A stretch of 64,000 bases of DNA. Origin: Sphingomonas aerophila. Its GTDB lineage: Bacteria > Pseudomonadota > Alphaproteobacteria > Sphingomonadales > Sphingomonadaceae. The translations under genes and the position numbers were made by a program. Each line of letters begins with the position of its first letter. Positions within the stretch are counted from its first letter, which is position 1. The notes beneath the pieces were generated by a model that saw nothing but the letters and a program-made list of their open reading frames with translations, was not told the origin of the DNA and made no database searches. The DNA lies in contig NZ_JACIJK010000008.1 in assembly GCF_014199305.1 (NCBI RefSeq), positions 62,001-126,000 on the forward strand, written 5' to 3'. Below, one piece after another: positions 1 to 64,000 of this stretch.

Positions 1-1250
1 GTGGCGATTGGGATCAGCTGAGCCTCTGATGTGAAGCCATCAGGGCGGTGCCAACCGATCGCGACGGCGAACCAGTGGCCGGATTTGGTCTGGACCAGGA
101 AGTTGAGGCTGAGCACGCCCGGCTCGGACCCGCCCTTGAAGCCGAGATAGGCGAAGCGCGCCGCGGTTGCGGGATCAACGCCGGGGTTGATCGACATGAT
201 GGCCCGCGCGGTGTTGCCGCCAGCCACCCTGATCCGATCGAGCAATGAAGCAGTCGAACGCGGGCTGGCGAACCATTCAACCGTATCCGTCGCGACAGGG
301 CCATTGGCGAACACGCCCGTGCCGAGCGGGGTTACGGCAAATCGCGGTGCGTCTCGGGCCAGCAGGGCTGTCCGACCGGCCGGATCAAGCGCGATCCAGC
401 GCGCTCGCAGCGCCACGTCTCCCTTCAGCACGAACGCCTCGCGGGTGGTGAGCACCGGGGTCGACAGTCCGGTGGCGGCCGCCGCGCGATCGATGGCGGT
501 CCGCCCGAGTTGCCCCATCAGCGTGTCGGTCGCGGTGTTGTCGCTGATTGAGATCATCAGCGTGGCGAGCGTCTGGATGGTGACGGGCGAAGCCGGTGGC
601 CAGGCTTGCAGCATCCCGGACGGCAGGGATCGTGGCCCGATCGTTACGACCTGACGCCAACGATCAGGCTGGCTTCCGGCCTGACGAGCAGCTTCCGCGA
701 GCACCCACAGCTTGAACGCCGAGCCGAGCGGCTGCGGCCTGTCGCCTGCCACTTCGAGTAGAGGCGTTGGGCTGCCCTTTTGGAGCGCATAGACACCAAT
801 AGCAGCCGTACCGGGCAGGGCGCGCAAGTCGGCCTCGACCCGCGCCAGCGTGTCGTCGTGCGTAACCTGATCGACGATGCGCAGGCCGGTGATCTGGTGC
901 GGTGGTGCCGGGTCCAGCACCATCTCCATCGTGGCGCTGCCTCGTTCGAATTCGACCGCCAGCTGGGCGTGCCAGCGAACCGGAACGGCCATCGTGTCGA
1001 TCCGCACCGGCTTTCCGAGCGACGCGGTAAGGGCCGCCGTGATGGCTGCAAACTGTTCCGCGCTGATCGCGGCGCGGAAGCTGGGCGCAAACAGCTCGTC
1101 ATAGCTGCCCGCGCTTTTGAGGAGGCCGAGCAGCGCATTGGCGCGCGCGGGAACGGCGGCGTCGACCTGCACCGCGGCTGCCGGCGGAGCGGGCGCCTGC
1201 GCTTCCGCCATTCCGGACAAGAGCGCCAGCGTGAAAGCCAGCGCCCGCAT
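1..1250 (-). CDS. Serine hydrolase, class A beta-lactamase-like (partial, runs off the window start)
   Basis: The ATG at 1250 opens a frame that stays open to the window edge (about 416 residues visible). It begins with a short signal peptide ending near MAEAQA. Residues about 35-130 look like the small DUF3887-type domain often fused to such enzymes. The catalytic part follows, with SAFK (Ser177-Lys180) as the SxxK motif, SDN at 236-238 and KGG at 372-374 in the KTG position. All three active-site motifs are therefore present. A periplasmic penicillin-recognising or beta-lactamase-like hydrolase is expected; the substrate cannot be told from sequence. The start shares one base (TGATG) with the stop of the upstream permease gene, suggesting translational coupling. 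Confidence 0.85.
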   Translation of the reverse strand, partial: MRALAFTLALLSGMAEAQAPAPPAAAVQVDAAVPARANALLGLLKSAGSYDELFAPSFRAAISAEQFAAITAALTASLGKPVRIDTMAVPVRWHAQLAVEFERGSATMEMVLDPAPPHQITGLRIVDQVTHDDTLARVEADLRALPGTAAIGVYALQKGSPTPLLEVAGDRPQPLGSAFKLWVLAEAARQAGSQPDRWRQVVTIGPRSLPSGMLQAWPPASPVTIQTLATLMISISDNTATDTLMGQLGRTAIDRAAAATGLSTPVLTTREAFVLKGDVALRARWIALDPAGRTALLARDAPRFAVTPLGTGVFANGPVATDTVEWFASPRSTASLLDRIRVAGGNTARAIMSINPGVDPATAARFAYLGFKGGSEPGVLSLNFLVQTKSGHWFAVAIGWHRPDGFTSEAQLIPIA

Positions 1251-2104
1251 CAGCTCTTCAGCTTCCAGCCCCGGCGTAACAGCGCATAGCAGAGCGCCGC
1301 CAGGGCGACATCGATGGCGAAAATTACGAGGCTGCCCACCAATACGGGCGAGTCGGCGGTGCCCACAAATCCGTAGCGAAAGCCCGAGATGATATAGAAA
1401 AAGGGGTTGGCGTGGCTGAAGGCCCGGAACGCGGGCGCGAGCCGGTCGACCGAGTAGAAGGTGCCCGACAGCAGCGACAACGGCGCGATGACGAAGTTGG
1501 TCACCGCGGCCGCATGATCGAACTTCTCCGCCCAGATCGAGGTCAGCACCCCCAGCAGTGACAGGAACATGGCACCCAGAAAGCCGAACCACAGGATCGC
1601 GCCGGGGTGGCGCGGGAACACGTGGACGCCGGGGTACAGCGCCATCGCCAGCCAGCAGATTGCGCCAACGATAAAGGCCCGTGTCATGGCACCACCGACG
1701 AGAGCGGCCAGCAGCTCGCCCGTCGACAATGGGGGCTGTAGATAATCAACGATGGTGCCCTGGATCTTGCCTACCAGGAGCGAGAAGCTGGCGTTGGCGA
1801 ATGCCGGCCCCATCATGCCCTGGCTGATGATCAGGCCGGGAGCGATGAAATCGGCAAAGGGAAGAACCGCGCCACCAACCTCGACCGGCCGCTTGGCCCC
1901 CGTCGCGACCGTGAAGACGATCAGGAACAGCAGAGTTGTGATAGCAGGCGCCCAGATCGTCTGGAGGTGGACCTTGAAGAAACGACGCACCTCCTTGATA
2001 TAGAGAGTTCTCAGGCCGCCCCAGTTCACATTCCGGATAACTGGAACGCCGGGGGCGGCTCTTATTGCCGAACCATATTGGCCGATGGGGGGCTGGCTGC
2101 TCAT
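1250..2104 (-). CDS. ABC-2 type transporter permease
   Basis: A 284-residue integral membrane protein. A cytoplasmic N-terminus (IKEVRRFFKV) leads into about six hydrophobic segments, including the LLSGTFYSV region typical of ABC-2 export permeases. The frame remains open upstream to 2713, but that part is antisense to gcrA, so the ATG at 2104 (MSSQPP) is preferred. No ATP-binding subunit lies in the window, so the partner ATPase must be encoded elsewhere. It diverges from gcrA across 67 bases and is coupled to the serine hydrolase gene downstream. Substrate unknown. Confidence 0.85.
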   Translation of the reverse strand: MSSQPPIGQYGSAIRAAPGVPVIRNVNWGGLRTLYIKEVRRFFKVHLQTIWAPAITTLLFLIVFTVATGAKRPVEVGGAVLPFADFIAPGLIISQGMMGPAFANASFSLLVGKIQGTIVDYLQPPLSTGELLAALVGGAMTRAFIVGAICWLAMALYPGVHVFPRHPGAILWFGFLGAMFLSLLGVLTSIWAEKFDHAAAVTNFVIAPLSLLSGTFYSVDRLAPAFRAFSHANPFFYIISGFRYGFVGTADSPVLVGSLVIFAIDVALAALCYALLRRGWKLKS

Positions 2105-2171
2105 AGCCAAAGCGGGTAACGGCTGCTGGCGCCGCCCGCAACCGGCCGCGATTTGATTGAGGAACGCGGGA

Positions 2172-2834
2172 ATGTCCTGGAACGACGAGCGAATCGAAAC
2201 GCTCAAGACGATGTGGGAAGCGGGCCAGACCGCCAGCCAGATCGCGGAAGCCCTTGGTGGCGTCAGCCGCAATGCGGTGATCGGCAAGGCCCATCGTCTG
2301 GGGCTGCAGTCGCGCCCGTCGCCGGTCCGCCCGAACGAGCCTGAAGCGAAGGTCGAGGTCGTGGAACCTGTCGTGGTGTCACCCGTGGTGGAGCTGGCGC
2401 CCGAGCCCGAAGAAATCGACGAGCTCGAGGAGGCCGAGAGTGAGTCCTCGCCGGCACCCGCCGCGGCTGAGCCCGCGGCCCGCCCTGCGGAGCCGCAGCA
2501 AATTCTTCGTTCCGTCGGCCCGGGCGGCTTTGTTCGCCAATCGCCCGGCGAGCAGCAGCCTCCGGCCACGCCCGCCCCGCCACGTCGGCTGGTTCCGGCC
2601 AAGCCGTCCGCCGAGATGGCGGGCAAGACCAGCCTGCTCGATCTCAACGATCGCATCTGCAAGTGGCCGCTGGGCCATCCGGGTGAGCCCGACTTCCATT
2701 TCTGTGGGGTCAAGGTGAACCCGGGATTCCCTTATTGCGTCGAGCATTGCGGGCACGCGTATCAGGCGCAGATGCCACGGCGTGACCGGCGCCCACCGCC
2801 GCCGCTGCCCTTCGGCGGCCCGCGAGTCCGCTAA
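2172..2834 (+). CDS. gcrA: GcrA family cell cycle regulator
   Basis: A 220-residue GcrA homologue. The N-terminus, MSWNDERIETLK followed by ASQIAEALGGVSRNAVIGKAH, is the conserved helix-turn-helix that in Caulobacter recognises promoters carrying CcrM-methylated GANTC sites. A long acidic and Pro/Ala-rich linker (about residues 55-150) follows, and then the C-terminal sigma70-interacting domain (LLDLNDRICKWPLG with the HFCG and CVEHC cysteines). The ATG at 2172 is chosen because MSWNDER is the family's usual start; an in-frame start lies 15 bases upstream. The linker is longer than in the Caulobacter protein. A hairpin terminator follows at 2852. Confidence 0.95.
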   Translation: MSWNDERIETLKTMWEAGQTASQIAEALGGVSRNAVIGKAHRLGLQSRPSPVRPNEPEAKVEVVEPVVVSPVVELAPEPEEIDELEEAESESSPAPAAAEPAARPAEPQQILRSVGPGGFVRQSPGEQQPPATPAPPRRLVPAKPSAEMAGKTSLLDLNDRICKWPLGHPGEPDFHFCGVKVNPGFPYCVEHCGHAYQAQMPRRDRRPPPPLPFGGPRVR

Positions 2835-2851
2835 GCTGACGCTCCCGCCGA

Positions 2852-2892
2852 CAAAGGTCTGCTAATCTCGTGATCAGCGGGCCTTTGTCTTC
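2852..2892 (+). terminator. Hairpin terminator after gcrA
   Basis: A 15-base stem (caaaggtctgctaat pairing with atcagcgggcctttg, with G-U wobbles) and a short loop lie 17 bases after the gcrA stop. The stem is followed by the T-rich tcttct. Confidence 0.6.
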
Positions 2893-3187
2893 TATGTCAT
2901 GCCTTACTGGTCGCCCGACGCTTAGAAGCGGAGGCCAGTCTTGGCGCAAAGATCGCCAGCGGAACATGCCGTGCAAACGGCGGGAGTCGGCTGGCAGTCG
3001 TGCCAACGCCGCGACCTCACTCTCGTCAAAGTTTTTGCGCGTGTTCCAGTCCGATCGAGAAGGTGGCTCCGATCCGGTACTCGATGCCGTTACTCGCGTT
3101 GAGAATGAGCCGTACGCATTGCTGAAGCAGCAGTTCGCGACAATCGTCCGAGTGGCACGAAGCGCGAACATCCGCTAAGGCGGTGTC
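2893..3187. other. Gene-free stretch between gcrA terminator and parE
   Basis: No convincing gene here. The plus-strand frame ending at 3178 begins inside the gcrA terminator and resembles nothing known to me. On the minus strand, the frame ending at 3026 reads EYRIGATFSIGL, reminiscent of the end of a GGDEF domain, but it has no start codon outside parE. It may be a gene remnant. The right-hand part must hold the parE promoter and leader. Confidence 0.4.
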
Positions 3188-5170
3188 ATGGCCGACGACT
3201 TGTTCGCTAATCCCGCCCCGCCCCCTTCCAACTATGACGCATCGTCCATCGAAGTTCTCGAGGGGCTGGAGCCGGTTCGGCGGCGCCCGGGCATGTATGT
3301 CGGCGGCACAGATGAGCGCGCGCTCCATCACCTTGCGGCCGAGGTGCTCGACAATGCCATGGACGAAGCCGTCGCAGGCCATGCTACGCGCATCGAGGTG
3401 CTGCTGGAGCCGGGCAATCGGCTGACCATCACCGACAACGGGCGCGGCATGCCAATCGACCCGCACCCCAAGTTCCCGGACAAGTCGGCGCTGGAGGTAA
3501 TCCTGTCGATGCTGCATTCGGGCGGCAAGTTTTCGGGCAAAGCTTATGCGACATCCGGCGGCCTGCACGGCGTAGGCGTTTCTGTGGTGAACGCCTTGTC
3601 CTCAGACACGGTTGTGGAGGTCGCGCGCGACCGGCAGCTATATCGCCAGCGCTTCAGCCGGGGCGAGACGCTGGGGCCGCTGGAGAATGTCGGGGCGGCA
3701 CCCAATCGGCGTGGCACGTCGGTATCGTTCACCCCCGACACGGAGATCTTCGGGCCAGAGCTCGGCTTCAAGCCCCAGCGCTTGTACAAGCTCGTTCGGT
3801 CGAAGGCGTATCTGTTTGCCGGCGTGGAGATACGCTGGCGCTGCGCCCCCGAGCTCGTGGCGGACACCGACGTGCCGCCAGAGGCCGTGTTCCAGTTTCC
3901 GGGCGGCCTGGCCGATCACCTGCGCGAACAAATCGGCTCGCGTGAGTGCGCCACCGCGGATTTCTTTGCAGGACGTCAGGACTTTCCGGGCGATCAGGGC
4001 AGGGTGGAATGGGCCGTGGCCTGGCCGCTGTGGTCGGACGGCAGCTATAGCTGGTACTGCAACACCATTCCGACGCCTGACGGCGGGACGCACGAGCAGG
4101 GTCTGCGTCAGGCCTTGGTTCGGGGCCTGCGCCAGTTTGGTGAGCTGGTCGGGCAGAAGAAGTCGAAAGACATCACGGCGGACGACGTCGTGGTCGGCGC
4201 GGAGCTGATGCTGTCCGTGTTCATTCGCGAGCCTCAATTCCAGAGCCAGACAAAGGACCGCCTGACCAGCCCGGAAGCAGCGGGTCTGGTTGAGCGGGCG
4301 ATGCGCGACCATTTCGACCATTGGCTGGGCCACAACATGGACCGGGGCAAGGCGTTGCTCGGCTATGTGCTGGACCGCATGGACGACCGCCTGCGCCGCA
4401 AGCAGGAACGCGAGGTCAAGCGCAAGACGGCGACCAGCGCGCGCAAGCTGCGTCTTCCGGGCAAGCTGACCGACTGTTCGGCCGACGATCCCACAGGCAC
4501 CGAGTTGTTTATCGTAGAGGGTGACTCGGCCGGTGGCTCGGCCAAGCAGGCGCGCGACCGCAAGACACAAGCGATCCTGCCGATCCGCGGAAAGATCCTC
4601 AACGTCGCATCAGCCACGTCCGCCAAGATAGTGGCAAACCAGGAAATTGCTGATCTGATCCAGGCGCTGGGGTGCGGCACCCGCAAGGAATGCCGGCCGG
4701 ACACTCTTCGCTACGAGCGGATCGTCATCATGACGGACGCCGACGTCGACGGCGCTCACATTGCGACGCTGCTGATGACGTTCTTTTTCCAGGAAATGCC
4801 GGATCTGGTGCGTCGTGGGCACCTGTATCTGGCGCAACCACCGTTATATCGACTGACCGCCGGCGCGAAGTCGCTCTACGCCCGCGACGACGCACATCGT
4901 GCCGAGCTGGAGCGCACGGCTTTCAAGGGCAAGAAGGTCGAGGTTTCGCGCTTCAAGGGACTAGGGGAGATGAACCCGCAGCAATTGCGCGAAACCACCA
5001 TGGACCCGGCGACCCGGGGCATGATCCGGATTACGCTGCCCCAGGAATATGAGGAGCGGGCGGGCGTCAAGGATCTGGTCGACCGGCTGATGGGCAATAA
5101 CCCTGCGCACCGCTTCGCCTTTATCCAGGAGAATGCTGCACGGCTGGAGGACGAGGCGATCGACGCGTGA
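3188..5170 (+). CDS. parE: DNA topoisomerase IV subunit B
   Basis: A 660-residue type IIA topoisomerase ATPase subunit, which decatenates daughter chromosomes together with ParC. The GHKL ATPase part shows VLDNAMDEA, DNGRGMP and GGLHGVGVSVVNALS. The TOPRIM part starts at EGDSAGGSAKQ (about residue 440) with ILPIRGKILNV and the metal-binding DADVDGAH. The length and the lack of the gyrase-type C-terminal insertion fit ParE rather than GyrB (about 800 residues). The ATG at 3188 follows a purine-rich aaggcgg. It stands alone, with argD 225 bases downstream. Confidence 0.93.
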   Translation: MADDLFANPAPPPSNYDASSIEVLEGLEPVRRRPGMYVGGTDERALHHLAAEVLDNAMDEAVAGHATRIEVLLEPGNRLTITDNGRGMPIDPHPKFPDKSALEVILSMLHSGGKFSGKAYATSGGLHGVGVSVVNALSSDTVVEVARDRQLYRQRFSRGETLGPLENVGAAPNRRGTSVSFTPDTEIFGPELGFKPQRLYKLVRSKAYLFAGVEIRWRCAPELVADTDVPPEAVFQFPGGLADHLREQIGSRECATADFFAGRQDFPGDQGRVEWAVAWPLWSDGSYSWYCNTIPTPDGGTHEQGLRQALVRGLRQFGELVGQKKSKDITADDVVVGAELMLSVFIREPQFQSQTKDRLTSPEAAGLVERAMRDHFDHWLGHNMDRGKALLGYVLDRMDDRLRRKQEREVKRKTATSARKLRLPGKLTDCSADDPTGTELFIVEGDSAGGSAKQARDRKTQAILPIRGKILNVASATSAKIVANQEIADLIQALGCGTRKECRPDTLRYERIVIMTDADVDGAHIATLLMTFFFQEMPDLVRRGHLYLAQPPLYRLTAGAKSLYARDDAHRAELERTAFKGKKVEVSRFKGLGEMNPQQLRETTMDPATRGMIRITLPQEYEERAGVKDLVDRLMGNNPAHRFAFIQENAARLEDEAIDA

Positions 5171-5395
5171 GGCTGAACTGACAGGTTGCCCCGAACGGCT
5201 GCCGTGGGGCCACGGGAGACGACAGCAGCCTGGCGCCGCGGTGCCCTCTCCAATGACCGCTGGCAGCCGCATCCAGCTATCTTGTGATGACGCAGGTTGG
5301 TCCTTGCCGGTTGCTCCCGTGCGCCGCCGCCGATAAAAGGCCGCTCCGGGCGGTCTGGATTGGGCCGCCTTCTCTCGTTTCGGAGGAGAAGCATC

Positions 5396-6592
5396 GTGTC
5401 CACCCCTGCGCTCATGCCCGTTTACCCACGGTGCGGGGTGCGTCCGGTGCGAGGCGAGGGCGTGTACCTGTACGGCGAGGATGGGCAGCAATTTCTTGAT
5501 TTCGCGGCCGGGATCGCGGTCAACGCGCTCGGTCACGGGCACCCGCATTTGGTGAAGGCGATTGCCGAACAGGCGGCGACGTTGATGCACGTGTCGAACC
5601 TGTACGGCAGCCCGCAGGGTGAGGCGCTGGCGGAGCGGCTGGTCGCCAACAGCTTTGCCGATACCGTGTTCTTCACCAATTCGGGCACCGAAGCGATCGA
5701 GTGCGCGATCAAGACGGCGCGGCGTTACCACTACGCCAACGGCAACCCGCAGCGCACGACGCTGATCACCTTCAACAACGCGTTTCACGGCCGCACCATG
5801 GGTGCGATCAGCGCGACCAATCAGGCCAAGATGCGCGACGGGTTCGAGCCGTTGCTGCTTGGCTTTCGCTATGCGCCCTTCAATGACCTGGACGCCGCGC
5901 TGGCGCTGATCGACGGCACGACTGCCGGTTTCCTGGTTGAGACGATCCAGGGCGAAGGCGGAGTCTCGGTCGGGACCGAGGCCTTCATCACTGGCCTGCG
6001 CAAGGCGTGTGACGAGCATGAACTGCTGCTGGTGCTCGACGAGGTCCAGTGCGGCTATGGGCGTACGGGCAAGATGTGGGCGTACGAACATTATGGCGTC
6101 ACGCCCGACATCATGGCGGTGGCCAAGGGCATCGGCGCTGGGTTCCCGCTCGGCGCGTGCCTCGCCACCGAGGAAGCCGCCAAGGGGATGGTGATCGGCA
6201 CCCATGGGTCGACCTATGGTGGCAACCCGCTCGCCATGGCGGCCGGGCAGGCGGTACTCGACGTGATGCTGGAGCCCGATTTCCTGTCGCATGTGGAGAC
6301 GATTGGGCAGCGGCTTCGCCAGTCGCTGGAGCAGATGATCCCCAACCATGACGGGTTGTTCGAGGAAGTGCGCGGGCGCGGGCTGATGCTTGGCATCAAG
6401 CTCAAGGCAGGCAACGAGCCGCGCGAGTTCGTGGCCCACCTGCGCGACAATCATCAACTGCTCACGGTGGCCGCTGGCGAGAATGTCGTGCGCGTCCTGC
6501 CCCCGCTGATCATCGACGAAAGCCATGTGGCCGAATGCGTCGAGAAGCTGAGCGAGGGCGCACGGACCTTTGTTGGGGCGAGCGATGACTGA
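5396..6592 (+). CDS. argD: Acetylornithine/succinyldiaminopimelate aminotransferase
   Basis: A 398-residue class III PLP-dependent transaminase making N-acetylornithine in arginine synthesis, and probably also acting in lysine synthesis. Visible features are [24 protein letters not shown], the [13 protein letters not shown] pyridine-nitrogen site and the Schiff-base lysine in [14 protein letters not shown]. The frame is open upstream to 5297, but the GTG at 5396 sits 8 bases after a strong cggaggag ribosome site and gives the usual [12 protein letters not shown]-type N-terminus. The stop overlaps the argF start by 8 bases, so the two genes form one operon. Confidence 0.93.
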
Positions 6593-7511
6593 GCTGCGCC
6601 ACTTTCTCGACCTGACCGATGCCGGCGCCGACGCGATCGCCGCGATGCTGGCGGACGCGCTGGACCGCAAGGCTGCACGCCGAGACTGGCCAAAGGGCCG
6701 CGTCGACGCCGACGCCCCGCTCGCCGGGCACGTGCTGGCGATGGTGTTCGAGAAGAACTCGACGCGGACACGGTTCAGCTTCGACATGGCGATACGGCAG
6801 CTCGGCGGAACGTCGATCGTCGCCGATGCGGGTTCGATGCAGCTTGGCCGTGGCGAGAGCATTGCCGACACGGCGCGTATCCTGTCGGGCTATGTCGACG
6901 CGATCATGATCCGCACGGACGACCATGCCAAGGTTGAGGAGATGGCGCGCTACGCTTCGGTGCCGGTGATCAACGGACTGACCGACGCGTCACACCCGTG
7001 TCAGGTCATGGCGGACCTGCTGACGATTGTAGAGAGCGGCCGCGCGTTGCCGGGGTTGAAGGTCGCGTGGCTGGGCGACGGCAACAACATGCTCGCCTCG
7101 ATCATCGAGGCGGGCGGCCTGATGGGCTTCGACGTCGTCGCGGCGTGTCCTGACGGCTACCGGCCGAGCAATGCCGACATTGCGCGCGGCGGCGGGCGTG
7201 CGCGGGTGGTCGATAGTGCGGCCGAGGCGGTCGCCGGGGCCGACGTTGTTGTCACGGACACCTGGATCTCCATGGGGCAGTCCCACGCGGAGGCGAAGCT
7301 CGCGGCCATGATGCCGTTCCAGGTGACGCCGGAGCTAATGGCCAGCGCGAAGCCGGACGCGAGGTTTCTTCACTGCCTGCCGGCGCACCGCGGCGAGGAG
7401 GTCGTCGAAGCGGTGATCGACGGGCCCCAGTCGCTGATTTGGCCCGAGGCAGAAAATCGGTTGCACGCGCAAAAATCTGTGCTGCGTTGGTGCTTCGGGC
7501 AGATCGGTTGA
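6585..7511 (+). CDS. argF: Ornithine carbamoyltransferase
   Basis: A 308-residue cytoplasmic enzyme joining carbamoyl phosphate to ornithine to give citrulline. The carbamoyl-phosphate site STRTRFSFD is seen near residue 63, [10 protein letters not shown] near 140, DTWISMGQ near 225 and the ornithine-site [10 protein letters not shown] near 265. The start is the ATG overlapping the argD stop, giving [10 protein letters not shown]. The argD-argF coupling keeps two consecutive arginine enzymes in one transcript. A GC-rich hairpin follows before hslO. Confidence 0.95.
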
Positions 7512-7556
7512 CCCGCGCCGCTGGCGACACCATCTCGCGACTGTCCGAAAGTCCTA

Positions 7557-7590
7557 GCGCCCCTGGCCATCCGGGGGCGTCCTGCTTTTC
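7557..7590 (+). terminator. Possible terminator after argF
   Basis: A cgcccc/ggggcg stem with a 10-base loop lies about 45 bases after the argF stop and is followed a few bases later by tttt. The stem is short, so hslO may still receive read-through. Confidence 0.4.
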
Positions 7591-7630
7591 ACGCGGGAGG
7601 GCTTCGTAACGCTCAGCCCGAACGGATTGC

Positions 7631-8536
7631 ATGGAACAGTTGACCACCGACCTTGATCGCGCGCTCGGTTTCGCGATCCCCTCCCGCAGCGCCCGGGGGC
7701 GCCTCGTCCGCTTGGGGCCGACGTTGGATGCGATCCTGTCCGCCCACGCCTATCCGCCCGCGATTGAGGCGTTGCTGGCCGAGGCGCTGACGCTGACGGC
7801 GCTGATCGGGTCGACGCTGAAGGACCCGGAGGCGCAACTCACCATGCAGTCGCGGACCGAGACGGGCGTCGTCACGCTTCTGGTCTGCGATTATCGGGGC
7901 GGTGAGGTGCGGGGCTATGTCGAGTTCGACGCCGAGCGGCTGGCCATGGCGCCCGAGAACCCGACGCTGTTCGCGCTGTTCGGCCAGGGTTACCTCGCCA
8001 TCACCTTTGACCTGGCGGCTACGGGCGAGCGCTATCAGGGCATCGTGCCGCTGGACGGCGTGACGTTGGTCGACGCCGCGCAGAGCTACTTCGTACAGTC
8101 CGAACAGATTCCGACGCTGGTGCGTGCGGGCATCCGCAAGGGCCCGGATGGTCGCTGCGTCGCGGGCGGCCTTTTCCTCCAGCACCTGCCCGAGGGTGAG
8201 GAGGGGCGAGAGCGCCTCCATACACGGCTCGATCACCCCGAGTGGGAGCACGTGGCTGCGCTCGGCGAGACCATGGGAGCGGACGAGCTTGCCAGCGCGA
8301 CAGTGCCGCTCGAGACGCTGGTGTGGCGATTGTTCAACGAGGAGCAGGAGGTACGGGTGCTTGCGTCCACGCCGCTGGTCCGCGGCTGTCGTTGCACACT
8401 CGAACATTTCGCCGCCGTGCTGGGCCAGTTCCCGCCCGACGAGCAGCGCGCCATGGCCAACGACGACGGCAACATCGTGGTCGATTGCCACTTCTGCGCG
8501 CGCCAATTTCCCATTCGCGTCGCCGAGCCTGCTTGA
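7631..8536 (+). CDS. hslO: Hsp33 redox-regulated molecular chaperone
   Basis: A 301-residue Hsp33. This family is a cytoplasmic holdase switched on when its zinc-bound cysteines are oxidised. The N-terminal domain carries LTLTALIGSTLKDPEAQLTMQ. The C-terminal redox switch is intact: CRC near residue 254 (RGCRCTLEHF) and CHFC near 290 (VVDCHFCARQF), giving the four zinc cysteines in the CXC...CXXC pattern. The length is typical. It is followed 35 bases later by queC on the same strand. Confidence 0.93.
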   Translation: MEQLTTDLDRALGFAIPSRSARGRLVRLGPTLDAILSAHAYPPAIEALLAEALTLTALIGSTLKDPEAQLTMQSRTETGVVTLLVCDYRGGEVRGYVEFDAERLAMAPENPTLFALFGQGYLAITFDLAATGERYQGIVPLDGVTLVDAAQSYFVQSEQIPTLVRAGIRKGPDGRCVAGGLFLQHLPEGEEGRERLHTRLDHPEWEHVAALGETMGADELASATVPLETLVWRLFNEEQEVRVLASTPLVRGCRCTLEHFAAVLGQFPPDEQRAMANDDGNIVVDCHFCARQFPIRVAEPA

Positions 8537-8571
8537 GCGGGATGGGGCGAGGCACTAGCGGCTGACCGATC

Positions 8572-9258
8572 ATGACCGAACAAAAACTTGCCGTCGCCCT
8601 GGTATCTGGCGGGCTCGATTCAATGGTGTCCGCCGCGCTTGCTCGTGAGGCCGGCTTTCGGCTGCTTGCGCTCTCGGTCGATTACAACCAGCGTCATCGG
8701 GTTGAATTGAAGGCGGCGGCCCGAGTGGCTTCAGCGCTGGGCGCGGAGCGACATGTCGTGTTGCCGCTGGACCTTTCGGCGTTTGGCGGCTCCGCGCTGA
8801 CCGCCGACATAGACGTGCCGAAGGACGGGGTGCAGCCCGGCATCCCGGTCACCTATGTTCCGGCGCGCAATACTATTTTCCTCAGCCTGTCGCTCGGCTG
8901 GGCAGAGGCGGCGGGTGCACGCGATCTATTCATCGGGGTCAACGCGCTCGACTATTCGGGTTATCCCGACTGCCGTCCTGAGTTCATCACCGGCTTTGAG
9001 CGGCTGGCGGAGCTTGCCACCAAGGCGGGCGTAGAAGGCGAGCCGTTCCGCATCCAGGCGCCGCTTCAAGCGATGACCAAGGCCGACATCGTGCGCGAGG
9101 GCGCGCGGCTGGAGCTGGACATGGGGCTGAGCTGGTCGTGCTATGACCCGGCTCCCGATGAGAAACACTGCGGCCTGTGCGACAGTTGCCGCCTCCGCTC
9201 AAAGGGGTTCGAGGAAGCGGGCGTGCCCGATCCGACCCGCTACGCCGCGCGTCCCTGA
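8572..9258 (+). CDS. queC: 7-cyano-7-deazaguanine synthase
   Basis: A 228-residue ATP-dependent enzyme converting 7-carboxy-7-deazaguanine to preQ0 on the queuosine pathway. The N-terminal PP-loop reads [13 protein letters not shown]. The zinc site near the C-terminus has all its cysteines ([18 protein letters not shown]). [11 protein letters not shown], another family hallmark, is at about residue 97. Its stop shares one base with the queE start (TGATG), so these consecutive preQ0 steps are translationally coupled. Confidence 0.95.
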
Positions 9259-9890
9259 TGGCCTATGCCGTCAAAGAGTTGTTCCTGACCCTGCAAGGAG
9301 AGGGAGTGAATGCCGGCGCACGGGCCGTGTTCGTGCGATTTGCTGGGTGTAACCTGTGGTCCGGGCGAGAGGCCGACCGGGCGAGTGCAATATGCCGTTT
9401 CTGCGACACCGACTTTGTCGGCATGGACGGGGGTGGCGGTGGCCGCTTCAACGACGCCAGCGCGCTGATCGCGGCGGTGGAGGAGGCCTGGGGACCGGGG
9501 CTAAAGGATCGCTTCGTGGTCCTGACCGGTGGTGAGCCGATGCTGCAGGCTGATGACGCTATAGTCGACGCGCTGCATGGCGCCGGCTTCCGGATCGCGA
9601 TCGAGAGCAACGGCACCTTACCTGTCCACCCCGGTATCGACTGGGTGTGCATAAGCCCAAAAGCCGGCAGCACAGTGGTGCAGCAATCCGGCGACGAGTT
9701 GAAGCTGGTCTGGCCGCAGGCTGGTTTTGACCTGGATATCTTGGAGAGCTGGGACTTTTCCCATCGGCTGATCCAGCCATTGGACGATCCATGGGCGGCG
9801 GATCACCAGCGGGCTGCGATTGAGCTTGTGTTGGCGCGTCCACAATGGCGCCTAAGTATCCAGACCCACAAGCTGCTGGGCCTGCGCTAA
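9258..9890 (+). CDS. queE: 7-carboxy-7-deazaguanine synthase
   Basis: A 210-residue radical SAM enzyme turning 6-carboxytetrahydropterin into 7-carboxy-7-deazaguanine, the substrate of QueC. It uses the unusual cluster motif of this subtype, CX14CX2C (CNLWSG...ICRFCDTDF, about residues 31-49), rather than CX3CX2C. LQGEGVNAG and TGGEPMLQ are also present. The start is set by overlap with the queC stop. The TAA stop lies in the loop of a perfect 12-base-pair hairpin. Confidence 0.95.
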   Translation: MAYAVKELFLTLQGEGVNAGARAVFVRFAGCNLWSGREADRASAICRFCDTDFVGMDGGGGGRFNDASALIAAVEEAWGPGLKDRFVVLTGGEPMLQADDAIVDALHGAGFRIAIESNGTLPVHPGIDWVCISPKAGSTVVQQSGDELKLVWPQAGFDLDILESWDFSHRLIQPLDDPWAADHQRAAIELVLARPQWRLSIQTHKLLGLR

Positions 9891-9902
9891 GCGCAGGCCC
9901 AG
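9876..9902. terminator. Perfect hairpin terminator spanning the queE stop codon
   Basis: ctgggcctgcgc pairs perfectly with gcgcaggcccag around the three-base loop taa, which is the queE stop codon. It sits between the convergent queE and the minus-strand gene ending at 9909, so it can serve both strands. No T-run follows on either side. Confidence 0.6.
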
Positions 9903-9908
9903 GCATGA

Positions 9909-10610
9909 TCAGCGTGCGGCCAGGCTGGTGCCGACCGGTGGCCAGCCCAGGGCGCCGCACTTCTTGGTCTGCCAACGCGCCTTCTTGTCCCAGCAGATAG
10001 CGTCAAGGCGCGGCACCGGCAGGCGGTTGGGATCGTGACCCACGTAGCGGGAGAACATCTGCTCACCCGCAGGCGTCATCGAGTTACGCAACTCGCGCAT
10101 CCGCTGTTCCGCCAAGTCGCCGAAATGGCCGCGCGGTGTGAATACAGCGTCCCGGCCAATCTCCGACGCGGTCTCGCAAAAGTTAATCTGCGCCCAAACA
10201 GTGGTGACATTGGCATAGGTGCGAGTGCCGAACTGATCGAGCGCCTTCTGTCCCGCCGGCTTGCCCTTCGCAGTGCGGGCGAAATATTTGGTGAGCGTGT
10301 CGAAAGCCCCTTTCAGCTCGTCGCCATGATCCTTCAGCATCGCATTGTAGTTGCTGACCGTCAGGAGCGTCGGTTCAAATTGGCATTGCAGGGCTGCGAC
10401 GTTGAGTGCCGCACGCATGGTCCAGATCAGGCCTGCACGTTGCTCCGCCGGGGTAGCGCCGGGCAAGGCTTCCATGATGCCGGTTTCAGTGCCGGTCACG
10501 GGCTCACCGCGCATGTCCTTAGACTTGAAATAGAATTGTGCGGACGCCGGGCCGCTTGCCAGCAGAGCCACCACGAGCGCCCCCGCGCCCGCTTTACGCC
10601 AACCCTTCAT
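9909..10610 (-). CDS. Secreted protein of unknown function
   Basis: A 233-residue protein with a clear signal peptide (MKGWRKAGAGALVVALL, cleavage after ASA) and no other membrane segment, so probably periplasmic. Four cysteines (around residues 94, 150, 212 and 223) could form disulphides. The ATG at 10610 follows gggaggg at good spacing; an in-frame ATG 18 bases upstream lacks one. I do not recognise a family. It converges with queE across the shared hairpin. Confidence 0.75.
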   Translation of the reverse strand: MKGWRKAGAGALVVALLASGPASAQFYFKSKDMRGEPVTGTETGIMEALPGATPAEQRAGLIWTMRAALNVAALQCQFEPTLLTVSNYNAMLKDHGDELKGAFDTLTKYFARTAKGKPAGQKALDQFGTRTYANVTTVWAQINFCETASEIGRDAVFTPRGHFGDLAEQRMRELRNSMTPAGEQMFSRYVGHDPNRLPVPRLDAICWDKKARWQTKKCGALGWPPVGTSLAAR

Positions 10611-10744
10611 TACACCCTCCCGAAACACAGGCTGCGGAATCTACGTGGTTTTCCGGCCAATCCCAAGCGAAATTAACTAGTCCGCGCTCGGCGGTGGCCG
10701 GGATGCGGCGGACGGCCCAAGCATGGAGTAGCTCGGCGGAATCG

Positions 10745-10781
10745 AAAAGGGACCGCCCGGTATCCCGGACGGCCCCTTTAG
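10745..10781 (-). terminator. Rho-independent terminator of the small lipoprotein gene
   Basis: Read on the minus strand, a 15-base stem (aaagggg... with ...tcccttt, two G-U pairs) and a three-base loop end in a short T-run, about 37 bases after the stop at 10818. Confidence 0.75.
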
Positions 10782-10817
10782 AGAACCTTCGCATAAACGG
10801 AGCCCGAAGGCCCCGGA

Positions 10818-11105
10818 TTACATTGCGTTGGTGGTCGTGCCGGTGTTCGACATCGTGCTGTCGTTCGACATCATCGAAGTGTCGTTCGACATCATCGAGG
10901 TGTCGTTCGACATCATGCCCGAGTTCATCGAGCTGTCGACGGCGGTCATGTTGTCGGACATCGTGTCCATGCCCTCGGTCGCGTTCATGTCGGTCACCGT
11001 GGTGTTGTCAGTGGTGGTCTCGGTCTTCGGGCCGCAGGCCGCAACCGCGAGCGCCGCGCCGGCGATCATGGAGCCGGTCAGGACCTTGGAAATCATTGCA
11101 CGCAT
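10818..11105 (-). CDS. Small Met/Asn/Ser/Thr-rich lipoprotein with heptad repeats
   Basis: A 95-residue predicted lipoprotein. The signal peptide ends in the lipobox LAVAAC (Cys near residue 24). The mature part is low-complexity and acidic, rich in Met, Asp, Asn, Ser and Thr, with three consecutive copies of the heptapeptide MMSNDTS or close variants. No enzyme motif is visible. Small pentapeptide- or MSND-rich lipoproteins occur in sphingomonads, but their role is unknown to me. The start may instead be the ATG three codons further in (11096). A strong terminator follows, so it is a single-gene unit. Confidence 0.7.
   Translation of the reverse strand: MRAMISKVLTGSMIAGAALAVAACGPKTETTTDNTTVTDMNATEGMDTMSDNMTAVDSSMNSGMMSNDTSMMSNDTSMMSNDSTMSNTGTTTNAM
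10860..10918. repeat. 21-base in-frame tandem repeat inside the small lipoprotein gene
   Basis: The unit gtcgttcgacatcatcga(a/g)gt occurs twice in full and once in part, nearly identical, and encodes the repeated heptapeptide. A diverged further copy lies just before it. The unit is a multiple of three, so copy-number change keeps the frame. Confidence 0.85.
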
Positions 11106-11193
11106 TGGAAGCTCCCTTGAGAAGAGGATTTGGACGGCTGGCTGCCCTTATCACCCAAATCGGAGTGGACATTACCCACACACGGCATCACCC

Positions 11194-11856
11194 TCAAGTC
11201 TCGTTTTCGCCGGCGCAAGAAAGAGTTTCAAGGAATGCCGGAAATGTGAACGCGAGGGCGGCGTCTAAAGTTGCAAGATCCGCGGCGATCCCGAGCGAAT
11301 GGAGGCTGGTAACCGGGTAGTCCGGCAGGCCGCAGGGAATGATGCCGCCGAAATGCGACAGGTCTGGAGCAACGTTGACGGCGAAGCCGTGCATGGTGAT
11401 CCAGCGACGGACCCGGACGCCGATCGCGCCAATCTTGGCCTCACTTCCGCCCATCCGCGTCCATATGCCAACGCGTCCTTCTGCGCGGAACGCCTCGACG
11501 CCCAGCCTGGCGAGGGCGGCAATCACCCATCCTTCCAGCCCGTGTACATAACATCGTACGTCCCGCCCACGACGAGCCAGGTCCATGATCAGGTATCCGA
11601 CCCGCTGGCCCGGGCCATGATAGGTGTAGCGACCGCCCCGCCCGGCCGGAAATACCGGGAAACGGGGCGTGATCAGCTCGCTCGGGTCGGCGCTGGTCCC
11701 TGCGGTGTACAAGGGTGGGTGCTCCAGCAGCCACACAAGTTCCTGCGCTTCCCCTGCCAGCACAGCAGCGGCGCGTTGTTCCATGATGGACAGGGCATCG
11801 GGGTAGGGGGTGAGCCCTGCTGTTACGAGCCATTCGGGCGTTGATGGCGACATCAT
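11194..11856 (-). CDS. lipB: Octanoyltransferase (lipoyl synthesis)
   Basis: A 220-residue LipB, which moves octanoyl from acyl carrier protein to lipoyl domains such as GcvH (encoded in this window) and the 2-oxoacid dehydrogenases. The family signature [12 protein letters not shown] is near residue 73, the catalytic lysine is in AKIGAIG and the acyl-carrying cysteine in IIPCGL. The frame continues upstream to 12210 but is antisense to the next gene there. Start is one of two adjacent ATGs at 11856/11853. It diverges from the membrane-protein gene at 11951. Confidence 0.93.
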
Positions 11857-11950
11857 GGAGAGCCTGTGGGAGCGCCCCGCACGGGTTGCAAGACCGTTCC
11901 GTGCCGCTACGGGTGGCGCGGGGCAGGCCAACGGGGAGGGGAACGGCGCC

Positions 11951-12784
11951 ATGGTGTCGATGAGCAACATCTGGGACCAGACGGTGGAGGTGCTGCGCGG
12001 ACGATCCGGCATTCTCACGCGGATTGCGATCCCGGCCATCTTTGTCCCCGCCGTGGTTCGCGACGGGTGGACGGCGTTCAGCGCGCCCGCGAGCACCCCG
12101 CCGCAAGCATCGTTCGGCACCGTTGGCAGCGTGCTGGGGTTCGTGGCAGCCCTGCTGATGATCTGGGGGCAGCTGGCAGTCACGGCCGTGGCGTCCGATC
12201 CTGCGGTCACGCAGAGAGAGGCTGCTGCGCTGGCTAGCCGCCGTTATGCTCCCGCGCTCGGCGTCTACGTGGTTGCTGGCCTGGTCTTGATCTTGCTGGC
12301 TCTGCCGATCGTGATAGCTTTGGCCGGTAGCGGCATCGACCTGACGGCCATGGCAAGCGGTGTTGCTCCCACGATTGCGCCCCCGCGGATCGGCTTTGTC
12401 GCGATCTACTCGCTCGTGTTGGTCGTCGCATTGATCCTCATCGCGGTGCGGTTGTTCCTCCTGACCCCGGTGATCGTCAATGAGCGGGCAGGGCTGCGCG
12501 CATTTGCCCGCAGCTGGTCCCTGACGGGCGGAAACGCCTGGCGCATCCTCGGCATCTATATCCTGTTCACACTGGTGTGGATCGTGGTGCAAGGAGCCGC
12601 CACTTTTGTGGTCGGGTCGATTGCGCGGCTGTTGATCGGCCCCGACGCTCCGCAACTTGTCGCTTTCATCGTGGCCCTGATTGGCGCGATAGCAACCACG
12701 GCCTATTCAGTGGTGCTGGCTGTTTTCGCCGCGCAGCTTTATGCGGCAGTATCCGGACGAAGGGCGGCCGACGTTTTCGCATGA
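11951..12784 (+). CDS. Multi-pass membrane protein (first of a pair)
   Basis: A 277-residue integral membrane protein with about six hydrophobic segments and a conserved-looking loop ([23 protein letters not shown]). That loop recalls the glycerophosphoryl diester phosphodiesterase membrane-domain family, which has no catalytic residues of its own. The ATG at 11951 follows ggggagggg; an alternative ATG is at 11960. Its stop overlaps the start of the next gene by four bases (ATGA). The two proteins look related in layout and probably act together. Function unknown. Confidence 0.75.
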
Positions 12785-13551
12785 CCTTGCATCCCGTGCG
12801 CGTGCTGCGCGCCACACGCGCGCTGTGGCGACGCGACCGTTCGTTGTTGTTGCCCATCGCGGGCCTGTTCTTGTTCGTGCCGCAATGGGCGATATTGCTG
12901 CTGGTGCCCGAAGCGCCGCCATTTGAGGGTGGGGCCAACGAGCAGGCAAGCGCCGCTTGGAGCCAGGCCCTGTCGGCCTGGGTCGCGACAAACGGGCTTG
13001 CGTACATCCTTGCGGCGTTGGCTGGCCAGTTCGGGACCCTGGCGATCGCGTCGTTGTACATGGGGCCGGGCGCGGGGCAGGTGGGAAGCGCGCTGCGTCG
13101 AGCGGCGATGACCTTCGGTCGCTACCTGCTGTCGGCATTGATCGTCTGGGCGCCGATGATCGCCGGTGCCACGTTGCTGGTATCGGTAGGCGGCCCTGCA
13201 CTGGCGGTGGGTCTGGCCCCCGTGCTGTACATAGCAGCTCTGGCGTTGCTGACCCTGGTCGCCCCGTCTGTGGCGGCCGGACCGGGTAGCGCGGCGCATG
13301 CCGTCGCACGTGCGTGGCGTGCGTCACGTGGCAGTCGCGGTGCATTGCTGGCGTTGGCGGCGATGACCATGGTGGCCAGCCAGCTTGGCGCGATGGTGCT
13401 TCTGGCGCTGGCCCACTCGCTTCGAAGCGGCGCGGGAGATAACCCGATCGTGCTCGCCATGGTGTATGCGGGCGCGTCGATGGTACTTGCCAGCGGCGCC
13501 CTTGTGCTCGCGCTGGCAGGGCCGATTATCTACCGGGCTTTGGCCAAATAG
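12781..13551 (+). CDS. Multi-pass membrane protein (second of a pair)
   Basis: A 256-residue protein with about six membrane segments and a short basic N-terminus (RATRALWRRDRS). A loop before the last segments (HAVARAWRASRGSRGALLAL) matches the position of the [10 protein letters not shown] loop in the preceding protein, pointing to a common family and possible duplication. Start chosen by the ATGA overlap with the upstream gene. Its 3' end overlaps the convergent GNAT gene by 22 bases. Confidence 0.72.
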   Translation: MTLHPVRVLRATRALWRRDRSLLLPIAGLFLFVPQWAILLLVPEAPPFEGGANEQASAAWSQALSAWVATNGLAYILAALAGQFGTLAIASLYMGPGAGQVGSALRRAAMTFGRYLLSALIVWAPMIAGATLLVSVGGPALAVGLAPVLYIAALALLTLVAPSVAAGPGSAAHAVARAWRASRGSRGALLALAAMTMVASQLGAMVLLALAHSLRSGAGDNPIVLAMVYAGASMVLASGALVLALAGPIIYRALAK

Positions 13552-14123
13552 GGGATTTGCGGCGCGGCCTCGGTGGGAAGCAGCCCGATGGCGCGTGGGT
13601 CGGTAAAGGTCTCGATCGTACGCGCCACTGGCCGGAAGCCCTGCGCGCGATAGAAGTTCAGCGCCGACGGATGGTCCAGCGTGCAGGTGTGCAGCCAGAC
13701 GCGGCTGATCCCCGGACGCCATGCCAGCGTCAGCGCTTGTGCCATCAACCAACGCCCAAGGCCTTGTCCGGCCAGCTCGGGGACAAGGGCGAAATAGCTG
13801 ATCTCCGTTTCGCCTGCCCGGCGCAGATCCAGTTCGAGCATCCCGACCTCGATCCCGCGCGAATCGATCGCGGCGTAGACTTCCACACGGGGGTCACGGA
13901 TGATCTCAAGCAGCGCGTCCTCGCTCATCACAAGGCGCGAGAACCAGAGCCACCGCTCCCCAACGCGGCGGAACAAGGCTCGGTAGCGCTCCGGCTCAGG
14001 GCTGTGCCATCGCTTGAGCCGCAGCGAAAATGACGGAGCGGGCCGGAGTGGTGGCGACTGGCGCATCTCCAGGGTAGTTACAATCGTGGCCACGTCCGAA
14101 TCGGCTACGCGGGCCAGGCTCAT
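13530..14123 (-). CDS. GNAT family N-acetyltransferase
   Basis: A 197-residue protein whose second half is a GNAT fold: beta-strand EISYFALVPEL, the acetyl-CoA pyrophosphate loop AGQGLGRWLM near residue 120, then WLHTCTLDHPSALNFYRAQGF, the usual C-terminal strand-helix. The N-terminal 60 residues are less typical. The acceptor substrate is unknown. It lies 4 bases downstream of hemF on the same strand, so it is likely cotranscribed. Confidence 0.85.
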   Translation of the reverse strand: MSLARVADSDVATIVTTLEMRQSPPLRPAPSFSLRLKRWHSPEPERYRALFRRVGERWLWFSRLVMSEDALLEIIRDPRVEVYAAIDSRGIEVGMLELDLRRAGETEISYFALVPELAGQGLGRWLMAQALTLAWRPGISRVWLHTCTLDHPSALNFYRAQGFRPVARTIETFTDPRAIGLLPTEAAPQIPYLAKAR

Positions 14124-14127
14124 CGCA

Positions 14128-14970
14128 TCAATCCCATGTCGCGACCGGCGGCAGGCTCATCAGGATGGCATCGATGTTGCCGCCGGTCTTCAGCCCGAAC
14201 AACGTGCCGCGATCGTAAACTAGGTTGAATTCGGCATAGCGCCCACGCCAGGCCCGCTGAACCGCCAGGTCCTGAGGAGTGAATGGCAATGCCATGCGGC
14301 GACGGACAATGGCGGGGTAAATGTCGAGAAACGCTTCACCCACGTCGCGGGTGAAGGCGAACGCTTCTTCGAACTCGCCCTCAAGATGATCGTAGAAGAT
14401 GCCACCGACGCCGCGGTGGACCTGGCGATGCGGAATGTAGAAGTAATCGTCGGCCCATTGCTTGAAGCGCGGGTAGTAAGCCGGATCATGCGCGTCGCAC
14501 GCAGCGCGCAGCCGCGCATGGAAGTCAGCGGTGTCCTGTTCGACGGGCAGGGGCGGGTTGAGATCGGCGCCACCGCCAAACCATTGCTTCGTGGTGCGCA
14601 GGAAGCGGGTGTTCATGTGCACCGCCGGGACGTGCGGGTTCGCCATGTGGGCCACCAGGCTGATCCCCGTGGCAAAGAAGCGCGGGTCATCGCCGGCGCC
14701 ATGGATGGTGCGCCCAAAGTCCCCCTCCAGCGTGCCGCCTACGGTGGAGACGTTCACCCCGACCTTTTCAAAGACGCGACCCTTCATGACACCGCGGACG
14801 CCGCCGCCGCCAGGCGCGCCGGACTGGTCGACGCGGTCCCAGGGAAGAAATTCGAAAGACGCGTCCGATCCCGCGTCACGCTCGATTGCTTCAAACGCGG
14901 CGCATATTCGCGTCCGAAGCGCCTCGAACCATGCGCGGGCGGCGGCTTGCTGAGGGTCGAGCTCGATCAT
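14128..14970 (-). CDS. hemF: Oxygen-dependent coproporphyrinogen III oxidase
   Basis: A 280-residue cytoplasmic enzyme that decarboxylates two propionates of coproporphyrinogen III using O2, giving protoporphyrinogen IX for haem. Family stretches are FRWDRVDQ-like FLPWDRVDQSG, GGGVRGVMKGRVFEKVGVN, HMNTRFL, WFGGGADLNP and YAEFNLVYDRGTLFGLKTGGNIDAILMS at the end. Length is typical. The requirement for oxygen fits an aerobe with the bc1 complex encoded nearby. Confidence 0.95.
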   Translation of the reverse strand: MIELDPQQAAARAWFEALRTRICAAFEAIERDAGSDASFEFLPWDRVDQSGAPGGGGVRGVMKGRVFEKVGVNVSTVGGTLEGDFGRTIHGAGDDPRFFATGISLVAHMANPHVPAVHMNTRFLRTTKQWFGGGADLNPPLPVEQDTADFHARLRAACDAHDPAYYPRFKQWADDYFYIPHRQVHRGVGGIFYDHLEGEFEEAFAFTRDVGEAFLDIYPAIVRRRMALPFTPQDLAVQRAWRGRYAEFNLVYDRGTLFGLKTGGNIDAILMSLPPVATWD

Positions 14971-14992
14971 CGCGGCGGTCTAGCGAGGAGGG

Positions 14993-15439
14993 TCAAGCGG
15001 GCCAACCCGTTTGGCGCAGCGCTTCTCCCAGCGCTATTGCGCCGGCTACTGCGACGTTCAGCGACCGAAAGCCCGGCTTGAGCGGGATTGCGACCCTGAG
15101 GTCGGCGCGGTCGTGAACCGAGTCCGGCACGCCGGCGCCCTCCGACCCAAACAACAGGACGTCGTCGGGGCGGAAGGCTGCGGCCGGCAGGGGTGTCGCA
15201 CCACGCGTCGTGAGCAGGACGATGCGGCCCGTGAGAGTTGCGGCGAAGGCGTCCCAGTCCGCGTGGCGTCGTACCTCCGCATCGCGGGCATAATCCATGC
15301 CTGCGCGCGCCAGGGCTCGGTCGCTCCAGGCAAAGCCCATCGGCTCGATCAGGTCGACCGCGACGCCGAGACACGCGGCCGTGCGCAACAAGGTGCCGAC
15401 GTTGCCGGCGATATCGGGTTCGAAAAGAGCGATCCGCAT
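14993..15439 (-). CDS. trmL: tRNA (cytidine(34)-2'-O)-methyltransferase
   Basis: A 148-residue SPOUT (trefoil-knot) methyltransferase modifying the wobble base of certain leucine tRNAs using SAM. The start MRIALFEPDIAGNVGTLLRTAACLG is the family N-terminus. The SAM-binding knot is seen as LLFGSEGAGVP, IPLKPGFRSLNVAVAGAIALGE. Length matches the minimal TrmL form. It precedes hemF on the same strand by 22 bases. Confidence 0.92.
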   Translation of the reverse strand: MRIALFEPDIAGNVGTLLRTAACLGVAVDLIEPMGFAWSDRALARAGMDYARDAEVRRHADWDAFAATLTGRIVLLTTRGATPLPAAAFRPDDVLLFGSEGAGVPDSVHDRADLRVAIPLKPGFRSLNVAVAGAIALGEALRQTGWPA

Positions 15440-15599
15440 GCTCGGGCCTTAACGGCGGATGACCCCCGCCGCAAAATCCGGTTGGAAACCCGAGCAGCCG
15501 TCGTTATCAGACCGCGAGCCTGGCCGTGGAAGCGGCCGGCATTTGGGTGCGCGCCGTCCGTGCGGGCATTCCGGAACGCAAGATCAAGGGTTCGATTGA

Positions 15600-16184
15600 A
15601 TGGCTTCTGTCGACAACATGGTACCTCCCGGCGAGAGCGCCGAGCCGTTCCACGACCATGAGCCCGATCCACGCCGTCGTGACTTCATCAACATTGCCGC
15701 CGTTGCCTTTGCCGGCGTCGGCGCCGTCGCGATCGTGTTGCCGTTGATCAACCAGATGAATCCTTCGGCCGACGTGCTGGCGCAGTCGACCACCGAGCTC
15801 GACCTCAGCAAGATCGCGCCGGGGCAGGCGATCAAGGCCAGCTTTCGCAAGCAGCCGTTGTTCGTCCGCAACCTGACGCCGCAGGAGATTGCGGCGGCGA
15901 ACGCCGTTTCCCTGTCCGAGCTGCGCGATCCGCAGTCGCTCGCCGAGCGGACCAAGGAAGGCAAGAGGAACTGGCTGATCACGCTGGGCGTCTGCACACA
16001 CCTGGGCTGCGTCCCTCTGGGCGCCGGCGAGGGTGAGAATCGTGGTCCATTTGGCGGTTACTTCTGCCCGTGCCATGGTTCCGCGTATGACACGGCGGCC
16101 CGGATTCGGCAGGGGCCGGCGCCAAAGAACCTGACGGTGCCCGAATATGTCTTCACGTCTGACACGACCGTTACGGTCGGTTGA
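15600..16184 (+). CDS. petA: Ubiquinol-cytochrome c reductase iron-sulfur (Rieske) subunit
   Basis: A 194-residue Rieske protein of complex III. A twin-arginine signal (PRRRDFIN, about 24-31) precedes a hydrophobic anchor (residues 32-50). The 2Fe-2S ligands are C132-T-H134 and C156-P-C158-H159, with C137 and C158 able to form the stabilising disulphide. It takes electrons from ubiquinol and passes them to cytochrome c1. First gene of petABC, 12 bases before petB. Confidence 0.96.
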   Translation: MASVDNMVPPGESAEPFHDHEPDPRRRDFINIAAVAFAGVGAVAIVLPLINQMNPSADVLAQSTTELDLSKIAPGQAIKASFRKQPLFVRNLTPQEIAAANAVSLSELRDPQSLAERTKEGKRNWLITLGVCTHLGCVPLGAGEGENRGPFGGYFCPCHGSAYDTAARIRQGPAPKNLTVPEYVFTSDTTVTVG

Positions 16185-16196
16185 GGTAGTACCAGC

Positions 16197-17483
16197 ATGA
16201 GCTTTCCCTGGGCCAAGCACTACGAGCCAAAGCAGCCGCTGATGCGGTGGCTGGACGAGAAGCTTCCCGTTCCGCGCCTCGTCTACAATGCCGTGGGCGC
16301 GGGCTATCCGGTGCCGCGCAACCTGAACTATTTCTGGAACTTCGGCGTGCTCGCGGGTGCGGCGCTGTCCATCCAGATCATCACGGGCATCGTGCTGGCG
16401 ATGCACTATGCCGCCAACGGCGGCGTTGCGTTCGGCTCGATCGAGAGCATCATGCGCGACGTGAACGCGGGCTGGTTCCTTCGCTACGCGCACGCCAACG
16501 GCGCGTCGATGTTCCTGCTGGTAGTGTACATCCATATCGGCCGCGGCCTCTATTACGGTTCCTACAAGGCGCCGCGCGAGATGGTCTGGCTGCTGGGCGT
16601 GGTCATATTCCTGCTGATGATGGCAACCGCCTTTATGGGCTACGTGCTCCCTTGGGGGCAGATGAGCTTCTGGGGTGCGCAGGTCATCACCGGCTTCTTC
16701 TCGGCGATACCTGTTGTGGGTGAGACGATCCGCATCTGGCTCCTCGGCGGATTCGCGCCCGACAATGCCGCGCTGAACCGCTTTTTCTCGCTCCATTATC
16801 TGCTGCCGTTTGTCACCGCGGGCGTGATCATCCTGCACATCTGGGCGCTTCACATCCCCGGCTCGGGCAACCCGACCGGCGTGGACGTGAAGGGCGAACA
16901 GGACACCGTGCCGTTCCACCCGTACTACACGGCGAAGGACGCGGTCGGCCTGGGCGTGTTCCTGCTGGTATTCGCGCTGCTGCTGTTCTTCAGCCCGAAC
17001 CTGCTCGGCCACCCGGACAACTATGTCGAAGCCAACCCGCTATCGACGCCGGCCCACATCGTGCCCGAATGGTACTTCCTGCCATTCTACGCGATCCTGA
17101 AGAGCTTCACCGCCGACTTCATCCTGCCGGCGAAGCTGTGGGGCGTGCTGGCCATGTTTGGCTCGATCCTGCTGCTGTTCTTCCTGCCATGGCTGGACTC
17201 GTCGCCGATCCGCTCGGCGAACTTCCGGCCCGCGTATCGCAAGTTCCTCCTCATCCTGCTGCTCGACTTGTTCGTGCTGGGCTATGTGGGCGGGGCGGAG
17301 CCACGGCCGTGGGTGATCCTGATGGGTCAGATCGCGTCGGCTTATTACTTCGCGCATTTCCTTATCATCCTGCCGATCGTCGCCCGAACTGAGCGTCCAC
17401 GTCCTCTGCCGAACTCGATCACCGAAGCGGTGCTCGCGAAGCACGCAGGGCTGGGGCCGCACAAGTCGGCGATGGCCAGCTAA
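16197..17483 (+). CDS. petB: Cytochrome b of the bc1 complex
   Basis: A 428-residue membrane subunit with eight predicted helices that holds the two b haems and both quinone sites. Hallmarks include [50 protein letters not shown] with HIWALH, and the Qo-site PEWY in [15 protein letters not shown]. Length is usual for the alphaproteobacterial form. Middle gene of petABC. Confidence 0.97.
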
Positions 17484-17534
17484 GAGGCCGATCCGCGGCC
17501 CGACCGAACTGCCCATTGGGGGACTGATATCAAG

Positions 17535-18380
17535 ATGGTTCGTTTAATTGCATCCCTGGTCGGCGCGGCGTTCGTGTTCGTGCTCGGGCTGGCGCTGTTC
17601 GGCACAGTGTCGGACTGGATCACCAATCCGCCGCCCGAAAGCGCCGAACATGAGTTCCACCGCGAGGCGCTCGACGCCGGCCTGCCGTCCAACGGCGTGC
17701 TCGGCCGGTTCGATCGCCGCCAGGTGCAGCGTGGCTTCCAGGTGTTCCAGGAGGTTTGCTCCGCCTGCCACAGCCTGAAGTATGTCTCATTCCGCGATCT
17801 GCGCCAGATCGGTTATAGCGAAGCTGAAGTGAAGGCGATCGCCAAGGGCTGGAAGATCGAGCAGCCCTCGATCAATGCCGAGACCGGTGAAGCCTCGACG
17901 CGCCCGAACGTGCCGTCCGACCGCTTCCCGTCGCCATTCGCGAACGAAGTTGCTGCTCGCGCTGCGAACAACAATGCGCTGCCGCCTGACCTGTCGCTGA
18001 TGGCAAAGGCGCGTCACAATGGTGCGAATTACATCTATTCGTTGGTGGGCCATGGTTATGTGAACCAGCCAGCCGAGCTGCTGCGCAAGTTCCCGGGCGC
18101 CAAGACCCCGACGGGCCTGCACTACAACCAGTACTTCGCGAACCTGAACATCGCGATGCCGCCGCCGCTGACCCAAGACGGGCAGGTCACTTATTCCGAT
18201 GGCACTCGTGCAAGCGTGGACCAGATGGCGAAGGACGTATCAGCGTTCCTGACCTGGACGGCGGAGCCCAACCTAGAAGCGCGCCATTCCGCGGGCTTTG
18301 CAGCAGTGATCTTCATCCTGATCTTCTGCTTCTTGGCGTGGGGCGCCTATCAGAACGTCTGGCGCGACGTGAAGCACTGA
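17535..18380 (+). CDS. petC: Cytochrome c1
   Basis: A 281-residue periplasmic haem protein. The N-terminal hydrophobic segment (LIASLVGAAFVFVLGLALFG) is a signal or anchor. The covalent haem site CSACH is at about residue 76 and a C-terminal helix (FAAVIFILIFCFLAWGAY) anchors it. It receives electrons from the Rieske protein and reduces soluble cytochrome c. The ATG follows a ggggga ribosome site. Last gene of petABC; a textbook terminator follows. Confidence 0.96.
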   Translation: MVRLIASLVGAAFVFVLGLALFGTVSDWITNPPPESAEHEFHREALDAGLPSNGVLGRFDRRQVQRGFQVFQEVCSACHSLKYVSFRDLRQIGYSEAEVKAIAKGWKIEQPSINAETGEASTRPNVPSDRFPSPFANEVAARAANNNALPPDLSLMAKARHNGANYIYSLVGHGYVNQPAELLRKFPGAKTPTGLHYNQYFANLNIAMPPPLTQDGQVTYSDGTRASVDQMAKDVSAFLTWTAEPNLEARHSAGFAAVIFILIFCFLAWGAYQNVWRDVKH

Positions 18381-18406
18381 TCGACGCGCAAGCATTCGTG
18401 TGATCC

Positions 18407-18434
18407 GGGCGGGGGCGAAAGCCTCCGCCCTTTT
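18407..18434 (+). terminator. Rho-independent terminator of petABC
   Basis: The stem gggcgggggc pairs with gcctccgccc (one G-U) around a GAAA tetraloop and is followed by tttt, 27 bases after the petC stop. Confidence 0.9.
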
Positions 18435-18530
18435 CATGTCCGGACCGCCGCCGGAACCGCCGACGTTCACGCGACGTTCCTCATTTCAACGGCGCGTATC
18501 TGCCGCGCCCGCGTTGACGGGAGAGACCGG

Positions 18531-19328
18531 ATGTTGATCAAGAGACTGGCAGCGGCAGCCTTGGCGCTGGGTGCTGCCCTAGGTGTTGCCGGCTGTGCCG
18601 ACGGCTATGGCTATGGCGGGCTGTCTGCGGGCTACAGCGGGGGCGGCTATTACGGCGACAGCTACTATGACGGCGATGGTTATGGCGACCCGTATGGATA
18701 CGGGTACGGCTATGGCGGCTCGCCGGCCTATTTCGGCTGGTACAATGACTACTATTACCCGGGCACCGGTCTTTACGTGTATGACCGCAACCGCCGCCCA
18801 TTCCGCTGGAACGACACTCAGCGTCGATATTGGGAAGGTCGCCGCGGATCCTATGCCGGACGAGACGGTATTCGGAACAATTGGAACGGCTTCAGCAATC
18901 GGCCCGGGCGCGGTAATCGCGGCTATGCCTATCGCGGAAACGGCAACGGCACTGGCCCAGAGGGACTGGTTCCGCCTCAAAATGGGCAGTCCTATGGCGA
19001 CCGCGGCTTTGCCGGGCGCAATGGGCAGAGCTATCGTCAGCGCGGTCCGAACGGTTTCGACGGGCGCGGCACTGGCGTAACCGCCCAACCCAATGCCGGT
19101 GGCGTTCAGCCGCAGGGCGGTGCGGTAGCCCCTGGCACGCGTAGCTGGGACGGCAATCGTGCGTATCGTGGCGGCAACGGTGGCTGGCGAGGAGGTGGCG
19201 CGACGGCGCAGCCGAACACCGGCGCGGCTCAGCCACAGGCTGGCACGAGCGGTGGGCGAAACTGGGGTGGTAACCGCGGCTATCGCGGCGGCGGCGGCAA
19301 TGGGGGCGGCTGGCGCGGGCGTCGTTGA
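18531..19328 (+). CDS. Gly/Tyr-rich, then Arg/Gly/Asn-rich putative lipoprotein
   Basis: A 265-residue low-complexity protein. The signal peptide ends in a lipobox (GVAGC, Cys near residue 22). Residues 24-70 are dominated by Gly and Tyr (GYGYGG-type repeats). A short ordered-looking piece follows (AYFGWYNDYYYPGTGLYVYDR), then a Gly/Arg/Asn/Gln-rich tail with repeats of the PQxG and WxGNRxYRGG type. Similar proteins are common in sphingomonads, usually unannotated. The composition suggests a surface-exposed or matrix-associated lipoprotein, but that is inference only. Confidence 0.75.
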   Translation: MLIKRLAAAALALGAALGVAGCADGYGYGGLSAGYSGGGYYGDSYYDGDGYGDPYGYGYGYGGSPAYFGWYNDYYYPGTGLYVYDRNRRPFRWNDTQRRYWEGRRGSYAGRDGIRNNWNGFSNRPGRGNRGYAYRGNGNGTGPEGLVPPQNGQSYGDRGFAGRNGQSYRQRGPNGFDGRGTGVTAQPNAGGVQPQGGAVAPGTRSWDGNRAYRGGNGGWRGGGATAQPNTGAAQPQAGTSGGRNWGGNRGYRGGGGNGGGWRGRR

Positions 19329-19403
19329 GACAAGTGGCGACGGTCGGGCGGTCCTGGGTAAGGGCGGCTCGGCCGGGCTGCCGAATAGTACACTTGCGTT
19401 GGT

Positions 19404-19853
19404 CTAACCTGCCGGCCTGGTCGCGATCATGGCGTTGCTGACGAAGGTGGTGACGGCCACATCATCCTGATTGAACACGGTCATCCGGCTCTTGACCAAC
19501 CCCATCTCAGGCCGGCTTGCGGAGGGGCGGGCGGCCAGCACTTCCGTTTCGCAACGCAGCATATCGCCCGGGTGAACGGGGCGCTGCCAGCGCAACTCGT
19601 CCAGCCCTGGGGAGCCCAGGCTCGCCTGCTCGAACGCCTTCATATGCTCGACCAGCATCGCCATCGCCATTGCGCAGACATGCCAGCCGCTCGCCGCCAA
19701 TCGGCCGAAGTGCGTCGCAGCCGCTGCCTCATCGGACAGGTGAAAGGGTTGCGGGTCATATTTTCGGGCAAAGTCGAGAACCTCTTCTCGCGTCACCGGG
19801 TAGGAGCCGAAACTGTGCTTCTCGCCGACGGCGATATCCTCGAAGAATCGCAT
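19404..19853 (-). CDS. MaoC family dehydratase
   Basis: A 149-residue hot-dog-fold protein. The R-hydratase motif is visible (FARKYDPQPFHLSDEAA, about residues 29-45, followed by THFGRLAASGWH), containing the Asp and His expected for hydration of 2-enoyl-CoA. The natural substrate is not determinable. The ATG shares a base with the stop of the upstream phosphodiesterase gene (TAATG), an odd functional pairing. Confidence 0.88.
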   Translation of the reverse strand: MRFFEDIAVGEKHSFGSYPVTREEVLDFARKYDPQPFHLSDEAAAATHFGRLAASGWHVCAMAMAMLVEHMKAFEQASLGSPGLDELRWQRPVHPGDMLRCETEVLAARPSASRPEMGLVKSRMTVFNQDDVAVTTFVSNAMIATRPAG

Positions 19854-21151
19854 TAGCTCGCCCCGTTTCCGATCAGCACGGTGTGGAACGGGGCATCGTC
19901 ACCGTCCAGCCCCGAGCCGGCCGGGATGCCTAGCAAGTGGCGAAGCAACGGCGCGATGTCGGTGTTCGGAAAGGAGGGTAGGACGCGCGGACCGCGGAAG
20001 GCCGGACCGTGCGCGATGAACAAGGCGCGCATCTCGGGCGCCTGGTTGTCATATCCATGATTGCCGCCGACCTTGGTCCTGGTCGGGGCAGTCTTGACCA
20101 CCTCCCAGCCGACATCCGCCAGACAAAGGTAGGGCGGGACGCGCGGGTGGGTGCCGAAGCGGAAGCGCACAGGGATGTCTCGCTTGGGCCAGCACTGCAT
20201 GTGCGGGTGCGGACGAAGCAGCGCCGCTTCCAGTTTCCGCTCACGCCCCGGCTGGGCGAAGATGGAGGCATAAGGGCCGGTTTCGAGGACGCGGTAGTCG
20301 GACGGGTTCGCAATCTGATCCAGGGGGATCGTCCGCGCGCTTGAGGTTGCGGCCATGCCGTGATCGGCGACAATCACCAGGTTTGCTGGCTGATTCAGCT
20401 CTTCCAGGCCCGCCATGAGCCGGCCGACAGCCGCGTCCACCTCCGCCAGCGCTGGACGCATTTGCGGCGCGTCGGGACCAAAGTCATGGCCGGCGTGATC
20501 CACGCTCTCGAAATAGAGTGTGACAAAGCGGGGGCGGAAAGCTGCGGGCCGGCGCAACCAGTCAATCACGGCGTCGGTCCGCTGGTTGCTGGTGATCGCG
20601 CCGCCATACTCGTTCCAGTCGGCCGGCCGCTCGCCACCAATCGTGGTGTCGTCGCCGCGTTCGCGAATGCCGCCCAACCCGACATTCGCGCCGGGCCAGA
20701 ACTCCGTCGCGGTATGCTGCCCCGCCTTTTGCGCAGTGACCCAGATCGGTTCGGCTGCTGACCACCAGAACGGGTCGTCGGTCGCCATGGTGAACTTCTC
20801 GCCGGGGCGGGCCGGGTCTTCCATTGAGTTGCCGACGATGCCGTGATGGTCCGGCACAAGCCCGGTCACGAGCGTCCAATGGTTCGGAAAGGTCTTGGAC
20901 GGAAACGACGGAGCCATCGAGGCGCTGACCCCCTCGGTCGCCAATCGGGACAGCACCGGCGTTGCTCCGCGCTGCAGGTAATCGGGGCGGAAGCCGTCGA
21001 TGGAGACAAGGATCGTGACCGGCTGGCGCTGCTCAGCCGGCGCAGGCCCGGCCTGGGTCACGGGTGATAACGCGGGTGGCGTGTTGGGCAGGGCGGAACA
21101 CGCGCCCACAAGCAACGCAGTGCCTGCTGCCAACAACCGCCGTGCCGCCAT
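19853..21151 (-). CDS. Ectonucleotide pyrophosphatase/phosphodiesterase family lipoprotein
   Basis: A 432-residue alkaline-phosphatase-superfamily enzyme with a lipoprotein signal (LLVGACSAL). Metal-site motifs are VSIDGFRPDYLQRG (first Asp), the nucleophile Thr in PSFPSKTFPNHWTL, and ESVDHAGHDFGPD, VIVADHGMAA and NHGYDN. The nearest characterised family is NPP, which cleaves nucleotide or lipid phosphodiesters. The ATG at 21151 has gaggg upstream; the frame extends to 21202. Translationally coupled to the MaoC gene. Confidence 0.9.
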   Translation of the reverse strand: MAARRLLAAGTALLVGACSALPNTPPALSPVTQAGPAPAEQRQPVTILVSIDGFRPDYLQRGATPVLSRLATEGVSASMAPSFPSKTFPNHWTLVTGLVPDHHGIVGNSMEDPARPGEKFTMATDDPFWWSAAEPIWVTAQKAGQHTATEFWPGANVGLGGIRERGDDTTIGGERPADWNEYGGAITSNQRTDAVIDWLRRPAAFRPRFVTLYFESVDHAGHDFGPDAPQMRPALAEVDAAVGRLMAGLEELNQPANLVIVADHGMAATSSARTIPLDQIANPSDYRVLETGPYASIFAQPGRERKLEAALLRPHPHMQCWPKRDIPVRFRFGTHPRVPPYLCLADVGWEVVKTAPTRTKVGGNHGYDNQAPEMRALFIAHGPAFRGPRVLPSFPNTDIAPLLRHLLGIPAGSGLDGDDAPFHTVLIGNGAS

Positions 21152-21226
21152 GTACTTACCCTCGCCCAGTCGCCTGCGATGCCGAACGCGATGCCACGTC
21201 AAAAGCCGCCATGGCCGGCAATTATG

Positions 21227-22327
21227 TCAGACGTTGAAGCGGAACAGCAGCACGTCGCCGTCATGGACGACGTATTCCTTGCCCTCCTGGCGCAGCTTCC
21301 CGGCCTCTCGCGCGCCGGCTTCGCCGCCAAGCGCGACATAGTCGTCAAAGGCGATCGTTTCCGCGCGAATGAAGCCGCGCTCGAAATCCGAGTGGATCGC
21401 GCCTGCAGCCTGGGGTGCCTTGCTGCCCGCAGGAATGGTCCAGGCACGCGCCTCCTTGGGGCCGACGGTGAAGAAGGTGAGGAGGTGGAGCAGCTTGTAC
21501 CCCGCGCGGATCACGCGGGCGAGGCCGGTCTCCTTCAGCCCGAGCTCAGCCAGGAACTCGCCGCGATCTTCCGGCGCCATAGTGGCAATTTCCGCCTCGA
21601 TAGCGGCGGACACGACCACGGCCTCGGCACCTTCGGACGCCGCCTTTTCGAACACGCGTGCGGAGTGGGCGTTACCCGTCGCGGCATTCGCCTCCTCCAC
21701 GTTGCAGACGTAGAGGATCGGCTTGGCAGTCAGCAGCTGCGCCTGGGCGAGGTGGCGTTCTTCATCGGCGTCCTTCGCCTCGGTCAGGCGAGCAGGCTTT
21801 CCCTCGCGCAACAGATCCAGCGCGCGGGCGAGAACGGTGGCAGCGCTCTTCGCCTCCTTGTCGCCCTGCTGACCCTTCTTGATGAGGTTGGGGACACGCT
21901 TCTCAAGGCTGTCGAGATCGGCGAGCATCAGCTCGGTTTCTACAGTCTCGGCGTCCGCGATCGGGTCCACCTTACCCTCTACATGGGTGACGTCGCCATC
22001 CTCGAAGCAGCGCAACACATGCACCACCGCGTCCACTTCCCGGATGTTGCCCAGGAACTGGTTGCCGAGCCCTTCGCCCTTGGACGCCCCGCGAACCAGA
22101 CCGGCGATGTCGACAAAGGCGAGCTGCGTTTCGATCACCTTGGCCGAGTTCCCAATCTGGGCCAGCTTTTCCAGCCGGGGGTCAGGGACCGCGACGTTGC
22201 CGACGTTCGGCTCGATCGTGCAGAACGGATAGTTCGCGGCCTGTGCCGCGGCGGTCTCCGTCAGCGCGTTGAAAAGGGTGGACTTGCCCACATTGGGCAG
22301 GCCCACGATGCCGCAGCGGAAACCCAT
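21227..22327 (-). CDS. ychF: Ribosome-associated Obg-family ATPase YchF
   Basis: A 366-residue P-loop NTPase of the YchF/OLA1 group, which prefers ATP over GTP and binds ribosomes. It begins [22 protein letters not shown] (Walker A), followed by [12 protein letters not shown] (switch I) and [22 protein letters not shown] (switch II). The TGS domain occupies the last 90 residues. The ATG at 22327 fits the family length exactly; the frame reads further upstream without meaning. Confidence 0.95.
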
Positions 22328-22479
22328 AACGATGCCTTGCGAGAGATTGCGAAAGCGGCGTCCATAGTCATGCATGGGCGCAATGGCCAGCATGGGTATG
22401 AGCCCGACACCGTCGGGCGTCGTTCGGCCACGTTTCGACGCTCGATCCCGCGTGACTTGGTGACGAGTTTGAAGGAATA

Positions 22480-22519
22480 TGGTCCCATCATGACCAAGTG
22501 CCCGCGATTCAGGGCACTT
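22480..22519 (+). promoter_or_regulatory. Two adjacent stem-loops upstream of a secreted-protein gene
   Basis: A 5-base-pair hairpin (tggtc/gacca, 22480-22496) touches a perfect 8-base-pair hairpin (aagtgccc/gggcactt, 22496-22519), which ends 10 bases before the GTG start at 22530. There is no T-run, so a leader or operator structure is more likely than a terminator. Confidence 0.4.
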
Positions 22520-22529
22520 AGCGAACGGG

Positions 22530-23087
22530 GTGACTGTGCGGAGCAGATGCGCATGCGTGGTGGTTGGACTGTTTGCAGCCTCGCCCGCGCTTGCCGATGG
22601 TCCCGTGTCCACGCGAACTCTTCATCTGACCCAGCCAGTCAGCATTCCGATCAGGGCCGATTTCCGCCTTCGGGTCGCGGTGCCGGCGAGCGAGCCCAAT
22701 TGGCGCATGATTGGACCGGATCCGCTGGCGCGCCGCAGCGCGAGCGGGGCGTTGATCGACTTTTTTCCGTTTGACGACCGCTTTCACCTGTCTGCGGGCG
22801 GGCGACTGCTGAGCCGCTCGTTTGCGCGATCGACAGACCCGGCGAGCCTTCAGCTGTTGCCTGCCATGCGGACGGGCTCCGCTCGTGCAGGCCGGCGGTT
22901 CAGCCCGGCGATGCTGATGGGGTATAGCGAGACGCGCCCCAACGGCCTGGCTTTGGGGCTGGATGCGGGTGTGCTGGTGGGGCAGACCGATCCCAGCCCC
23001 GACTTTCGGATTAGGGGCGGCGACCGCCCCCGCGCTCCGCGGGGCGTGAACGGCCTTGCCCGGATGACGGTGCGCTACCCATTCTGA
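22530..23087 (+). CDS. Secreted protein of unknown function
   Basis: A 185-residue protein starting at GTG with a signal peptide (CACVVVGLFAASPALA). The mature part has alternating patterns (FHLSAGGRLLSRSF, GLALGLDAGVLVGQ, ending in ARMTVRYPF). A C-terminal Phe after a beta-like strand is typical of outer membrane beta-barrel proteins, so a small outer-membrane or surface protein is plausible. No family recognised. It abuts the convergent oxygenase gene directly. Confidence 0.65.
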   Translation: MTVRSRCACVVVGLFAASPALADGPVSTRTLHLTQPVSIPIRADFRLRVAVPASEPNWRMIGPDPLARRSASGALIDFFPFDDRFHLSAGGRLLSRSFARSTDPASLQLLPAMRTGSARAGRRFSPAMLMGYSETRPNGLALGLDAGVLVGQTDPSPDFRIRGGDRPRAPRGVNGLARMTVRYPF

Positions 23088-23675
23088 TCACCAGCGATAG
23101 TTGAAGCTGATGCTGATCCGTTCGCCCTTGGCAGCGTTTGCGACAACCTCATGCCGAAGCCAGCTTTCCCAAAGAAAGACGCTGCCGGGCGAAGGCTCGG
23201 CGTAGACGAAGCTCGGCTCAGAGCGCGGCGGGGCTGCCATCAACATGGGCAGCCGCGGGTCCTCCAGCTTCAACGCGCCCGCGCCGGGCGGCACGGCGAT
23301 GTACACGGTGCCGGAGACTACGCTGTGTGGGTGGATGTGACCCGAATGCGCGCCGCCGGGCTTGAGAACGTTGACCCACAGGCTGTCGAGCTTCAGCCTC
23401 CGCCCGCCAAGTTGAAACCCGCAAGCCTCGGCAAAGCGGGCGACGTGGCGGTCCAGCTGGCGTTTCAGGTCAGCAAAGGCCGGGTCCCGATGCGGCAGGT
23501 CGTTGAGCGACGCGTAGGAGGTGTAGCCGCGATAGCCATGCTCTCGCGACCAGCGTACGCCTGCTCGATCCTCCTGCGCGAGGTCGCGGCACGCTTCCTC
23601 CAGCTCCGCGACCAGGGCGTCGTTGGCGAGCGTATCCTCGTAGAACAGGGTCGGGAACAGCGAACGGGTGCTCAT
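23088..23675 (-). CDS. TIGR02466-type putative 2OG-Fe(II) oxygenase
   Basis: A 195-residue protein starting SLFPTLFYEDTL. The core matches the TIGR02466 group of putative 2-oxoglutarate/Fe(II) oxygenases: NVLKPGGAHSGHIHPHSVVSGTVY with H113/H115, then PSPGSVFLWESWLRHEV with H175 and R187 near the end as likely 2OG contact. The substrate is unknown. Its ATG overlaps the stop of pth by four bases (ATGA), so it is translationally coupled to a translation-quality gene. Confidence 0.85.
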   Translation of the reverse strand: MSTRSLFPTLFYEDTLANDALVAELEEACRDLAQEDRAGVRWSREHGYRGYTSYASLNDLPHRDPAFADLKRQLDRHVARFAEACGFQLGGRRLKLDSLWVNVLKPGGAHSGHIHPHSVVSGTVYIAVPPGAGALKLEDPRLPMLMAAPPRSEPSFVYAEPSPGSVFLWESWLRHEVVANAAKGERISISFNYRW

Positions 23676-24241
23676 GCGCCAAGCCTCGATGCGACATCAT
23701 TCATGAACCGAACATCGTCGCCCGTGGCCAGCCACGATGCCTCGCCCGCCACCGCTCCGAGCATGTCGGCGAGCGGGTCCAGTTCCGCCTTGGCATAATT
23801 GCCGAGCACATAGCCGGTGACGCGATCCTTGTGGCCGGGATGGCCGATGCCCAGGCGTACGCGGCGGTAATCCTGCCCCAGATGCTGGTCGATCGAGCGC
23901 AGCCCGTTATGCCCCGCCGCACCGCCGCCGGTCTTTACCTTGACCCGAAAGGGGGCGAGATCGAGCTCGTCGTGGAAAACAGTTAGGGCTTCTGTGCCGA
24001 GCTTGAAGAAGCGCAGCGCCGCGCCGACTGCCTGGCCCGAATCGTTCATGAACGTCGCGGGCTTGAGCAGCAGGACCTTGGCGGTGCCGATGCGCCCTTC
24101 CTGGGTCCAGCCGGTGAACTGCTTCTTGATCGGGCCGAAGTCATGCACTTCGGCGATCGCATCCACCGCCATGAACCCGACATTGTGCCGGTGCATCGCA
24201 TATTGCGGGCCAGGGTTGCCCAGGCCGACCCAGATCTGCAC
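23672..24241 (-). CDS. pth: Peptidyl-tRNA hydrolase
   Basis: A 189-residue enzyme that releases peptides from prematurely dropped peptidyl-tRNAs. The N-terminus IWVGLGNPGPQYAMHRHNVGFM contains the conserved Asn and catalytic His. Further family motifs are PATFMNDSGQAV, VFHDELDL and GGGAAGHNGLRSI. Start is the GTG at 24241 giving the usual MQIWVGLGNPG; the upstream in-frame ATG would add ten unlikely residues. rplY lies upstream with a terminator between. Confidence 0.95.
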   Translation of the reverse strand: MQIWVGLGNPGPQYAMHRHNVGFMAVDAIAEVHDFGPIKKQFTGWTQEGRIGTAKVLLLKPATFMNDSGQAVGAALRFFKLGTEALTVFHDELDLAPFRVKVKTGGGAAGHNGLRSIDQHLGQDYRRVRLGIGHPGHKDRVTGYVLGNYAKAELDPLADMLGAVAGEASWLATGDDVRFMNDVASRLGA

Positions 24242-24303
24242 TGAACTGCCTTTCAATCGACCATCAACCAAGCCTCATTGGGCAACGTGTTGGTCCGTGA
24301 AGC

Positions 24304-24336
24304 AAAAAGGGCAGGGGACGTCGCCGCCACCTGCCC
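24304..24336 (-). terminator. Rho-independent terminator of rplY
   Basis: On the minus strand, gggcagg pairs with cctgccc across a 14-base loop and is followed by ttttt, 25 bases after the rplY stop. Pth may still be reached by read-through. Confidence 0.7.
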
Positions 24337-24360
24337 CCGATTGCTCCGCGCAACGATGTG

Positions 24361-24960
24361 TTACGTGGCCGGCGTCTCTTCAACCGCGCCATCCGAGCTG
24401 CGCAGCGCCGACGGCGCCACGATCGTCGCGATGGTGTAATCGCGATCGGTGATCGCGCTGGTCACGCCTTCAGGCAGCGTCACGGCCGAGATGTGGAGCG
24501 AGTCGCCCACGTCCAGGCCGGCGAGCGACACGTTGATCTCGCTGGGGATCTCGGCGGCGTCGGCGATCAGCTCCAGCTCGTGGCGGACGATGTTGAGCAC
24601 GCCGCCCTTCTTCAGGCCGACCGACTCTTCCTCGTTCGTGAACACGACCGGCACCGCCACGGTGACGGCGGTGTGCTCACCGATGCGCAGGAAGTCGGCG
24701 TGAACAGGACGGTCCGTGACCGGGTCGAACGCGACATCCTTGGGCAGGGTGCGCGTGCCGTTCACCATGACGACCGAGTTGAAGAAGTGGCCGGTGTGCA
24801 GCGCGCGCGACAGCTCCTTTTCCTCGAGGTGGACGGAAGTGGGCTCCTGCCCGGCTCCATAAATGACGGCGGGGACGCGGCCTTGACGACGCAGCGAACG
24901 GGAGGCTCCCTTGCCAACCCGATCACGCGTCTCGGCAGCGAGCGTAATGGTGTCGCTCAT
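24361..24960 (-). CDS. rplY: 50S ribosomal protein L25 (general stress protein Ctc form)
   Basis: A 199-residue long-form L25, binding 5S rRNA. The N-terminal L25 domain ([26 protein letters not shown]) is followed by the TL5/Ctc C-terminal beta domain ([29 protein letters not shown]). Start set at [10 protein letters not shown] (24960); an in-frame frame extends to 25017. Found next to pth, a pairing conserved in many bacteria. Confidence 0.95.
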
Positions 24961-25096
24961 GCTGATGCTCCGAAACAAAGGGATATGTTCTTCCGCCACG
25001 CCTCCAGGGATGACCATGGACGGAAGCAGGCGCGCATAGCGGGGAGAGGCCGATTTGGCAACTCAGTCCGCTATCGCGAGATTGAGGTGCGGCAGG

Positions 25097-26020
25097 TCAG
25101 TAGGCGACCCGTTGCGCCTTGACCCCGTCCTTCAGCAACTGCGCCTGAACCGAGTCACCGCCCGCAAGATGACCGGCGCCAACCGCGATGAACACGGTGC
25201 CCGGTTGCTTCAGCCGGTTCTCGATCCATCCAGCCCAGCGCTTGTTGCGGTCGAGCAGCAGAGTCTTGGCGACCTCTGGCGAATCCTTCAGGCTGTCGTT
25301 CATTTCCTTGGCCAGCGCGTCCGGCTTGCCGGCTGCCCAGTCCGCGACCATGCTGCCCATGGTCTTGTCGAGCGTCGGCAGCTCGTCAACGGTGCTGGTG
25401 AGGAACTGCATCTGCGCGGTGTCTGACAGGCCGTCGAAATAGCCAAGCTGCTGTTCGGCGGTTTCCAGCCCGATCACGGGCTTGCCGGCCTGTTTCGCGG
25501 CCTCCGTTAGCACCTCCTCGGGGCCAGCGCTGGTGTCATATCCGAGGCGGCTGAGCGGTAGCACGGACAGGTTGGTCGCCGCGAGCCATGGACGCATGCG
25601 ATCAAAGGCGCCGGCTTGCAGGCCGAGTCCGGTCAGCGCCTGTGTGAACGCCTGACGCTTTGCCGCGGGCAACTGCTGCGTCAGCGTTGGCCCTGCGGTG
25701 GTCATCCCCTTTGCCATCACCAGCTTCTGCATGGCGGCCGGATCCGGCATCACCAGCTCCAGCACGACTTGGTCCGACTTATCGAAAGCGGCCTTCACGG
25801 CCTCGTCGAACCAGGTGAGGCCGGGTTTGAGCACATGGATGGTGCCGAAAAAGTAGATTGTCGTGTCCGGGTCCTTGACCACCCACAGCGCGGGATCGGC
25901 GTCGTTCGGATCGGGGGCCTTGGTCGCGACCGGCTGATCGGGCGTCGGCTGCTTCGCGCAGGCGGGCAGGGCAAGTAACAACGCGATCGCGGTGGCAGTC
26001 AGCTTCATGGGCGTGTTCAT
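25097..26020 (-). CDS. TraB/GumN family lipoprotein
   Basis: A 307-residue protein with a lipoprotein signal (LLLALPAC, Cys near residue 21). The body is TraB/GumN-like: YFFGTIHVLKPGLTWFDEAVKAAF (the GxxH motif), a mid-region Glu-rich helix and the end FIAVGAGHLAGGDSVQAQL (second GxxH). This fold is related to Tiki-type metalloproteases, with the two GxxH motifs as likely metal ligands. The ATG at 26020 follows aaaggtg. Divergent from glyQ. Confidence 0.85.
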   Translation of the reverse strand: MNTPMKLTATAIALLLALPACAKQPTPDQPVATKAPDPNDADPALWVVKDPDTTIYFFGTIHVLKPGLTWFDEAVKAAFDKSDQVVLELVMPDPAAMQKLVMAKGMTTAGPTLTQQLPAAKRQAFTQALTGLGLQAGAFDRMRPWLAATNLSVLPLSRLGYDTSAGPEEVLTEAAKQAGKPVIGLETAEQQLGYFDGLSDTAQMQFLTSTVDELPTLDKTMGSMVADWAAGKPDALAKEMNDSLKDSPEVAKTLLLDRNKRWAGWIENRLKQPGTVFIAVGAGHLAGGDSVQAQLLKDGVKAQRVAY

Positions 26021-26162
26021 GGGCACCTTTGGCGGGAGATGAAAGGCCGGCTGAGGGTTCTTGCCGGGAAAGCGTGACCAAATGCTAGCATGGGGGCGGC
26101 ACCCCGTCGGCACAGGGTTCCGCTTGCTTGACCGTCTTTGGCCCATCCGCCAAAGCCCCGCC

Positions 26163-27029
26163 GTGACCCAGCCTCTCTCGTTCCAGCGAATGATCCTGAC
26201 GCTTCATGACTATTGGAGCGATCGCGGGTGCCTGATCCTGCAGCCTTATGACATAGAGATGGGGGCGGGAACGTTCCACACCGCCACCACGCTGCGCGCG
26301 CTCGGCCCGGAGCGGTGGAATGCCGCTTTCGTGCAGCCTTGCCGGCGGCCGACCGACGGACGCTATGGCGAGAACCCCAATCGGCTGCAGCATTATTACC
26401 AGTATCAGGTGATCCTGAAGCCGAGCCCGCCCGACCTGCAGGACCTGTACCTCGGCAGCCTGGCCGCGATCGGCATCGACACCGGCCTGCACGACATCCG
26501 GTTCGTCGAAGATGACTGGGAAAGCCCGACGCTGGGCGCCTGGGGCCTTGGCTGGGAGGTTTGGTGCGACGGCATGGAGGTGACGCAGTTCACCTATTTC
26601 CAGCAGATGGGCGGTTTCGACATGAAGCCGGTCGCGGGCGAGCTGACCTATGGGCTCGAGCGGCTGGCCATGTACATCCAGAACAAGGACAGCGTGTACG
26701 ATCTGGCGTTCAACGACCAGGGCGTGACCTATGGCGAAGTGTTCCTGGAAAACGAGCGCCAGATGTCGAAGTGGAATTTTGAGATCGCCGATACCGAAAC
26801 GCTTTTCGACCAGTTCCGCAAGGCGGCGGCGGAGTGCGAGAACTGCCTGGCGGCCGACTTACCGATCCCCGCGTATGAACAGGCCATCAAGGCGAGTCAT
26901 ACGTTCAACCTGCTCCAGGCCAGGGGCGTGATCTCCGTGGCCGAGCGACAGGCTTACATCGGCCGCGTCCGCGACCTCGCGAAGGGTGCATGCGGAGCGT
27001 ATATGGCGAAGAACGGGTGGGCGGCGTGA
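26163..27029 (+). CDS. glyQ: Glycine-tRNA ligase alpha subunit
   Basis: A 288-residue catalytic subunit of the alpha2beta2 glycyl-tRNA synthetase. It contains [49 protein letters not shown] and [22 protein letters not shown], which form the aminoacylation site. Start is the GTG at 26163, giving the usual [18 protein letters not shown]; the frame also reads upstream to 26061 without family similarity. The stop shares one base with the glyS start. Confidence 0.95.
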
Positions 27030-29230
27030 TGACCGACTTCCTTCTCGAACTTCGATCCGAAGAGATCCCGGCGCGCATGCAGGACAAGGCGCGCGACGAC
27101 CTTGCCCGCCTGTTCACGGCTGAGCTCTCCAGGGCGGGTCTTTCCGCCAGCGCCGTCGTTACCTTTGCCACCCCGCGCCGCCTCGCCCTGATCGCCCGTG
27201 GCCTGCCGCTCGCGACTGATGCCGTGTCCGAAGAGGTGAAAGGTCCGCGCGCGTCCGCGCCGCCACAGGCGCTGGAAGGTTTCCTGCGCAAGACTGGGCT
27301 GACGCGCGATCAGCTGGTCGAACGCGACGGCGTATTCTTTGCAGTGACCAGCAAGCCTGGCCGTGCCACCGCCGACGTGCTGGTTGAGGCCATTCCGGCC
27401 ATCATCCGCGCATTTCCCTGGCCCAAGTCGATGCGCTGGGGCGCGGCCTCCGCCAGCACGGAGTCGCTCCGTTGGGTTCGCCCGCTCCACGGCATTGTAG
27501 CGTTGCTCGGCGAGGAGATCGTTCCGGTCGAGATTGCAGGCGTGACCGCGGGCGCCGCGACGCTCGGCCATCGCTTCCACCATCCGGGCCAGATCACGAT
27601 CGGGTCGGCGACGGACTATGAGGAGAAGTTGCGCGCCTGCCATGTCATCGTCGACCAGGACGTGCGCGCCGCGACTATCCGTGACACGGCGGACCGTCTC
27701 GCGGGCGAGGCTGGGCTTGAGCTGATCGCCGACGAGGGATTGGTGCGCGAGAATGCGGGCCTGACCGAATGGCCCGTGCCGCTGCTGGGCCGCTTCGACG
27801 AGGCATTCCTGGACGTCCCGCCCGAGGTAATTCAGCTCACCGCCCGGGTGAACCAGAAGTATTTCGTCTGCCGCGATACCTCTGGCAAGCTCGCCAACGC
27901 TTTCATCTGCACCGCGAATATAGAGGCGAGCGACGGCGGAGCGCGCATTGTCGAGGGCAACCGCAAGGTGCTCGCGGCTCGCCTGTCGGATGCACGCTTC
28001 TTCTACGACACCGACCTGAAGGTGCCGCTGGAGGACCAGGTGGCAAAGCTCGACCGCATCGTCTTTCACGAGAAGCTGGGCACGGTCGCGGACAAGGTCG
28101 ACCGCGTCGCCCGGCTCGCGCGCTGGCTGGCGGCGGAGGGTATCGTGCCCGGCGCTGACCCCGACCATGCCGAGCGTGCAGCGCGGCTGGCGAAAGCGGA
28201 TCTCGTCACCGGCATGGTGGGCGAGTTCCCGGAGCTTCAGGGTCTGATGGGCGGCTACTACGCTGCAGCGCAAGGTGAGGACCCGGCCGTCGCAGAAGCG
28301 GTGCGCGATCATTACAAGCCGGTCGGGCAAGGGGACGAGGTGCCGTCCGCACCCGTCACGGTCGCCGTCAGCCTGGCGGACAAGCTCGATACGCTGCTCG
28401 CCTTCTTCTCGATCAACGAGGCGCCGACCGGGTCCAAGGATCCGTTTGCATTGCGTCGCGCGGCGCTGGCGTCGCTGGCGCTGATCACCACCCACGGCCT
28501 TCGTTTGTCATTGGAGGCCATCATGCAGCAGGTCGGCGGCGCCGTGATCGAGCAGCATGGCCGCCGTGTCGCCTCACGTGCGGTGACGCAGGACCTTGCC
28601 GCGGCCGAGCGCCTGGGTGCCCCGGCCGACTTCGTCCATGAGGAAGGCTATGAGCGCAAGGTCAGCTTTGAGGGCGAGGGCGCTGCGCTGGTCAGCCTGA
28701 TGGAGGAAGGGCTTCCGAAGTTCTCGCCCTTTATCCTCGACCGCCTCAAGGTGCAGCAGCGCGAAGCGGGCATTCGCCACGACTTGATCGACGCGGTATT
28801 CGCGCTGGGCGGGGAGGACGACCTTGTTCGCCTGCTCGCCCGTGTGCGAGCATTGCAGGCGTTTGTCGGGACGCCGGACGGGACCAACCTGCTGGCCGGT
28901 TACAAGCGCGCCGCCAATATCCTGAAGAAGGAGGGCTATCAGAGCGGTAACACGCCAGTCGCGCCGAGTTATTCGCCCGAGCCGGACGAAGCGGCACTTC
29001 ACAGCGCGCTGGACACGGCCGAGCCCGCCGCCGTGGCCGCTATCGAGCGCGAGGATTTCGAGCGGGCGATGGCCGCGCTTGCCAGCCTGCGTGCGCCGAT
29101 CGACTCATTTTTCGACACCGTCACGGTCAACGATCCCGATCCCGCGAAGCGCGAATCAAGGCTGGCGCTGCTGGAGCGTGTCCGCGCGGCCGTTCACCAG
29201 GTTGCAGACTTTTCCCGCATCGAGGGGTGA
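27029..29230 (+). CDS. glyS: Glycine-tRNA ligase beta subunit
   Basis: A 733-residue beta subunit providing tRNA recognition. Typical pieces are the N-terminal FLLELRSEEIPARM, PKSMRWG, the HD-like domain region HEKLGTVADKVDRV and the DALV-type C-terminal anticodon-binding region (NDPDPAKRESRLALLERVRAAVHQVADFSRIEG). Coupled to glyQ by the TGATG overlap. A slightly earlier GTG (27026) is possible. Confidence 0.95.
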   Translation: MTDFLLELRSEEIPARMQDKARDDLARLFTAELSRAGLSASAVVTFATPRRLALIARGLPLATDAVSEEVKGPRASAPPQALEGFLRKTGLTRDQLVERDGVFFAVTSKPGRATADVLVEAIPAIIRAFPWPKSMRWGAASASTESLRWVRPLHGIVALLGEEIVPVEIAGVTAGAATLGHRFHHPGQITIGSATDYEEKLRACHVIVDQDVRAATIRDTADRLAGEAGLELIADEGLVRENAGLTEWPVPLLGRFDEAFLDVPPEVIQLTARVNQKYFVCRDTSGKLANAFICTANIEASDGGARIVEGNRKVLAARLSDARFFYDTDLKVPLEDQVAKLDRIVFHEKLGTVADKVDRVARLARWLAAEGIVPGADPDHAERAARLAKADLVTGMVGEFPELQGLMGGYYAAAQGEDPAVAEAVRDHYKPVGQGDEVPSAPVTVAVSLADKLDTLLAFFSINEAPTGSKDPFALRRAALASLALITTHGLRLSLEAIMQQVGGAVIEQHGRRVASRAVTQDLAAAERLGAPADFVHEEGYERKVSFEGEGAALVSLMEEGLPKFSPFILDRLKVQQREAGIRHDLIDAVFALGGEDDLVRLLARVRALQAFVGTPDGTNLLAGYKRAANILKKEGYQSGNTPVAPSYSPEPDEAALHSALDTAEPAAVAAIEREDFERAMAALASLRAPIDSFFDTVTVNDPDPAKRESRLALLERVRAAVHQVADFSRIEG

Positions 29231-29335
29231 GATCGTTCACAATCGGGTAGAAACCACCTGATAGCGATACCTCGCTTGCGGCCCCTGTGCTGCCGTGCAC
29301 AACGCTTGTCATAACAGTTGAGAGGGCAGGTGAGC

Positions 29336-32038
29336 ATGGCATCGGCGAGCACCCGTGACAGGACGCAAGCGGACGAGCGGTATGTGTTTCGGTTCGGCGG
29401 CGGCCGCACCGACGGGCAGGGGCGCAGCAAGGAACTGCTTGGCGGAAAGGGTGCCAACCTTGCCGAGATGGCCTCGATCGGCTTGCCAGTGCCGCCGGGC
29501 TTCACCGTCTCGACCGCAATGTGCACGCGCTTCTATGACGAGGGCGAGCACTTCCCCGACAGCCTCCGTGCCGAAGTGGCTGACGGGATCGCGCATATCG
29601 AGGCAGTGACGGGCAAGCGCTTCGGCGACGCCGCTGATCCGTTGCTGGTGTCCGTCCGGTCTGGCGCGCGCGTGTCGATGCCCGGCATGATGGACACGGT
29701 GCTGAACCTCGGGCTCAACGATCAGACAGTGGAGGGGCTGGCACGCGCGTCCGGCGACGATCGATTCGCCTGGGATAGCTATCGCCGCTTCATCCAGATG
29801 TACGCCGATGTGGTGCTCGGCCTCGACCACCACGGTTTCGAGGAAGCGCTGGAGGTGGCGAAGGAGGATCGTGGTTTCACGCTGGACACCGAGCTGTCGG
29901 CGGCTGAACTGCGTGAGCTGGTGGACGAGTACAAGGCGCTGGTCCGGAACGAGTGGGGCCGCGACTTCCCACAGAATGTGCAGGACCAGCTATGGGGCGC
30001 GATTGGCGCGGTGTTCGGCTCGTGGCAGTCGGAACGCGCCAAGGTCTATCGTCGCCTGCATGACATTCCGGCGAGTTGGGGCACGGCCGTCAATGTTCAG
30101 GCCATGGTGTTCGGCAACATGGGTGACACCAGCGCCACGGGCGTTGCCTTCACCCGCGATCCGTCGACGGGCGCGAATGCCTTTTACGGCGAGTTCCTGA
30201 TCAACGCGCAGGGCGAGGACGTCGTTGCCGGCATCCGCACGCCGCAATACCTGACCCGCGCCGCGCGTGAGGCCGCAGGCGCAAAGGCGGCGTCGATGGA
30301 AGAGGCTATGCCCGCCGTCTATGCCGAACTCGCCGACGTGTTCCGCACGCTCGAGACACACTACCGGGACATGCAGGACATCGAGTTCACGGTTGAACGG
30401 GCCAAGCTGTGGATGCTGCAAACGCGATCGGGCAAGCGCACGGCAAAGGCTGCGCTAAAGATCGCGGTCGACATGGCGAATGAGGGGCTGATCACGCGCG
30501 AGGAGGCCGTCGCGCGCGTCGATCCAAACGCTCTCGACCAATTGCTCCACCCTACACTCGACCCGAACGCGCGGCGCGACGTGATCGCCAAGGGCTTGCC
30601 CGCCAGCCCCGGCGCTGCCTGCGGGCAAGCGGTGTTCGATGCCGACACGGCCGAGAGATGGGCGGCCGATGGCAAGGCCGTGATCCTGATCCGCACCGAA
30701 ACCAGCCCCGAGGACATTCATGGGATGCATGCGGCGCGCGGCATCCTGACGGCACGCGGCGGCATGACGAGCCACGCCGCCGTAGTAGCGCGCGGCATGG
30801 GCCGTCCCTGCGTCTCCGGCGCCGGCACGATCTCCATTGATGCCAAGGTGGGCGTCATGCGGGTCGGCGGGCGCGAGGTGCGGCAGGGCGACACGCTGAC
30901 CCTGGACGGATCGACGGGCGAAGTCATGGCGGGCGAAGTCGCGACCGTGCAGCCGGAGCTGGCGGGCGACTTCGGCGTGCTGATGGGCTGGGCCGACCAG
31001 GTGCGCCGCTTGCGGGTGCGGGCCAATGCGGAAACGCCCAATGACTGCAAGGTTGCCCGCGACTTCGGCGCGGAGGGCGTTGGCCTTTGCCGCACGGAGC
31101 ACATGTTCTTCGATGCCGCGCGGATCACGGCGGTGCGTGAAATGATCCTGGCATCCGATGAAGCGGGCCGCCGGGTCGCGCTTGCCAAGTTGCTGCCAGA
31201 ACAACAGGGCGACTTTGCCGAGATCTTCCTGGTGATGGCGGGCCTACCCGTCACCATCCGCTTGCTCGACCCGCCGCTTCATGAATTCCTGCCGCATGAG
31301 GAAGCGGAGTTCGAAGAGGTAGCGAAGGCCACCGGCTTGTCAGTCGAGGCGTTGCAGCGCCGTGCCGCCGAACTGCACGAGTTCAACCCCATGCTGGGCC
31401 ATCGCGGCTGCCGTCTCGGCGTGACCTATCCCGAAATCTACGAGATGCAGGCGCGAGCTATTTTCGAGGCGGCCATCGAGGTCGCGGAAAAGACCGGCCG
31501 CGCTCCGATTCCGGAGGTGATGATCCCGCTGGTCGGCACCCGGCGCGAACTGGAATTGATGAAGGCAGTGGTCGACAAGGCCGCAGCCGCCGTGTTCACC
31601 GAGCGCGGGCGCACGGTGGACTATCTTGTCGGGACGATGATCGAGTTACCCCGTGCAGCGCTGAAAGCGGGGGAGATCGCCGAAGTCGGGGAGTTCTTCT
31701 CCTTTGGCACCAACGACCTGACCCAGACGACGCTGGGCGTGAGCCGAGACGATGCCGCGCGGTTCCTGGGCGCTTATGTCGAACAGGGCATCTATGCGCG
31801 CGATCCGTTCGTGTCGCTCGATGTCGAGGGCGTCGGAGAGTTGGTGACGCTGGCTGCGGAGCGCGGCCGCGCGACTCGTCCGGGGATCAAACTCGGGATT
31901 TGCGGGGAGCATGGCGGGGACCCGGCAAGCATCACGTTTTGTGAGGCGGTCGGTCTCGATTATGTCAGCGCGTCACCATATCGCGTCCCGATCGCTCGAC
32001 TGGCGGCAGCGCAAGCGGCTCTCAACGCCCGTCGATGA
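29336..32038 (+). CDS. ppdK: Pyruvate, phosphate dikinase
   Basis: A 900-residue enzyme interconverting pyruvate and PEP with ATP, Pi, AMP and PPi. The N-terminal ATP-grasp domain starts YVFRFGGG with LGGKGANLAEMASIGLPVPPGF. The phosphohistidine domain shows GGMTSHAAVVARGMGRPCVSG (His near residue 480), and the C-terminal PEP/pyruvate barrel has EHMFFD, GTNDLTQTTLG and the catalytic Cys in LGICGEHGGDP. The ATG at 29336 follows gagggcaggtgag; a TTG 18 bases earlier is less likely. A role in gluconeogenesis is the usual one in this group. Confidence 0.96.
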   Translation: MASASTRDRTQADERYVFRFGGGRTDGQGRSKELLGGKGANLAEMASIGLPVPPGFTVSTAMCTRFYDEGEHFPDSLRAEVADGIAHIEAVTGKRFGDAADPLLVSVRSGARVSMPGMMDTVLNLGLNDQTVEGLARASGDDRFAWDSYRRFIQMYADVVLGLDHHGFEEALEVAKEDRGFTLDTELSAAELRELVDEYKALVRNEWGRDFPQNVQDQLWGAIGAVFGSWQSERAKVYRRLHDIPASWGTAVNVQAMVFGNMGDTSATGVAFTRDPSTGANAFYGEFLINAQGEDVVAGIRTPQYLTRAAREAAGAKAASMEEAMPAVYAELADVFRTLETHYRDMQDIEFTVERAKLWMLQTRSGKRTAKAALKIAVDMANEGLITREEAVARVDPNALDQLLHPTLDPNARRDVIAKGLPASPGAACGQAVFDADTAERWAADGKAVILIRTETSPEDIHGMHAARGILTARGGMTSHAAVVARGMGRPCVSGAGTISIDAKVGVMRVGGREVRQGDTLTLDGSTGEVMAGEVATVQPELAGDFGVLMGWADQVRRLRVRANAETPNDCKVARDFGAEGVGLCRTEHMFFDAARITAVREMILASDEAGRRVALAKLLPEQQGDFAEIFLVMAGLPVTIRLLDPPLHEFLPHEEAEFEEVAKATGLSVEALQRRAAELHEFNPMLGHRGCRLGVTYPEIYEMQARAIFEAAIEVAEKTGRAPIPEVMIPLVGTRRELELMKAVVDKAAAAVFTERGRTVDYLVGTMIELPRAALKAGEIAEVGEFFSFGTNDLTQTTLGVSRDDAARFLGAYVEQGIYARDPFVSLDVEGVGELVTLAAERGRATRPGIKLGICGEHGGDPASITFCEAVGLDYVSASPYRVPIARLAAAQAALNARR

Positions 32039-32042
32039 TCGT

Positions 32043-32075
32043 GATCGGGGCGCGCCGGTCGGTCGCGCCCCGATC
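32043..32075. terminator. Perfect inverted repeat between ppdK and a convergent gene
   Basis: gatcggggcgcg and cgcgccccgatc form a perfect 12-base-pair stem with a 9-base loop, 4 bases after the ppdK stop and 5 before the opposite stop. It probably ends transcription from both sides, though no T-run is present. Confidence 0.55.
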
Positions 32076-32080
32076 AAAGG

Positions 32081-32494
32081 TCAACGCCAGTCGAACCAGT
32101 TCCGCTTTGGCCGGTTCGCATACACGGTCCGCTCGGGATAGGCCGGGCGCGCAGCCGACGCCGGAGTGACGGTTGTTGCGGTGGTTGGCAATGTGGTCAC
32201 CGTTGAGGTCGTCACTGGCTGTACTGGAGCAGGCGCGGCGTCGCGCAGCCGGGCATGGTCGCGCTCCAGGTCGGCATGGCGACGGTTTGCCTCCGCAAGC
32301 TGGGCGTCCGCATCTGCCCGGGCTTGCGCCACTCGCGCGTCGGCGTCCCTGCGATAAGCCGCGTGCGCATCGCGCTCTGCCGTGTAGCGATCCCGCCAGC
32401 GACGCCCGCCAGAATGGCTGGCCAGGCCAAACAGCCAGCCCGCGACAAACACCAAGGCCAGCACAGCGAACTGGCCGGGGGTTGAGAACAACAT
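32081..32494 (-). CDS. Membrane-anchored coiled-coil protein of unknown function
   Basis: A 137-residue protein: one N-terminal membrane helix (FAVLALVFVAGWLFGL), then a charged helical stretch of about 55 residues rich in Ala, Arg, Asp and Glu (ARADADAQLAEANRRHADLERDHARLRDA) likely to form a coiled coil, then a Thr/Pro-rich tail. The ATG at 32494 is preferred because aggagg lies 9 bases upstream; the ATG at 32503 would overlap that site. No family recognised. Confidence 0.65.
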   Translation of the reverse strand: MLFSTPGQFAVLALVFVAGWLFGLASHSGGRRWRDRYTAERDAHAAYRRDADARVAQARADADAQLAEANRRHADLERDHARLRDAAPAPVQPVTTSTVTTLPTTATTVTPASAARPAYPERTVYANRPKRNWFDWR

Positions 32495-32683
32495 GGTCGG
32501 CATCCCTCCTGTTACGCACACTCAACGATCACGTGACGAGGGGGTTGCGCCTGCTGTCGAGGGCGGGTGCAAACAGGTGTGGTTGATTCACGGCCGCGGG
32601 GTTTGCCGGGCAAAGCCGACACCTTTTCGCTTCAACGACCACAGCACATCCCGAAAACCACGTGGGGGTGGATCAATTGTGAC

Positions 32684-32698
32684 CCCGTTCGAAACGGG
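32684..32698. promoter_or_regulatory. Possible operator: cccgtt-cga-aacggg
   Basis: A perfect 6+6 inverted repeat with a 3-base spacer lies 37 bases upstream of the ATG at 32736. Its size suits a regulator dimer, but no regulator is encoded alongside. Confidence 0.3.
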
Positions 32699-32735
32699 AT
32701 AGCATCGCCTGCGGGGAAATGTGTCGGGGGGCAAC

Positions 32736-33509
32736 ATGGCCACGCTTGCACCAACGCGTCAGTCGATCTTTCGCGGCAGTCACCGCTTTTACCTTATCAG
32801 TGCTTTGGTCATGGCGGGGATCAACGTCGTCGCGTTTGCGTTTGCGAACGCGATGGGGCGGTCTAGCTTTGGCGCTCCCTTGATCGTCCATGCTCATGCG
32901 CTGGTCTTTTTCGGATGGGTGACGATCTACGTCGCCCAGAACGTCCTGGCGTCAAGCGGCCAATTGCACCTGCATCGCAAGCTGGGCTGGATCGCCGCGG
33001 GCTGGATGGTGGCGATGGTCCTGCTCGGGACGATCGTCACCGTGCGAATGGTCAGGGGAGGGCACGCGCCTTTCTTTTTCCAACCGGGCTATTTCCTAAT
33101 CATGAACCCGGTGGGCGTGCTGACTTTTGCCGGCCTGTCGAGTTGGGCCATCGTGCTGCGGCGGCGGACAGAGTGGCACAAAAGGTTACATTTCTGCGGC
33201 ATGGCCATGCTGATGGGGCCGTCGCTGGGCCGGCTGCTGCCCGCGCCCTTTCTCATCCCCTATGTCGGGCCCAGCCTGTTCGCGGTCATGCTACTGTTTC
33301 CGCTGGCCGGCGTGGTGGCCGATCTTCGCCGGACCGGGCGGGTGCATCCCGCATGGGCGTGGGGCATTGCCGTCATGGTAGCGGCGCAGTTGCTGATCCA
33401 GGTCACCCCTTCAACGCCAATCGGCCTGGCGATCTATTCTGCCGCGACCGCCGGCTCGCCGGGCGAGGCGCTTCTTCCGCTCGCCTATCCGCCGTTCCCT
33501 CCTCTCTGA
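32736..33509 (+). CDS. Multi-pass membrane protein of unknown function
   Basis: A 257-residue protein with about seven membrane segments. Several His residues lie at helix ends (LIVHAHALVFFGWV, LHLHRKLGW, EWHKRLHF), a pattern seen in haem- or metal-binding membrane proteins. The arrangement LHRKLG...WHKRLHF resembles two related halves. No family is assigned with confidence. The ATG at 32736 follows cgggggg; a GTG at 32721 is an alternative. Converges with the Tad operon. Confidence 0.7.
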   Translation: MATLAPTRQSIFRGSHRFYLISALVMAGINVVAFAFANAMGRSSFGAPLIVHAHALVFFGWVTIYVAQNVLASSGQLHLHRKLGWIAAGWMVAMVLLGTIVTVRMVRGGHAPFFFQPGYFLIMNPVGVLTFAGLSSWAIVLRRRTEWHKRLHFCGMAMLMGPSLGRLLPAPFLIPYVGPSLFAVMLLFPLAGVVADLRRTGRVHPAWAWGIAVMVAAQLLIQVTPSTPIGLAIYSAATAGSPGEALLPLAYPPFPPL

Positions 33510-33578
33510 CGGACAGGTCTTGGAGGCCCGCGTCTTGCAATTGGGCGGCGGCTGACCCGCCGCCTTTGAGGTCCCGCC

Positions 33579-34574
33579 CTAGTTGCTGGGGTGCAGGAAG
33601 CTGTCGTTGATCGAGCAGGCTGCCGGACCCAGGATGACCACGAACAGGGTCGGTAGAATGAACAGGATCAGCGGCACAGTCATGATGGCGGGCAGCCGTG
33701 CGGCCTTCTCCTCGGCCCGCATCATTCGCTCATTCCGGAATTCGGCCGACAGAACACGCAATGCGGACGCCAGCGGTGTGCCGTACTTCTCCGTCTGGAT
33801 CATGGTGGTGACCACGCCTTTGACGGCGTCCAGGTCGACCCGCTGCGCCAGGTTCTCGAAGGCCTGGCGTCGCTCGGTCAGGAAGCCCAGTTCGATCGCG
33901 GTCAGGGTGAACTCGTCGCCAAGTTCCGGGTACGCGCGCCCCAGTTCGCGTGCGACACGGTGGAACGCCGCGTCGACGGTCAAACCCGCCTCGGCGCAGA
34001 TTACCAGCAGGTCCAGCGCATCGGGCAGACCCTTGCGAATTGCGTCCGAGCGTTTTTTGATCTTGTTCTTGAGGAAGATGTCGGGCGCCTTGTAGGACAG
34101 GATGAAAGACCCCGCGACGATCCCGTATTTCTTGATTGGTGACCATTCGGCCCAGCCGTCGGTGCCATAAACCCAGAACAGCATGATGCCGCCGAACACG
34201 ATCGGCAGGACCAGCCGTCCAAAGATCACGGCCACCGCCCAGTCCTTGGACCGGATGCCGGCCTGAAGCAGCTTTTGCTGGGCGACCTTCAGCTGGCTGT
34301 CCTGCAAAACCTTCAAGCCCGACAGCAGCGACCGCATCCTGTCCGCCGTGTCGTTTCGCTGAACCAGCTTGGCGCGACGCTTGGTGGAGGCAGTGATGCC
34401 TGCCTTCAGCTGTTCGCGGCGGTCGTTCAGCGCTTTCACGCGCTTCGTCATGGGATCGCGCACGGTGGTGGCCGCGTAAATCGCGAGCATCACGGCAAAG
34501 GCGGCGACCCCGGACAGCAGGGTCGCGACCCAGAGAACGTCGACGCCGAGCAGGGTGGGGTGGGGAGCTTCCAT
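33579..34574 (-). CDS. tadC: Tad/Cpa pilus inner-membrane platform protein TadC
   Basis: A 331-residue type II secretion F-domain protein. Membrane helices occur near residues 12-34, 120-140, 150-165 and 300-322. The F domain (LPDALDLLVICAEAGLTVDAAFHRVARELG, then EFRNERMMRAEEKAARLPAIMTVPLILFILP) is well preserved. With TadB it forms the platform for Flp pilus assembly. Last gene of the minus-strand pilus operon, 11 bases after tadB. Confidence 0.92.
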   Translation of the reverse strand: MEAPHPTLLGVDVLWVATLLSGVAAFAVMLAIYAATTVRDPMTKRVKALNDRREQLKAGITASTKRRAKLVQRNDTADRMRSLLSGLKVLQDSQLKVAQQKLLQAGIRSKDWAVAVIFGRLVLPIVFGGIMLFWVYGTDGWAEWSPIKKYGIVAGSFILSYKAPDIFLKNKIKKRSDAIRKGLPDALDLLVICAEAGLTVDAAFHRVARELGRAYPELGDEFTLTAIELGFLTERRQAFENLAQRVDLDAVKGVVTTMIQTEKYGTPLASALRVLSAEFRNERMMRAEEKAARLPAIMTVPLILFILPTLFVVILGPAACSINDSFLHPSN

Positions 34575-34585
34575 CGGTGGGTGCC

Positions 34586-35560
34586 TTAGATCTCGAAGCT
34601 GACCATTTTGGCCATGATAGCGGCGCCGATGCCCATCCAGATCAGGCCGCCGATGCCGGCGACGATCAGCCGCTGGTCGATGAAGAAGTTCTGCATGTAG
34701 TCGCCGTTGATCATGTAGATCATGCTGAACACGATAAAGGGCAGGGAGCCGACGATGTAGGCGGACGCCTTTGACTCAGACGACATCGCCTTGATCTTGA
34801 GCTTCATCTGTCCGCGCTGGCGCAGGACAGTCGCCAGGTTTGCGAGCGTCTCGGCCAGGTTGCCGCCCGTTTCACGCTGAATCGCGATGGTGATCACGAA
34901 GAACTGAAATTCCGGCGTGCCAAGGCGGTCGGCGGTTTCCTGTAGCGCGGCGTCCATCGATCGGCCGATCTTCATCTTGTCGGCTACGGCCCGGAATTCC
35001 TCGCCTACTGGCCCGTCGACCTCGGCTGCGACCACCGACATGGTTTCAGTGATCGGAAGACCCGATCGCAGGCCGCGAACGAGTAACTCGATGGCGTCCG
35101 GAAACTTCGTCGTGAACTTTCCAATGCGTTTCTTGATGAAGAATCCGACTGCCAGGTGCGGAATGCCGCCGCCCACCGCTGCGCCAGCGAGCAGGGCGAG
35201 GGCGAGCGGCATGCCCTTGATGGTCAGCAGCAGCGCGACGACCAACGCGATGCCCGCAGTCGCCATGCCATATTGCCCCACGGTCCATGACTTACCGGTC
35301 ATGGCCAGCCGCTTCGCGAGCAAGGCCTTGTTGGGCAGCAATCTGCCGAACGCGAGGTCGACCTTGGTATCGCGCGAGTTGGTGATCCGGCGAAGCTGCA
35401 TGTCGGCCAGCGACACAGGCGTAACGCTGTGGCGTTCGCGAACGGCGCCAAGCCGGCGATTGCCGGCCCGCTGCGCGTTGGGGCCGGCAAAGGCGAAGAC
35501 GATCATGCCGAGCACCGTTACCCCGCCCAGCGCGACAATCATCAGCGGCACAATGTTCAT
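34586..35560 (-). CDS. tadB: Tad/Cpa pilus inner-membrane platform protein TadB
   Basis: A 324-residue F-domain protein with an N-terminal helix (VPLMIVALGGVTVLGMIVFAF) and the core FPDAIELLVRGLRSGLPITETMSVVAAEVDGPVGEEF, then RETGGNLAETLANLATVLRQRGQMKLKIKAMSSESKASA. It partners TadC. Directly upstream one expects cpaF, but cpaE lies only 57 bases away. Confidence 0.92.
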   Translation of the reverse strand: MNIVPLMIVALGGVTVLGMIVFAFAGPNAQRAGNRRLGAVRERHSVTPVSLADMQLRRITNSRDTKVDLAFGRLLPNKALLAKRLAMTGKSWTVGQYGMATAGIALVVALLLTIKGMPLALALLAGAAVGGGIPHLAVGFFIKKRIGKFTTKFPDAIELLVRGLRSGLPITETMSVVAAEVDGPVGEEFRAVADKMKIGRSMDAALQETADRLGTPEFQFFVITIAIQRETGGNLAETLANLATVLRQRGQMKLKIKAMSSESKASAYIVGSLPFIVFSMIYMINGDYMQNFFIDQRLIVAGIGGLIWMGIGAAIMAKMVSFEI

Positions 35561-35588
35561 GTCCTGGCCCGTTCCCTCACGATGCTGC

Positions 35589-35611
35589 GCCGCCCTGATG
35601 GCCAGGGCGGC
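35589..35611 (-). other. GC-rich hairpin in the cpaE-tadB gap
   Basis: gccgccctg pairs perfectly with cagggcggc around a 5-base loop. It sits between cpaE and tadB with no T-run. It may be an mRNA-processing or stabilising hairpin that separates expression of the upstream and downstream pilus genes. Confidence 0.45.
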
Positions 35612-35617
35612 GGGCCG

Positions 35618-36910
35618 TCACTTCTTGTTACCGCGACCGGGCATCATCGACTTGAAGTCGAGCTTGCCCATTAGCGACTGACCCTTCTTGCCGGCGCCCT
35701 TCTTGTTCGAGGCCAGGTCTTCGCTTGCGGTATCTGCGACGCCGACCAGCTTCTGCGCGAGCTCCACCAGCGGCGCTGCGGTCTTGGAGTTCTTGCCGGC
35801 CTCGGATAAAGGCTTGCCAAGCTTGGCCGCCTGCGCTGCGAGCTTCTGATCAAAGGGGACAGTGTAATCGAGCTTGCGCTCGATGGAGCCCTCAAAGTCC
35901 TTGCGCGTGATCTCCAGCTGGCCGCCCGGATGCAGCTTGTTTGCCAGCGTGAAGACGTGAGTGCCCGGCGCGTTCGATTTGAGCCAAGACAGGATGCGGA
36001 TCGTATCGCGCGCTGCCGCAAGGGTCAGCTCGGTAACGACGATCGCAACCTGGATGTCGCCGATCAGGTGCGGATGCTGAACCAGCATGGACCGCGGCAG
36101 GTCAACCACGGTCGCCTCAAAGGCCGCCCGCATCTCCTCCTGCAACTGGTAAAAGGCAGATCCGTCCGTGACCAATGGCGCGTTGATTGGCGCCTCGGCG
36201 CTCAGCACCGCCAGCTTCTCCGAAGCCTTCACCATCGCGCGCTCGATAAAAAGTCCGTCGATGCGGCTCGGGTTCTCGATCGCGTCGGTCAGGCCGCGAC
36301 CCGGCTCCAGATCGAGCGCCAGCGCGCCCGTGCCGAAGTGCACGTCGAGGTCCAGGAGCGCCGTGGAGCGCCCTTCCTTTTCGCTCATGAGCCAGGCGAG
36401 GGAACTCGCCACGGTCGAAGCGCCGACCCCGCCGCGGGTACCGATCACGGCCACTGCGACATGGGGTCGCTCCACCGCCTGCTCCGTGTGCTTGGGCGCA
36501 TTCAGCATGGCCTGCGCGTGGCTGAAGGATTCGCGCAACACGTCGGGATGAAGTGGTTTCAGAAGGTAATCCTGTATGCCGCTCGCCAGAAGGTCGCGGT
36601 ACAGGCGCACGTCGTTGACTTGGCCGGCGGCGATCACCACCGTGCCGGGCTCGCAGACTTCGGCCAGGCCGTTGATGTCGTTCAGAGGATCGCCGCTTTC
36701 GGCCAGGTCAACGAACAGGATCTGCGGGCTGGCAGAGACCGACAGGGTCTGGACCGCATTGCGCAAGCCACCCTTGTTGATCTTCTCTGCCGACCAGCCA
36801 AGCTCCGTCGCGATCGGGCGCAGCGCCTCAACGGTGGTGTCGTCGCACACGAACGCCACAAAAGGTTCGCGATGGGCAACGCCGGCAGGTTTCCAGGGTG
36901 CGTTCATCAC
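35618..36910 (-). CDS. cpaE: Pilus assembly ATPase-like protein CpaE/TadZ
   Basis: A 430-residue protein with an N-terminal receiver-like domain (about residues 15-135, ending DYLLKPLHPDVLRE) and a MinD/ParA-type P-loop domain. The deviant Walker A is GTRGGVGASTVASSLAWLM near residue 155, and LLDLDVHFGTGALALDLEPGRGL follows. TadZ-type proteins position the Tad machine at the cell pole. The ATG overlaps the cpaD stop by four bases. The C-terminus is rich in Lys and Gly. Confidence 0.92.
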   Translation of the reverse strand: MMNAPWKPAGVAHREPFVAFVCDDTTVEALRPIATELGWSAEKINKGGLRNAVQTLSVSASPQILFVDLAESGDPLNDINGLAEVCEPGTVVIAAGQVNDVRLYRDLLASGIQDYLLKPLHPDVLRESFSHAQAMLNAPKHTEQAVERPHVAVAVIGTRGGVGASTVASSLAWLMSEKEGRSTALLDLDVHFGTGALALDLEPGRGLTDAIENPSRIDGLFIERAMVKASEKLAVLSAEAPINAPLVTDGSAFYQLQEEMRAAFEATVVDLPRSMLVQHPHLIGDIQVAIVVTELTLAAARDTIRILSWLKSNAPGTHVFTLANKLHPGGQLEITRKDFEGSIERKLDYTVPFDQKLAAQAAKLGKPLSEAGKNSKTAAPLVELAQKLVGVADTASEDLASNKKGAGKKGQSLMGKLDFKSMMPGRGNKK

Positions 36911-37545
36911 TTACCTCCCGCGTTCTCGGTCTTCACCGTGTTGCCACCACCGCCGGTAGGCGTGGCCTTTCGATATGCATCAATCGCGCGGTAGCCGGTC
37001 GCGGCGTCGTAATTGCCCGAGGACTGGCCACGGACGAGATCGTTGGGGCTGGCGACCATGGCGGCCAGATTGCTGTTGCTCGCACAGCCGAAGTTGGAGG
37101 AGGTATGCTGGTCGAAGTCGCGACTGGAGTTGCGCGACCAGTCCGGGCATCCCGGTACGCCGGCGCGCATGCGGCTGACCACCACCCGAACCGTGCCGGG
37201 GCTGACCGTGGCGGCCGTAATTGGCGCCTCGTCGGACAGCAGCAGGCCATAGCTGGCAACGACCGTTGACACCTGTTCGCGCGCGGTCAGCGCGTCGCCT
37301 GCGGGATCGTCAACCGCGACATGGTCGCCATAGCCAAGCCGCATGGAGCCGAACCAGCCAGCCAGCCGCCGCGACTCACCGGCCGCGAGCTGGCCGCCGA
37401 CTGTGGACAGGTCGAGCAGGTAGTCGGAGCGCGAAATCACCGGCTGGTGAACGCTTTCCAGGCCCCGATTTTGCGTGCCGCCCGCACAACCTGCGAGCAG
37501 GACCGCCGGCAGGACCAGCAGGGGAAGGGACGTTTTCATCTTCAT
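36907..37545 (-). CDS. cpaD: Pilus assembly lipoprotein CpaD
   Basis: A 212-residue outer-membrane-associated lipoprotein with lipobox LLAGC (Cys near residue 18). Family traits include the C-terminal half VVVSRMRAGVPGCPDWSRNSS and SNFGCASNSNLAAMVASPNDLVRGQ. It accompanies the CpaC secretin. The first of two nearby ATGs (MKMKT) is chosen; a frame extension upstream to 37587 has no signal. Confidence 0.9.
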   Translation of the reverse strand: MKMKTSLPLLVLPAVLLAGCAGGTQNRGLESVHQPVISRSDYLLDLSTVGGQLAAGESRRLAGWFGSMRLGYGDHVAVDDPAGDALTAREQVSTVVASYGLLLSDEAPITAATVSPGTVRVVVSRMRAGVPGCPDWSRNSSRDFDQHTSSNFGCASNSNLAAMVASPNDLVRGQSSGNYDAATGYRAIDAYRKATPTGGGGNTVKTENAGGK

Positions 37546-37561
37546 CGTGATCTGGCCCCGA

Positions 37562-39217
37562 TCAGTTGGAGAAGCCGGGGGCGACAATCGGCGCTCCCTT
37601 GCGTGAGGTGTTGGGCGCCTTTTCGTCGCGACGCTTGTCGGCGGCGGGAACGGGCCGGGCCGGGGCGGCGGCGCCGGCTGCGACCGGCACGCCGGGTGTT
37701 GCCAGGGTCGGAACAGGTCGCCGCTCGCCGGTGGTGCCGCCGCCCAGCTGACCCCCGAACACGCGTTCGAAGTCCGTTGGCGCTTTCATTCCATCCGTTG
37801 GCAGGGCGATGTCCGACTGGTTGTCGACCGGCTTCACCAGGTACGGGGTGATGACGATCACCAGTTCGCTCTCGTTGCGCTGCCAGGCGTTGGACCGGAA
37901 CAGTGCGCCCAGAACTGGCACGTCGCCAATGCCGGGTGTCTTGTCGAAATTGTTCGCCTGCTGGTTCTGAAGCAGGCCGCCGATCATCATCGACTGGCCG
38001 GAGCCGAGCTCCAGCGTCGTTTCCGCACGACGGGTGGTGAGGCCTGGCACGCGCGTACCGCCCATCGTGATCGCGTTGGCGTAGTCGAGCTGGGACACCT
38101 CTGGCCGGACGCGCAGGGAGATGCGGCCATCGGAAAGCACGGTTGGCGTATAAGAAAGACTGACCCCGTACTGTTTGTACTCGACGGAGATCGAGCCCAG
38201 TCCCTGGCTGAGCGGAATCGGAACCTCGCCGCCGGCCAGGAACGTGCCAGTCTCACCCGACAGTGCGGTCAGGTTCGGGTTGGCCAGAATGGATACCTGA
38301 CCGGTGGTTTCGCCCAGATCGATCGCCGACAACAGGTCCAGGCCGAATACCTTGGTCAATGCGCCCAAAGTCGTGCGCTCAGCTCCTGGAGTCACATTGG
38401 TGCCGGGTTTCTGGATGATCTTGAGGGCGCTCTCATCGATAATGCCGCCAGGAAGATACTTGATTGACGTCGGATCAATCCCGTAGCCCTGAACCGCTGT
38501 GCCGACCCCTAAAGGAAGACCGCGATCCGTGGCGAAATAGCTGGCTGGAGAGCGGCTACCGCCAATCCCGAACTTGAACCCGCTAGTGCTGTCGATCGAC
38601 GTCATGTTCACGCCGATGTTCTTGGCGAAGCTGCGGCGAACCTCGGCGAAGCGGACTTGCAGGTTGACCTGCAAGGGCGTCGCGGTGCGCAGGCGAGAGA
38701 GGACTTTCGTTCCATCTCCGACATAGGCCTGGACCAGTCGCTCGGCCTCTGCGGCGTCCTGTGGAGCGGCAACGGTGCCGGTCAGCAGCACAAGCCCGTT
38801 CATCGGCGTGGCGATGATCCGCGCTTCCGGCATGGCGAGCCCCAGCATCGACCCGATCGAGTCGAGGTTCTGGCCGACCCGGACCGTAGCGGCATAGACG
38901 ACTTGGCCACCCTTGGTCGTCGCGCTTACCGTCGTCTCGCCAGACTTCTTGCCGAAGATATAGAGCTGGGTTGGCGAGCGAACCTGAACGTCGGCAACGT
39001 TGTCGTCGGCGACGAACAGGTCGCTCATCGGGCGGGCCAGCGTCACAAGTCGGCCGCGGCCGGTGTTGATCTGGACCAGCGGCGTGCCGGTTACGCTTGC
39101 CGTGCTGGCGGCTGCGGCGGCGGGCGCCGTCGGCCCGCCAGGTGCGGCGGCGACCAGCGCCGGCGCGGCAAGAGCCAGCGCGAGCGACAGCCCGGTCGTC
39201 ATGGTGCTAACACGCAT
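37562..39217 (-). CDS. cpaC: Pilus secretin CpaC/RcpA
   Basis: A 551-residue outer membrane secretin with a signal peptide (LSLALALAAPALVAAA). The N-terminal domain (TGRGRLVTLARPMSDLFVADDNVADVQVRSP) and BON-like region precede the secretin core, with EVPIPLSQGLGSISVEYKQYGVSLSYTPTV and VPVLGALFRSNAWQRNESELVIVITPYLV. It forms the channel for the Flp pilus. The start overlaps the cpaB stop by one base. Confidence 0.94.
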   Translation of the reverse strand: MRVSTMTTGLSLALALAAPALVAAAPGGPTAPAAAAASTASVTGTPLVQINTGRGRLVTLARPMSDLFVADDNVADVQVRSPTQLYIFGKKSGETTVSATTKGGQVVYAATVRVGQNLDSIGSMLGLAMPEARIIATPMNGLVLLTGTVAAPQDAAEAERLVQAYVGDGTKVLSRLRTATPLQVNLQVRFAEVRRSFAKNIGVNMTSIDSTSGFKFGIGGSRSPASYFATDRGLPLGVGTAVQGYGIDPTSIKYLPGGIIDESALKIIQKPGTNVTPGAERTTLGALTKVFGLDLLSAIDLGETTGQVSILANPNLTALSGETGTFLAGGEVPIPLSQGLGSISVEYKQYGVSLSYTPTVLSDGRISLRVRPEVSQLDYANAITMGGTRVPGLTTRRAETTLELGSGQSMMIGGLLQNQQANNFDKTPGIGDVPVLGALFRSNAWQRNESELVIVITPYLVKPVDNQSDIALPTDGMKAPTDFERVFGGQLGGGTTGERRPVPTLATPGVPVAAGAAAPARPVPAADKRRDEKAPNTSRKGAPIVAPGFSN

Positions 39218-40251
39218 CAGTTCTTACCCCCCACGGGAACCACGGTGATCGAATTACCGCGCGCGATCCGGACGACCGGGCCGATGGCGGGCGCGGTGCC
39301 GCCGGTGTTTGGAGCCGCTACGGGCGTCATCTGGCCGACCGAGCCGTTGTCGCCGCCCTTGCCCGGCACAGACCGGCGAGCGAAGCGCGACACGTCGGCG
39401 CCCGTGACAAAGGTCGAGTTGCCGGTCTGCGGCTGGCTTGCAAGCTGTGTCATCATGGCCTTCTCGGCCTTGGGATCTGCGCCTTCGGGCACCTTGATCG
39501 ACCCGGAGGCGATTGCCTGTTCCAGCTCGGACGAGTTGTCAGCGATCGACCGCAGCGATAGCGAAATGGTGCCGAGCTGCTGGGCGACGGCCACCTGCTC
39601 GGCGAGCTTGGGAGTCGCCTCGATGGTCACGGTGCCGTAAACCTGCACCTTGCTCTTGCCGTCCTCGCCTAGCGTGTTGTCGGTGCGCTGGTCGGTGGCG
39701 AGTACCCGGACGTTGCGCATGAAGGTTTCAGAAACCTTGAGCGGTGAACCGTCACCGCCGCCCGACACCGACTGGGTCAGGACCAGGTCGATCCGATCGC
39801 CAGGAAAGATGAACCCTGCCACGGCGTTCTGCTGCTGGACCGGGATGGTCACGGCGCGCATGCCCGGGCCGAGTGCGGCAGCCAGGAAGCCACGATCGCC
39901 GGGCTTTACCAGGGCACCCTGGGTCAGCGGCTGGCCCGCCGTCACCGCGAACCGAACCACCGTGCCCTGCAGCGACTTGAGGTCGGTCTTTTCCTTCAGG
40001 AAGTACGCTCCGTCGACCAGCTCCTTGGGCCAGGGCTGATATTTCAGCGCCGTGGCGTCCAGGATCGTGCCAACGGGCAGGGCGCGGGTGGCGACCAGCA
40101 CTTCAGGCCCGTCGATCGGCGGAGCGGCGACGACGCCGGCAGCCGCCGCCTGCGGTGCCGCGCTGCCGGCGATCAGCGTGCGCGCCATGAACGCGGTGAT
40201 GCCCGCGACGACAAGCGCCCCGACCAGGAGAAAGACCTTGCGAGTGTCCAT
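39217..40251 (-). CDS. cpaB: Flp pilus assembly protein CpaB
   Basis: A 344-residue protein with one N-terminal membrane helix (VFLLVGALVVAGITAFMA) followed by a SAF domain (VLVATRALPVGTILDATALKYQPWP) and the RcpC-type region with VTIPVQQQNAVAGFIFPGDRIDLVLT. It works in the periplasm alongside the secretin. 56 bases separate it from cpaA. Confidence 0.93.
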   Translation of the reverse strand: MDTRKVFLLVGALVVAGITAFMARTLIAGSAAPQAAAAGVVAAPPIDGPEVLVATRALPVGTILDATALKYQPWPKELVDGAYFLKEKTDLKSLQGTVVRFAVTAGQPLTQGALVKPGDRGFLAAALGPGMRAVTIPVQQQNAVAGFIFPGDRIDLVLTQSVSGGGDGSPLKVSETFMRNVRVLATDQRTDNTLGEDGKSKVQVYGTVTIEATPKLAEQVAVAQQLGTISLSLRSIADNSSELEQAIASGSIKVPEGADPKAEKAMMTQLASQPQTGNSTFVTGADVSRFARRSVPGKGGDNGSVGQMTPVAAPNTGGTAPAIGPVVRIARGNSITVVPVGGKN

Positions 40252-40307
40252 GCCTTAGTTGCCCCTGGGGCGCGCCCTGTGCGGCCCGGTTGCGTGAGCG
40301 TTAAGCA

Positions 40308-40781
40308 TCACGACAAGTGGTGAAGAATCGGTTCACGCATCGCGAGAAGCGCGGCGCAGGTGATGGCGACCCCGTATGGAACCTCGATCGGAGCCATCCG
40401 ACGCGCGACATATCGATGCGCGAGCATCAGGATCGTCAGCACGCCGCCGATGACCGACATGGCGATCAGCATCCACGACAGTGAGTCGAGCGGAAGCCAC
40501 AAGGCGAGCGCGCCGATCAGCTTTACGTCGCCGCCGCCCATCCATCCGGCCGCGAACACGCCGACGAACAATCCAAAGATGATCGTGCCCGTAACTAGCT
40601 GGAGGACCAGGTCCGGCCAAAGCGCCAGCCCTGACACCCACCACCAGGCAGGCGCTAGCAGCGCGATCGTCAGGTTCTTCGCGTTGGAGATGGTGCGCCC
40701 GCGCACGTCCTCGATCGCAGCCGCCAATAGCAGCGCGGCAAGGGTCGCGAGCAGCGCGACGGCCGGATTGTTCCACCCCAT
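40308..40781 (-). CDS. cpaA: Prepilin peptidase CpaA
   Basis: A 157-residue A24-family aspartic peptidase with about five membrane helices, cutting Flp prepilins. The two catalytic aspartates are in AAIEDVRGRTISN (near residue 24) and GGGDVKLIGAL (near residue 84). Start at 40781 (MGWNNP), as the upstream in-frame extension overlaps the divergent hydrolase. First gene of the operon; the pilin gene usually next to it is absent here. Confidence 0.92.
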   Translation of the reverse strand: MGWNNPAVALLATLAALLLAAAIEDVRGRTISNAKNLTIALLAPAWWWVSGLALWPDLVLQLVTGTIIFGLFVGVFAAGWMGGGDVKLIGALALWLPLDSLSWMLIAMSVIGGVLTILMLAHRYVARRMAPIEVPYGVAITCAALLAMREPILHHLS

Positions 40782-40832
40782 TGTTGAACACCGTAGACGA
40801 GGGGGCTTGCCAAACCGTAACCACGCAGACAG

Positions 40833-41792
40833 ATGAAGCAGGAGACTTCCATCAGCCCGGCTCCGCTGCGCGCCCTGCCACCTCAGGCGCGGGTGGCGGG
40901 CTGGCTCGCGCCCGATGGCTGGAGGCACCGCAGGTTCGACTGGCGGGCCGACGGGGCTGAGCGAGGACGGCTGTTGTTTCAGCCGGGACGGTCGGATGTA
41001 TTCGAGAAGTACCTGGACGAAATAGCCGAATTGCAGGCGGAAGGTTGGTCGGTAACGTCATTCGACTGGCGCGGGCAGGGCGGGTCCGGCCGGCTCGGCC
41101 GCGATCCCCGGGTCGGCCATGCTGACCGGTTCGATGCCATGGTGGACGATTTAGCCGGTTTCTGGCGAGCGTGGACGGCGGAGGGGGCGGGGCCGCGTGT
41201 CCTGCTGGGCCATTCAATGGGTGGTCACTTCGCGCTCCGGGCGCTGGCCGATAAGGTCATCGATCCCGATGCGGTGATCCTGTCGGCGCCGATGGTGCAG
41301 GTGCGCTCTCCGATTGGGGCGTGGGCCGGGGGCGTCCTCGCACGGCTGATGCTTCGACGGGGCGAGCCGACGCGCAGCGCCTGGCGGTGGAGCACCGATC
41401 CCGACTCGGTGGCACGCCGACGGCGTCGGCTGACCCTCGACAACAGCCGTGGGCAGGACGAGCGCTGGTGGCAGGTCCCAAACCCTGAACTGGAGTTGGG
41501 GCCGCCAAGTTGGGGCTGGGTGGTCGAAGCGTTCCGCGCAGGCGCGGTGCTGGCGCGTCATCCGGGGCTGGAACGGGTGACAGCGCCGGTGCTGATGCTG
41601 GTCGCGGACGGGGACAAGCTGGTCGACCCGCGGGCAGCACGGCGGGTGGCTGAACGCTTGCCCGATTGCGAGTTGGTCCGATTCGCCCCGAACGAGGCGG
41701 CGCACGAGGTGCTGCGGGAGGGCGACCCAGCGCGAGGTCGCGCCTTTGCGGCTATCCGATCGTTTCTGGACCGGCGAGTGCCACGCACATGA
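40833..41792 (+). CDS. Alpha/beta hydrolase (monoacylglycerol lipase/lysophospholipase type)
   Basis: A 319-residue serine hydrolase with the nucleophile elbow GHSMGG (Ser near residue 130), the strand SFDWRGQGGSG typical of the lysophospholipase subgroup, the acid in VADGDKLVDPRAA and the His in NEAAHEVLRE. No signal peptide, so cytoplasmic. The four-base ATGA overlap couples it to the flavoprotein gene downstream. Confidence 0.88.
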   Translation: MKQETSISPAPLRALPPQARVAGWLAPDGWRHRRFDWRADGAERGRLLFQPGRSDVFEKYLDEIAELQAEGWSVTSFDWRGQGGSGRLGRDPRVGHADRFDAMVDDLAGFWRAWTAEGAGPRVLLGHSMGGHFALRALADKVIDPDAVILSAPMVQVRSPIGAWAGGVLARLMLRRGEPTRSAWRWSTDPDSVARRRRRLTLDNSRGQDERWWQVPNPELELGPPSWGWVVEAFRAGAVLARHPGLERVTAPVLMLVADGDKLVDPRAARRVAERLPDCELVRFAPNEAAHEVLREGDPARGRAFAAIRSFLDRRVPRT

Positions 41793-42871
41793 GTTTCGAT
41801 GTTGCTATCATTGGGGCAGGCATAGCTGGTGCCAGCCTTGCCGCCGAACTTGCGCCGCACGCTCGGGTGTTGTTGGTGGAGGGTGAGGACGCGCCCGGAT
41901 ACCACGCGACCGGTCGATCGGCGGCGTTCTGGTCCGAAACCTATGGCGGGCCGGGTATCCAGCCGCTGACCAGTGCATCGGGGCCCACCCTGCGTGCAGG
42001 CGGGTTCCTCCAGCCGCTAGGCTCCATCCATGTCGGGCGTGAGGCCGATCGGGCTGCCGCTCATGCCTTGCTTGCGGCTTTCGCGGGCACGTCGGTAATG
42101 CTGGAAGCGGTCGATCCGGCAGACCAAATCCCAGGAATTCGCGACGGCTGGACGGTTGGTGTGTGGGAACCGAGTTGCGCTTACATCGACGTCGGCGGGC
42201 TTCATGCGTCCTGCCTTGCGCGCGCTCGCGCGGCCGGTGCGACGTTGGTCACCAGTGCCGGGCTACGCGGTGCCGATCGATCCGATGGACGTTGGCATCT
42301 CGTTACCGCGGCTGGGCGGTATACCGCGGAAACGGTGGTCAACGCTGCCGGCGCCTGGGCCGACCAGGTGGCGCGGGTATTTGGCGCAGAACCGCTCGGG
42401 ATCGCGCCGTTCCGCCGCACCATGGCGCAGTTGCGAGTCGATCCGCCGGCATGTGCCGGGCTGCCGCATGTCGCCGCGTTGAACGGCACCTTTTACTTCA
42501 AGCCGGAAGCTGGCGGGCGCGTGTGGCTGAGCCCGCATGACGAGATCCCGACCGATCCGTGCGACGCCGCCCCCGACGAACTCGATGTGGCGATCGCAAT
42601 CGATCGCCTGGAAAGCGCAGTGGACTGGCGTGTGGAGGCGGTGGAGCGCCGCTGGGCCGGGCTTCGCAGCTTTGCTCCCGATCGCCTGCCGGTGTTCGGC
42701 TTCGATCCGGTCGTGCCCGGGCTGTTCTGGTGCGCCGGGCAGGGCGGCTTTGGTATCCAGACCGCGCCCGCCGCCGCTACCCTGTCGACAGCACTTCTTC
42801 TTCAGCAAGGCGAGCTACCGCCGGGCGTCGATCCGCTGATATTCTCGCCGGGGCGTTTCCGTCGGGTCTAG
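41789..42871 (+). CDS. FAD-dependent oxidoreductase, D-amino acid oxidase family
   Basis: A 360-residue DAO-fold flavoprotein. The Rossmann ADP-binding motif is at the N-terminus (VAIIGAGIAGASLAAEL). ATGRSAAFWSETYGG, TVVNAAGAWAD and the C-terminal GLFWCAGQGGFGIQTAPA are the usual flavin contacts. The substrate is probably a primary or secondary amine or hydroxy acid; it cannot be narrowed further. Start fixed by overlap with the hydrolase. Ends 3 bases before the convergent rnhA. Confidence 0.88.
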   Translation: MSFDVAIIGAGIAGASLAAELAPHARVLLVEGEDAPGYHATGRSAAFWSETYGGPGIQPLTSASGPTLRAGGFLQPLGSIHVGREADRAAAHALLAAFAGTSVMLEAVDPADQIPGIRDGWTVGVWEPSCAYIDVGGLHASCLARARAAGATLVTSAGLRGADRSDGRWHLVTAAGRYTAETVVNAAGAWADQVARVFGAEPLGIAPFRRTMAQLRVDPPACAGLPHVAALNGTFYFKPEAGGRVWLSPHDEIPTDPCDAAPDELDVAIAIDRLESAVDWRVEAVERRWAGLRSFAPDRLPVFGFDPVVPGLFWCAGQGGFGIQTAPAAATLSTALLLQQGELPPGVDPLIFSPGRFRRV

Positions 42872-42874
42872 CTG

Positions 42875-43342
42875 CTAGCCGCCCCGCTCCGCCCCGCTCC
42901 GCCCCGCTGCCACCGCGGCGTCGCTTGCCAGTCGATCTACGCGCTCATTGTCGGCGTTGCCGGCATGGCCCTTCACCCACTTCCACTCGATCTGGTGCTT
43001 TTGGGTTTCGGCAAACAGCGCCTGCCAAAGCTCCGCATTCTTGACCGGCTTCTTGTCGGCCGTCTTCCACCCATTCTTCTGCCAGCCGTGGATCCAGCGG
43101 GTCAGCCCGTCCATCACATATTTGCTGTCGGTGGACAGGGTGATACGGCACGGGCGCGTCAGGATGCGCAGTGCCTCGATGACCGCAGTCAGCTCCATCC
43201 GGTTGTTGGTGGTGTGCGCGTCGCCGCCCGACAATTCCTTCTCGTTCGTGCCAAAACGCAGCAGCGCCCCCCAGCCGCCGGGGCCAGGATTCCCCTTGCA
43301 CGCGCCATCGGTGGCAATTTCGACGTGGGACATATCAGTCAT
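42875..43342 (-). CDS. rnhA: Ribonuclease HI
   Basis: A 155-residue RNase H cutting RNA in RNA-DNA hybrids. Metal-binding residues are in [17 protein letters not shown] (Asp), [11 protein letters not shown] (Glu), TDSKYVMDG (Asp) and the [11 protein letters not shown] region (His and Asp). The ATG overlaps the thrB stop (ATGA); a second ATG at 43333 is possible. The last ten residues are encoded by 10-base tandem repeats, so this tail is probably variable. Confidence 0.94.
42881..42910. repeat. 10-base tandem repeat at the 3' end of rnhA
   Basis: Three copies of gccccgctcc (the last with one change) sit just before the rnhA stop. The unit is not a multiple of three, so gain or loss shifts the frame of the RnhA tail. 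Confidence 0.85.
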
Positions 43343-44295
43343 GAAAAGGCGGTGATCCCGTGTTCCTGGTAGAATCCAAGCCGGCGCGTATAGGCGAGCG
43401 GATCCTTGCGCGTCACCAGTGCGTCGGCAGGCGTGTTCAGCCAGTCCCAGGCGCGGCTGAGTGCGAAGCGCAGGCAGGCACCCATGGCAAGGACGGGTAG
43501 CTGCTGACGCTCTTCGGCACCCAGCCCATAGCTGTCCGCGTAACCGTCCAGCAGCGCACGCCCCACGGCCAGATCATATCGCTCGCCCCGTACATCAAAG
43601 CTCCAGGCCGAATGCATGACGGCGAGATCGTAAAGGCGCAGGTCCGTGCACGCGAAGTAGAAGTCGATCAGCCCGGTCACCTGATCGTCCCGCATCAGGA
43701 CATTGTCGGGGAAAAGGTCGGCGTGGATGACGCAGCGATCCCCGTCAGTGGGCCAGGCGTGAAGCACCCGATCCAGACCGCTTGCCAGTTCGTCGCGAAG
43801 CGACGGTGCAATGCTGTCCAGGTCGCTCCCGCAGCGCTCGAACAGCGGACGCCAAGTGTCTGCGCCCATCGAATTGGGTCGGGCCAAAGCGAAATCCGCG
43901 ACCGCGCGGTGCATGCGTCCCATCATGGCGGCCGCTGCGTGCGCTTGCGCCGGGGTCGGATGGGAGAGCGACACGCCCGGCAGGAAGCGGATCAGGCAGG
44001 CCGGACGGCTTTCAAGCTGCTGTATTGCCCGGCCACCGCGGTCGCCGATCGCCGGCGGCACGGGCAGACCTTTCGCAGCGAGATGGTCCAGCAGGGACAG
44101 GAAGAAGGGAAGGTCGTCGGCGGAAACCCGTTTCTCGTACAATGTCAGAATGTACCGGTCGCGGGTTGTATCGACCAGGTAATTGGAGTTCTCGACACCT
44201 TCCGCGATGCCCTTCGCCGACACGAGCTCGCCGGCGTCGTAACGGCCTAGGAACCCGGTCAGCGCTTCGGCCGAAACCGGCGTGTACACCGCCAC
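43339..44295 (-). CDS. thrB: Homoserine kinase
   Basis: A 318-residue ThrB of the APH-like kinase type, making O-phosphohomoserine for threonine. It starts [24 protein letters not shown] with [15 protein letters not shown], and the kinase core has [14 protein letters not shown] (catalytic Asp) and [19 protein letters not shown] (metal-binding Asp). Start codon is GTG, sharing one base with the ispH stop. Part of the ispH-thrB-rnhA run common in alphaproteobacteria. Confidence 0.94.
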
Positions 44296-45266
44296 TAGGC
44301 GGCGACCTCCAGACCCCGCGGTAGCTTGAAGGCGACGGTTTCGCGCGTGGTTTCCACCTCACGCTCCGTGATCGTGTATCGCGTGGCAAGGCGGTCAACG
44401 AGTTCGCGCACCAGCAACTCGGGCGCGGAAGCGCCCGCCGTGATGCCCAGGGTTCGCACACCATGGAGGAACGACCAGTCGAGCTCGACCGCGCGCTGGA
44501 TCAGCCGGGCAGGCGTGCCCTCCCGCGCGGCGACTTCCACCAGGCGGAGCGAATTGGACGAGTTGGGCGCGCCAATCACCAACATGGCGTCGCACGCCGT
44601 CGCGATCGCCTTGACCGCGGCCTGTCGGTTGGACGTCGCGTAGCAGATGTCCTCACCCTTCGGCGCCTCGATGCTCGGAAAGCGCTGGTGAAGTGCGTCG
44701 ACCATTGCTGCCGTGTCATCCACCGACAACGTGGTCTGGGTCAGGAAGGCTAGGTTCTCCGGGTTGGCGGGCTGCAACGCTTCGACGTCCGCTACCGTCT
44801 CGATCAGGGTCATCGTTCCAGCGGGAACCTGGCCCAGCGTGCCGATCACCTCCGGATGCCCTTGGTGGCCGATGAACAGGATATGCCGTCCAGACGCGAC
44901 CAGCCGTTCGGCCTGGCGATGCACCTTCGACACTAGCGGGCAGGTCGCATCCAGATATGCGAGGCCGCGGTCCTGCGCAGCGGCCGGCACCGACTTGGGC
45001 ACGCCATGGGCGGAGAAGACGACGGGCGCGTCATCGGGCACCTCGTCCAGTTCCTCCACGAACACCGCCCCCTGCGAGCGTAGTGAGTCGACCACGAATT
45101 TGTTGTGGACGATCTCATGCCGGACATAAACGGGTGCGCCGTGCTTCTCGATCGCGAGCTCAACGATCCGGATCGCGCGGTCCACTCCGGCGCAAAAGCC
45201 CCTGGGGGCGGCGATGATCAGCTCCAGTGGGGGCAGGGCGGCGTCGGTGGTGGCCGGGTCGGTCAT
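44295..45266 (-). CDS. ispH: 4-hydroxy-3-methylbut-2-enyl diphosphate reductase
   Basis: A 323-residue iron-sulfur enzyme producing IPP and DMAPP at the end of the MEP isoprenoid pathway. The three cluster cysteines are in [12 protein letters not shown] (near residue 25), [11 protein letters not shown] and CYATSNRQ; also [14 protein letters not shown]. It feeds carotenoid and quinone synthesis. First gene of the ispH-thrB-rnhA operon. Confidence 0.96.
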
Positions 45267-45358
45267 GACACAAGCGCTTACGCGATTGCTTGGCGGCGGG
45301 AAAGCCGTATGGTGCCGCGCGACCCGGTACGACCCCCGACAAAAGGTTTGCGTTCCCC

Positions 45359-46000
45359 GTGAAAGCCCCGTTTCCTGCCGCCGCTGCCATGCTCCTCGTG
45401 CTCGGCGGATGCGCCAATCGGTCGGGGGAAATCGACGCGACTGGTGGCATCACCGCCGTGCGTTCGGCCTGTCCCGCCGTGGCGATTCCCGCCGCCACCG
45501 GCGACATCACCCTGTTCAACCCGGTGAGCGATACCAGCGCGACCGCGATGGACGTCACCGCGACAATGACCAACGTCCGCTCCACCTGCAACGATGCAGG
45601 GGAGCAGGTGGCGACAACGGTGACCTTTGACGTTCTGGCCCGCCGCACCCGCACCGATGACGCGCGCGACGTTTCATTGCCCTACTTCATGGCGGTGGTG
45701 CGCGGCGGCAGCGCCGTGGTGGCGAAGCGGGTCGGGCAGGTGCAGTTGCACTTCAACGCCGGCCAGGCGCGTACACAGGCGTCGGGTCAGGCATCCTCGC
45801 AAGTGACCCGCGCCGCGGCGACGCTGCCCGCCGAAGTGCGTGAGCGCCTGACCCGGCGGCGCAAGGCGGGCGACGAGGATGCTGCGATCGATCCGCTGAC
45901 CGCGCCGGAGGTCCGTCAGGCCGTGCAGCGGGCGACGTTTGAAGCGCTGGTCGGGTTCCAGCTGACCGACGCCCAGCTTCGCTATAACGCGACCCGCTGA
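45359..46000 (+). CDS. Lipoprotein of unknown function
   Basis: A 213-residue protein starting at GTG with a lipoprotein signal ([17 protein letters not shown], Cys near residue 18). The middle ([27 protein letters not shown] and [10 protein letters not shown]) looks like a beta-rich domain. The C-terminal third is charged and helical. No family recognised. The frame is open upstream to 45290. It ends about 85 bases before the glycine riboswitch and has no obvious link to it. Confidence 0.7.
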
Positions 46001-46084
46001 CCGCAAAGGCCTTTGGGCGATTGACAGCGGGCCGCCCGGCAGTCAGTTGAATGCTTGTTGATGCTGGTTCATCCGGCATGGGAA

Positions 46085-46270
46085 CGCGCGGGAGAGGGCC
46101 CTGGAAACGGGGCCGCCGAAGGAGCAACCGCCCCGGAATCTCTCAGGCAAAAGGACCGCGCGGGTCTGTCGACACTCTGGAAAGCGCGGCCGCTTTTAGC
46201 GGGCGCCACCGAAGGGGTAACCTGGATCGCCTGATCCGGGGAAAGCTCTCAGGTTCCGTGACAGAGGGGG
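46085..46270 (+). ncRNA. Tandem glycine riboswitch controlling the gcv operon
   Basis: Two glycine aptamers in series. The first (about 46085-46163) has the conserved gccgaaggagcaa and tctcaggcaaaaggac. The second (about 46171-46268) begins gacactctgg and has gccaccgaagggg and ctctcaggttccgtgacagagg. The linker is about 8 bases. A gcggc-gttg-gccgc stem (46286-46299) before the gcvT ribosome site may be the expression platform. Glycine binding normally turns such operons on. Confidence 0.93.
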
Positions 46271-46326
46271 AAACCGGAACGAGTTGCGGCGTTGGCCGCG
46301 CGCGTCCGCCCTTTTGGAGACGGCCA

Positions 46327-47535
46327 GTGACCGACCTGAAGCATCTGCCCGAAGGGCTCGCGCTTGATCCCGACGCGCCCGATCCCGACGTTCCGGAAAT
46401 CCAGCACTTGCCGCTTGATAGGTGGCACCGTGAACGCGGCGGCCGCATGGTGCCGTTCGCGGGCTATCACATGCCCGTCCAGTTCGAAGGCATCATGGCC
46501 GAGCATCTTTGGTGCCGCGAACATGCCGGGCTGTTCGACGTGAGCCATATGGGCCAGCTCGTCTTTACTGGCGACGGCATCGACGTGGTGGCGGTTGCGC
46601 GCGCGCTGGAAGCTGTGCTGCCCGGTGACGTCACGGGCCTGGGCCAGGGCAGAATGCGCTATTCGCTGCTGCTGAACGAGGGCGGCGGAATCCTTGATGA
46701 CCTGATGGTGACAAGGCGTTCGGGCGACGGGTCGTCGGGCGCTGGCGACGAGATCTACATGGTCGTCAACGGCGCGACCAAGTATGACGACATCGGCCAC
46801 CTGCTTGAGCATTTGCCCGACGAGGTGACGATCAACCTGCAGGACGAGCAGGCGCTGCTGGCGCTGCAAGGACCGGAGGCCGTGGTCGCGCTTTCCCGCA
46901 TCGTGCCCGGGGTCGAGGCGCTGACCTTCATGACGGCGGGCGCGTTCAATTGGGGCGGCCACAACCTGTGGATAAGCCGCTCCGGCTACACGGGCGAGGA
47001 CGGGTTCGAGATCTCGTTTCCGGCGGAAGCGGCGGCGGCGTTTGCCGATGCGCTGACCGACCAGCCAGAGGTCAAGCCGATCGGTCTTGGCGCGCGCGAT
47101 TCGCTGCGGCTGGAGGCGGGCCTGCCGCTCTATGGCCATGACCTCGATCCCGAAACGACTCCGGTCATGGCCGACCTGGGTTTCGCCATTTCGAAGCGCC
47201 GGCGCGAGGCCGCGGACTTTCCGGGCGCTGAGCGCATTCTGGCGGAACGCGCCGATGGTCCGGCCGTCAAGCGCGTTGGCCTGCTCGTCGACGGTCGCCA
47301 GCCGGTGCGCGAAGGCGCGGCGGTGATCGACGATGACGATGGCGACGTCGGGCGCGTGACGTCTGGGGGCTTCGCGCCCAGCGTCGGCCAGCCGATCGCG
47401 ATGGCCTATGTGCCTGCTGCTCTGGCTCAGCCCGGCACCCGCATCCGCCTTGCCCAGCGCGGCAAGATCCACACCGGCGTCGTTACCGCGATGCCATTCG
47501 TCCCCCACCGCTACGTCCGAAACGGGAGCAAGTGA
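46327..47535 (+). CDS. gcvT: Glycine cleavage system aminomethyltransferase (T protein)
   Basis: A 402-residue T protein moving the aminomethyl group from lipoyl-GcvH to tetrahydrofolate. Family stretches are [40 protein letters not shown] and [17 protein letters not shown], then [21 protein letters not shown]. Start is the GTG at 46327 after tttggaga, which gives about 28 extra acidic N-terminal residues ([15 protein letters not shown]) compared with the usual start. Under riboswitch control; gcvH follows 1 base later. Confidence 0.93.
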
Positions 47536-47536
47536 C

Positions 47537-47908
47537 ATGGCCCGCTACTTTACCGAAGACCACGAATGGATCGAACTCGACGGCAATGTCGGGACGGTCG
47601 GTATTTCCGATTACGCCCAAGGTCAGCTTGGCGACATCGTGTTCGTCGACGTGCCCGCCGACGGGCGTGAGCTGAGCAAGGGCGACGAGGCCGCGGTGAT
47701 TGAGAGCGTCAAGGCGGCATCCGACGTGTACAGCCCCGTGTCCGGCACGGTGATCGAGGGAAACCCCGCGCTCGCCGACCAACCCGACCTCGTCAACAGC
47801 GACCCCGAAAGCGAAGGCTGGTTTTTCCGCATCACCTTGTCCGACCCGTCCGAGGTCGACGAGCTGATGGATGAGGCCAGCTATGAGGCGTTCGTCGCCA
47901 AGCTGTGA
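47537..47908 (+). CDS. gcvH: Glycine cleavage system lipoyl carrier (H protein)
   Basis: A 123-residue lipoyl carrier. The lipoylated lysine is in [18 protein letters not shown] near residue 63, with the start [37 protein letters not shown]. LipB, encoded at 11194-11856, would supply its octanoyl precursor. Start at 47537 right after the gcvT stop. Confidence 0.95.
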
Positions 47909-47973
47909 TGTTTTGCGTCACCTCGGCATCGGGCCGGGGTGACGGTTTCGATAGGGCCGTCGGCCGGAGATCC

Positions 47974-49335
47974 ATGTTGCGCTACCTTCCCCTGACCCAG
48001 CCCGACCGGGACGCAATGCTGTCCGTGATCGGCGCATCCTCCATCGACGACCTGTTCGTGGACGTGCCCGAGGAGGCGCGACTGTCGGGCCCGATTGCTG
48101 GCCTGCCCAATCACGCATCCGAGCTGGCGGTCGAACGGCACATGACCAAGCTCGCCCGCCAGAACACGGTTGCGGGTGAGGTTCCGTTCTTCCTTGGCTG
48201 CGGTGCATACCGGCATCATGTGCCCGCCAGCGTGGATCACCTGATCCAGCGCGGTGAGTTCCTGACCGCTTATACGCCGTACCAGCCTGAGATCGCGCAG
48301 GGCACGCTGCAGATGCTGTTCGAGTTCCAGACGCAGGTCGCGCGCCTGCTCGGAACCGATGTTGCCAATGCATCGATGTATGACGGCTCGACCGCGTGCT
48401 GGGAAGCGATCGGCATGGCGCGGCGAATCACGCGGCGGGGCAAGGCAATCCTGTCGTCGGGGCTTCACCCTCATTACGTTTCGGTCGCCAAGACCATGGC
48501 GAAGTACACCGGCGATCAGCTGGAGACCTCCACCCCGACGTTCACCGCCGACACCGACATCGAGACGCTGATCGGTCGCATCGATGCCGACACGAGCTGT
48601 GTTGTGGTGCAATATCCCGACATCCTTGGCCGGGTCGCGGACCTGACCCCGCTGGCGGACGCCTGCCACGCCAACAAGGCGCTGCTGATCGCGGTGGTGA
48701 CCGAGCCGGTCGCGCTAGGCGCGCTTCGCAGCCCGGGAGAGATGGACGCCGATATCGTCGTGGGAGAGGGCCAGTCGATCGGCGTCGGCCTGCAGTTTGG
48801 CGGCCCCTATGTCGGGCTTTTCGGGTGCAAGGAGAAATATGTCCGCCAGATGCCCGGCCGTTTGTGCGGGGAGACGGTGGACGCGAACGGCAAGCGCGGG
48901 TTTGTGCTGACCCTGTCGACACGCGAGCAGCATATTCGCCGCGAGAAGGCGACGTCCAATATCTGCACGAACTCAGGGCTTTGCGCGCTGGCTTTCTCCA
49001 TCCACATGACGCTGCTGGGAGAGGCCGGGCTACGCGGGCTGGCGGAGATCAACCATCAGTCTGCCTGCGCCGCTGCCGATCGGCTGGCGAAGGTGCCGGG
49101 TGTCACAGTAATCAACGATAGCTTCTTCAACGAGTTCACCATCGACCTCGGACGCGAAGCGCGGCCGATCGCGCGCACCCTGGCCGACCGCGGCATTCTG
49201 GCCGGTGTATCGCTCGGCCGCCTCTACCCGGGCGAGGAGACGCTGTCGCAAGGTCTCGTCGTTGCGGTTACTGAAACTACCACGCCCGAGGATGTCGAGG
49301 CGTTCGCCACTGCGCTTGAGGAGGTGCTGGCATGA
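47974..49335 (+). CDS. gcvPA: Glycine dehydrogenase (decarboxylating) subunit 1
   Basis: A 453-residue N-terminal half of the split P protein. Family pieces are [56 protein letters not shown] and [25 protein letters not shown]. It partners GcvPB to decarboxylate glycine onto GcvH. The ATG at 47974 follows a ggaga; the frame opens earlier at 47905. Its stop overlaps gcvPB by four bases. Confidence 0.95.
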
Positions 49336-50909
49336 CGATCAACCAAAGCGGCTGGCGCCCCGAGATGACCGGCGCCCAAAGCCAGGCACCCGCAACATCG
49401 ACCGGCAACAAGGCTTTGATGCTGGAAGAGCCATTGATTTTCGAGATCGGTGACGAGACAACGACGGGCGTGGATCTGTCGGCCCAGACGACGGGTGCCG
49501 CGTCGCGCTTGGGCGGACTTGCCCGTTCCGCGCCGATCGGGCTTCCCGGCCTGTCCGAGCCAGAGACGGTACGCCACTACACCCGCCTGAGCCGTCAGAA
49601 CTACGCGATCGATCTCGGCCTTTTCCCGCTCGGTTCGTGCACCATGAAGCACAATCCGCGCCTGAACGAGCGCATGGCGCGGCTGCCGGGCTTTGCCGAC
49701 GTTCACCCGCTCCAGCCCGTCGATACGGTTCAGGGTGCCCTGGGCGTGATCAACGAACTTGCCTTCTGGCTGATGGAGCTCACCGGCATGCATGGCGTCG
49801 CGATGAGCCCCAAGGCGGGCGCGCATGGTGAGCTGTGCGGCATTCTGTGCATCAAGGCCGCGTTGGAGAAGCGTGGAGAGGGCCAGCGCAAGGTGATCCT
49901 GGTACCCGAGTCGGCGCACGGGACAAATCCCGCTACCGCGGCTTTTGCGGGCTTCACGGTGGAAAACATCCCGGCGACGACAGAAGGGCGCGTCGACACG
50001 GATGCGCTAGAGGCTCGGCTTGGGCCGGATGTCGCAGGCGTGATGATCACCAACCCGAACACCTGCGGCCTGTTCGAGCGCGACATGAAGCGTATTTCGG
50101 ACGCGGTGCACGCGGTGGGCGGTTACGTTTACTGCGACGGCGCTAACTTCAACGCGATCGTCGGCCGCGTGCGTCCGGGTGACCTGGGCATCGACGCGAT
50201 GCACATTAACCTGCACAAGACCTTCTCGACGCCTCACGGTGGCGGCGGTCCAGGTTCGGGGCCAACCGTGTTGTCCGAGGCGCTCAGCCCGTTCGGGCCG
50301 TTGCCCTTTACGGCGCGCTATCAGGACGGCCATATCGGCCTGATCGAGGAAGAGACCGCGGGTGAGGATCACCCGGACAGCTTCGGCCGGATGACGGCGT
50401 TTCATGGCCAGATGGGCATGTTCACGCGTGCGCTGACCTATATCCTTAGCCACGGTGCCGACGGTCTGCGCCAGGTCGCGGAGGATGCGGTGCTCAACGC
50501 GAACTACGTGCTGCGCTCGCTTGAGGGCACGCTTGATGCGCCGTTCGCCCACTCCGGCCCGTGCATGCACGAAGCGCTGTTTTCCGACGACGGCCTGCCG
50601 GACGGATTCTCTACGCTCGACATCGCCAAGGGGCTGATCGACGAGGGCTTCCACCCGATGACGGTGTACTTCCCGCTCGTCGTCCATGGCGCAATGCTGG
50701 TCGAGCCGACCGAGACGGAGTCCAAGGCGGCGCTGGACCAATTCATCGCGGCCCTGCGCTCGGTGGCGGAGCGGGCCAAGGCGGCGGACGCGAGCTTGAA
50801 AACCGCACCACACTTCGCGCCGCGTGCGCGCCTCGACGAGACGGCGGCGGCACGCAAGCCCGTGCTGGTTTGGAAGGAGCGCACCCCGACCGCCCAAGCG
50901 GCCGAGTAG
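49332..50909 (+). CDS. gcvPB: Glycine dehydrogenase (decarboxylating) subunit 2
   Basis: A 525-residue C-terminal half of the split P protein carrying PLP. The Schiff-base lysine is in [18 protein letters not shown] near residue 298; also [20 protein letters not shown] and [14 protein letters not shown]. Last gene of the gcvTHPAPB operon. Ends 3 bases before a convergent gene. Confidence 0.95.
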
Positions 50910-50912
50910 GCG

Positions 50913-51377
50913 TCAGCGGAAAGTTTCGAGGGGCGGCTGGTCGAACGAGGCTGGCTGCCCCGCCTGCGCATAGATCGTCGCGCGAAGCTGTGTTGTAAGT
51001 GTTCGACCCGCAATCGCGATTTTCGCGGTTCGCACGTTGAGCTTGCGGCTGTGGTCATAAACCGGCCCCGAAACCCAGCGCAGCCCGGTCGCGACTTGGC
51101 CACCCACCGGAACGACCACCGGCCTTGTCACTGGTCCAGGATGCATTCCTGCCGGTGCGCGGCGAGAAAGCGGCAGGACCCGACCAGCAGCATCGCGCAA
51201 CGTGACGGTGGGTAGTCCAGGCAACTGACACGCGCGCCTGCTCCTGTTGCGTAGCACCAGGTAAGTGCCACAATGCGACATGCCGTTGAAGTCTCCATTT
51301 CGCGCGTCCGTGGACAAGGAGAGATCCCGGCCCGTGCAGGCGGGAACGGCGGCAGCGGCAGCAAACAGCATCAGCAT
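50913..51377 (-). CDS. DUF4232-like secreted protein
   Basis: A 154-residue protein with a signal peptide (LMLFAAAAAVPACTG, possibly a lipobox). The body resembles DUF4232: SHCGTYLVLRNRSRRACQLPGLPTVTLRDAAGRVLPL, with two cysteines about 15 residues apart that may pair, and a beta-rich C-terminal half. Function of the family is unknown. A second ATG two codons in is possible. Confidence 0.72.
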   Translation of the reverse strand: MLMLFAAAAAVPACTGRDLSLSTDARNGDFNGMSHCGTYLVLRNRSRRACQLPGLPTVTLRDAAGRVLPLSRRAPAGMHPGPVTRPVVVPVGGQVATGLRWVSGPVYDHSRKLNVRTAKIAIAGRTLTTQLRATIYAQAGQPASFDQPPLETFR

Positions 51378-51504
51378 AGGTCGACTCCTTCGCAGGTACG
51401 TGTGACGTGTCCCCCCTGAACGCCTGCTGAGAAGGGGTGCGGCCAGACTGGCGGTCGCCCGCTGCGCTGCTAACCTGCAGGCCTACGAAACGGGGGGAGC
51501 ATCA

Positions 51505-52047
51505 ATGCAGCCGCACGCCGCACAGCCAGCCAGTTGGATCCAGTACGCGATGACCGCGGGCGTCCTCGCCATCGTGGTCGCGTTACGCTGGCGCCGGATG
51601 AGCCGGGTCACGCCACTTCGGCTGGAGCGCCTGTGGATCTTTCCAACCTTCTACGCGGTCGTTGCAGTTGCCCTGCTGGCGACCCGACCGCCGGTGGGTC
51701 TCGCTTGGCTGTTCTGCGCGGCTGCCTTGCTGATTGGGGCGGCACTGGGCTGGCAGCGTGGCAAGCTGATGCGGATCACCGTTGATCCCGAAACACATGC
51801 ACTCAACCAGACCGGCTCTCCTGCTGCCATGCTGTTCATCCTGGCGATCATCGCGGTGCGGTCGGGCGCGCGCTATGCCCTTGAAGGTGACAACTTCCTG
51901 CACCTGAACGCCTTTGCCGTGACCGACATGCTCGTTGCGCTGGCACTGGGCCTGTTTACGGCACAGCGGATTGAAATGTTCCTGCGGGCCCGGCGCCTGC
52001 TGGATCAGGCGCGCGCGCAATCCAGGATCAGCTCGGTTGCCACCTAG
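51505..52047 (+). CDS. Membrane protein, DUF1453/CcdC-like
   Basis: A 180-residue protein with about five membrane helices and a central motif, GWQRGKLMRITVDPETHALNQTGSPAAM, that recalls the CcdC (DUF1453) family. The N-terminus (RWRRMSRVTPLRLERLWIFPT) is also typical. Family members have no settled role. Start at 51505 follows ggggggagc. Confidence 0.7.
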   Translation: MQPHAAQPASWIQYAMTAGVLAIVVALRWRRMSRVTPLRLERLWIFPTFYAVVAVALLATRPPVGLAWLFCAAALLIGAALGWQRGKLMRITVDPETHALNQTGSPAAMLFILAIIAVRSGARYALEGDNFLHLNAFAVTDMLVALALGLFTAQRIEMFLRARRLLDQARAQSRISSVAT

Positions 52048-52052
52048 GCTCG

Positions 52053-52976
52053 TCAGGCGATACCCTGGGCTGCAGCCTGACGGGTCTCCTCTCGCCGGCG
52101 GACATGCTCGCGCCAGACGATGTACAGGCCGGAAGCGACGATCACTGGCGCACCGATCCAGGTAGTGTTGCCTGGCAACGTACCGAACACCAGCCAACCG
52201 AAGCCAGTTGCCCAGATCAGCGCCGTATAGTCCATCGGCACGACGACACTGACCGCACCCCGCGCCAGGCTGCCGGTCATCGCAAGCTGTGCCGCACCCC
52301 CGAACAGACCAAGCCCGCCCAGGATCAACCAGACGTGGGCCGGATGTGCCCGCGCCGTCGCTGCATATACGAGCCCGAGCGGGACCAGCGACAACGTCGA
52401 AAACCAGAACACCGTTGTCAGCGGCCGCTCAGTCTGCCCGAGCTGGCGCAGCAGGATCGAGACCACCGCCGTCAGGAACGCGGCCGTGAGGCCACAGAGC
52501 CCACCCCAAAGCGGAAAGCGTCCGCCCATGCCCGGCTGTGTCACGATCAACACGCCGATGAACCCGGCCAGCACCGCGGCCCAGCGTCGCCACCCGGTCG
52601 GCTCGCCCAACAGCACCGCGCCCAGCACCGTTGCAAAGATGGGCATCGAAAAGCCGATCGTAGTCGCCTCGGCCAGCGGAAGCGCGAGCAGCGCGGCAAA
52701 GGTGAACGCCATCGAGATCAGCCCTACCGTCGCCCGGCTGACATGAGCGCCCATCCGCTGCGATCGTAGTGAGCCTAGCCCCGGCCCGGTCAGGACAACG
52801 GCGCTGACGAGCACCGATGCCCCAAGCTGGCGAAAAAACAGGATCTCCCCCAGCGCGGCCCCGCCCTGTTCAGCTAACTTGATCCCGGTGTTCATGCACG
52901 CGAACAGCGCGACGGAAAGCAGCCGCAGGCCGATGGCGGGGAGGATGCTGTCGACAGAAGAAGGGCTGGCGCTCAC
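52053..52976 (-). CDS. DMT superfamily (EamA) transporter
   Basis: A 307-residue protein with ten predicted membrane helices in two EamA repeats. The helix-4 to 6 region reads LAEATTIGFSMPIFATVLGAVLLGEPTGWRRWAAVLAGFIGVLIVTQPG, and the second repeat has MDYTALIWATGFGWLVFGTLP. Probably an exporter of small metabolites or amines; the substrate is open. Single gene, minus strand. Confidence 0.88.
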   Translation of the reverse strand: MSASPSSVDSILPAIGLRLLSVALFACMNTGIKLAEQGGAALGEILFFRQLGASVLVSAVVLTGPGLGSLRSQRMGAHVSRATVGLISMAFTFAALLALPLAEATTIGFSMPIFATVLGAVLLGEPTGWRRWAAVLAGFIGVLIVTQPGMGGRFPLWGGLCGLTAAFLTAVVSILLRQLGQTERPLTTVFWFSTLSLVPLGLVYAATARAHPAHVWLILGGLGLFGGAAQLAMTGSLARGAVSVVVPMDYTALIWATGFGWLVFGTLPGNTTWIGAPVIVASGLYIVWREHVRRREETRQAAAQGIA

Positions 52977-53023
52977 CCGCCGCGACTTACGACACCTTGC
53001 GCGGAACGCCAGACCCGGAGTGA

Positions 53024-53155
53024 TTAGCGGCGCAACGGCGCTTTCTGGCGTGGTGACGATTGAGGCGGCTTGCTAATCTTCCGCTCCAGGCTGAGCTTGA
53101 TCTGCGTGCCGTCAGGCGTTGTGACCGAGTAGGTTGCGCTTAGACTTGTGTTCAT
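53024..53155 (-). CDS. Small protein, 43 residues, unknown function
   Basis: The ATG at 53155 is preceded by ggaggc at the right distance, itself next to a perfect 6-base hairpin (53168-53184). The protein starts MNTSLSATYSVTTPDGTQIKLSLERK (N-terminal half looks like two beta-strands) and ends in a basic Pro/Ser/Arg tail. It diverges from the Cas5d-like gene across 156 bases. Evidence for translation is the ribosome site only. Confidence 0.45.
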   Translation of the reverse strand: MNTSLSATYSVTTPDGTQIKLSLERKISKPPQSSPRQKAPLRR

Positions 53156-53311
53156 GAGGTAGCCTCCGTCGCCCGAATGGCGACAGCCCGCCTTACTCCT
53201 GCCCACAATCGCAGCACCCGCAACTCACTCCAATATGGACCTGTCAGCCCGCAACGGCGTCCTTTCCTGACTTAGAACGCCCGTCGAACATAGGCGGTAC
53301 GGATCTGGATC

Positions 53312-53899
53312 ATGCGGTTTCACCTGGAGGTCAAAGGCGAGCGTGCATGCTTCCGGCGGCCCGAGTTCAAGCGCGACCTGATCAGCTATGACGTCATGCC
53401 ACCAGCGGCGGCCAGCCGCTTCTTGTCGTTGCTCTACTCGGCAGCCGGCATCGGGTGGTTGGTCGACCAGATCACAATTGCTGCGGAGATCAAACTGGGC
53501 TGGGGCGACTTGGCCGCAAGAGGCGGGCGGGAGGGCGGCCCGGCGTGGCTGATCCAGCAGCCGCGCTATGGGATCGCCGCGCGGATGGCTGCGTTAGACG
53601 CGACAGATGAGGGCGACCTGGAGCACCATGCAGCCCTTTTCACCCAGGCTGTGCTTGGGGGCGAAAGCAAGATGCGTCCGTTTCTCGGCCTTCCTGAATG
53701 TGCGGCGACGTTCAACCTGATGCCCACCGGCCAGCCTATCCAGCCGTACTCGGCGTTGATCGGGGTGGAGCGTGATCTTGGCTGGCTGCCGTATGATTCA
53801 GGCATTCCGGTCCGCTCAGCTGTTCGTTACTACCGCGGGATCGTGCGTGACGGCGTGCTGGACGTGCCGCAAAGCCCACCCGAACTTCTCGCCATGTGA
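53312..53899 (+). CDS. Solitary Cas5d-like protein (type I-C CRISPR Cas5 family)
   Basis: A 195-residue protein matching Cas5d over its full length. The N-terminus carries VKGERACFRRPEFKRDLISYDVMPPAAA, equivalent to the family's glycine-Tyr-Ala and RPEFK...SYxVxTPSAA. Further matches are RPFLGLPECAATF (family FLGxREC), DLGWLPYD (family DLGWMLYD) and the end RDGVLDVP (family ENGVIDVP). Aligned from memory with the Bacillus halodurans enzyme (Tyr46, Lys116, His117), Tyr42 and His106 are kept and His105 replaces the lysine. Canonical proteins are 20-40 residues longer. No cas3, cas8c, cas7, cas1, cas2 or repeat array is present. It ends 55 bases before proS. Activity and role are unknown. Confidence 0.8.
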   Translation: MRFHLEVKGERACFRRPEFKRDLISYDVMPPAAASRFLSLLYSAAGIGWLVDQITIAAEIKLGWGDLAARGGREGGPAWLIQQPRYGIAARMAALDATDEGDLEHHAALFTQAVLGGESKMRPFLGLPECAATFNLMPTGQPIQPYSALIGVERDLGWLPYDSGIPVRSAVRYYRGIVRDGVLDVPQSPPELLAM

Positions 53900-53954
53900 A
53901 CCCTTCGCCGGTACGCGCTGGCAAGTGCCGCCGGGCTTCGCTATCCGCCCGCCT

Positions 53955-55490
53955 ATGATCAAGCATGCACTCCCCGTCACTCGAGAGGCGGACTTTTCCG
54001 CCTGGTACCAGGCCGTCATCGCGGAAGGTGATCTGGCCGAAGAGTCCGGCGTGCGCGGATGCATGGTGATCCGTCCCTGGGGCTATGGCATTTGGGAACG
54101 GATCCAGCGCCTGCTCGATGACCGCATCAAGGCCACAGGGCACGAAAACTGCTATTTCCCGCTCTTCATTCCGCTGTCCTATTTCGAGAAGGAGGCGGAG
54201 CACGTCGAGGGTTTCGCCAAGGAGATGGCGGTAGTCACCCACCATCGCCTCGTCTCGGACAGGAAGGGCGGGCTGGTCCCCGATCCCGAGGCGAAGCTGG
54301 AAGAGCCGCTGGTCGTCCGCCCGACGTCGGAAACGGTGATCGGCTCCGCCTTTTCTCGCTGGGTCCAGTCTTGGCGCGATCTGCCAGTTCTCATCAACCA
54401 ATGGGCGAACGTCGTACGTTGGGAGATGCGCACACGCATGTTCCTGCGCACCAGCGAGTTCCTGTGGCAGGAGGGGCATACGGCCCACGCGACCGCACAG
54501 GAAGCGCGAGAAGAGACGCGCAAGATGCTGGAAGTATACCGTTCCTTCGCGGAGGACTGCCTGGCGCTTCACGTCGTTGCAGGCGAAAAGCCGGAGAACG
54601 AGCGCTTTCCGGGCGCTGTTGAAACCTGGTCGATCGAGGCGATGATGGCCGACGGCAAGGCGCTGCAGGCCGGAACCAGCCATTTCCTCGGCACCAACTT
54701 CGCGTCGGCACAGAACATTCGCTTCCAGAACGCTGAAGGTCAGCTTGAGTTGGCCAACACGACCAGTTGGGGCGTGTCGACGCGCATGATCGGCGGCGTG
54801 ATCATGGTCCATGGCGACGACGACGGTCTGCGTTGTCCGCCCAAGATCGCCCCGTGGCAGGTGGTGATCGTTCCCATGCTGCGCGACAAGCCGGAAGATG
54901 AGGCGATCGTCAGCTATTGCAGGCAGTTGCAGGCCGATCTTGCTTCAGGCTCTGCTCTTGGCGAGCCGATCCGGGCTCTACTCGATCTCAAGCCAGCCAA
55001 GTCCACCGCCAAGCGTTGGGGCTGGGTGAAGAAGGGGGCGCCGATCATCGTCGAGGTTGGCGGTCGGGACGTCGAGGGCGGCAACGTGTCGGTCGTTCGG
55101 CGTGATTCGCTGTATCGTGATGACGGCAAGCTCCACGCTGCCATCCTGCCGCGCGCCGACTTCGTGGGCCAAGCAGGCTCCCTGCTGGAATCGATCCAGC
55201 ACGCTTTGTACGAACAATCAACGCTGGCGCTCCGCTCCCGGATCGCGCCGGTGGAGGATTGGGCGGCGATCCAGGCGATGTTCGGCGAGGACGCGCGCAA
55301 CCCTGGCTGGGCCGATGTCGCCTGGTCCAAGCCGACTGGCGCCGAGCTCGACTCCGTGGTGGAGCGATTGAAGGCGCTGAAACTCACCATCCGGAACGCG
55401 CCCGAGGGGCAGACCGGCCATGCTGGCGCGGCCTGCATCTTCACCGGCGCGCCGGCCGTGGAGCGGGTGCTGATCGGGCGCTCCTATTGA
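53955..55490 (+). CDS. proS: Proline-tRNA ligase, archaeal/eukaryotic-like (type 3)
   Basis: A 511-residue class II synthetase. It has RPWGYGIWERIQ, RPTSETVIGSAFSRWVQSWRDLPVLINQWANVVRWEMRTRMFLRTSEFLWQEGHTAHA (motif 2 region) and TTSWGVSTRMIGGVIMVHGDDDGLRCPPK (motif 3), ending in the type 3 C-terminal Tyr (IGRSY). The editing insertion of the E. coli type is missing. Most alphaproteobacteria carry the shorter type 2 enzyme, so this form hints at old transfer. Frame opens earlier at 53772 inside the Cas5d-like gene. Start MIKHALPVT at 53955. Confidence 0.93.
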   Translation: MIKHALPVTREADFSAWYQAVIAEGDLAEESGVRGCMVIRPWGYGIWERIQRLLDDRIKATGHENCYFPLFIPLSYFEKEAEHVEGFAKEMAVVTHHRLVSDRKGGLVPDPEAKLEEPLVVRPTSETVIGSAFSRWVQSWRDLPVLINQWANVVRWEMRTRMFLRTSEFLWQEGHTAHATAQEAREETRKMLEVYRSFAEDCLALHVVAGEKPENERFPGAVETWSIEAMMADGKALQAGTSHFLGTNFASAQNIRFQNAEGQLELANTTSWGVSTRMIGGVIMVHGDDDGLRCPPKIAPWQVVIVPMLRDKPEDEAIVSYCRQLQADLASGSALGEPIRALLDLKPAKSTAKRWGWVKKGAPIIVEVGGRDVEGGNVSVVRRDSLYRDDGKLHAAILPRADFVGQAGSLLESIQHALYEQSTLALRSRIAPVEDWAAIQAMFGEDARNPGWADVAWSKPTGAELDSVVERLKALKLTIRNAPEGQTGHAGAACIFTGAPAVERVLIGRSY

Positions 55491-56662
55491 CCGCCACTCA
55501 CGATGCCATTGTTCTGGGAGCCGGTGCGGCCGGCCTGATGTGCGCTGGCGCGGCGGGGCAGCGTGGCCGGCGAATACTGCTGGTCGATCATAATCCGGCG
55601 CCCGGGGCCAAGATCCTGATCTCCGGCGGCGGGCGGTGCAACTTCACGAATATCGGGACCGCGCCCGACCGGTTCGTGTCGGCCAATCCTCACTTCGCTC
55701 GTTCGGCGCTCGGGCGGTACACGCCGGCTGACTTTCTGGCGCTGGTCGAGGCGCATGGGATCGCGTGGCACGAGAAGACCTTGGGCCAGTTGTTTTGTGA
55801 CGGTTCGGCACGCCAGATCGTCGCGATGCTGATAGCGGAGTGCGATCGCGGCGGGGTGGAGCAGGCGTTGGGTGTGCCGGTTTCAGCCGTCGATCAGGCC
55901 GATGGCCTTTTTCGAGTTACGCTGGGCAGCCGAGTGGTGACGGCGCCTCGCCTGGTGGTCGCAACCGGCGGGCCGTCCATTCCAAAGCTCGGGGCAACCA
56001 GCTTCGCCTATGATCTCGCTCGCCGGTTCGGCCTCAAGATCGTGGAGCCGCGACCCGCGCTGGTGCCGCTGACCTTGGGAGCGGAGGAGGCGTTGTTCCG
56101 CACCCTTTCCGGGGTCGCGACCGAGGTGGTGGCAAGCGCTGGCGCCGGGCGGTTCCGGGAGGCAGCGCTGTTCACCCATCGGGGGCTGTCAGGCCCGGCG
56201 ATCCTGCAGGTGTCGAGCTACTGGCGTCATGGTGACAGCGTGGCGCTGAACCTGCTCCCGGACCAGCAGGGCGGATGGCTTCGCGCTGCGAAGCGAGAGC
56301 AGCCCCGCGCGACACTGCGACGTGCGCTCGGCCGGCAGTTGCCTGACCGTTTGGCGGAAGCATTGGCGGACCGTATCGCGATCACGACAGAACTGGCCAA
56401 CACGCCCGACCGCGCACTCGAGTCAGCGGAAAGACTGCTCTCCGCCTGGACCGTGACGCCCACCGGCACCGAGGGCTTCGCCAAGGCGGAGGTCACCGTA
56501 GGAGGGGTCAGTACCGCCGACCTCGACCAGCGAACGCTGGAGGCCAAGCGCGTTCCCGGCCTGCACGTAATTGGCGAGGCGGTGGACGTGACCGGATGGC
56601 TTGGCGGGTATAACTTTCAATGGGCTTGGGCGAGCGGTGTCGCGGCAGGGCAGGCGCTCTGA
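55487..56662 (+). CDS. NAD(P)/FAD-dependent oxidoreductase, BaiN/HI0933 family
   Basis: A 391-residue flavoprotein. The N-terminus AIVLGAGAAGLMCAGAAGQRGRRILLVDHN binds FAD, ISGGGRCNFTN is the HI0933-family signature, and the C-terminus (VTVGGVSTADLDQRTLEAKRVPGLHVIGEAVDVTGWLGGYNFQWAWASG) is characteristic. Substrates are not settled for most members. No ATG or GTG fits; TTG at 55487, overlapping the proS TGA, is the likely start. Confidence 0.85.
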   Translation: MTATHDAIVLGAGAAGLMCAGAAGQRGRRILLVDHNPAPGAKILISGGGRCNFTNIGTAPDRFVSANPHFARSALGRYTPADFLALVEAHGIAWHEKTLGQLFCDGSARQIVAMLIAECDRGGVEQALGVPVSAVDQADGLFRVTLGSRVVTAPRLVVATGGPSIPKLGATSFAYDLARRFGLKIVEPRPALVPLTLGAEEALFRTLSGVATEVVASAGAGRFREAALFTHRGLSGPAILQVSSYWRHGDSVALNLLPDQQGGWLRAAKREQPRATLRRALGRQLPDRLAEALADRIAITTELANTPDRALESAERLLSAWTVTPTGTEGFAKAEVTVGGVSTADLDQRTLEAKRVPGLHVIGEAVDVTGWLGGYNFQWAWASGVAAGQAL

Positions 56663-56750
56663 TCGGGTCTGTGCTGAATAGCGGACTACACGGCTGACCG
56701 GCCTGTCGCTTGCCTTCCCGTCTCGTCGTCGCCACCTTTGTTGCACCCCG

Positions 56751-56785
56751 AAGTGGAACCATGCGTTCAGCTTTCCACTTTTTCA
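56751..56785 (+). terminator. Hairpin with T-run just upstream of rnr
   Basis: aagtggaa pairs perfectly with ttccactt (14-base loop), followed by ttt. It ends about 20 bases before the rnr ATG. It may end the upstream flavoprotein transcript or attenuate rnr itself. Confidence 0.55.
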
Positions 56786-56803
56786 CCTCACCTCGGAAAC
56801 CTG

Positions 56804-59017
56804 ATGCCCAAGCGCCCGCCGCCCGGCCTGCCCACCCGCCAGCAGATCCTCGATTTCATCGCCAGCTCTGACGTGCCCGCCGGAAAGCGGGAGATCGCAC
56901 GCGCCTTCGCCCTGTCAGCGCAGGAGAAGATCGGGCTCAAGGCGTTGCTAAAGGACATGGCTGACGAGGGGCTGATCGACTCCGCTCCCGGGCGTGCGTT
57001 CCACAAGATGGGCGGGCTGCCGAAGGTGACCGTGCTTCGCATCGTCGATGTCGATGATGGCGCCAACGTCTGGGCGGTGCCCGATCGCTGGGAGGCTGAG
57101 ACGCCATCCCCGCGATTGCGTGTGCGCGAACGCAAGCGGGGCAGCCTGGGCGTGGGTGAACGCGTGCTGGCGCGAACGGAAGAAGCGGGTTCGGGCTGGA
57201 TCGCCCATCCCATGAAGACGCTGCCGCGTTCGGCCGAGCAGATGCTGGGCGTGCTGCGCGGCGAGGGCGACCGGCTGTGGCTGACCGGCGTGGAAAAGAA
57301 GGACCGGCGCGAGTACCCGGTGTCGGACGCGGGCGATGCGGGACCGGGAGACCTGGTCATGGCGGAAAAGGCGGGCCGTCCGCCACGGATCACGGCGCGC
57401 GTGGTCGAGCGGCTGGGTGATCCGTTCCAGCCCCGCAGTTTCTCCCTTATCGCTATTCACAAATTCGAGATCCCCGACCAGTTTACCGACGATACGCTGG
57501 CCGAAGCGGAGCGTGTGTCTAAGCAGCCGCTGGGGGATGATCGCGAGGACCTGACCCACCTGCCGATCGTCGCAATCGACCCGGCCGATGCACGCGACCA
57601 TGACGACGCGGTGTGGGCAACGCCCGACGACGATCCCGGCAATGATGGTGGTTGGAAGGCGATCATCGCAATTGCCGACGTGTCCTTCTACGTCCGTCCT
57701 GGTTCGCCAATCGACCGTGATGCACGCCGGCGCGGCAACAGTGTCTACTTCCCCGACCGGGTCGTGCCGATGCTGCCCGAGATCCTGTCGGCGGAGGTTT
57801 GTTCGCTGAAGGAAGGCGAGGATCGCGCGGCGCTCGCCTGCCACATCCAGGTGACGCCCTCCGGCGCGCTTAAGTCCTGGCGGTTTACGCGCGCCCGCGT
57901 CCGGATCGCGGCGAACATAGCCTATGAAGAAGCTCAGGCCGCCATCGACGGCACGCTGGACCACCCGCTGACTGAGAGGGCGCTGAAGCCGCTCTGGGAC
58001 TGCTGGCGTGCGCTGCTGAAGGGGCGGGAGGCCCGGGAGCCGCTCGACCTCGACCTGCCCGAACGGCGAGTGCTGCTGGACGAGATGGGGCGCATCCTGT
58101 CGGTTGCTCCGCGCGAGCGGCTCGATGCACACCGACTTATCGAGGACTACATGATCGCGGCGAACGTCGCGGCAGCCAAGGCGCTGGAGATAAAGAAGGC
58201 GCCGGTCATGTATCGCGTCCATGAACCGCCTGCGCGGGAAAAGCTGGCGGCGCTCAAGGATTACCTGGAAACTTACGGCGTTGCCTTCACGCTCGGCCAG
58301 GTTATCCGGCCCGCGACCTTTAACCGTATCCTGGAGCGGGTGGGACAGGCGGATTTCCGCCCGCAGGTGATGGAACAGGTGCTGCGGACGCAGACCCAGG
58401 CCTATTATGCGCCAGTGAACCAAGGCCATTTCGGGCTTTCGCTCGGCAGCTATGCCCACTTCACTTCGCCCATCCGCCGCTATGCCGACCTGCTGGTGCA
58501 TCGGTCGCTGGTGGCGGCCTACAAGCTTGGTCCGGGTTGCCTGACGGCGGACGAGGGCGCGGGCATGGAGCGGATCGGGGAGAGCATCTCCACGCTCGAG
58601 AGGCGGGCCATGGAGGCAGAGCGCGACACGATCGACCGCTATGTCGCCGCGTTCCTGTCCGAACGGGTCGGCGAAACGGTCGAGGCCCGGATCACGGGCG
58701 TTGCGAACTTTGGGTTTTTCGCCACGGTCGAGGGCGTGGGTGGCGACGGGCTGGTCGGCGTGCGTGACCTGGGCGGCGAATATTTCCGCTTCGACGAGGC
58801 CGCGCGCAAGCTGGTCGGCGAGCATTCGGGCGATGAATATTCGCTTGGACAGAGGCTTCGGCTTCGCCTGGCAGAGGCGAACCCGGTATCAGGCGCGCTC
58901 CGCTTTGAGTTGCCCCAGGCGACCGCTGGTGTCAGCGCCCCGCCCCCGACCGGCCGCCCGCGCGTGCTGAAGCGGCGTGGTCGTCCGGCTAACATTCGTC
59001 ATCAGGGGAGGAAGTAA
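56804..59017 (+). CDS. rnr: Ribonuclease R
   Basis: A 737-residue 3'-to-5' exoribonuclease able to degrade structured RNA. An N-terminal winged-helix region (TRQQILDFIASSDVPAGKREIARAF) precedes cold-shock domains. The RNB catalytic core has IDPADARDHDDAVWA (metal-binding Asp) and HFTSPIRRYADLLVHR, and the S1 domain shows VEARITGVANFGFFATVEGVGGDGLV near the end, followed by a basic tail. Start MPKRPPPG at 56804. Followed 1 base later by a small membrane-protein gene. Confidence 0.95.
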   Translation: MPKRPPPGLPTRQQILDFIASSDVPAGKREIARAFALSAQEKIGLKALLKDMADEGLIDSAPGRAFHKMGGLPKVTVLRIVDVDDGANVWAVPDRWEAETPSPRLRVRERKRGSLGVGERVLARTEEAGSGWIAHPMKTLPRSAEQMLGVLRGEGDRLWLTGVEKKDRREYPVSDAGDAGPGDLVMAEKAGRPPRITARVVERLGDPFQPRSFSLIAIHKFEIPDQFTDDTLAEAERVSKQPLGDDREDLTHLPIVAIDPADARDHDDAVWATPDDDPGNDGGWKAIIAIADVSFYVRPGSPIDRDARRRGNSVYFPDRVVPMLPEILSAEVCSLKEGEDRAALACHIQVTPSGALKSWRFTRARVRIAANIAYEEAQAAIDGTLDHPLTERALKPLWDCWRALLKGREAREPLDLDLPERRVLLDEMGRILSVAPRERLDAHRLIEDYMIAANVAAAKALEIKKAPVMYRVHEPPAREKLAALKDYLETYGVAFTLGQVIRPATFNRILERVGQADFRPQVMEQVLRTQTQAYYAPVNQGHFGLSLGSYAHFTSPIRRYADLLVHRSLVAAYKLGPGCLTADEGAGMERIGESISTLERRAMEAERDTIDRYVAAFLSERVGETVEARITGVANFGFFATVEGVGGDGLVGVRDLGGEYFRFDEAARKLVGEHSGDEYSLGQRLRLRLAEANPVSGALRFELPQATAGVSAPPPTGRPRVLKRRGRPANIRHQGRK

Positions 59018-59018
59018 C

Positions 59019-59324
59019 ATGTCTGGAGCCGCCGTAGCCGTTCTCGTTGCCAAGGCACGCCAGCGTATCGTCCACCACTTCCTGGAAGCGGACGCGACGA
59101 CAAGGGAGCGCGCGGTCGCGTTTACACCGCGTGACCGCCGCCTGGATCGGCGGATGTTCACCTCCATGGTGCAGTTCGGCGCACTGCAGGAGGCCGACAC
59201 GGGCAATTACTGGCTGGACGAGAAGCGTTATGCCGACTTCCGCAAGGAACGGCTCGCGCGCGTGCTCGGCATCCTGGCAATTGCGGGGTTCGCAGTGGCT
59301 GGCGCGATGGCGGTCGCCGGTTAG
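59019..59324 (+). CDS. Small membrane protein of unknown function, downstream of rnr
   Basis: A 101-residue protein. The first 70 residues are soluble and helical (ARQRIVHHFLEADATTRERAVAFTPRDRRLDRRMF). A single C-terminal membrane helix follows (VLGILAIAGFAVAGAMAV), so it is tail-anchored. The ATG follows ggggaggaag, and the gene is one base from the rnr stop, so both share a transcript. No family recognised. Its end overlaps the convergent gene by four bases. Confidence 0.72.
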   Translation: MSGAAVAVLVAKARQRIVHHFLEADATTRERAVAFTPRDRRLDRRMFTSMVQFGALQEADTGNYWLDEKRYADFRKERLARVLGILAIAGFAVAGAMAVAG

Positions 59325-60484
59325 CCTGCGGTAAAGGTGAGCCCGGCGCCGGCCTGCAACCGGCGTCGCAGCGGCGTCGCCATCAGCGCGCCCGGCGTCC
59401 AGATCCCGCCGCCGCCGCCGACGTCGAGGAGAAGGCACAGGGCGGCCTCTGCGATCATTCGGCTGGTGGAACCATAGCCGGGATCCCGGTCGCCGGTAAC
59501 CACCGCGTCTAGACGGGTGCCGTCCGGCATCAGCCCGACGAACAGCAGGTCATAGCAACCGCTCTCCCGCTCCTGCCGGCTCGGGCCCTCACCAGGCTTC
59601 GGTCCCTTGTCGCCGCCGAGTGGGTTCATCTTGGCAAGTGCCTCTGCGGCGACGCGTCCCATGTCGCCCAGGCCCGGCGCAACGATCATCTCGTCGTAAA
59701 CGAAGTCCGTTCCGTACGGGTGGCCGGCGAGCAGGTTGGTGCGGTGGACGTTCTTGGTGTTGATCGGCGCCATGATGAACGGCGCCACCCAGCAGCCGAT
59801 CGTGCCATCATATTCGGGCAGCAAGCCGGTTGGCTGGTGCGGCCCCTTGAACCCCGGAGTGAGGGCGAAGGGGCTCGCGAGCAACAGGCCCAGCTTCGGA
59901 TCGCGGGTTATCGCCGCAAGGGTCGCCTTCAGGCTGGCGACAGTGCCACCTGACGCGCTGCCCTTCATGTGGCGCACACGCCCTTTCACTCGCGGCGCCG
60001 GTATGCCGAAGCGCGCCTTTGCCGCTTCCTGCAGGGTCCAGACACCGAGATCGAAGGGGATGGAGTCAGACCCGCAGGAGAAGACGATGCGGGCCCCGGT
60101 GCGCTTCGCCGTCGCCTCATGCGCGTCGATCATCTCGCGCATCCACAGCGGCTCTCCGCACAGGTCGACATAGGCAGTGCCTGCCTGCGCACAGGCGGCG
60201 ATGAGTTCGCTGCCATAGAGCTGATAGGGGCCAACGGTGCTGACCACGACCCGCGCGCGGGCGGCGAGGGTGGTGAGAGTCTCTGGCCTCGCTGCATCCG
60301 CGATTACCAGCGGCAGGTCGGCTGGGGCGCCAACAGCGTCGCGTACCTGCGCCAGCTTTTCAGGTGACCGGCCCGCGATGGCCCAACTCACCCCGTCGGG
60401 GCACGCGCTGGCCATGTACTCGACAACGAGCTGGCCGGTGAACCCGGTCGCGCCATAGATGACGATGTCAAACTCGCGGTCCAT
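59321..60484 (-). CDS. Saccharopine dehydrogenase-like/trans-acting enoyl reductase family protein
   Basis: A 387-residue NAD(P)-binding protein starting DIVIYGATGFTGQLVVEYM (Rossmann motif), with VVSTVGPYQLYG and TAYVDLCGEPLWMREMID, both typical of the saccharopine reductase-like group that includes mycobacterial trans-acting enoyl reductases. No membrane segment. The substrate is probably a lipid or polyketide intermediate, but that is inference. It lies 11 bases after the ABC exporter gene on the same strand. Confidence 0.85.
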   Translation of the reverse strand: MDREFDIVIYGATGFTGQLVVEYMASACPDGVSWAIAGRSPEKLAQVRDAVGAPADLPLVIADAARPETLTTLAARARVVVSTVGPYQLYGSELIAACAQAGTAYVDLCGEPLWMREMIDAHEATAKRTGARIVFSCGSDSIPFDLGVWTLQEAAKARFGIPAPRVKGRVRHMKGSASGGTVASLKATLAAITRDPKLGLLLASPFALTPGFKGPHQPTGLLPEYDGTIGCWVAPFIMAPINTKNVHRTNLLAGHPYGTDFVYDEMIVAPGLGDMGRVAAEALAKMNPLGGDKGPKPGEGPSRQERESGCYDLLFVGLMPDGTRLDAVVTGDRDPGYGSTSRMIAEAALCLLLDVGGGGGIWTPGALMATPLRRRLQAGAGLTFTAG

Positions 60485-60495
60485 ACGACTCTCCG

Positions 60496-62346
60496 TCAGG
60501 CAGCGTCGCTAAATTGCAGTCGGGCGAGGCGGGCGTAAAGGCCGCTGCGCTCGACCAGGCTGGCGTGGGTACCTTCCTCCACGATTCGGCCGCCGTCCAT
60601 GACGATGATGCGCCCGGCACGACGAACGGTGGCCAGACGATGAGCGATGACCAGGGTCGTGCGGCTATCCATCAGCCGTTCGAGCGCTTCCTGCACCAGT
60701 CGTTCGCTGTCAGCGTCCAGCGCGCTGGTCGCCTCGTCCAGCAGCAATAGCGGAGCGTCGCGCAGCAGCGCGCGGGCGATGGTGACCCGCTGGCGCTGAC
60801 CGCCCGACAAGCGAGCGCCACCCTCGCCCAGAAAGGTGTCGAGCCTGTCGGGAAGCTTGTGCAGGAACTCCGCGGCATTGGCTGCCTCCGCCGCGGCCCA
60901 GAGCTGATCGTCGGTCGCTTCCCACGCGCCGTATCGAAGATTGTCGCGGGCAGAGGCTCCGAAGATCACCGTTTCCTGCGGCACCAGGGCGATCCGACGG
61001 CGGATTTCAGCGGGATCAGCATCGCGCAGGTCGACGCCGTCCAGCGTCACGCGCCCACCCTCGGGATCGTAGAAGCGCTCTGCAAGCTGGAACAGGGTTG
61101 ACTTGCCCGCGCCAGAGGGGCCGACCACGGCCACCGTCTCACCCGGCTCGATCCGCAAGGTCAAGATGTCCAGCGCCGACACCTCTGGCCTGGTCGGATA
61201 GCGGAACAGCACCTGTTCGAACGACAAGGCGCCATTTGCGGGTGTCGGGAGCGAACGGGGGGCTGCCGGCGCGGCAATCTCGGGCTCTTCGCTCATCAAC
61301 GACGCCAGGCGCTCTGCCGCGCCCGATGCGCGCAGAATGTCTCCCCACACTTCCGTTAGCGCGCCGGCAGCGCCGGTGACGATTCCGGCCGTCAGCACGA
61401 ATGCGGTCAGCGAACCGCCGGACAGGCGGCCCGAGGCAACGTCCTGCACCGCTTCCCATAGGATCAGGCTCACCGAACCGAACAGCAGGCCGATCACCAC
61501 CGCCGTCATGACTGCGCGGAGGCCGAAGCGGCGCTTGGCGGTCGCGAAGCTATCCTCGACAGCTTCCTGGAAGCGCTCGCCCTCGCGGCGTTGCTGGCCG
61601 AATGCCTGGACGATCTTCATCGCTCCCAGGGTCTCGACGGCCCTGGCACCCACTTCGGCAAGTCGATCCTGGCTGTTCTTGGAATAGCGCCGCACGCGGG
61701 TGCCAAGCAGCACGATCGGGAGGATCAGCACGGGGATGCCGACCACCAACATGCCGGCCAGCTTGGGTGCGAGCGTGAACAGGTAGATCAGGCCACCCAG
61801 CCCGACGACGGCGTTGCGGAGTGCCACCGACACGGTGGAACCGACTACCTGTTCGATGATGGTTGTGTCCGCGGTCAGGCGCGACGCGATCTCCGAAGGG
61901 CGGTTCTCCTCGAAGTAGCGTGGGGCGAGACGAAGCAGGTTCGCCTGCACCGCGATCCGGATGTCCGCCACGGTTCGCTCGCCAAGCCAGGACACGAAGT
62001 AGAAGCGCACGGCCGTCGCCAGGGCCAGCACAATCACCACGGCGAAAAGGCCCTGGAAGTAAGGCGCGATGGTCGATGGGGACACCCCCTTGGCGAAGCC
62101 GTGGTCCACCACGCGCTGGAAGGTGCGCGGAATGAACAGAGTCGCGCCTGCCGAGGTGAGCAGCGCGAGCAGCGCGATGACGATCTGCACGGGATAGCGC
62201 GAGGCAGTACGCCAAACCATGCGGAGGCTGCCCAGCCCGCGGCGGGTCGGGACGAGCTTGGGACGCGCGGGCGCAGGATCGGGCAGGGGCATGGGCGCGG
62301 GGTTAGCAGCGCCGGGCCTTCCGCTCAACGCGCCCGAGATTGCCAT
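60496..62346 (-). CDS. ABC exporter, fused permease and ATPase (MsbA-like)
   Basis: A 616-residue half-transporter. Six membrane helices lie in roughly residues 50-345, preceded by a Pro/Ala-rich N-terminus. The ATPase domain has Walker A GPSGAGKST near residue 410, signature LSGGQRQR, Walker B LLLLDEATSALD and the switch His in VIAHRLATV. It probably homodimerises. Lipid, peptide or drug efflux are all possible. Start uncertain; an ATG at 62292 is an alternative, and neither has a clear ribosome site. Divergent from phaZ. Confidence 0.9.
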   Translation of the reverse strand: MAISGALSGRPGAANPAPMPLPDPAPARPKLVPTRRGLGSLRMVWRTASRYPVQIVIALLALLTSAGATLFIPRTFQRVVDHGFAKGVSPSTIAPYFQGLFAVVIVLALATAVRFYFVSWLGERTVADIRIAVQANLLRLAPRYFEENRPSEIASRLTADTTIIEQVVGSTVSVALRNAVVGLGGLIYLFTLAPKLAGMLVVGIPVLILPIVLLGTRVRRYSKNSQDRLAEVGARAVETLGAMKIVQAFGQQRREGERFQEAVEDSFATAKRRFGLRAVMTAVVIGLLFGSVSLILWEAVQDVASGRLSGGSLTAFVLTAGIVTGAAGALTEVWGDILRASGAAERLASLMSEEPEIAAPAAPRSLPTPANGALSFEQVLFRYPTRPEVSALDILTLRIEPGETVAVVGPSGAGKSTLFQLAERFYDPEGGRVTLDGVDLRDADPAEIRRRIALVPQETVIFGASARDNLRYGAWEATDDQLWAAAEAANAAEFLHKLPDRLDTFLGEGGARLSGGQRQRVTIARALLRDAPLLLLDEATSALDADSERLVQEALERLMDSRTTLVIAHRLATVRRAGRIIVMDGGRIVEEGTHASLVERSGLYARLARLQFSDAA

Positions 62347-62398
62347 GGACGCGCTTTGCTATACGGAATGACTACCAGATCTCCCGTACGGACTTTCC

Positions 62399-63631
62399 AT
62401 GCTTTACGATGCTTATGAGATGCAGCGGCGCATGCTCGCCGGCGCCAGTGCGATGGCAAGCTGGGGTGCCGACTGGTGGCAGGACCCCGCGAACCCCCTT
62501 TCGCGTCTGGGCGGCAGCACGGTCATGGGCTCTGCGCTGGAGGTATTCGCTCATGCCGCCGCGCCGCGGGGAAAGCCGGCGTTCGGGCTGACACACACGA
62601 CCGTTGACGGACAGCAGGTCGAGGTAGCCGAGGAGATCGTCGACCGGCGCGCCTTTGGTCAGTTGAAACGGTTTCGCAGGGTCGGGATCGAGGGCGGGCC
62701 GCGCCTGCTGATCGTTGCGCCCATGTCCGGTCATTTCGCGACGCTGCTGCGTGGCACAGTGGAGCGGATGCTGCCGGTCGCGGACGTCTACATCACCGAC
62801 TGGCGGGACGCGAAGCTCGTCCCGTTGTCGGACGGTCCTTTCGATCTGGACGACTATATCGATTATGTGATCGGCTTTCTCGAGGCGATCGGTCCGGATG
62901 AAGGCGGGCGTGGCGCACACATGCTTGCCGTGTGTCAGCCGTCGGTACCCTGTTATGCCGCAACAGCCGTCATGAGCGCGCAAGGTAACCCGTGCCGCCC
63001 ACGCACGCTCACCTTGATGGGTGGGCCGGTCGACACGCGAGAGGCGCCGACTGCCGTCAACACGCTCGCCACCGAACGTCCGCGTGCCTGGTTCGAACAG
63101 AATGCGATCGCTACGGTGCCGCAGGGATATCCGGGCGCGGGCCGTCGCGTTTACCCTGGCTTCCTGCAACTCGCCGGCTTTATGTCGATGAACCTTGGCA
63201 ATCACATGATCAGCCACTGGGAGATGTTCAAGCATCTGGTGCAGGGCGATGGCGAAGGCGCGGACGCTACCAAGGCGTTCTACGACGAATACCGGTCCGT
63301 GTGCGACATGACGGCCGAGTTTTACCTGCAAACGGTGGACATCGTCTTCCAGACTCACGCCCTGCCGCGCGGTGAGATGTTCCATCGCGGCCAGCGAGTG
63401 GACCCGGGCGCGATCACCGATGTCGGGCTGCTCGCGATCGAAGGCGAACGCGACGATATTTCGGGGCTGGGCCAGACCCGCGCCGCTCTAACGCTCGCGA
63501 CCAATCTGCCGCACGAGAAAAAGCGCTACATGATGGCTGAAGGCGCCGGGCACTATGGTATTTTCAACGGATCGCGCTGGCGTGACAAGATTGCGCCAAT
63601 GGTTGAGGAATGGATCGCGGCGAACGGCTGA
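62399..63631 (+). CDS. phaZ: Intracellular polyhydroxyalkanoate depolymerase
   Basis: A 410-residue enzyme mobilising stored polyhydroxybutyrate. It begins MLYDAYEMQRRML, has the cysteine nucleophile site VCQPSVPCYAA near residue 180 (family CQPxVP), an ITDW strand and the final region LAIEGERDDISGLGQT and GAGHYGIFNGSRWR with the acid and His. No signal peptide, fitting cytoplasmic granules. No phaC is seen in the window. Confidence 0.92.
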   Translation: MLYDAYEMQRRMLAGASAMASWGADWWQDPANPLSRLGGSTVMGSALEVFAHAAAPRGKPAFGLTHTTVDGQQVEVAEEIVDRRAFGQLKRFRRVGIEGGPRLLIVAPMSGHFATLLRGTVERMLPVADVYITDWRDAKLVPLSDGPFDLDDYIDYVIGFLEAIGPDEGGRGAHMLAVCQPSVPCYAATAVMSAQGNPCRPRTLTLMGGPVDTREAPTAVNTLATERPRAWFEQNAIATVPQGYPGAGRRVYPGFLQLAGFMSMNLGNHMISHWEMFKHLVQGDGEGADATKAFYDEYRSVCDMTAEFYLQTVDIVFQTHALPRGEMFHRGQRVDPGAITDVGLLAIEGERDDISGLGQTRAALTLATNLPHEKKRYMMAEGAGHYGIFNGSRWRDKIAPMVEEWIAANG

Positions 63632-63653
63632 CCTGCCGCTCGCCGCATCCAGT

Positions 63654-64000
63654 TCAGCCGATTTGGTCGACGACCGCGTGGCTGGACGATTCCTGCGGCT
63701 GGATCGTGCCGCCGAACAGCATCTTTACCCGGCCGGACACGGACACATCCGTTTCCCACAACTCGGCCGAATCGATGTCGAACCGGTTCAGCCGTGCGTC
63801 CTGCTTGCCATTCGGGAACCACGCCTCGACGCGATTATCCCACAGCCGGTCAAAGGTCGCCCGGTCGGTTTCCTCGCTGACGGCGCCCATCAGGCACGCG
63901 AAGAAGTCGTGCCCTTTGCCGACGAACTGGGCCATTGCCTGACCGCCCTTGGCGATGCGGTTGTCCTTGCCTGAGAAGACGAACAGCGTGTTTGGCTGGC
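63654..64000 (-). CDS. Pyridoxamine 5'-phosphate oxidase-like (general stress protein) family, partial
   Basis: The frame stays open to the window edge, showing the last 115 residues. NTLFVFSGKDNRIAKGGQAMAQFVGKGHDFFACLMGAV is the flavin-binding barrel of the general stress protein 26 type, and DRLWDNRVEAWFPNGKQDARL is its family-specific tail. These proteins bind FMN or related cofactors; function mostly unknown. The start lies beyond the window. Convergent with phaZ. Confidence 0.82.
   Translation of the reverse strand, partial: QPNTLFVFSGKDNRIAKGGQAMAQFVGKGHDFFACLMGAVSEETDRATFDRLWDNRVEAWFPNGKQDARLNRFDIDSAELWETDVSVSGRVKMLFGGTIQPQESSSHAVVDQIG

Follow-up and report, generated by a model that had tools for sequence, protein, structure and literature searches.

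A Tad pilus operon without cpaF and a motor gene of another CpaF clade in Sphingomonas aerophila

The Tad operon of Sphingomonas aerophila lacks the gene of the motor ATPase CpaF, and a full-length CpaF is encoded on another contig of the same genome. Very probably, the operon belongs to a complete dispersed Tad (Flp, type IVc) pilus system in which an older second cpaF took over the motor role and the operon copy was then lost. The layout with the motor gene outside the operon is lineage-normal in Sphingomonadaceae, since the two genes were adjacent in none of the 65 family genomes with a solo-type CpaF and tadB, whereas cpaF stood beside tadB (within 700 bases) in 39 of 40 genomes from other families of Sphingomonadales and in all 24 genomes from other orders of Alphaproteobacteria, each count being made among the matches listed.

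The operon and its cpaE-tadB junction

In the window, i.e. the whole analysed stretch of 64,000 nucleotides (contig C8), seven ORFs, all open, were found on the minus strand at 33579-40781 in the order cpaA-B-C-D-E-tadB-tadC. The prepilin peptidase gene cpaA (40308..40781) starts at the ATG at 40781 and matched Peptidase_A24 with 1.3e-12; its longest ORF begins at GTG 40928. The cpaB/rcpC gene (39217..40251) matched RcpC (3.2e-31) and TIGR03177 pilus_cpaB (196 bits, cut-off 71), and cpaC (37562..39217), encoding the outer-membrane secretin, matched Secretin (6.6e-44) and T2SS-T3SS_pil_N (2.6e-18). The pilus lipoprotein gene cpaD (36907..37587) was recognized by Pilus_CpaD (1.3e-46), the TIGR02522 score of 68 bits being below the cut-off of 94. 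With the MinD-like ATPase gene cpaE/tadZ (35618..36910), which holds the same position in relatives, the ParA match (4.7e-7) was above the cut-off and the MinD and Ssd/CpaE-homologue models were below it. The inner-membrane platform genes tadB/cpaG (34586..35560) and tadC/cpaH (33579..34574) gave T2SSF matches of 6.5e-26 and 2e-18, respectively. The hallmarks of a Tad system were present: adjoining T2SSF platforms TadB and TadC, a secretin with RcpC and Pilus_CpaD, and a CpaE/TadZ-type ATPase.

In the profile search of the genome, no T2SSE ATPase match was located in the window, both matches being on contig C6; the window also held no match to Flp, TadE or TadG-type models, all of which fell on other contigs. 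The usual single-locus Tad layout with CpaF/TadA inside the operon is absent from the window, and the cpaE-tadB junction at 35561..35617 (minus strand), the site of cpaF in the relatives that keep it, was read as 57 bases. The gene order, the missing cpaF and the lack of a nearby pilin or TadE/F-type gene, all described in the earlier note, were confirmed by the gene matches and the sequence.

The cpaE stop and the start of the tadB match were 6-145 bases apart in 22 of the 23 cpaF-less Sphingomonadaceae operons, the window included, so the short junction is no chance pattern. In the 23rd (G072), the cpaE and tadB matches lie 45 bases apart, its negative gap value being a script artefact of a CpaE row that overruns its stop. 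The cpaE-tadB spacing of cpaF-keeping operons was 1.7-2.1 kb in 18 of 19 cases; the 832 obtained for the 19th (G147) is an artefact of the same kind.

The solo CpaF, pilins and TadE/TadG-type genes

The CpaF of the window genome (512 aa) is encoded at G000:C6:32207-33742. The second T2SSE match of the genome, at C6:218991, was of the GspE type. Among the NCBIfam models, TIGR03819 was the best for the solo CpaF, with a score below the cut-off (339.5 vs 373). The alignment with the solved CpaF 9e24, which appears from matching residue numbers to be that of Caulobacter crescentus, reached 466 bits over residues 29-510. The Walker A Lys, Walker B Glu, hinge glycines, loop-8 Asp and central-loop E-G-x-G were kept in all 34 aligned family solo copies; the functional roles of these residues are described in the available part of PMC11300603, and the residues tested there in C. 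crescentus are kept in the solo CpaF with the exception of one serine. This central-loop Ser was replaced by Gln in 26 of the 34 family solo copies and occurred in none of them; it was also scarce in operon copies (2/26).

The genome-wide search proposed in the earlier note also yielded two Flp matches, at C4:256.9-257.4 kb. With five TadE and three TadG-type matches, the latter two types in clusters on C3, C4 and C2, ten proteins above the cut-off were checked at the gene level. The pilus without a motor implied by the note was thus not upheld: full-length CpaF, pilins and TadE/TadG-type genes are all encoded in the genome.

Out of 585 matches, the best 80 were taken as named solo loci, 63 of them with a length of 21 kb or more, and no tad core gene was detected in their searched flanks; on this basis, the idea that the solo gene sits in another tad locus was rejected. 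Similarly, none of ten genes adjoining solo copies, from G005, G035 and five genomes of other families, was a tad gene; their products included peptidases, a TonB receptor, a hydantoinase, an N-acyltransferase and other proteins of this sort, and one of them gave a weak match to an integrase. Apart from small groups, no neighbours of solo cpaF were found to be conserved across families. In the window genome, the regions upstream of cpaA, cpaF, two flp and three tadE/G units contained no CtrA-like words and shared no promoter motif, a point against the dispersed-system explanation. Among 75 named cpaF upstream regions, GTTAAC was present in 8 and TTAACC in 13, as counted without a proper intergenic control.

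Distribution and phylogeny of cpaF

In 36 of the 65 family genomes, cpaF and tadB were on one contig at a distance of at least 12.6 kb, and in 29 on different contigs. The split of the window genome was seen also in the single-contig genomes G066 and G048, where both loci were read, and in the single-contig G083 of the same genus, where the operon was read. The earlier note had named a lineage-normal arrangement with cpaF at a second conserved locus as the outcome that would refute it. This largely holds: the arrangement is shared by most sampled relatives, but the second locus has no single family-wide neighbourhood. A Fisher test on the linkage counts, which takes related genomes as independent, was given no weight.

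Most of the sampled family genomes contained the solo copy only. Both copies were present in G005, G035 and G051, and the operon copy alone in G047; in these four genomes the operon copy sits between cpaE and tadB. The matched genes of these operons and those of other Sphingomonadales families follow the same order as in the window, cpaA-B-C-D-E-(F)-tadB-tadC, with cpaF, unlike in the window, kept between cpaE and tadB. An unlinked second cpaF was found in 7 of the 40 other-family genomes, and an eighth, G091, had an unlinked copy alone.

A comparable split is seen in Sphingopyxis granuli TFA, for which the accessible part of PMC6472365 lists the Flp/Tad loci as cpaABCDEtadBC 1907-1901, cpaF 3775, Flp 3632 and tadGE1E2 0765-0767; judged by the gene numbers, it is the same as in the window genome. 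According to the RNA-seq data of that part, all these Tad loci are repressed in anoxia. The table there is an expression listing, in which the split and the origin of the motor gene go unremarked. The C. crescentus Tad pilus, with the motor CpaF and the platforms CpaG/CpaH, is built from the same envelope, platform and motor families. In contrast to C. crescentus, where cpaF is presumably located in the operon, the cpaF, flp and tadE/G-type genes of the window genome are unlinked to it.

In the CpaF trees, the solo copies of the family and seven solo copies of other families formed one clade (100/100), and the operon copies of the four family members grouped with operon copies. The motor of the window genome therefore differs in clade from the operon copies of its relatives. 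Forcing the family solo copies together with the family operon copies cost 132.6 log-likelihood units (p-AU 5.8e-5) in an AU test run post hoc, with the tree already known; a wider constraint adding both G080 copies was rejected as well. In both trees the solo clade lay closer to operon copies from other orders than to those from within Sphingomonadales (86/92 and 94/81, not starred), so that a duplication within the order is to be taken as a possibility. The solo clades had long branches and drew tree-building warnings. In the CpaE tree, the cpaF-less operons formed one group with a support of 77/97, recovered in 72% of bootstrap trees, which makes a single loss likely rather than proven.

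The first CpaF tree included 14 of the 80 named loci, and from the second, 24 further rows were dropped, of which 9 were long or distant and 15 were near-duplicates. Neither CpaF tree contained the broken G085 copy (L135), and G010 was excluded from the CpaE tree; the unlinked copy of G098, one of the eight other-family ones, was in no tree. Stops, such as those overrun in the CpaE rows of G072 and G147 and the single one in the CpaF row of G157, were treated as gaps, and thinly filled columns were dropped.

Origin of the split and its meaning

Of the two options left by the earlier note, an ATPase encoded elsewhere describes the present state of the genome, and the loss of the gene from an otherwise intact locus probably holds for its history, because other families and four family members keep the operon cpaF and the solo gene falls into another clade of CpaF. 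A simple relocation, in which the operon's own cpaF moved out in the family ancestor and no other CpaF took over, would likewise yield the cpaF-less operon and one solo cpaF seen in most of the sampled family genomes. It is nevertheless very unlikely, considering the rejected grouping of the solo copies with the family operon copies, the three family genomes that hold both types and the solo relatives in other families that retain the operon copy. Misassembly, with cpaF omitted from the operon or put in the wrong place, could be suspected in a draft of 31 contigs; with the same split in three single-contig relatives, this explanation was refuted and its probability is negligible.

It is extremely unlikely that the operon is decaying or motorless and that the solo CpaF serves something else. 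The local lack of motor and pilins would suit this explanation, as would G065 (about 200 contigs, 97% complete), which has a solo cpaF, no tadB among the matches listed and an unconvincing cpaE match (4e-4), so that solo cpaF may persist without the operon. On the other side, the seven window genes are all open, CpaF was present in 67 of 67 sampled family genomes with main-type tadB, and the solo CpaF was better conserved within the family than TadB (identities mostly 75-88% vs mostly 53-65%), both among the matches listed. Flp was matched in all 31 chosen genomes, and the joint repression of the Sphingopyxis Tad loci, as far as the PMC6472365 data extend, also speaks against a motorless operon.

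Under the preferred explanation, a dispersed system with a replaced motor, the window would provide the genes for the envelope and platform parts (cpaA-E, tadB, tadC), and the solo cpaF on C6 would supply the motor ATPase. The Flp pilins from C4 and the TadE/TadG-type proteins from the C3, C4 and C2 clusters would join the same system. By analogy with Caulobacter, a hexamer of the solo CpaF under TadB/TadC would extend and retract the pilus. Historically, an older cpaF outside the operon, which may have arisen by an old duplication or by horizontal transfer, would have been recruited by the Tad pilus; the two copies would have coexisted for a time before the operon one disappeared, probably in a single event on the main lineage of Sphingomonadaceae.

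A tentative and rather improbable extension is that Sphingomonadales evolved or acquired a second Tad motor, the solo clade, which was first a specialised motor beside the operon CpaF, e.g. for retraction, and later became the sole bifunctional motor in most Sphingomonadaceae. PilT beside PilB is the model for such a separate retraction motor. If this were true, the operon-only, both-copy and solo-only lineages would form a natural series for the replacement of a pilus motor.

Tad systems are almost exclusively single-locus, and published models admit scattered loci as very rare, as stated in the part of PMC6668835 at hand; a scattered Tad system in one family, with a motor gene of another CpaF clade, is an exception to this rule. 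For gene prediction, searches limited to the operon would call these pili motorless. The existence of genomes with both copies makes the family relevant to the question of how a motor is swapped under a pilus machine. More speculatively, a separate motor gene might allow the cell to adjust the level of the motor independently of the other components.

The operon and its unlinked partners in Sphingomonas aerophila

The earlier note's observation of a Tad/Cpa operon without cpaF was confirmed. ORF, Pfam and NCBIfam analyses gave the seven-gene order cpaA, cpaB, cpaC, cpaD, cpaE, tadB, tadC on the minus strand (33579-40781), and the 57-base gap claimed between cpaE and tadB was borne out by the sequence. 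A divergent hydrolase gene (40833-41792) lies beyond cpaA. The 262-aa ORF adjoining tadC on its far side (32721-33509) gave no match in Pfam and NCBIfam searches.

Of the two possibilities raised in that note, an ATPase encoded elsewhere or a gene lost from the locus, the former was found in the genome (4.0 Mb in 31 contigs). A genome-wide profile search detected two T2SSE ATPase matches, both on contig C6, one of which, at C6:32207-33742, encodes a full CpaF of 512 aa. The window with the operon is on another contig (C8:62001-126000). The best NCBIfam match of this solo copy, i.e. one outside the operon, was TadA (TIGR03819; 339.5 bits, below the cut-off of 373), and the match with the solved CpaF 9e24 was determined to be 1.4e-138. 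Its closest named relative among the best 80 of 585 matches was from Sphingomonas (92%). The Flp pilins (67 and 59 aa) were located on C4 at 256.9-257.4 kb, and TadE/TadG-type clusters on C3 (about 96-98.6 kb), C4 (331-334 kb) and C2 (329-332 kb), in agreement with the claim that no pilin or TadE/F-type gene is near the operon. A GGDEF diguanylate cyclase gene (L174:4252-5568, a locus at about 94.3-95.6 kb of C3) was observed upstream of the C3 cluster of tadE/tadF/tadG type, in the same orientation.

Gene layout in the family and beyond

The family sample of Sphingomonadaceae comprised 79 genomes, S. aerophila included. The CpaF query matched in 77 of these, weaker VirB11-like matches counted, and the TadB query in 72. 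When CpaF matches were counted from 56% identity upwards and tadB in its main type alone, i.e. the kind in the window's operon, CpaF was present in 69 genomes, tadB in 67 and both together in 67. CpaF was without main-type tadB in G020 and G065. The cpaE of G020 is kept at 61%, therefore the lack of tadB there probably reflects a gap in the assembly; neither a convincing cpaE nor tadB was found in G065. Ten genomes had neither CpaF at this threshold nor main-type tadB. A distant second-type Tad operon was present instead of the main one in G014, G016, G025, G058 and G067, and neither tadB nor a convincing cpaE was found in G003, G019, G033, G041 and G052. In several family genomes (loci L114, L115 and others), the distant second operon has its own cpaF of about 50% identity.

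None of the 65 family genomes containing both tadB and a solo-type CpaF (70% identity or more) had the two side by side. The two were on the same contig in 36 genomes, separated by 12.6 kb in G024 and by 52 kb to 2.1 Mb in all others, and on different contigs in 29. The relatives thus share the split layout, and the cpaF-less operon is ordinary for the family; the earlier note had named such sharing by all relatives, with cpaF at a second conserved locus, as what would make the layout lineage-normal. In G010 and G047, a lower-identity CpaF adjoins tadB. Within the flanks read, no tad core gene was found near solo cpaF in any of the 80 named loci, with the window as positive control. These loci were the best 80 among 585 matches and came mainly from Sphingomonas, the others from Hephaestia, Stakelama and MAGs. 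At L009:4201-6398, the solo cpaF is close to genes for the alpha and delta subunits of ATP synthase, and this alpha-subunit neighbour was matched in 64 of the same best 80 loci.

Outside the family, the usual layout with cpaF beside tadB holds. The order sample (60 Sphingomonadales genomes) included 44 from other families, 40 of which had a CpaF-grade match; cpaF adjoined tadB in 39 of the 40. In the single exception, G091, a solo-type copy was seen and the operon contig stops just upstream of tadB. The same adjacency was detected in all 24 genomes from other orders with a CpaF-grade match in the class sample (57 alphaproteobacterial genomes). An unlinked cpaF occurred in 8 of the 40 other-family genomes, 7 of which also had an operon copy. 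The unlinked cpaF of a ninth, G085, is broken (L135:6320-7779; split over two frames, one stop); its operon cpaF is a full-length match with no stop. In-frame stops were observed in the matched stretch of tadC in the operon of G080 (L121, contig C58). In G100 and G095, a common gene adjoins solo cpaF (L126:8210-9697, L128:5013-6473); in L126 this gene matches DUF6538 and, weakly, phage-integrase models, which hints at acquisition through mobile DNA.

Phylogeny and conserved residues of CpaF

The 34 family solo copies formed one clade in the first CpaF tree (67 rows). A wider clade with 100/100 support united them with 7 other-family solo copies, and all 26 operon copies fell outside it. The separation was kept in a second tree of 43 rows (3 other-family solo copies), from which 24 rows including the longest branches had been removed. 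The family operon copies of G005, G035, G047 and G051 formed a clade (99/93), joined by the G080 operon copy (98/94). Constraining these family operon copies with the family solo copies was rejected (p-AU 5.8e-5). The G010 operon copy clustered with copies of other orders in the 67-row tree. Both cpaF copies are present in G005, G035 and G051, and the operon copy alone in G047.

In the two trees, the solo clade was closer to operon copies of other orders (unstarred branches, 86/92 and 94/81). This makes it less likely that the solo copy is a simple within-order duplicate, and an origin by transfer is possible. We infer that an old second cpaF was present outside the operon and coexisted with the operon copy for a period, after which the latter was lost, probably once. 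In the CpaE tree, the cpaF-less operons formed one group (77/97); G005 and the 23 operons without cpaF made up a group of 24 (99/96), from which G051+G047 and G035 were separate. The Flp pilins are away from the operon in G005, G035 and G047, likewise in G100 of another family, and immediately beside it in G085, G086, G082, G130 and G147, therefore the pilins probably left the operon earlier than cpaF.

The Walker A Lys, Walker B Glu, both hinge glycines, loop-8 Asp and central-loop E-G-x-G were kept in all 34 aligned family solo copies. Thirteen positions separate these from the operon copies, one of which adjoins the loop-8 Asp (Glu to Gln). The loop-8 Asp was missing in 2 of the 7 other-family solo copies, G124 and G096, and the central loop was also altered in the latter; these changes would fit a relaxed or different role where the operon copy stays. 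According to excerpts of PMC11300603, loop mutants of CpaF had lowered expression, a caution given by its authors themselves.

The split layout in the literature

Sphingopyxis is a member of the Sphingomonadaceae. In the available part of PMC6472365, a table for Sphingopyxis granuli TFA contains the same split between cpaF and the operon, a layout like that of S. aerophila, and the text refers to joint repression in anoxia. Among the matches listed in the open-licence literature, this was the sole relevant paper on cpaF or Tad pili in Sphingomonas, sphingomonads, Sphingomonadaceae or Sphingomonadales, and none was found on motor replacement in Sphingomonadaceae or Sphingomonadales. Tad systems are described in the excerpted text of PMC6668835 as almost exclusively single-locus, scattered ones being very rare. 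The layout itself is ordinary for the family; the noteworthy part is the probable swap of the motor, with genomes carrying both copies.
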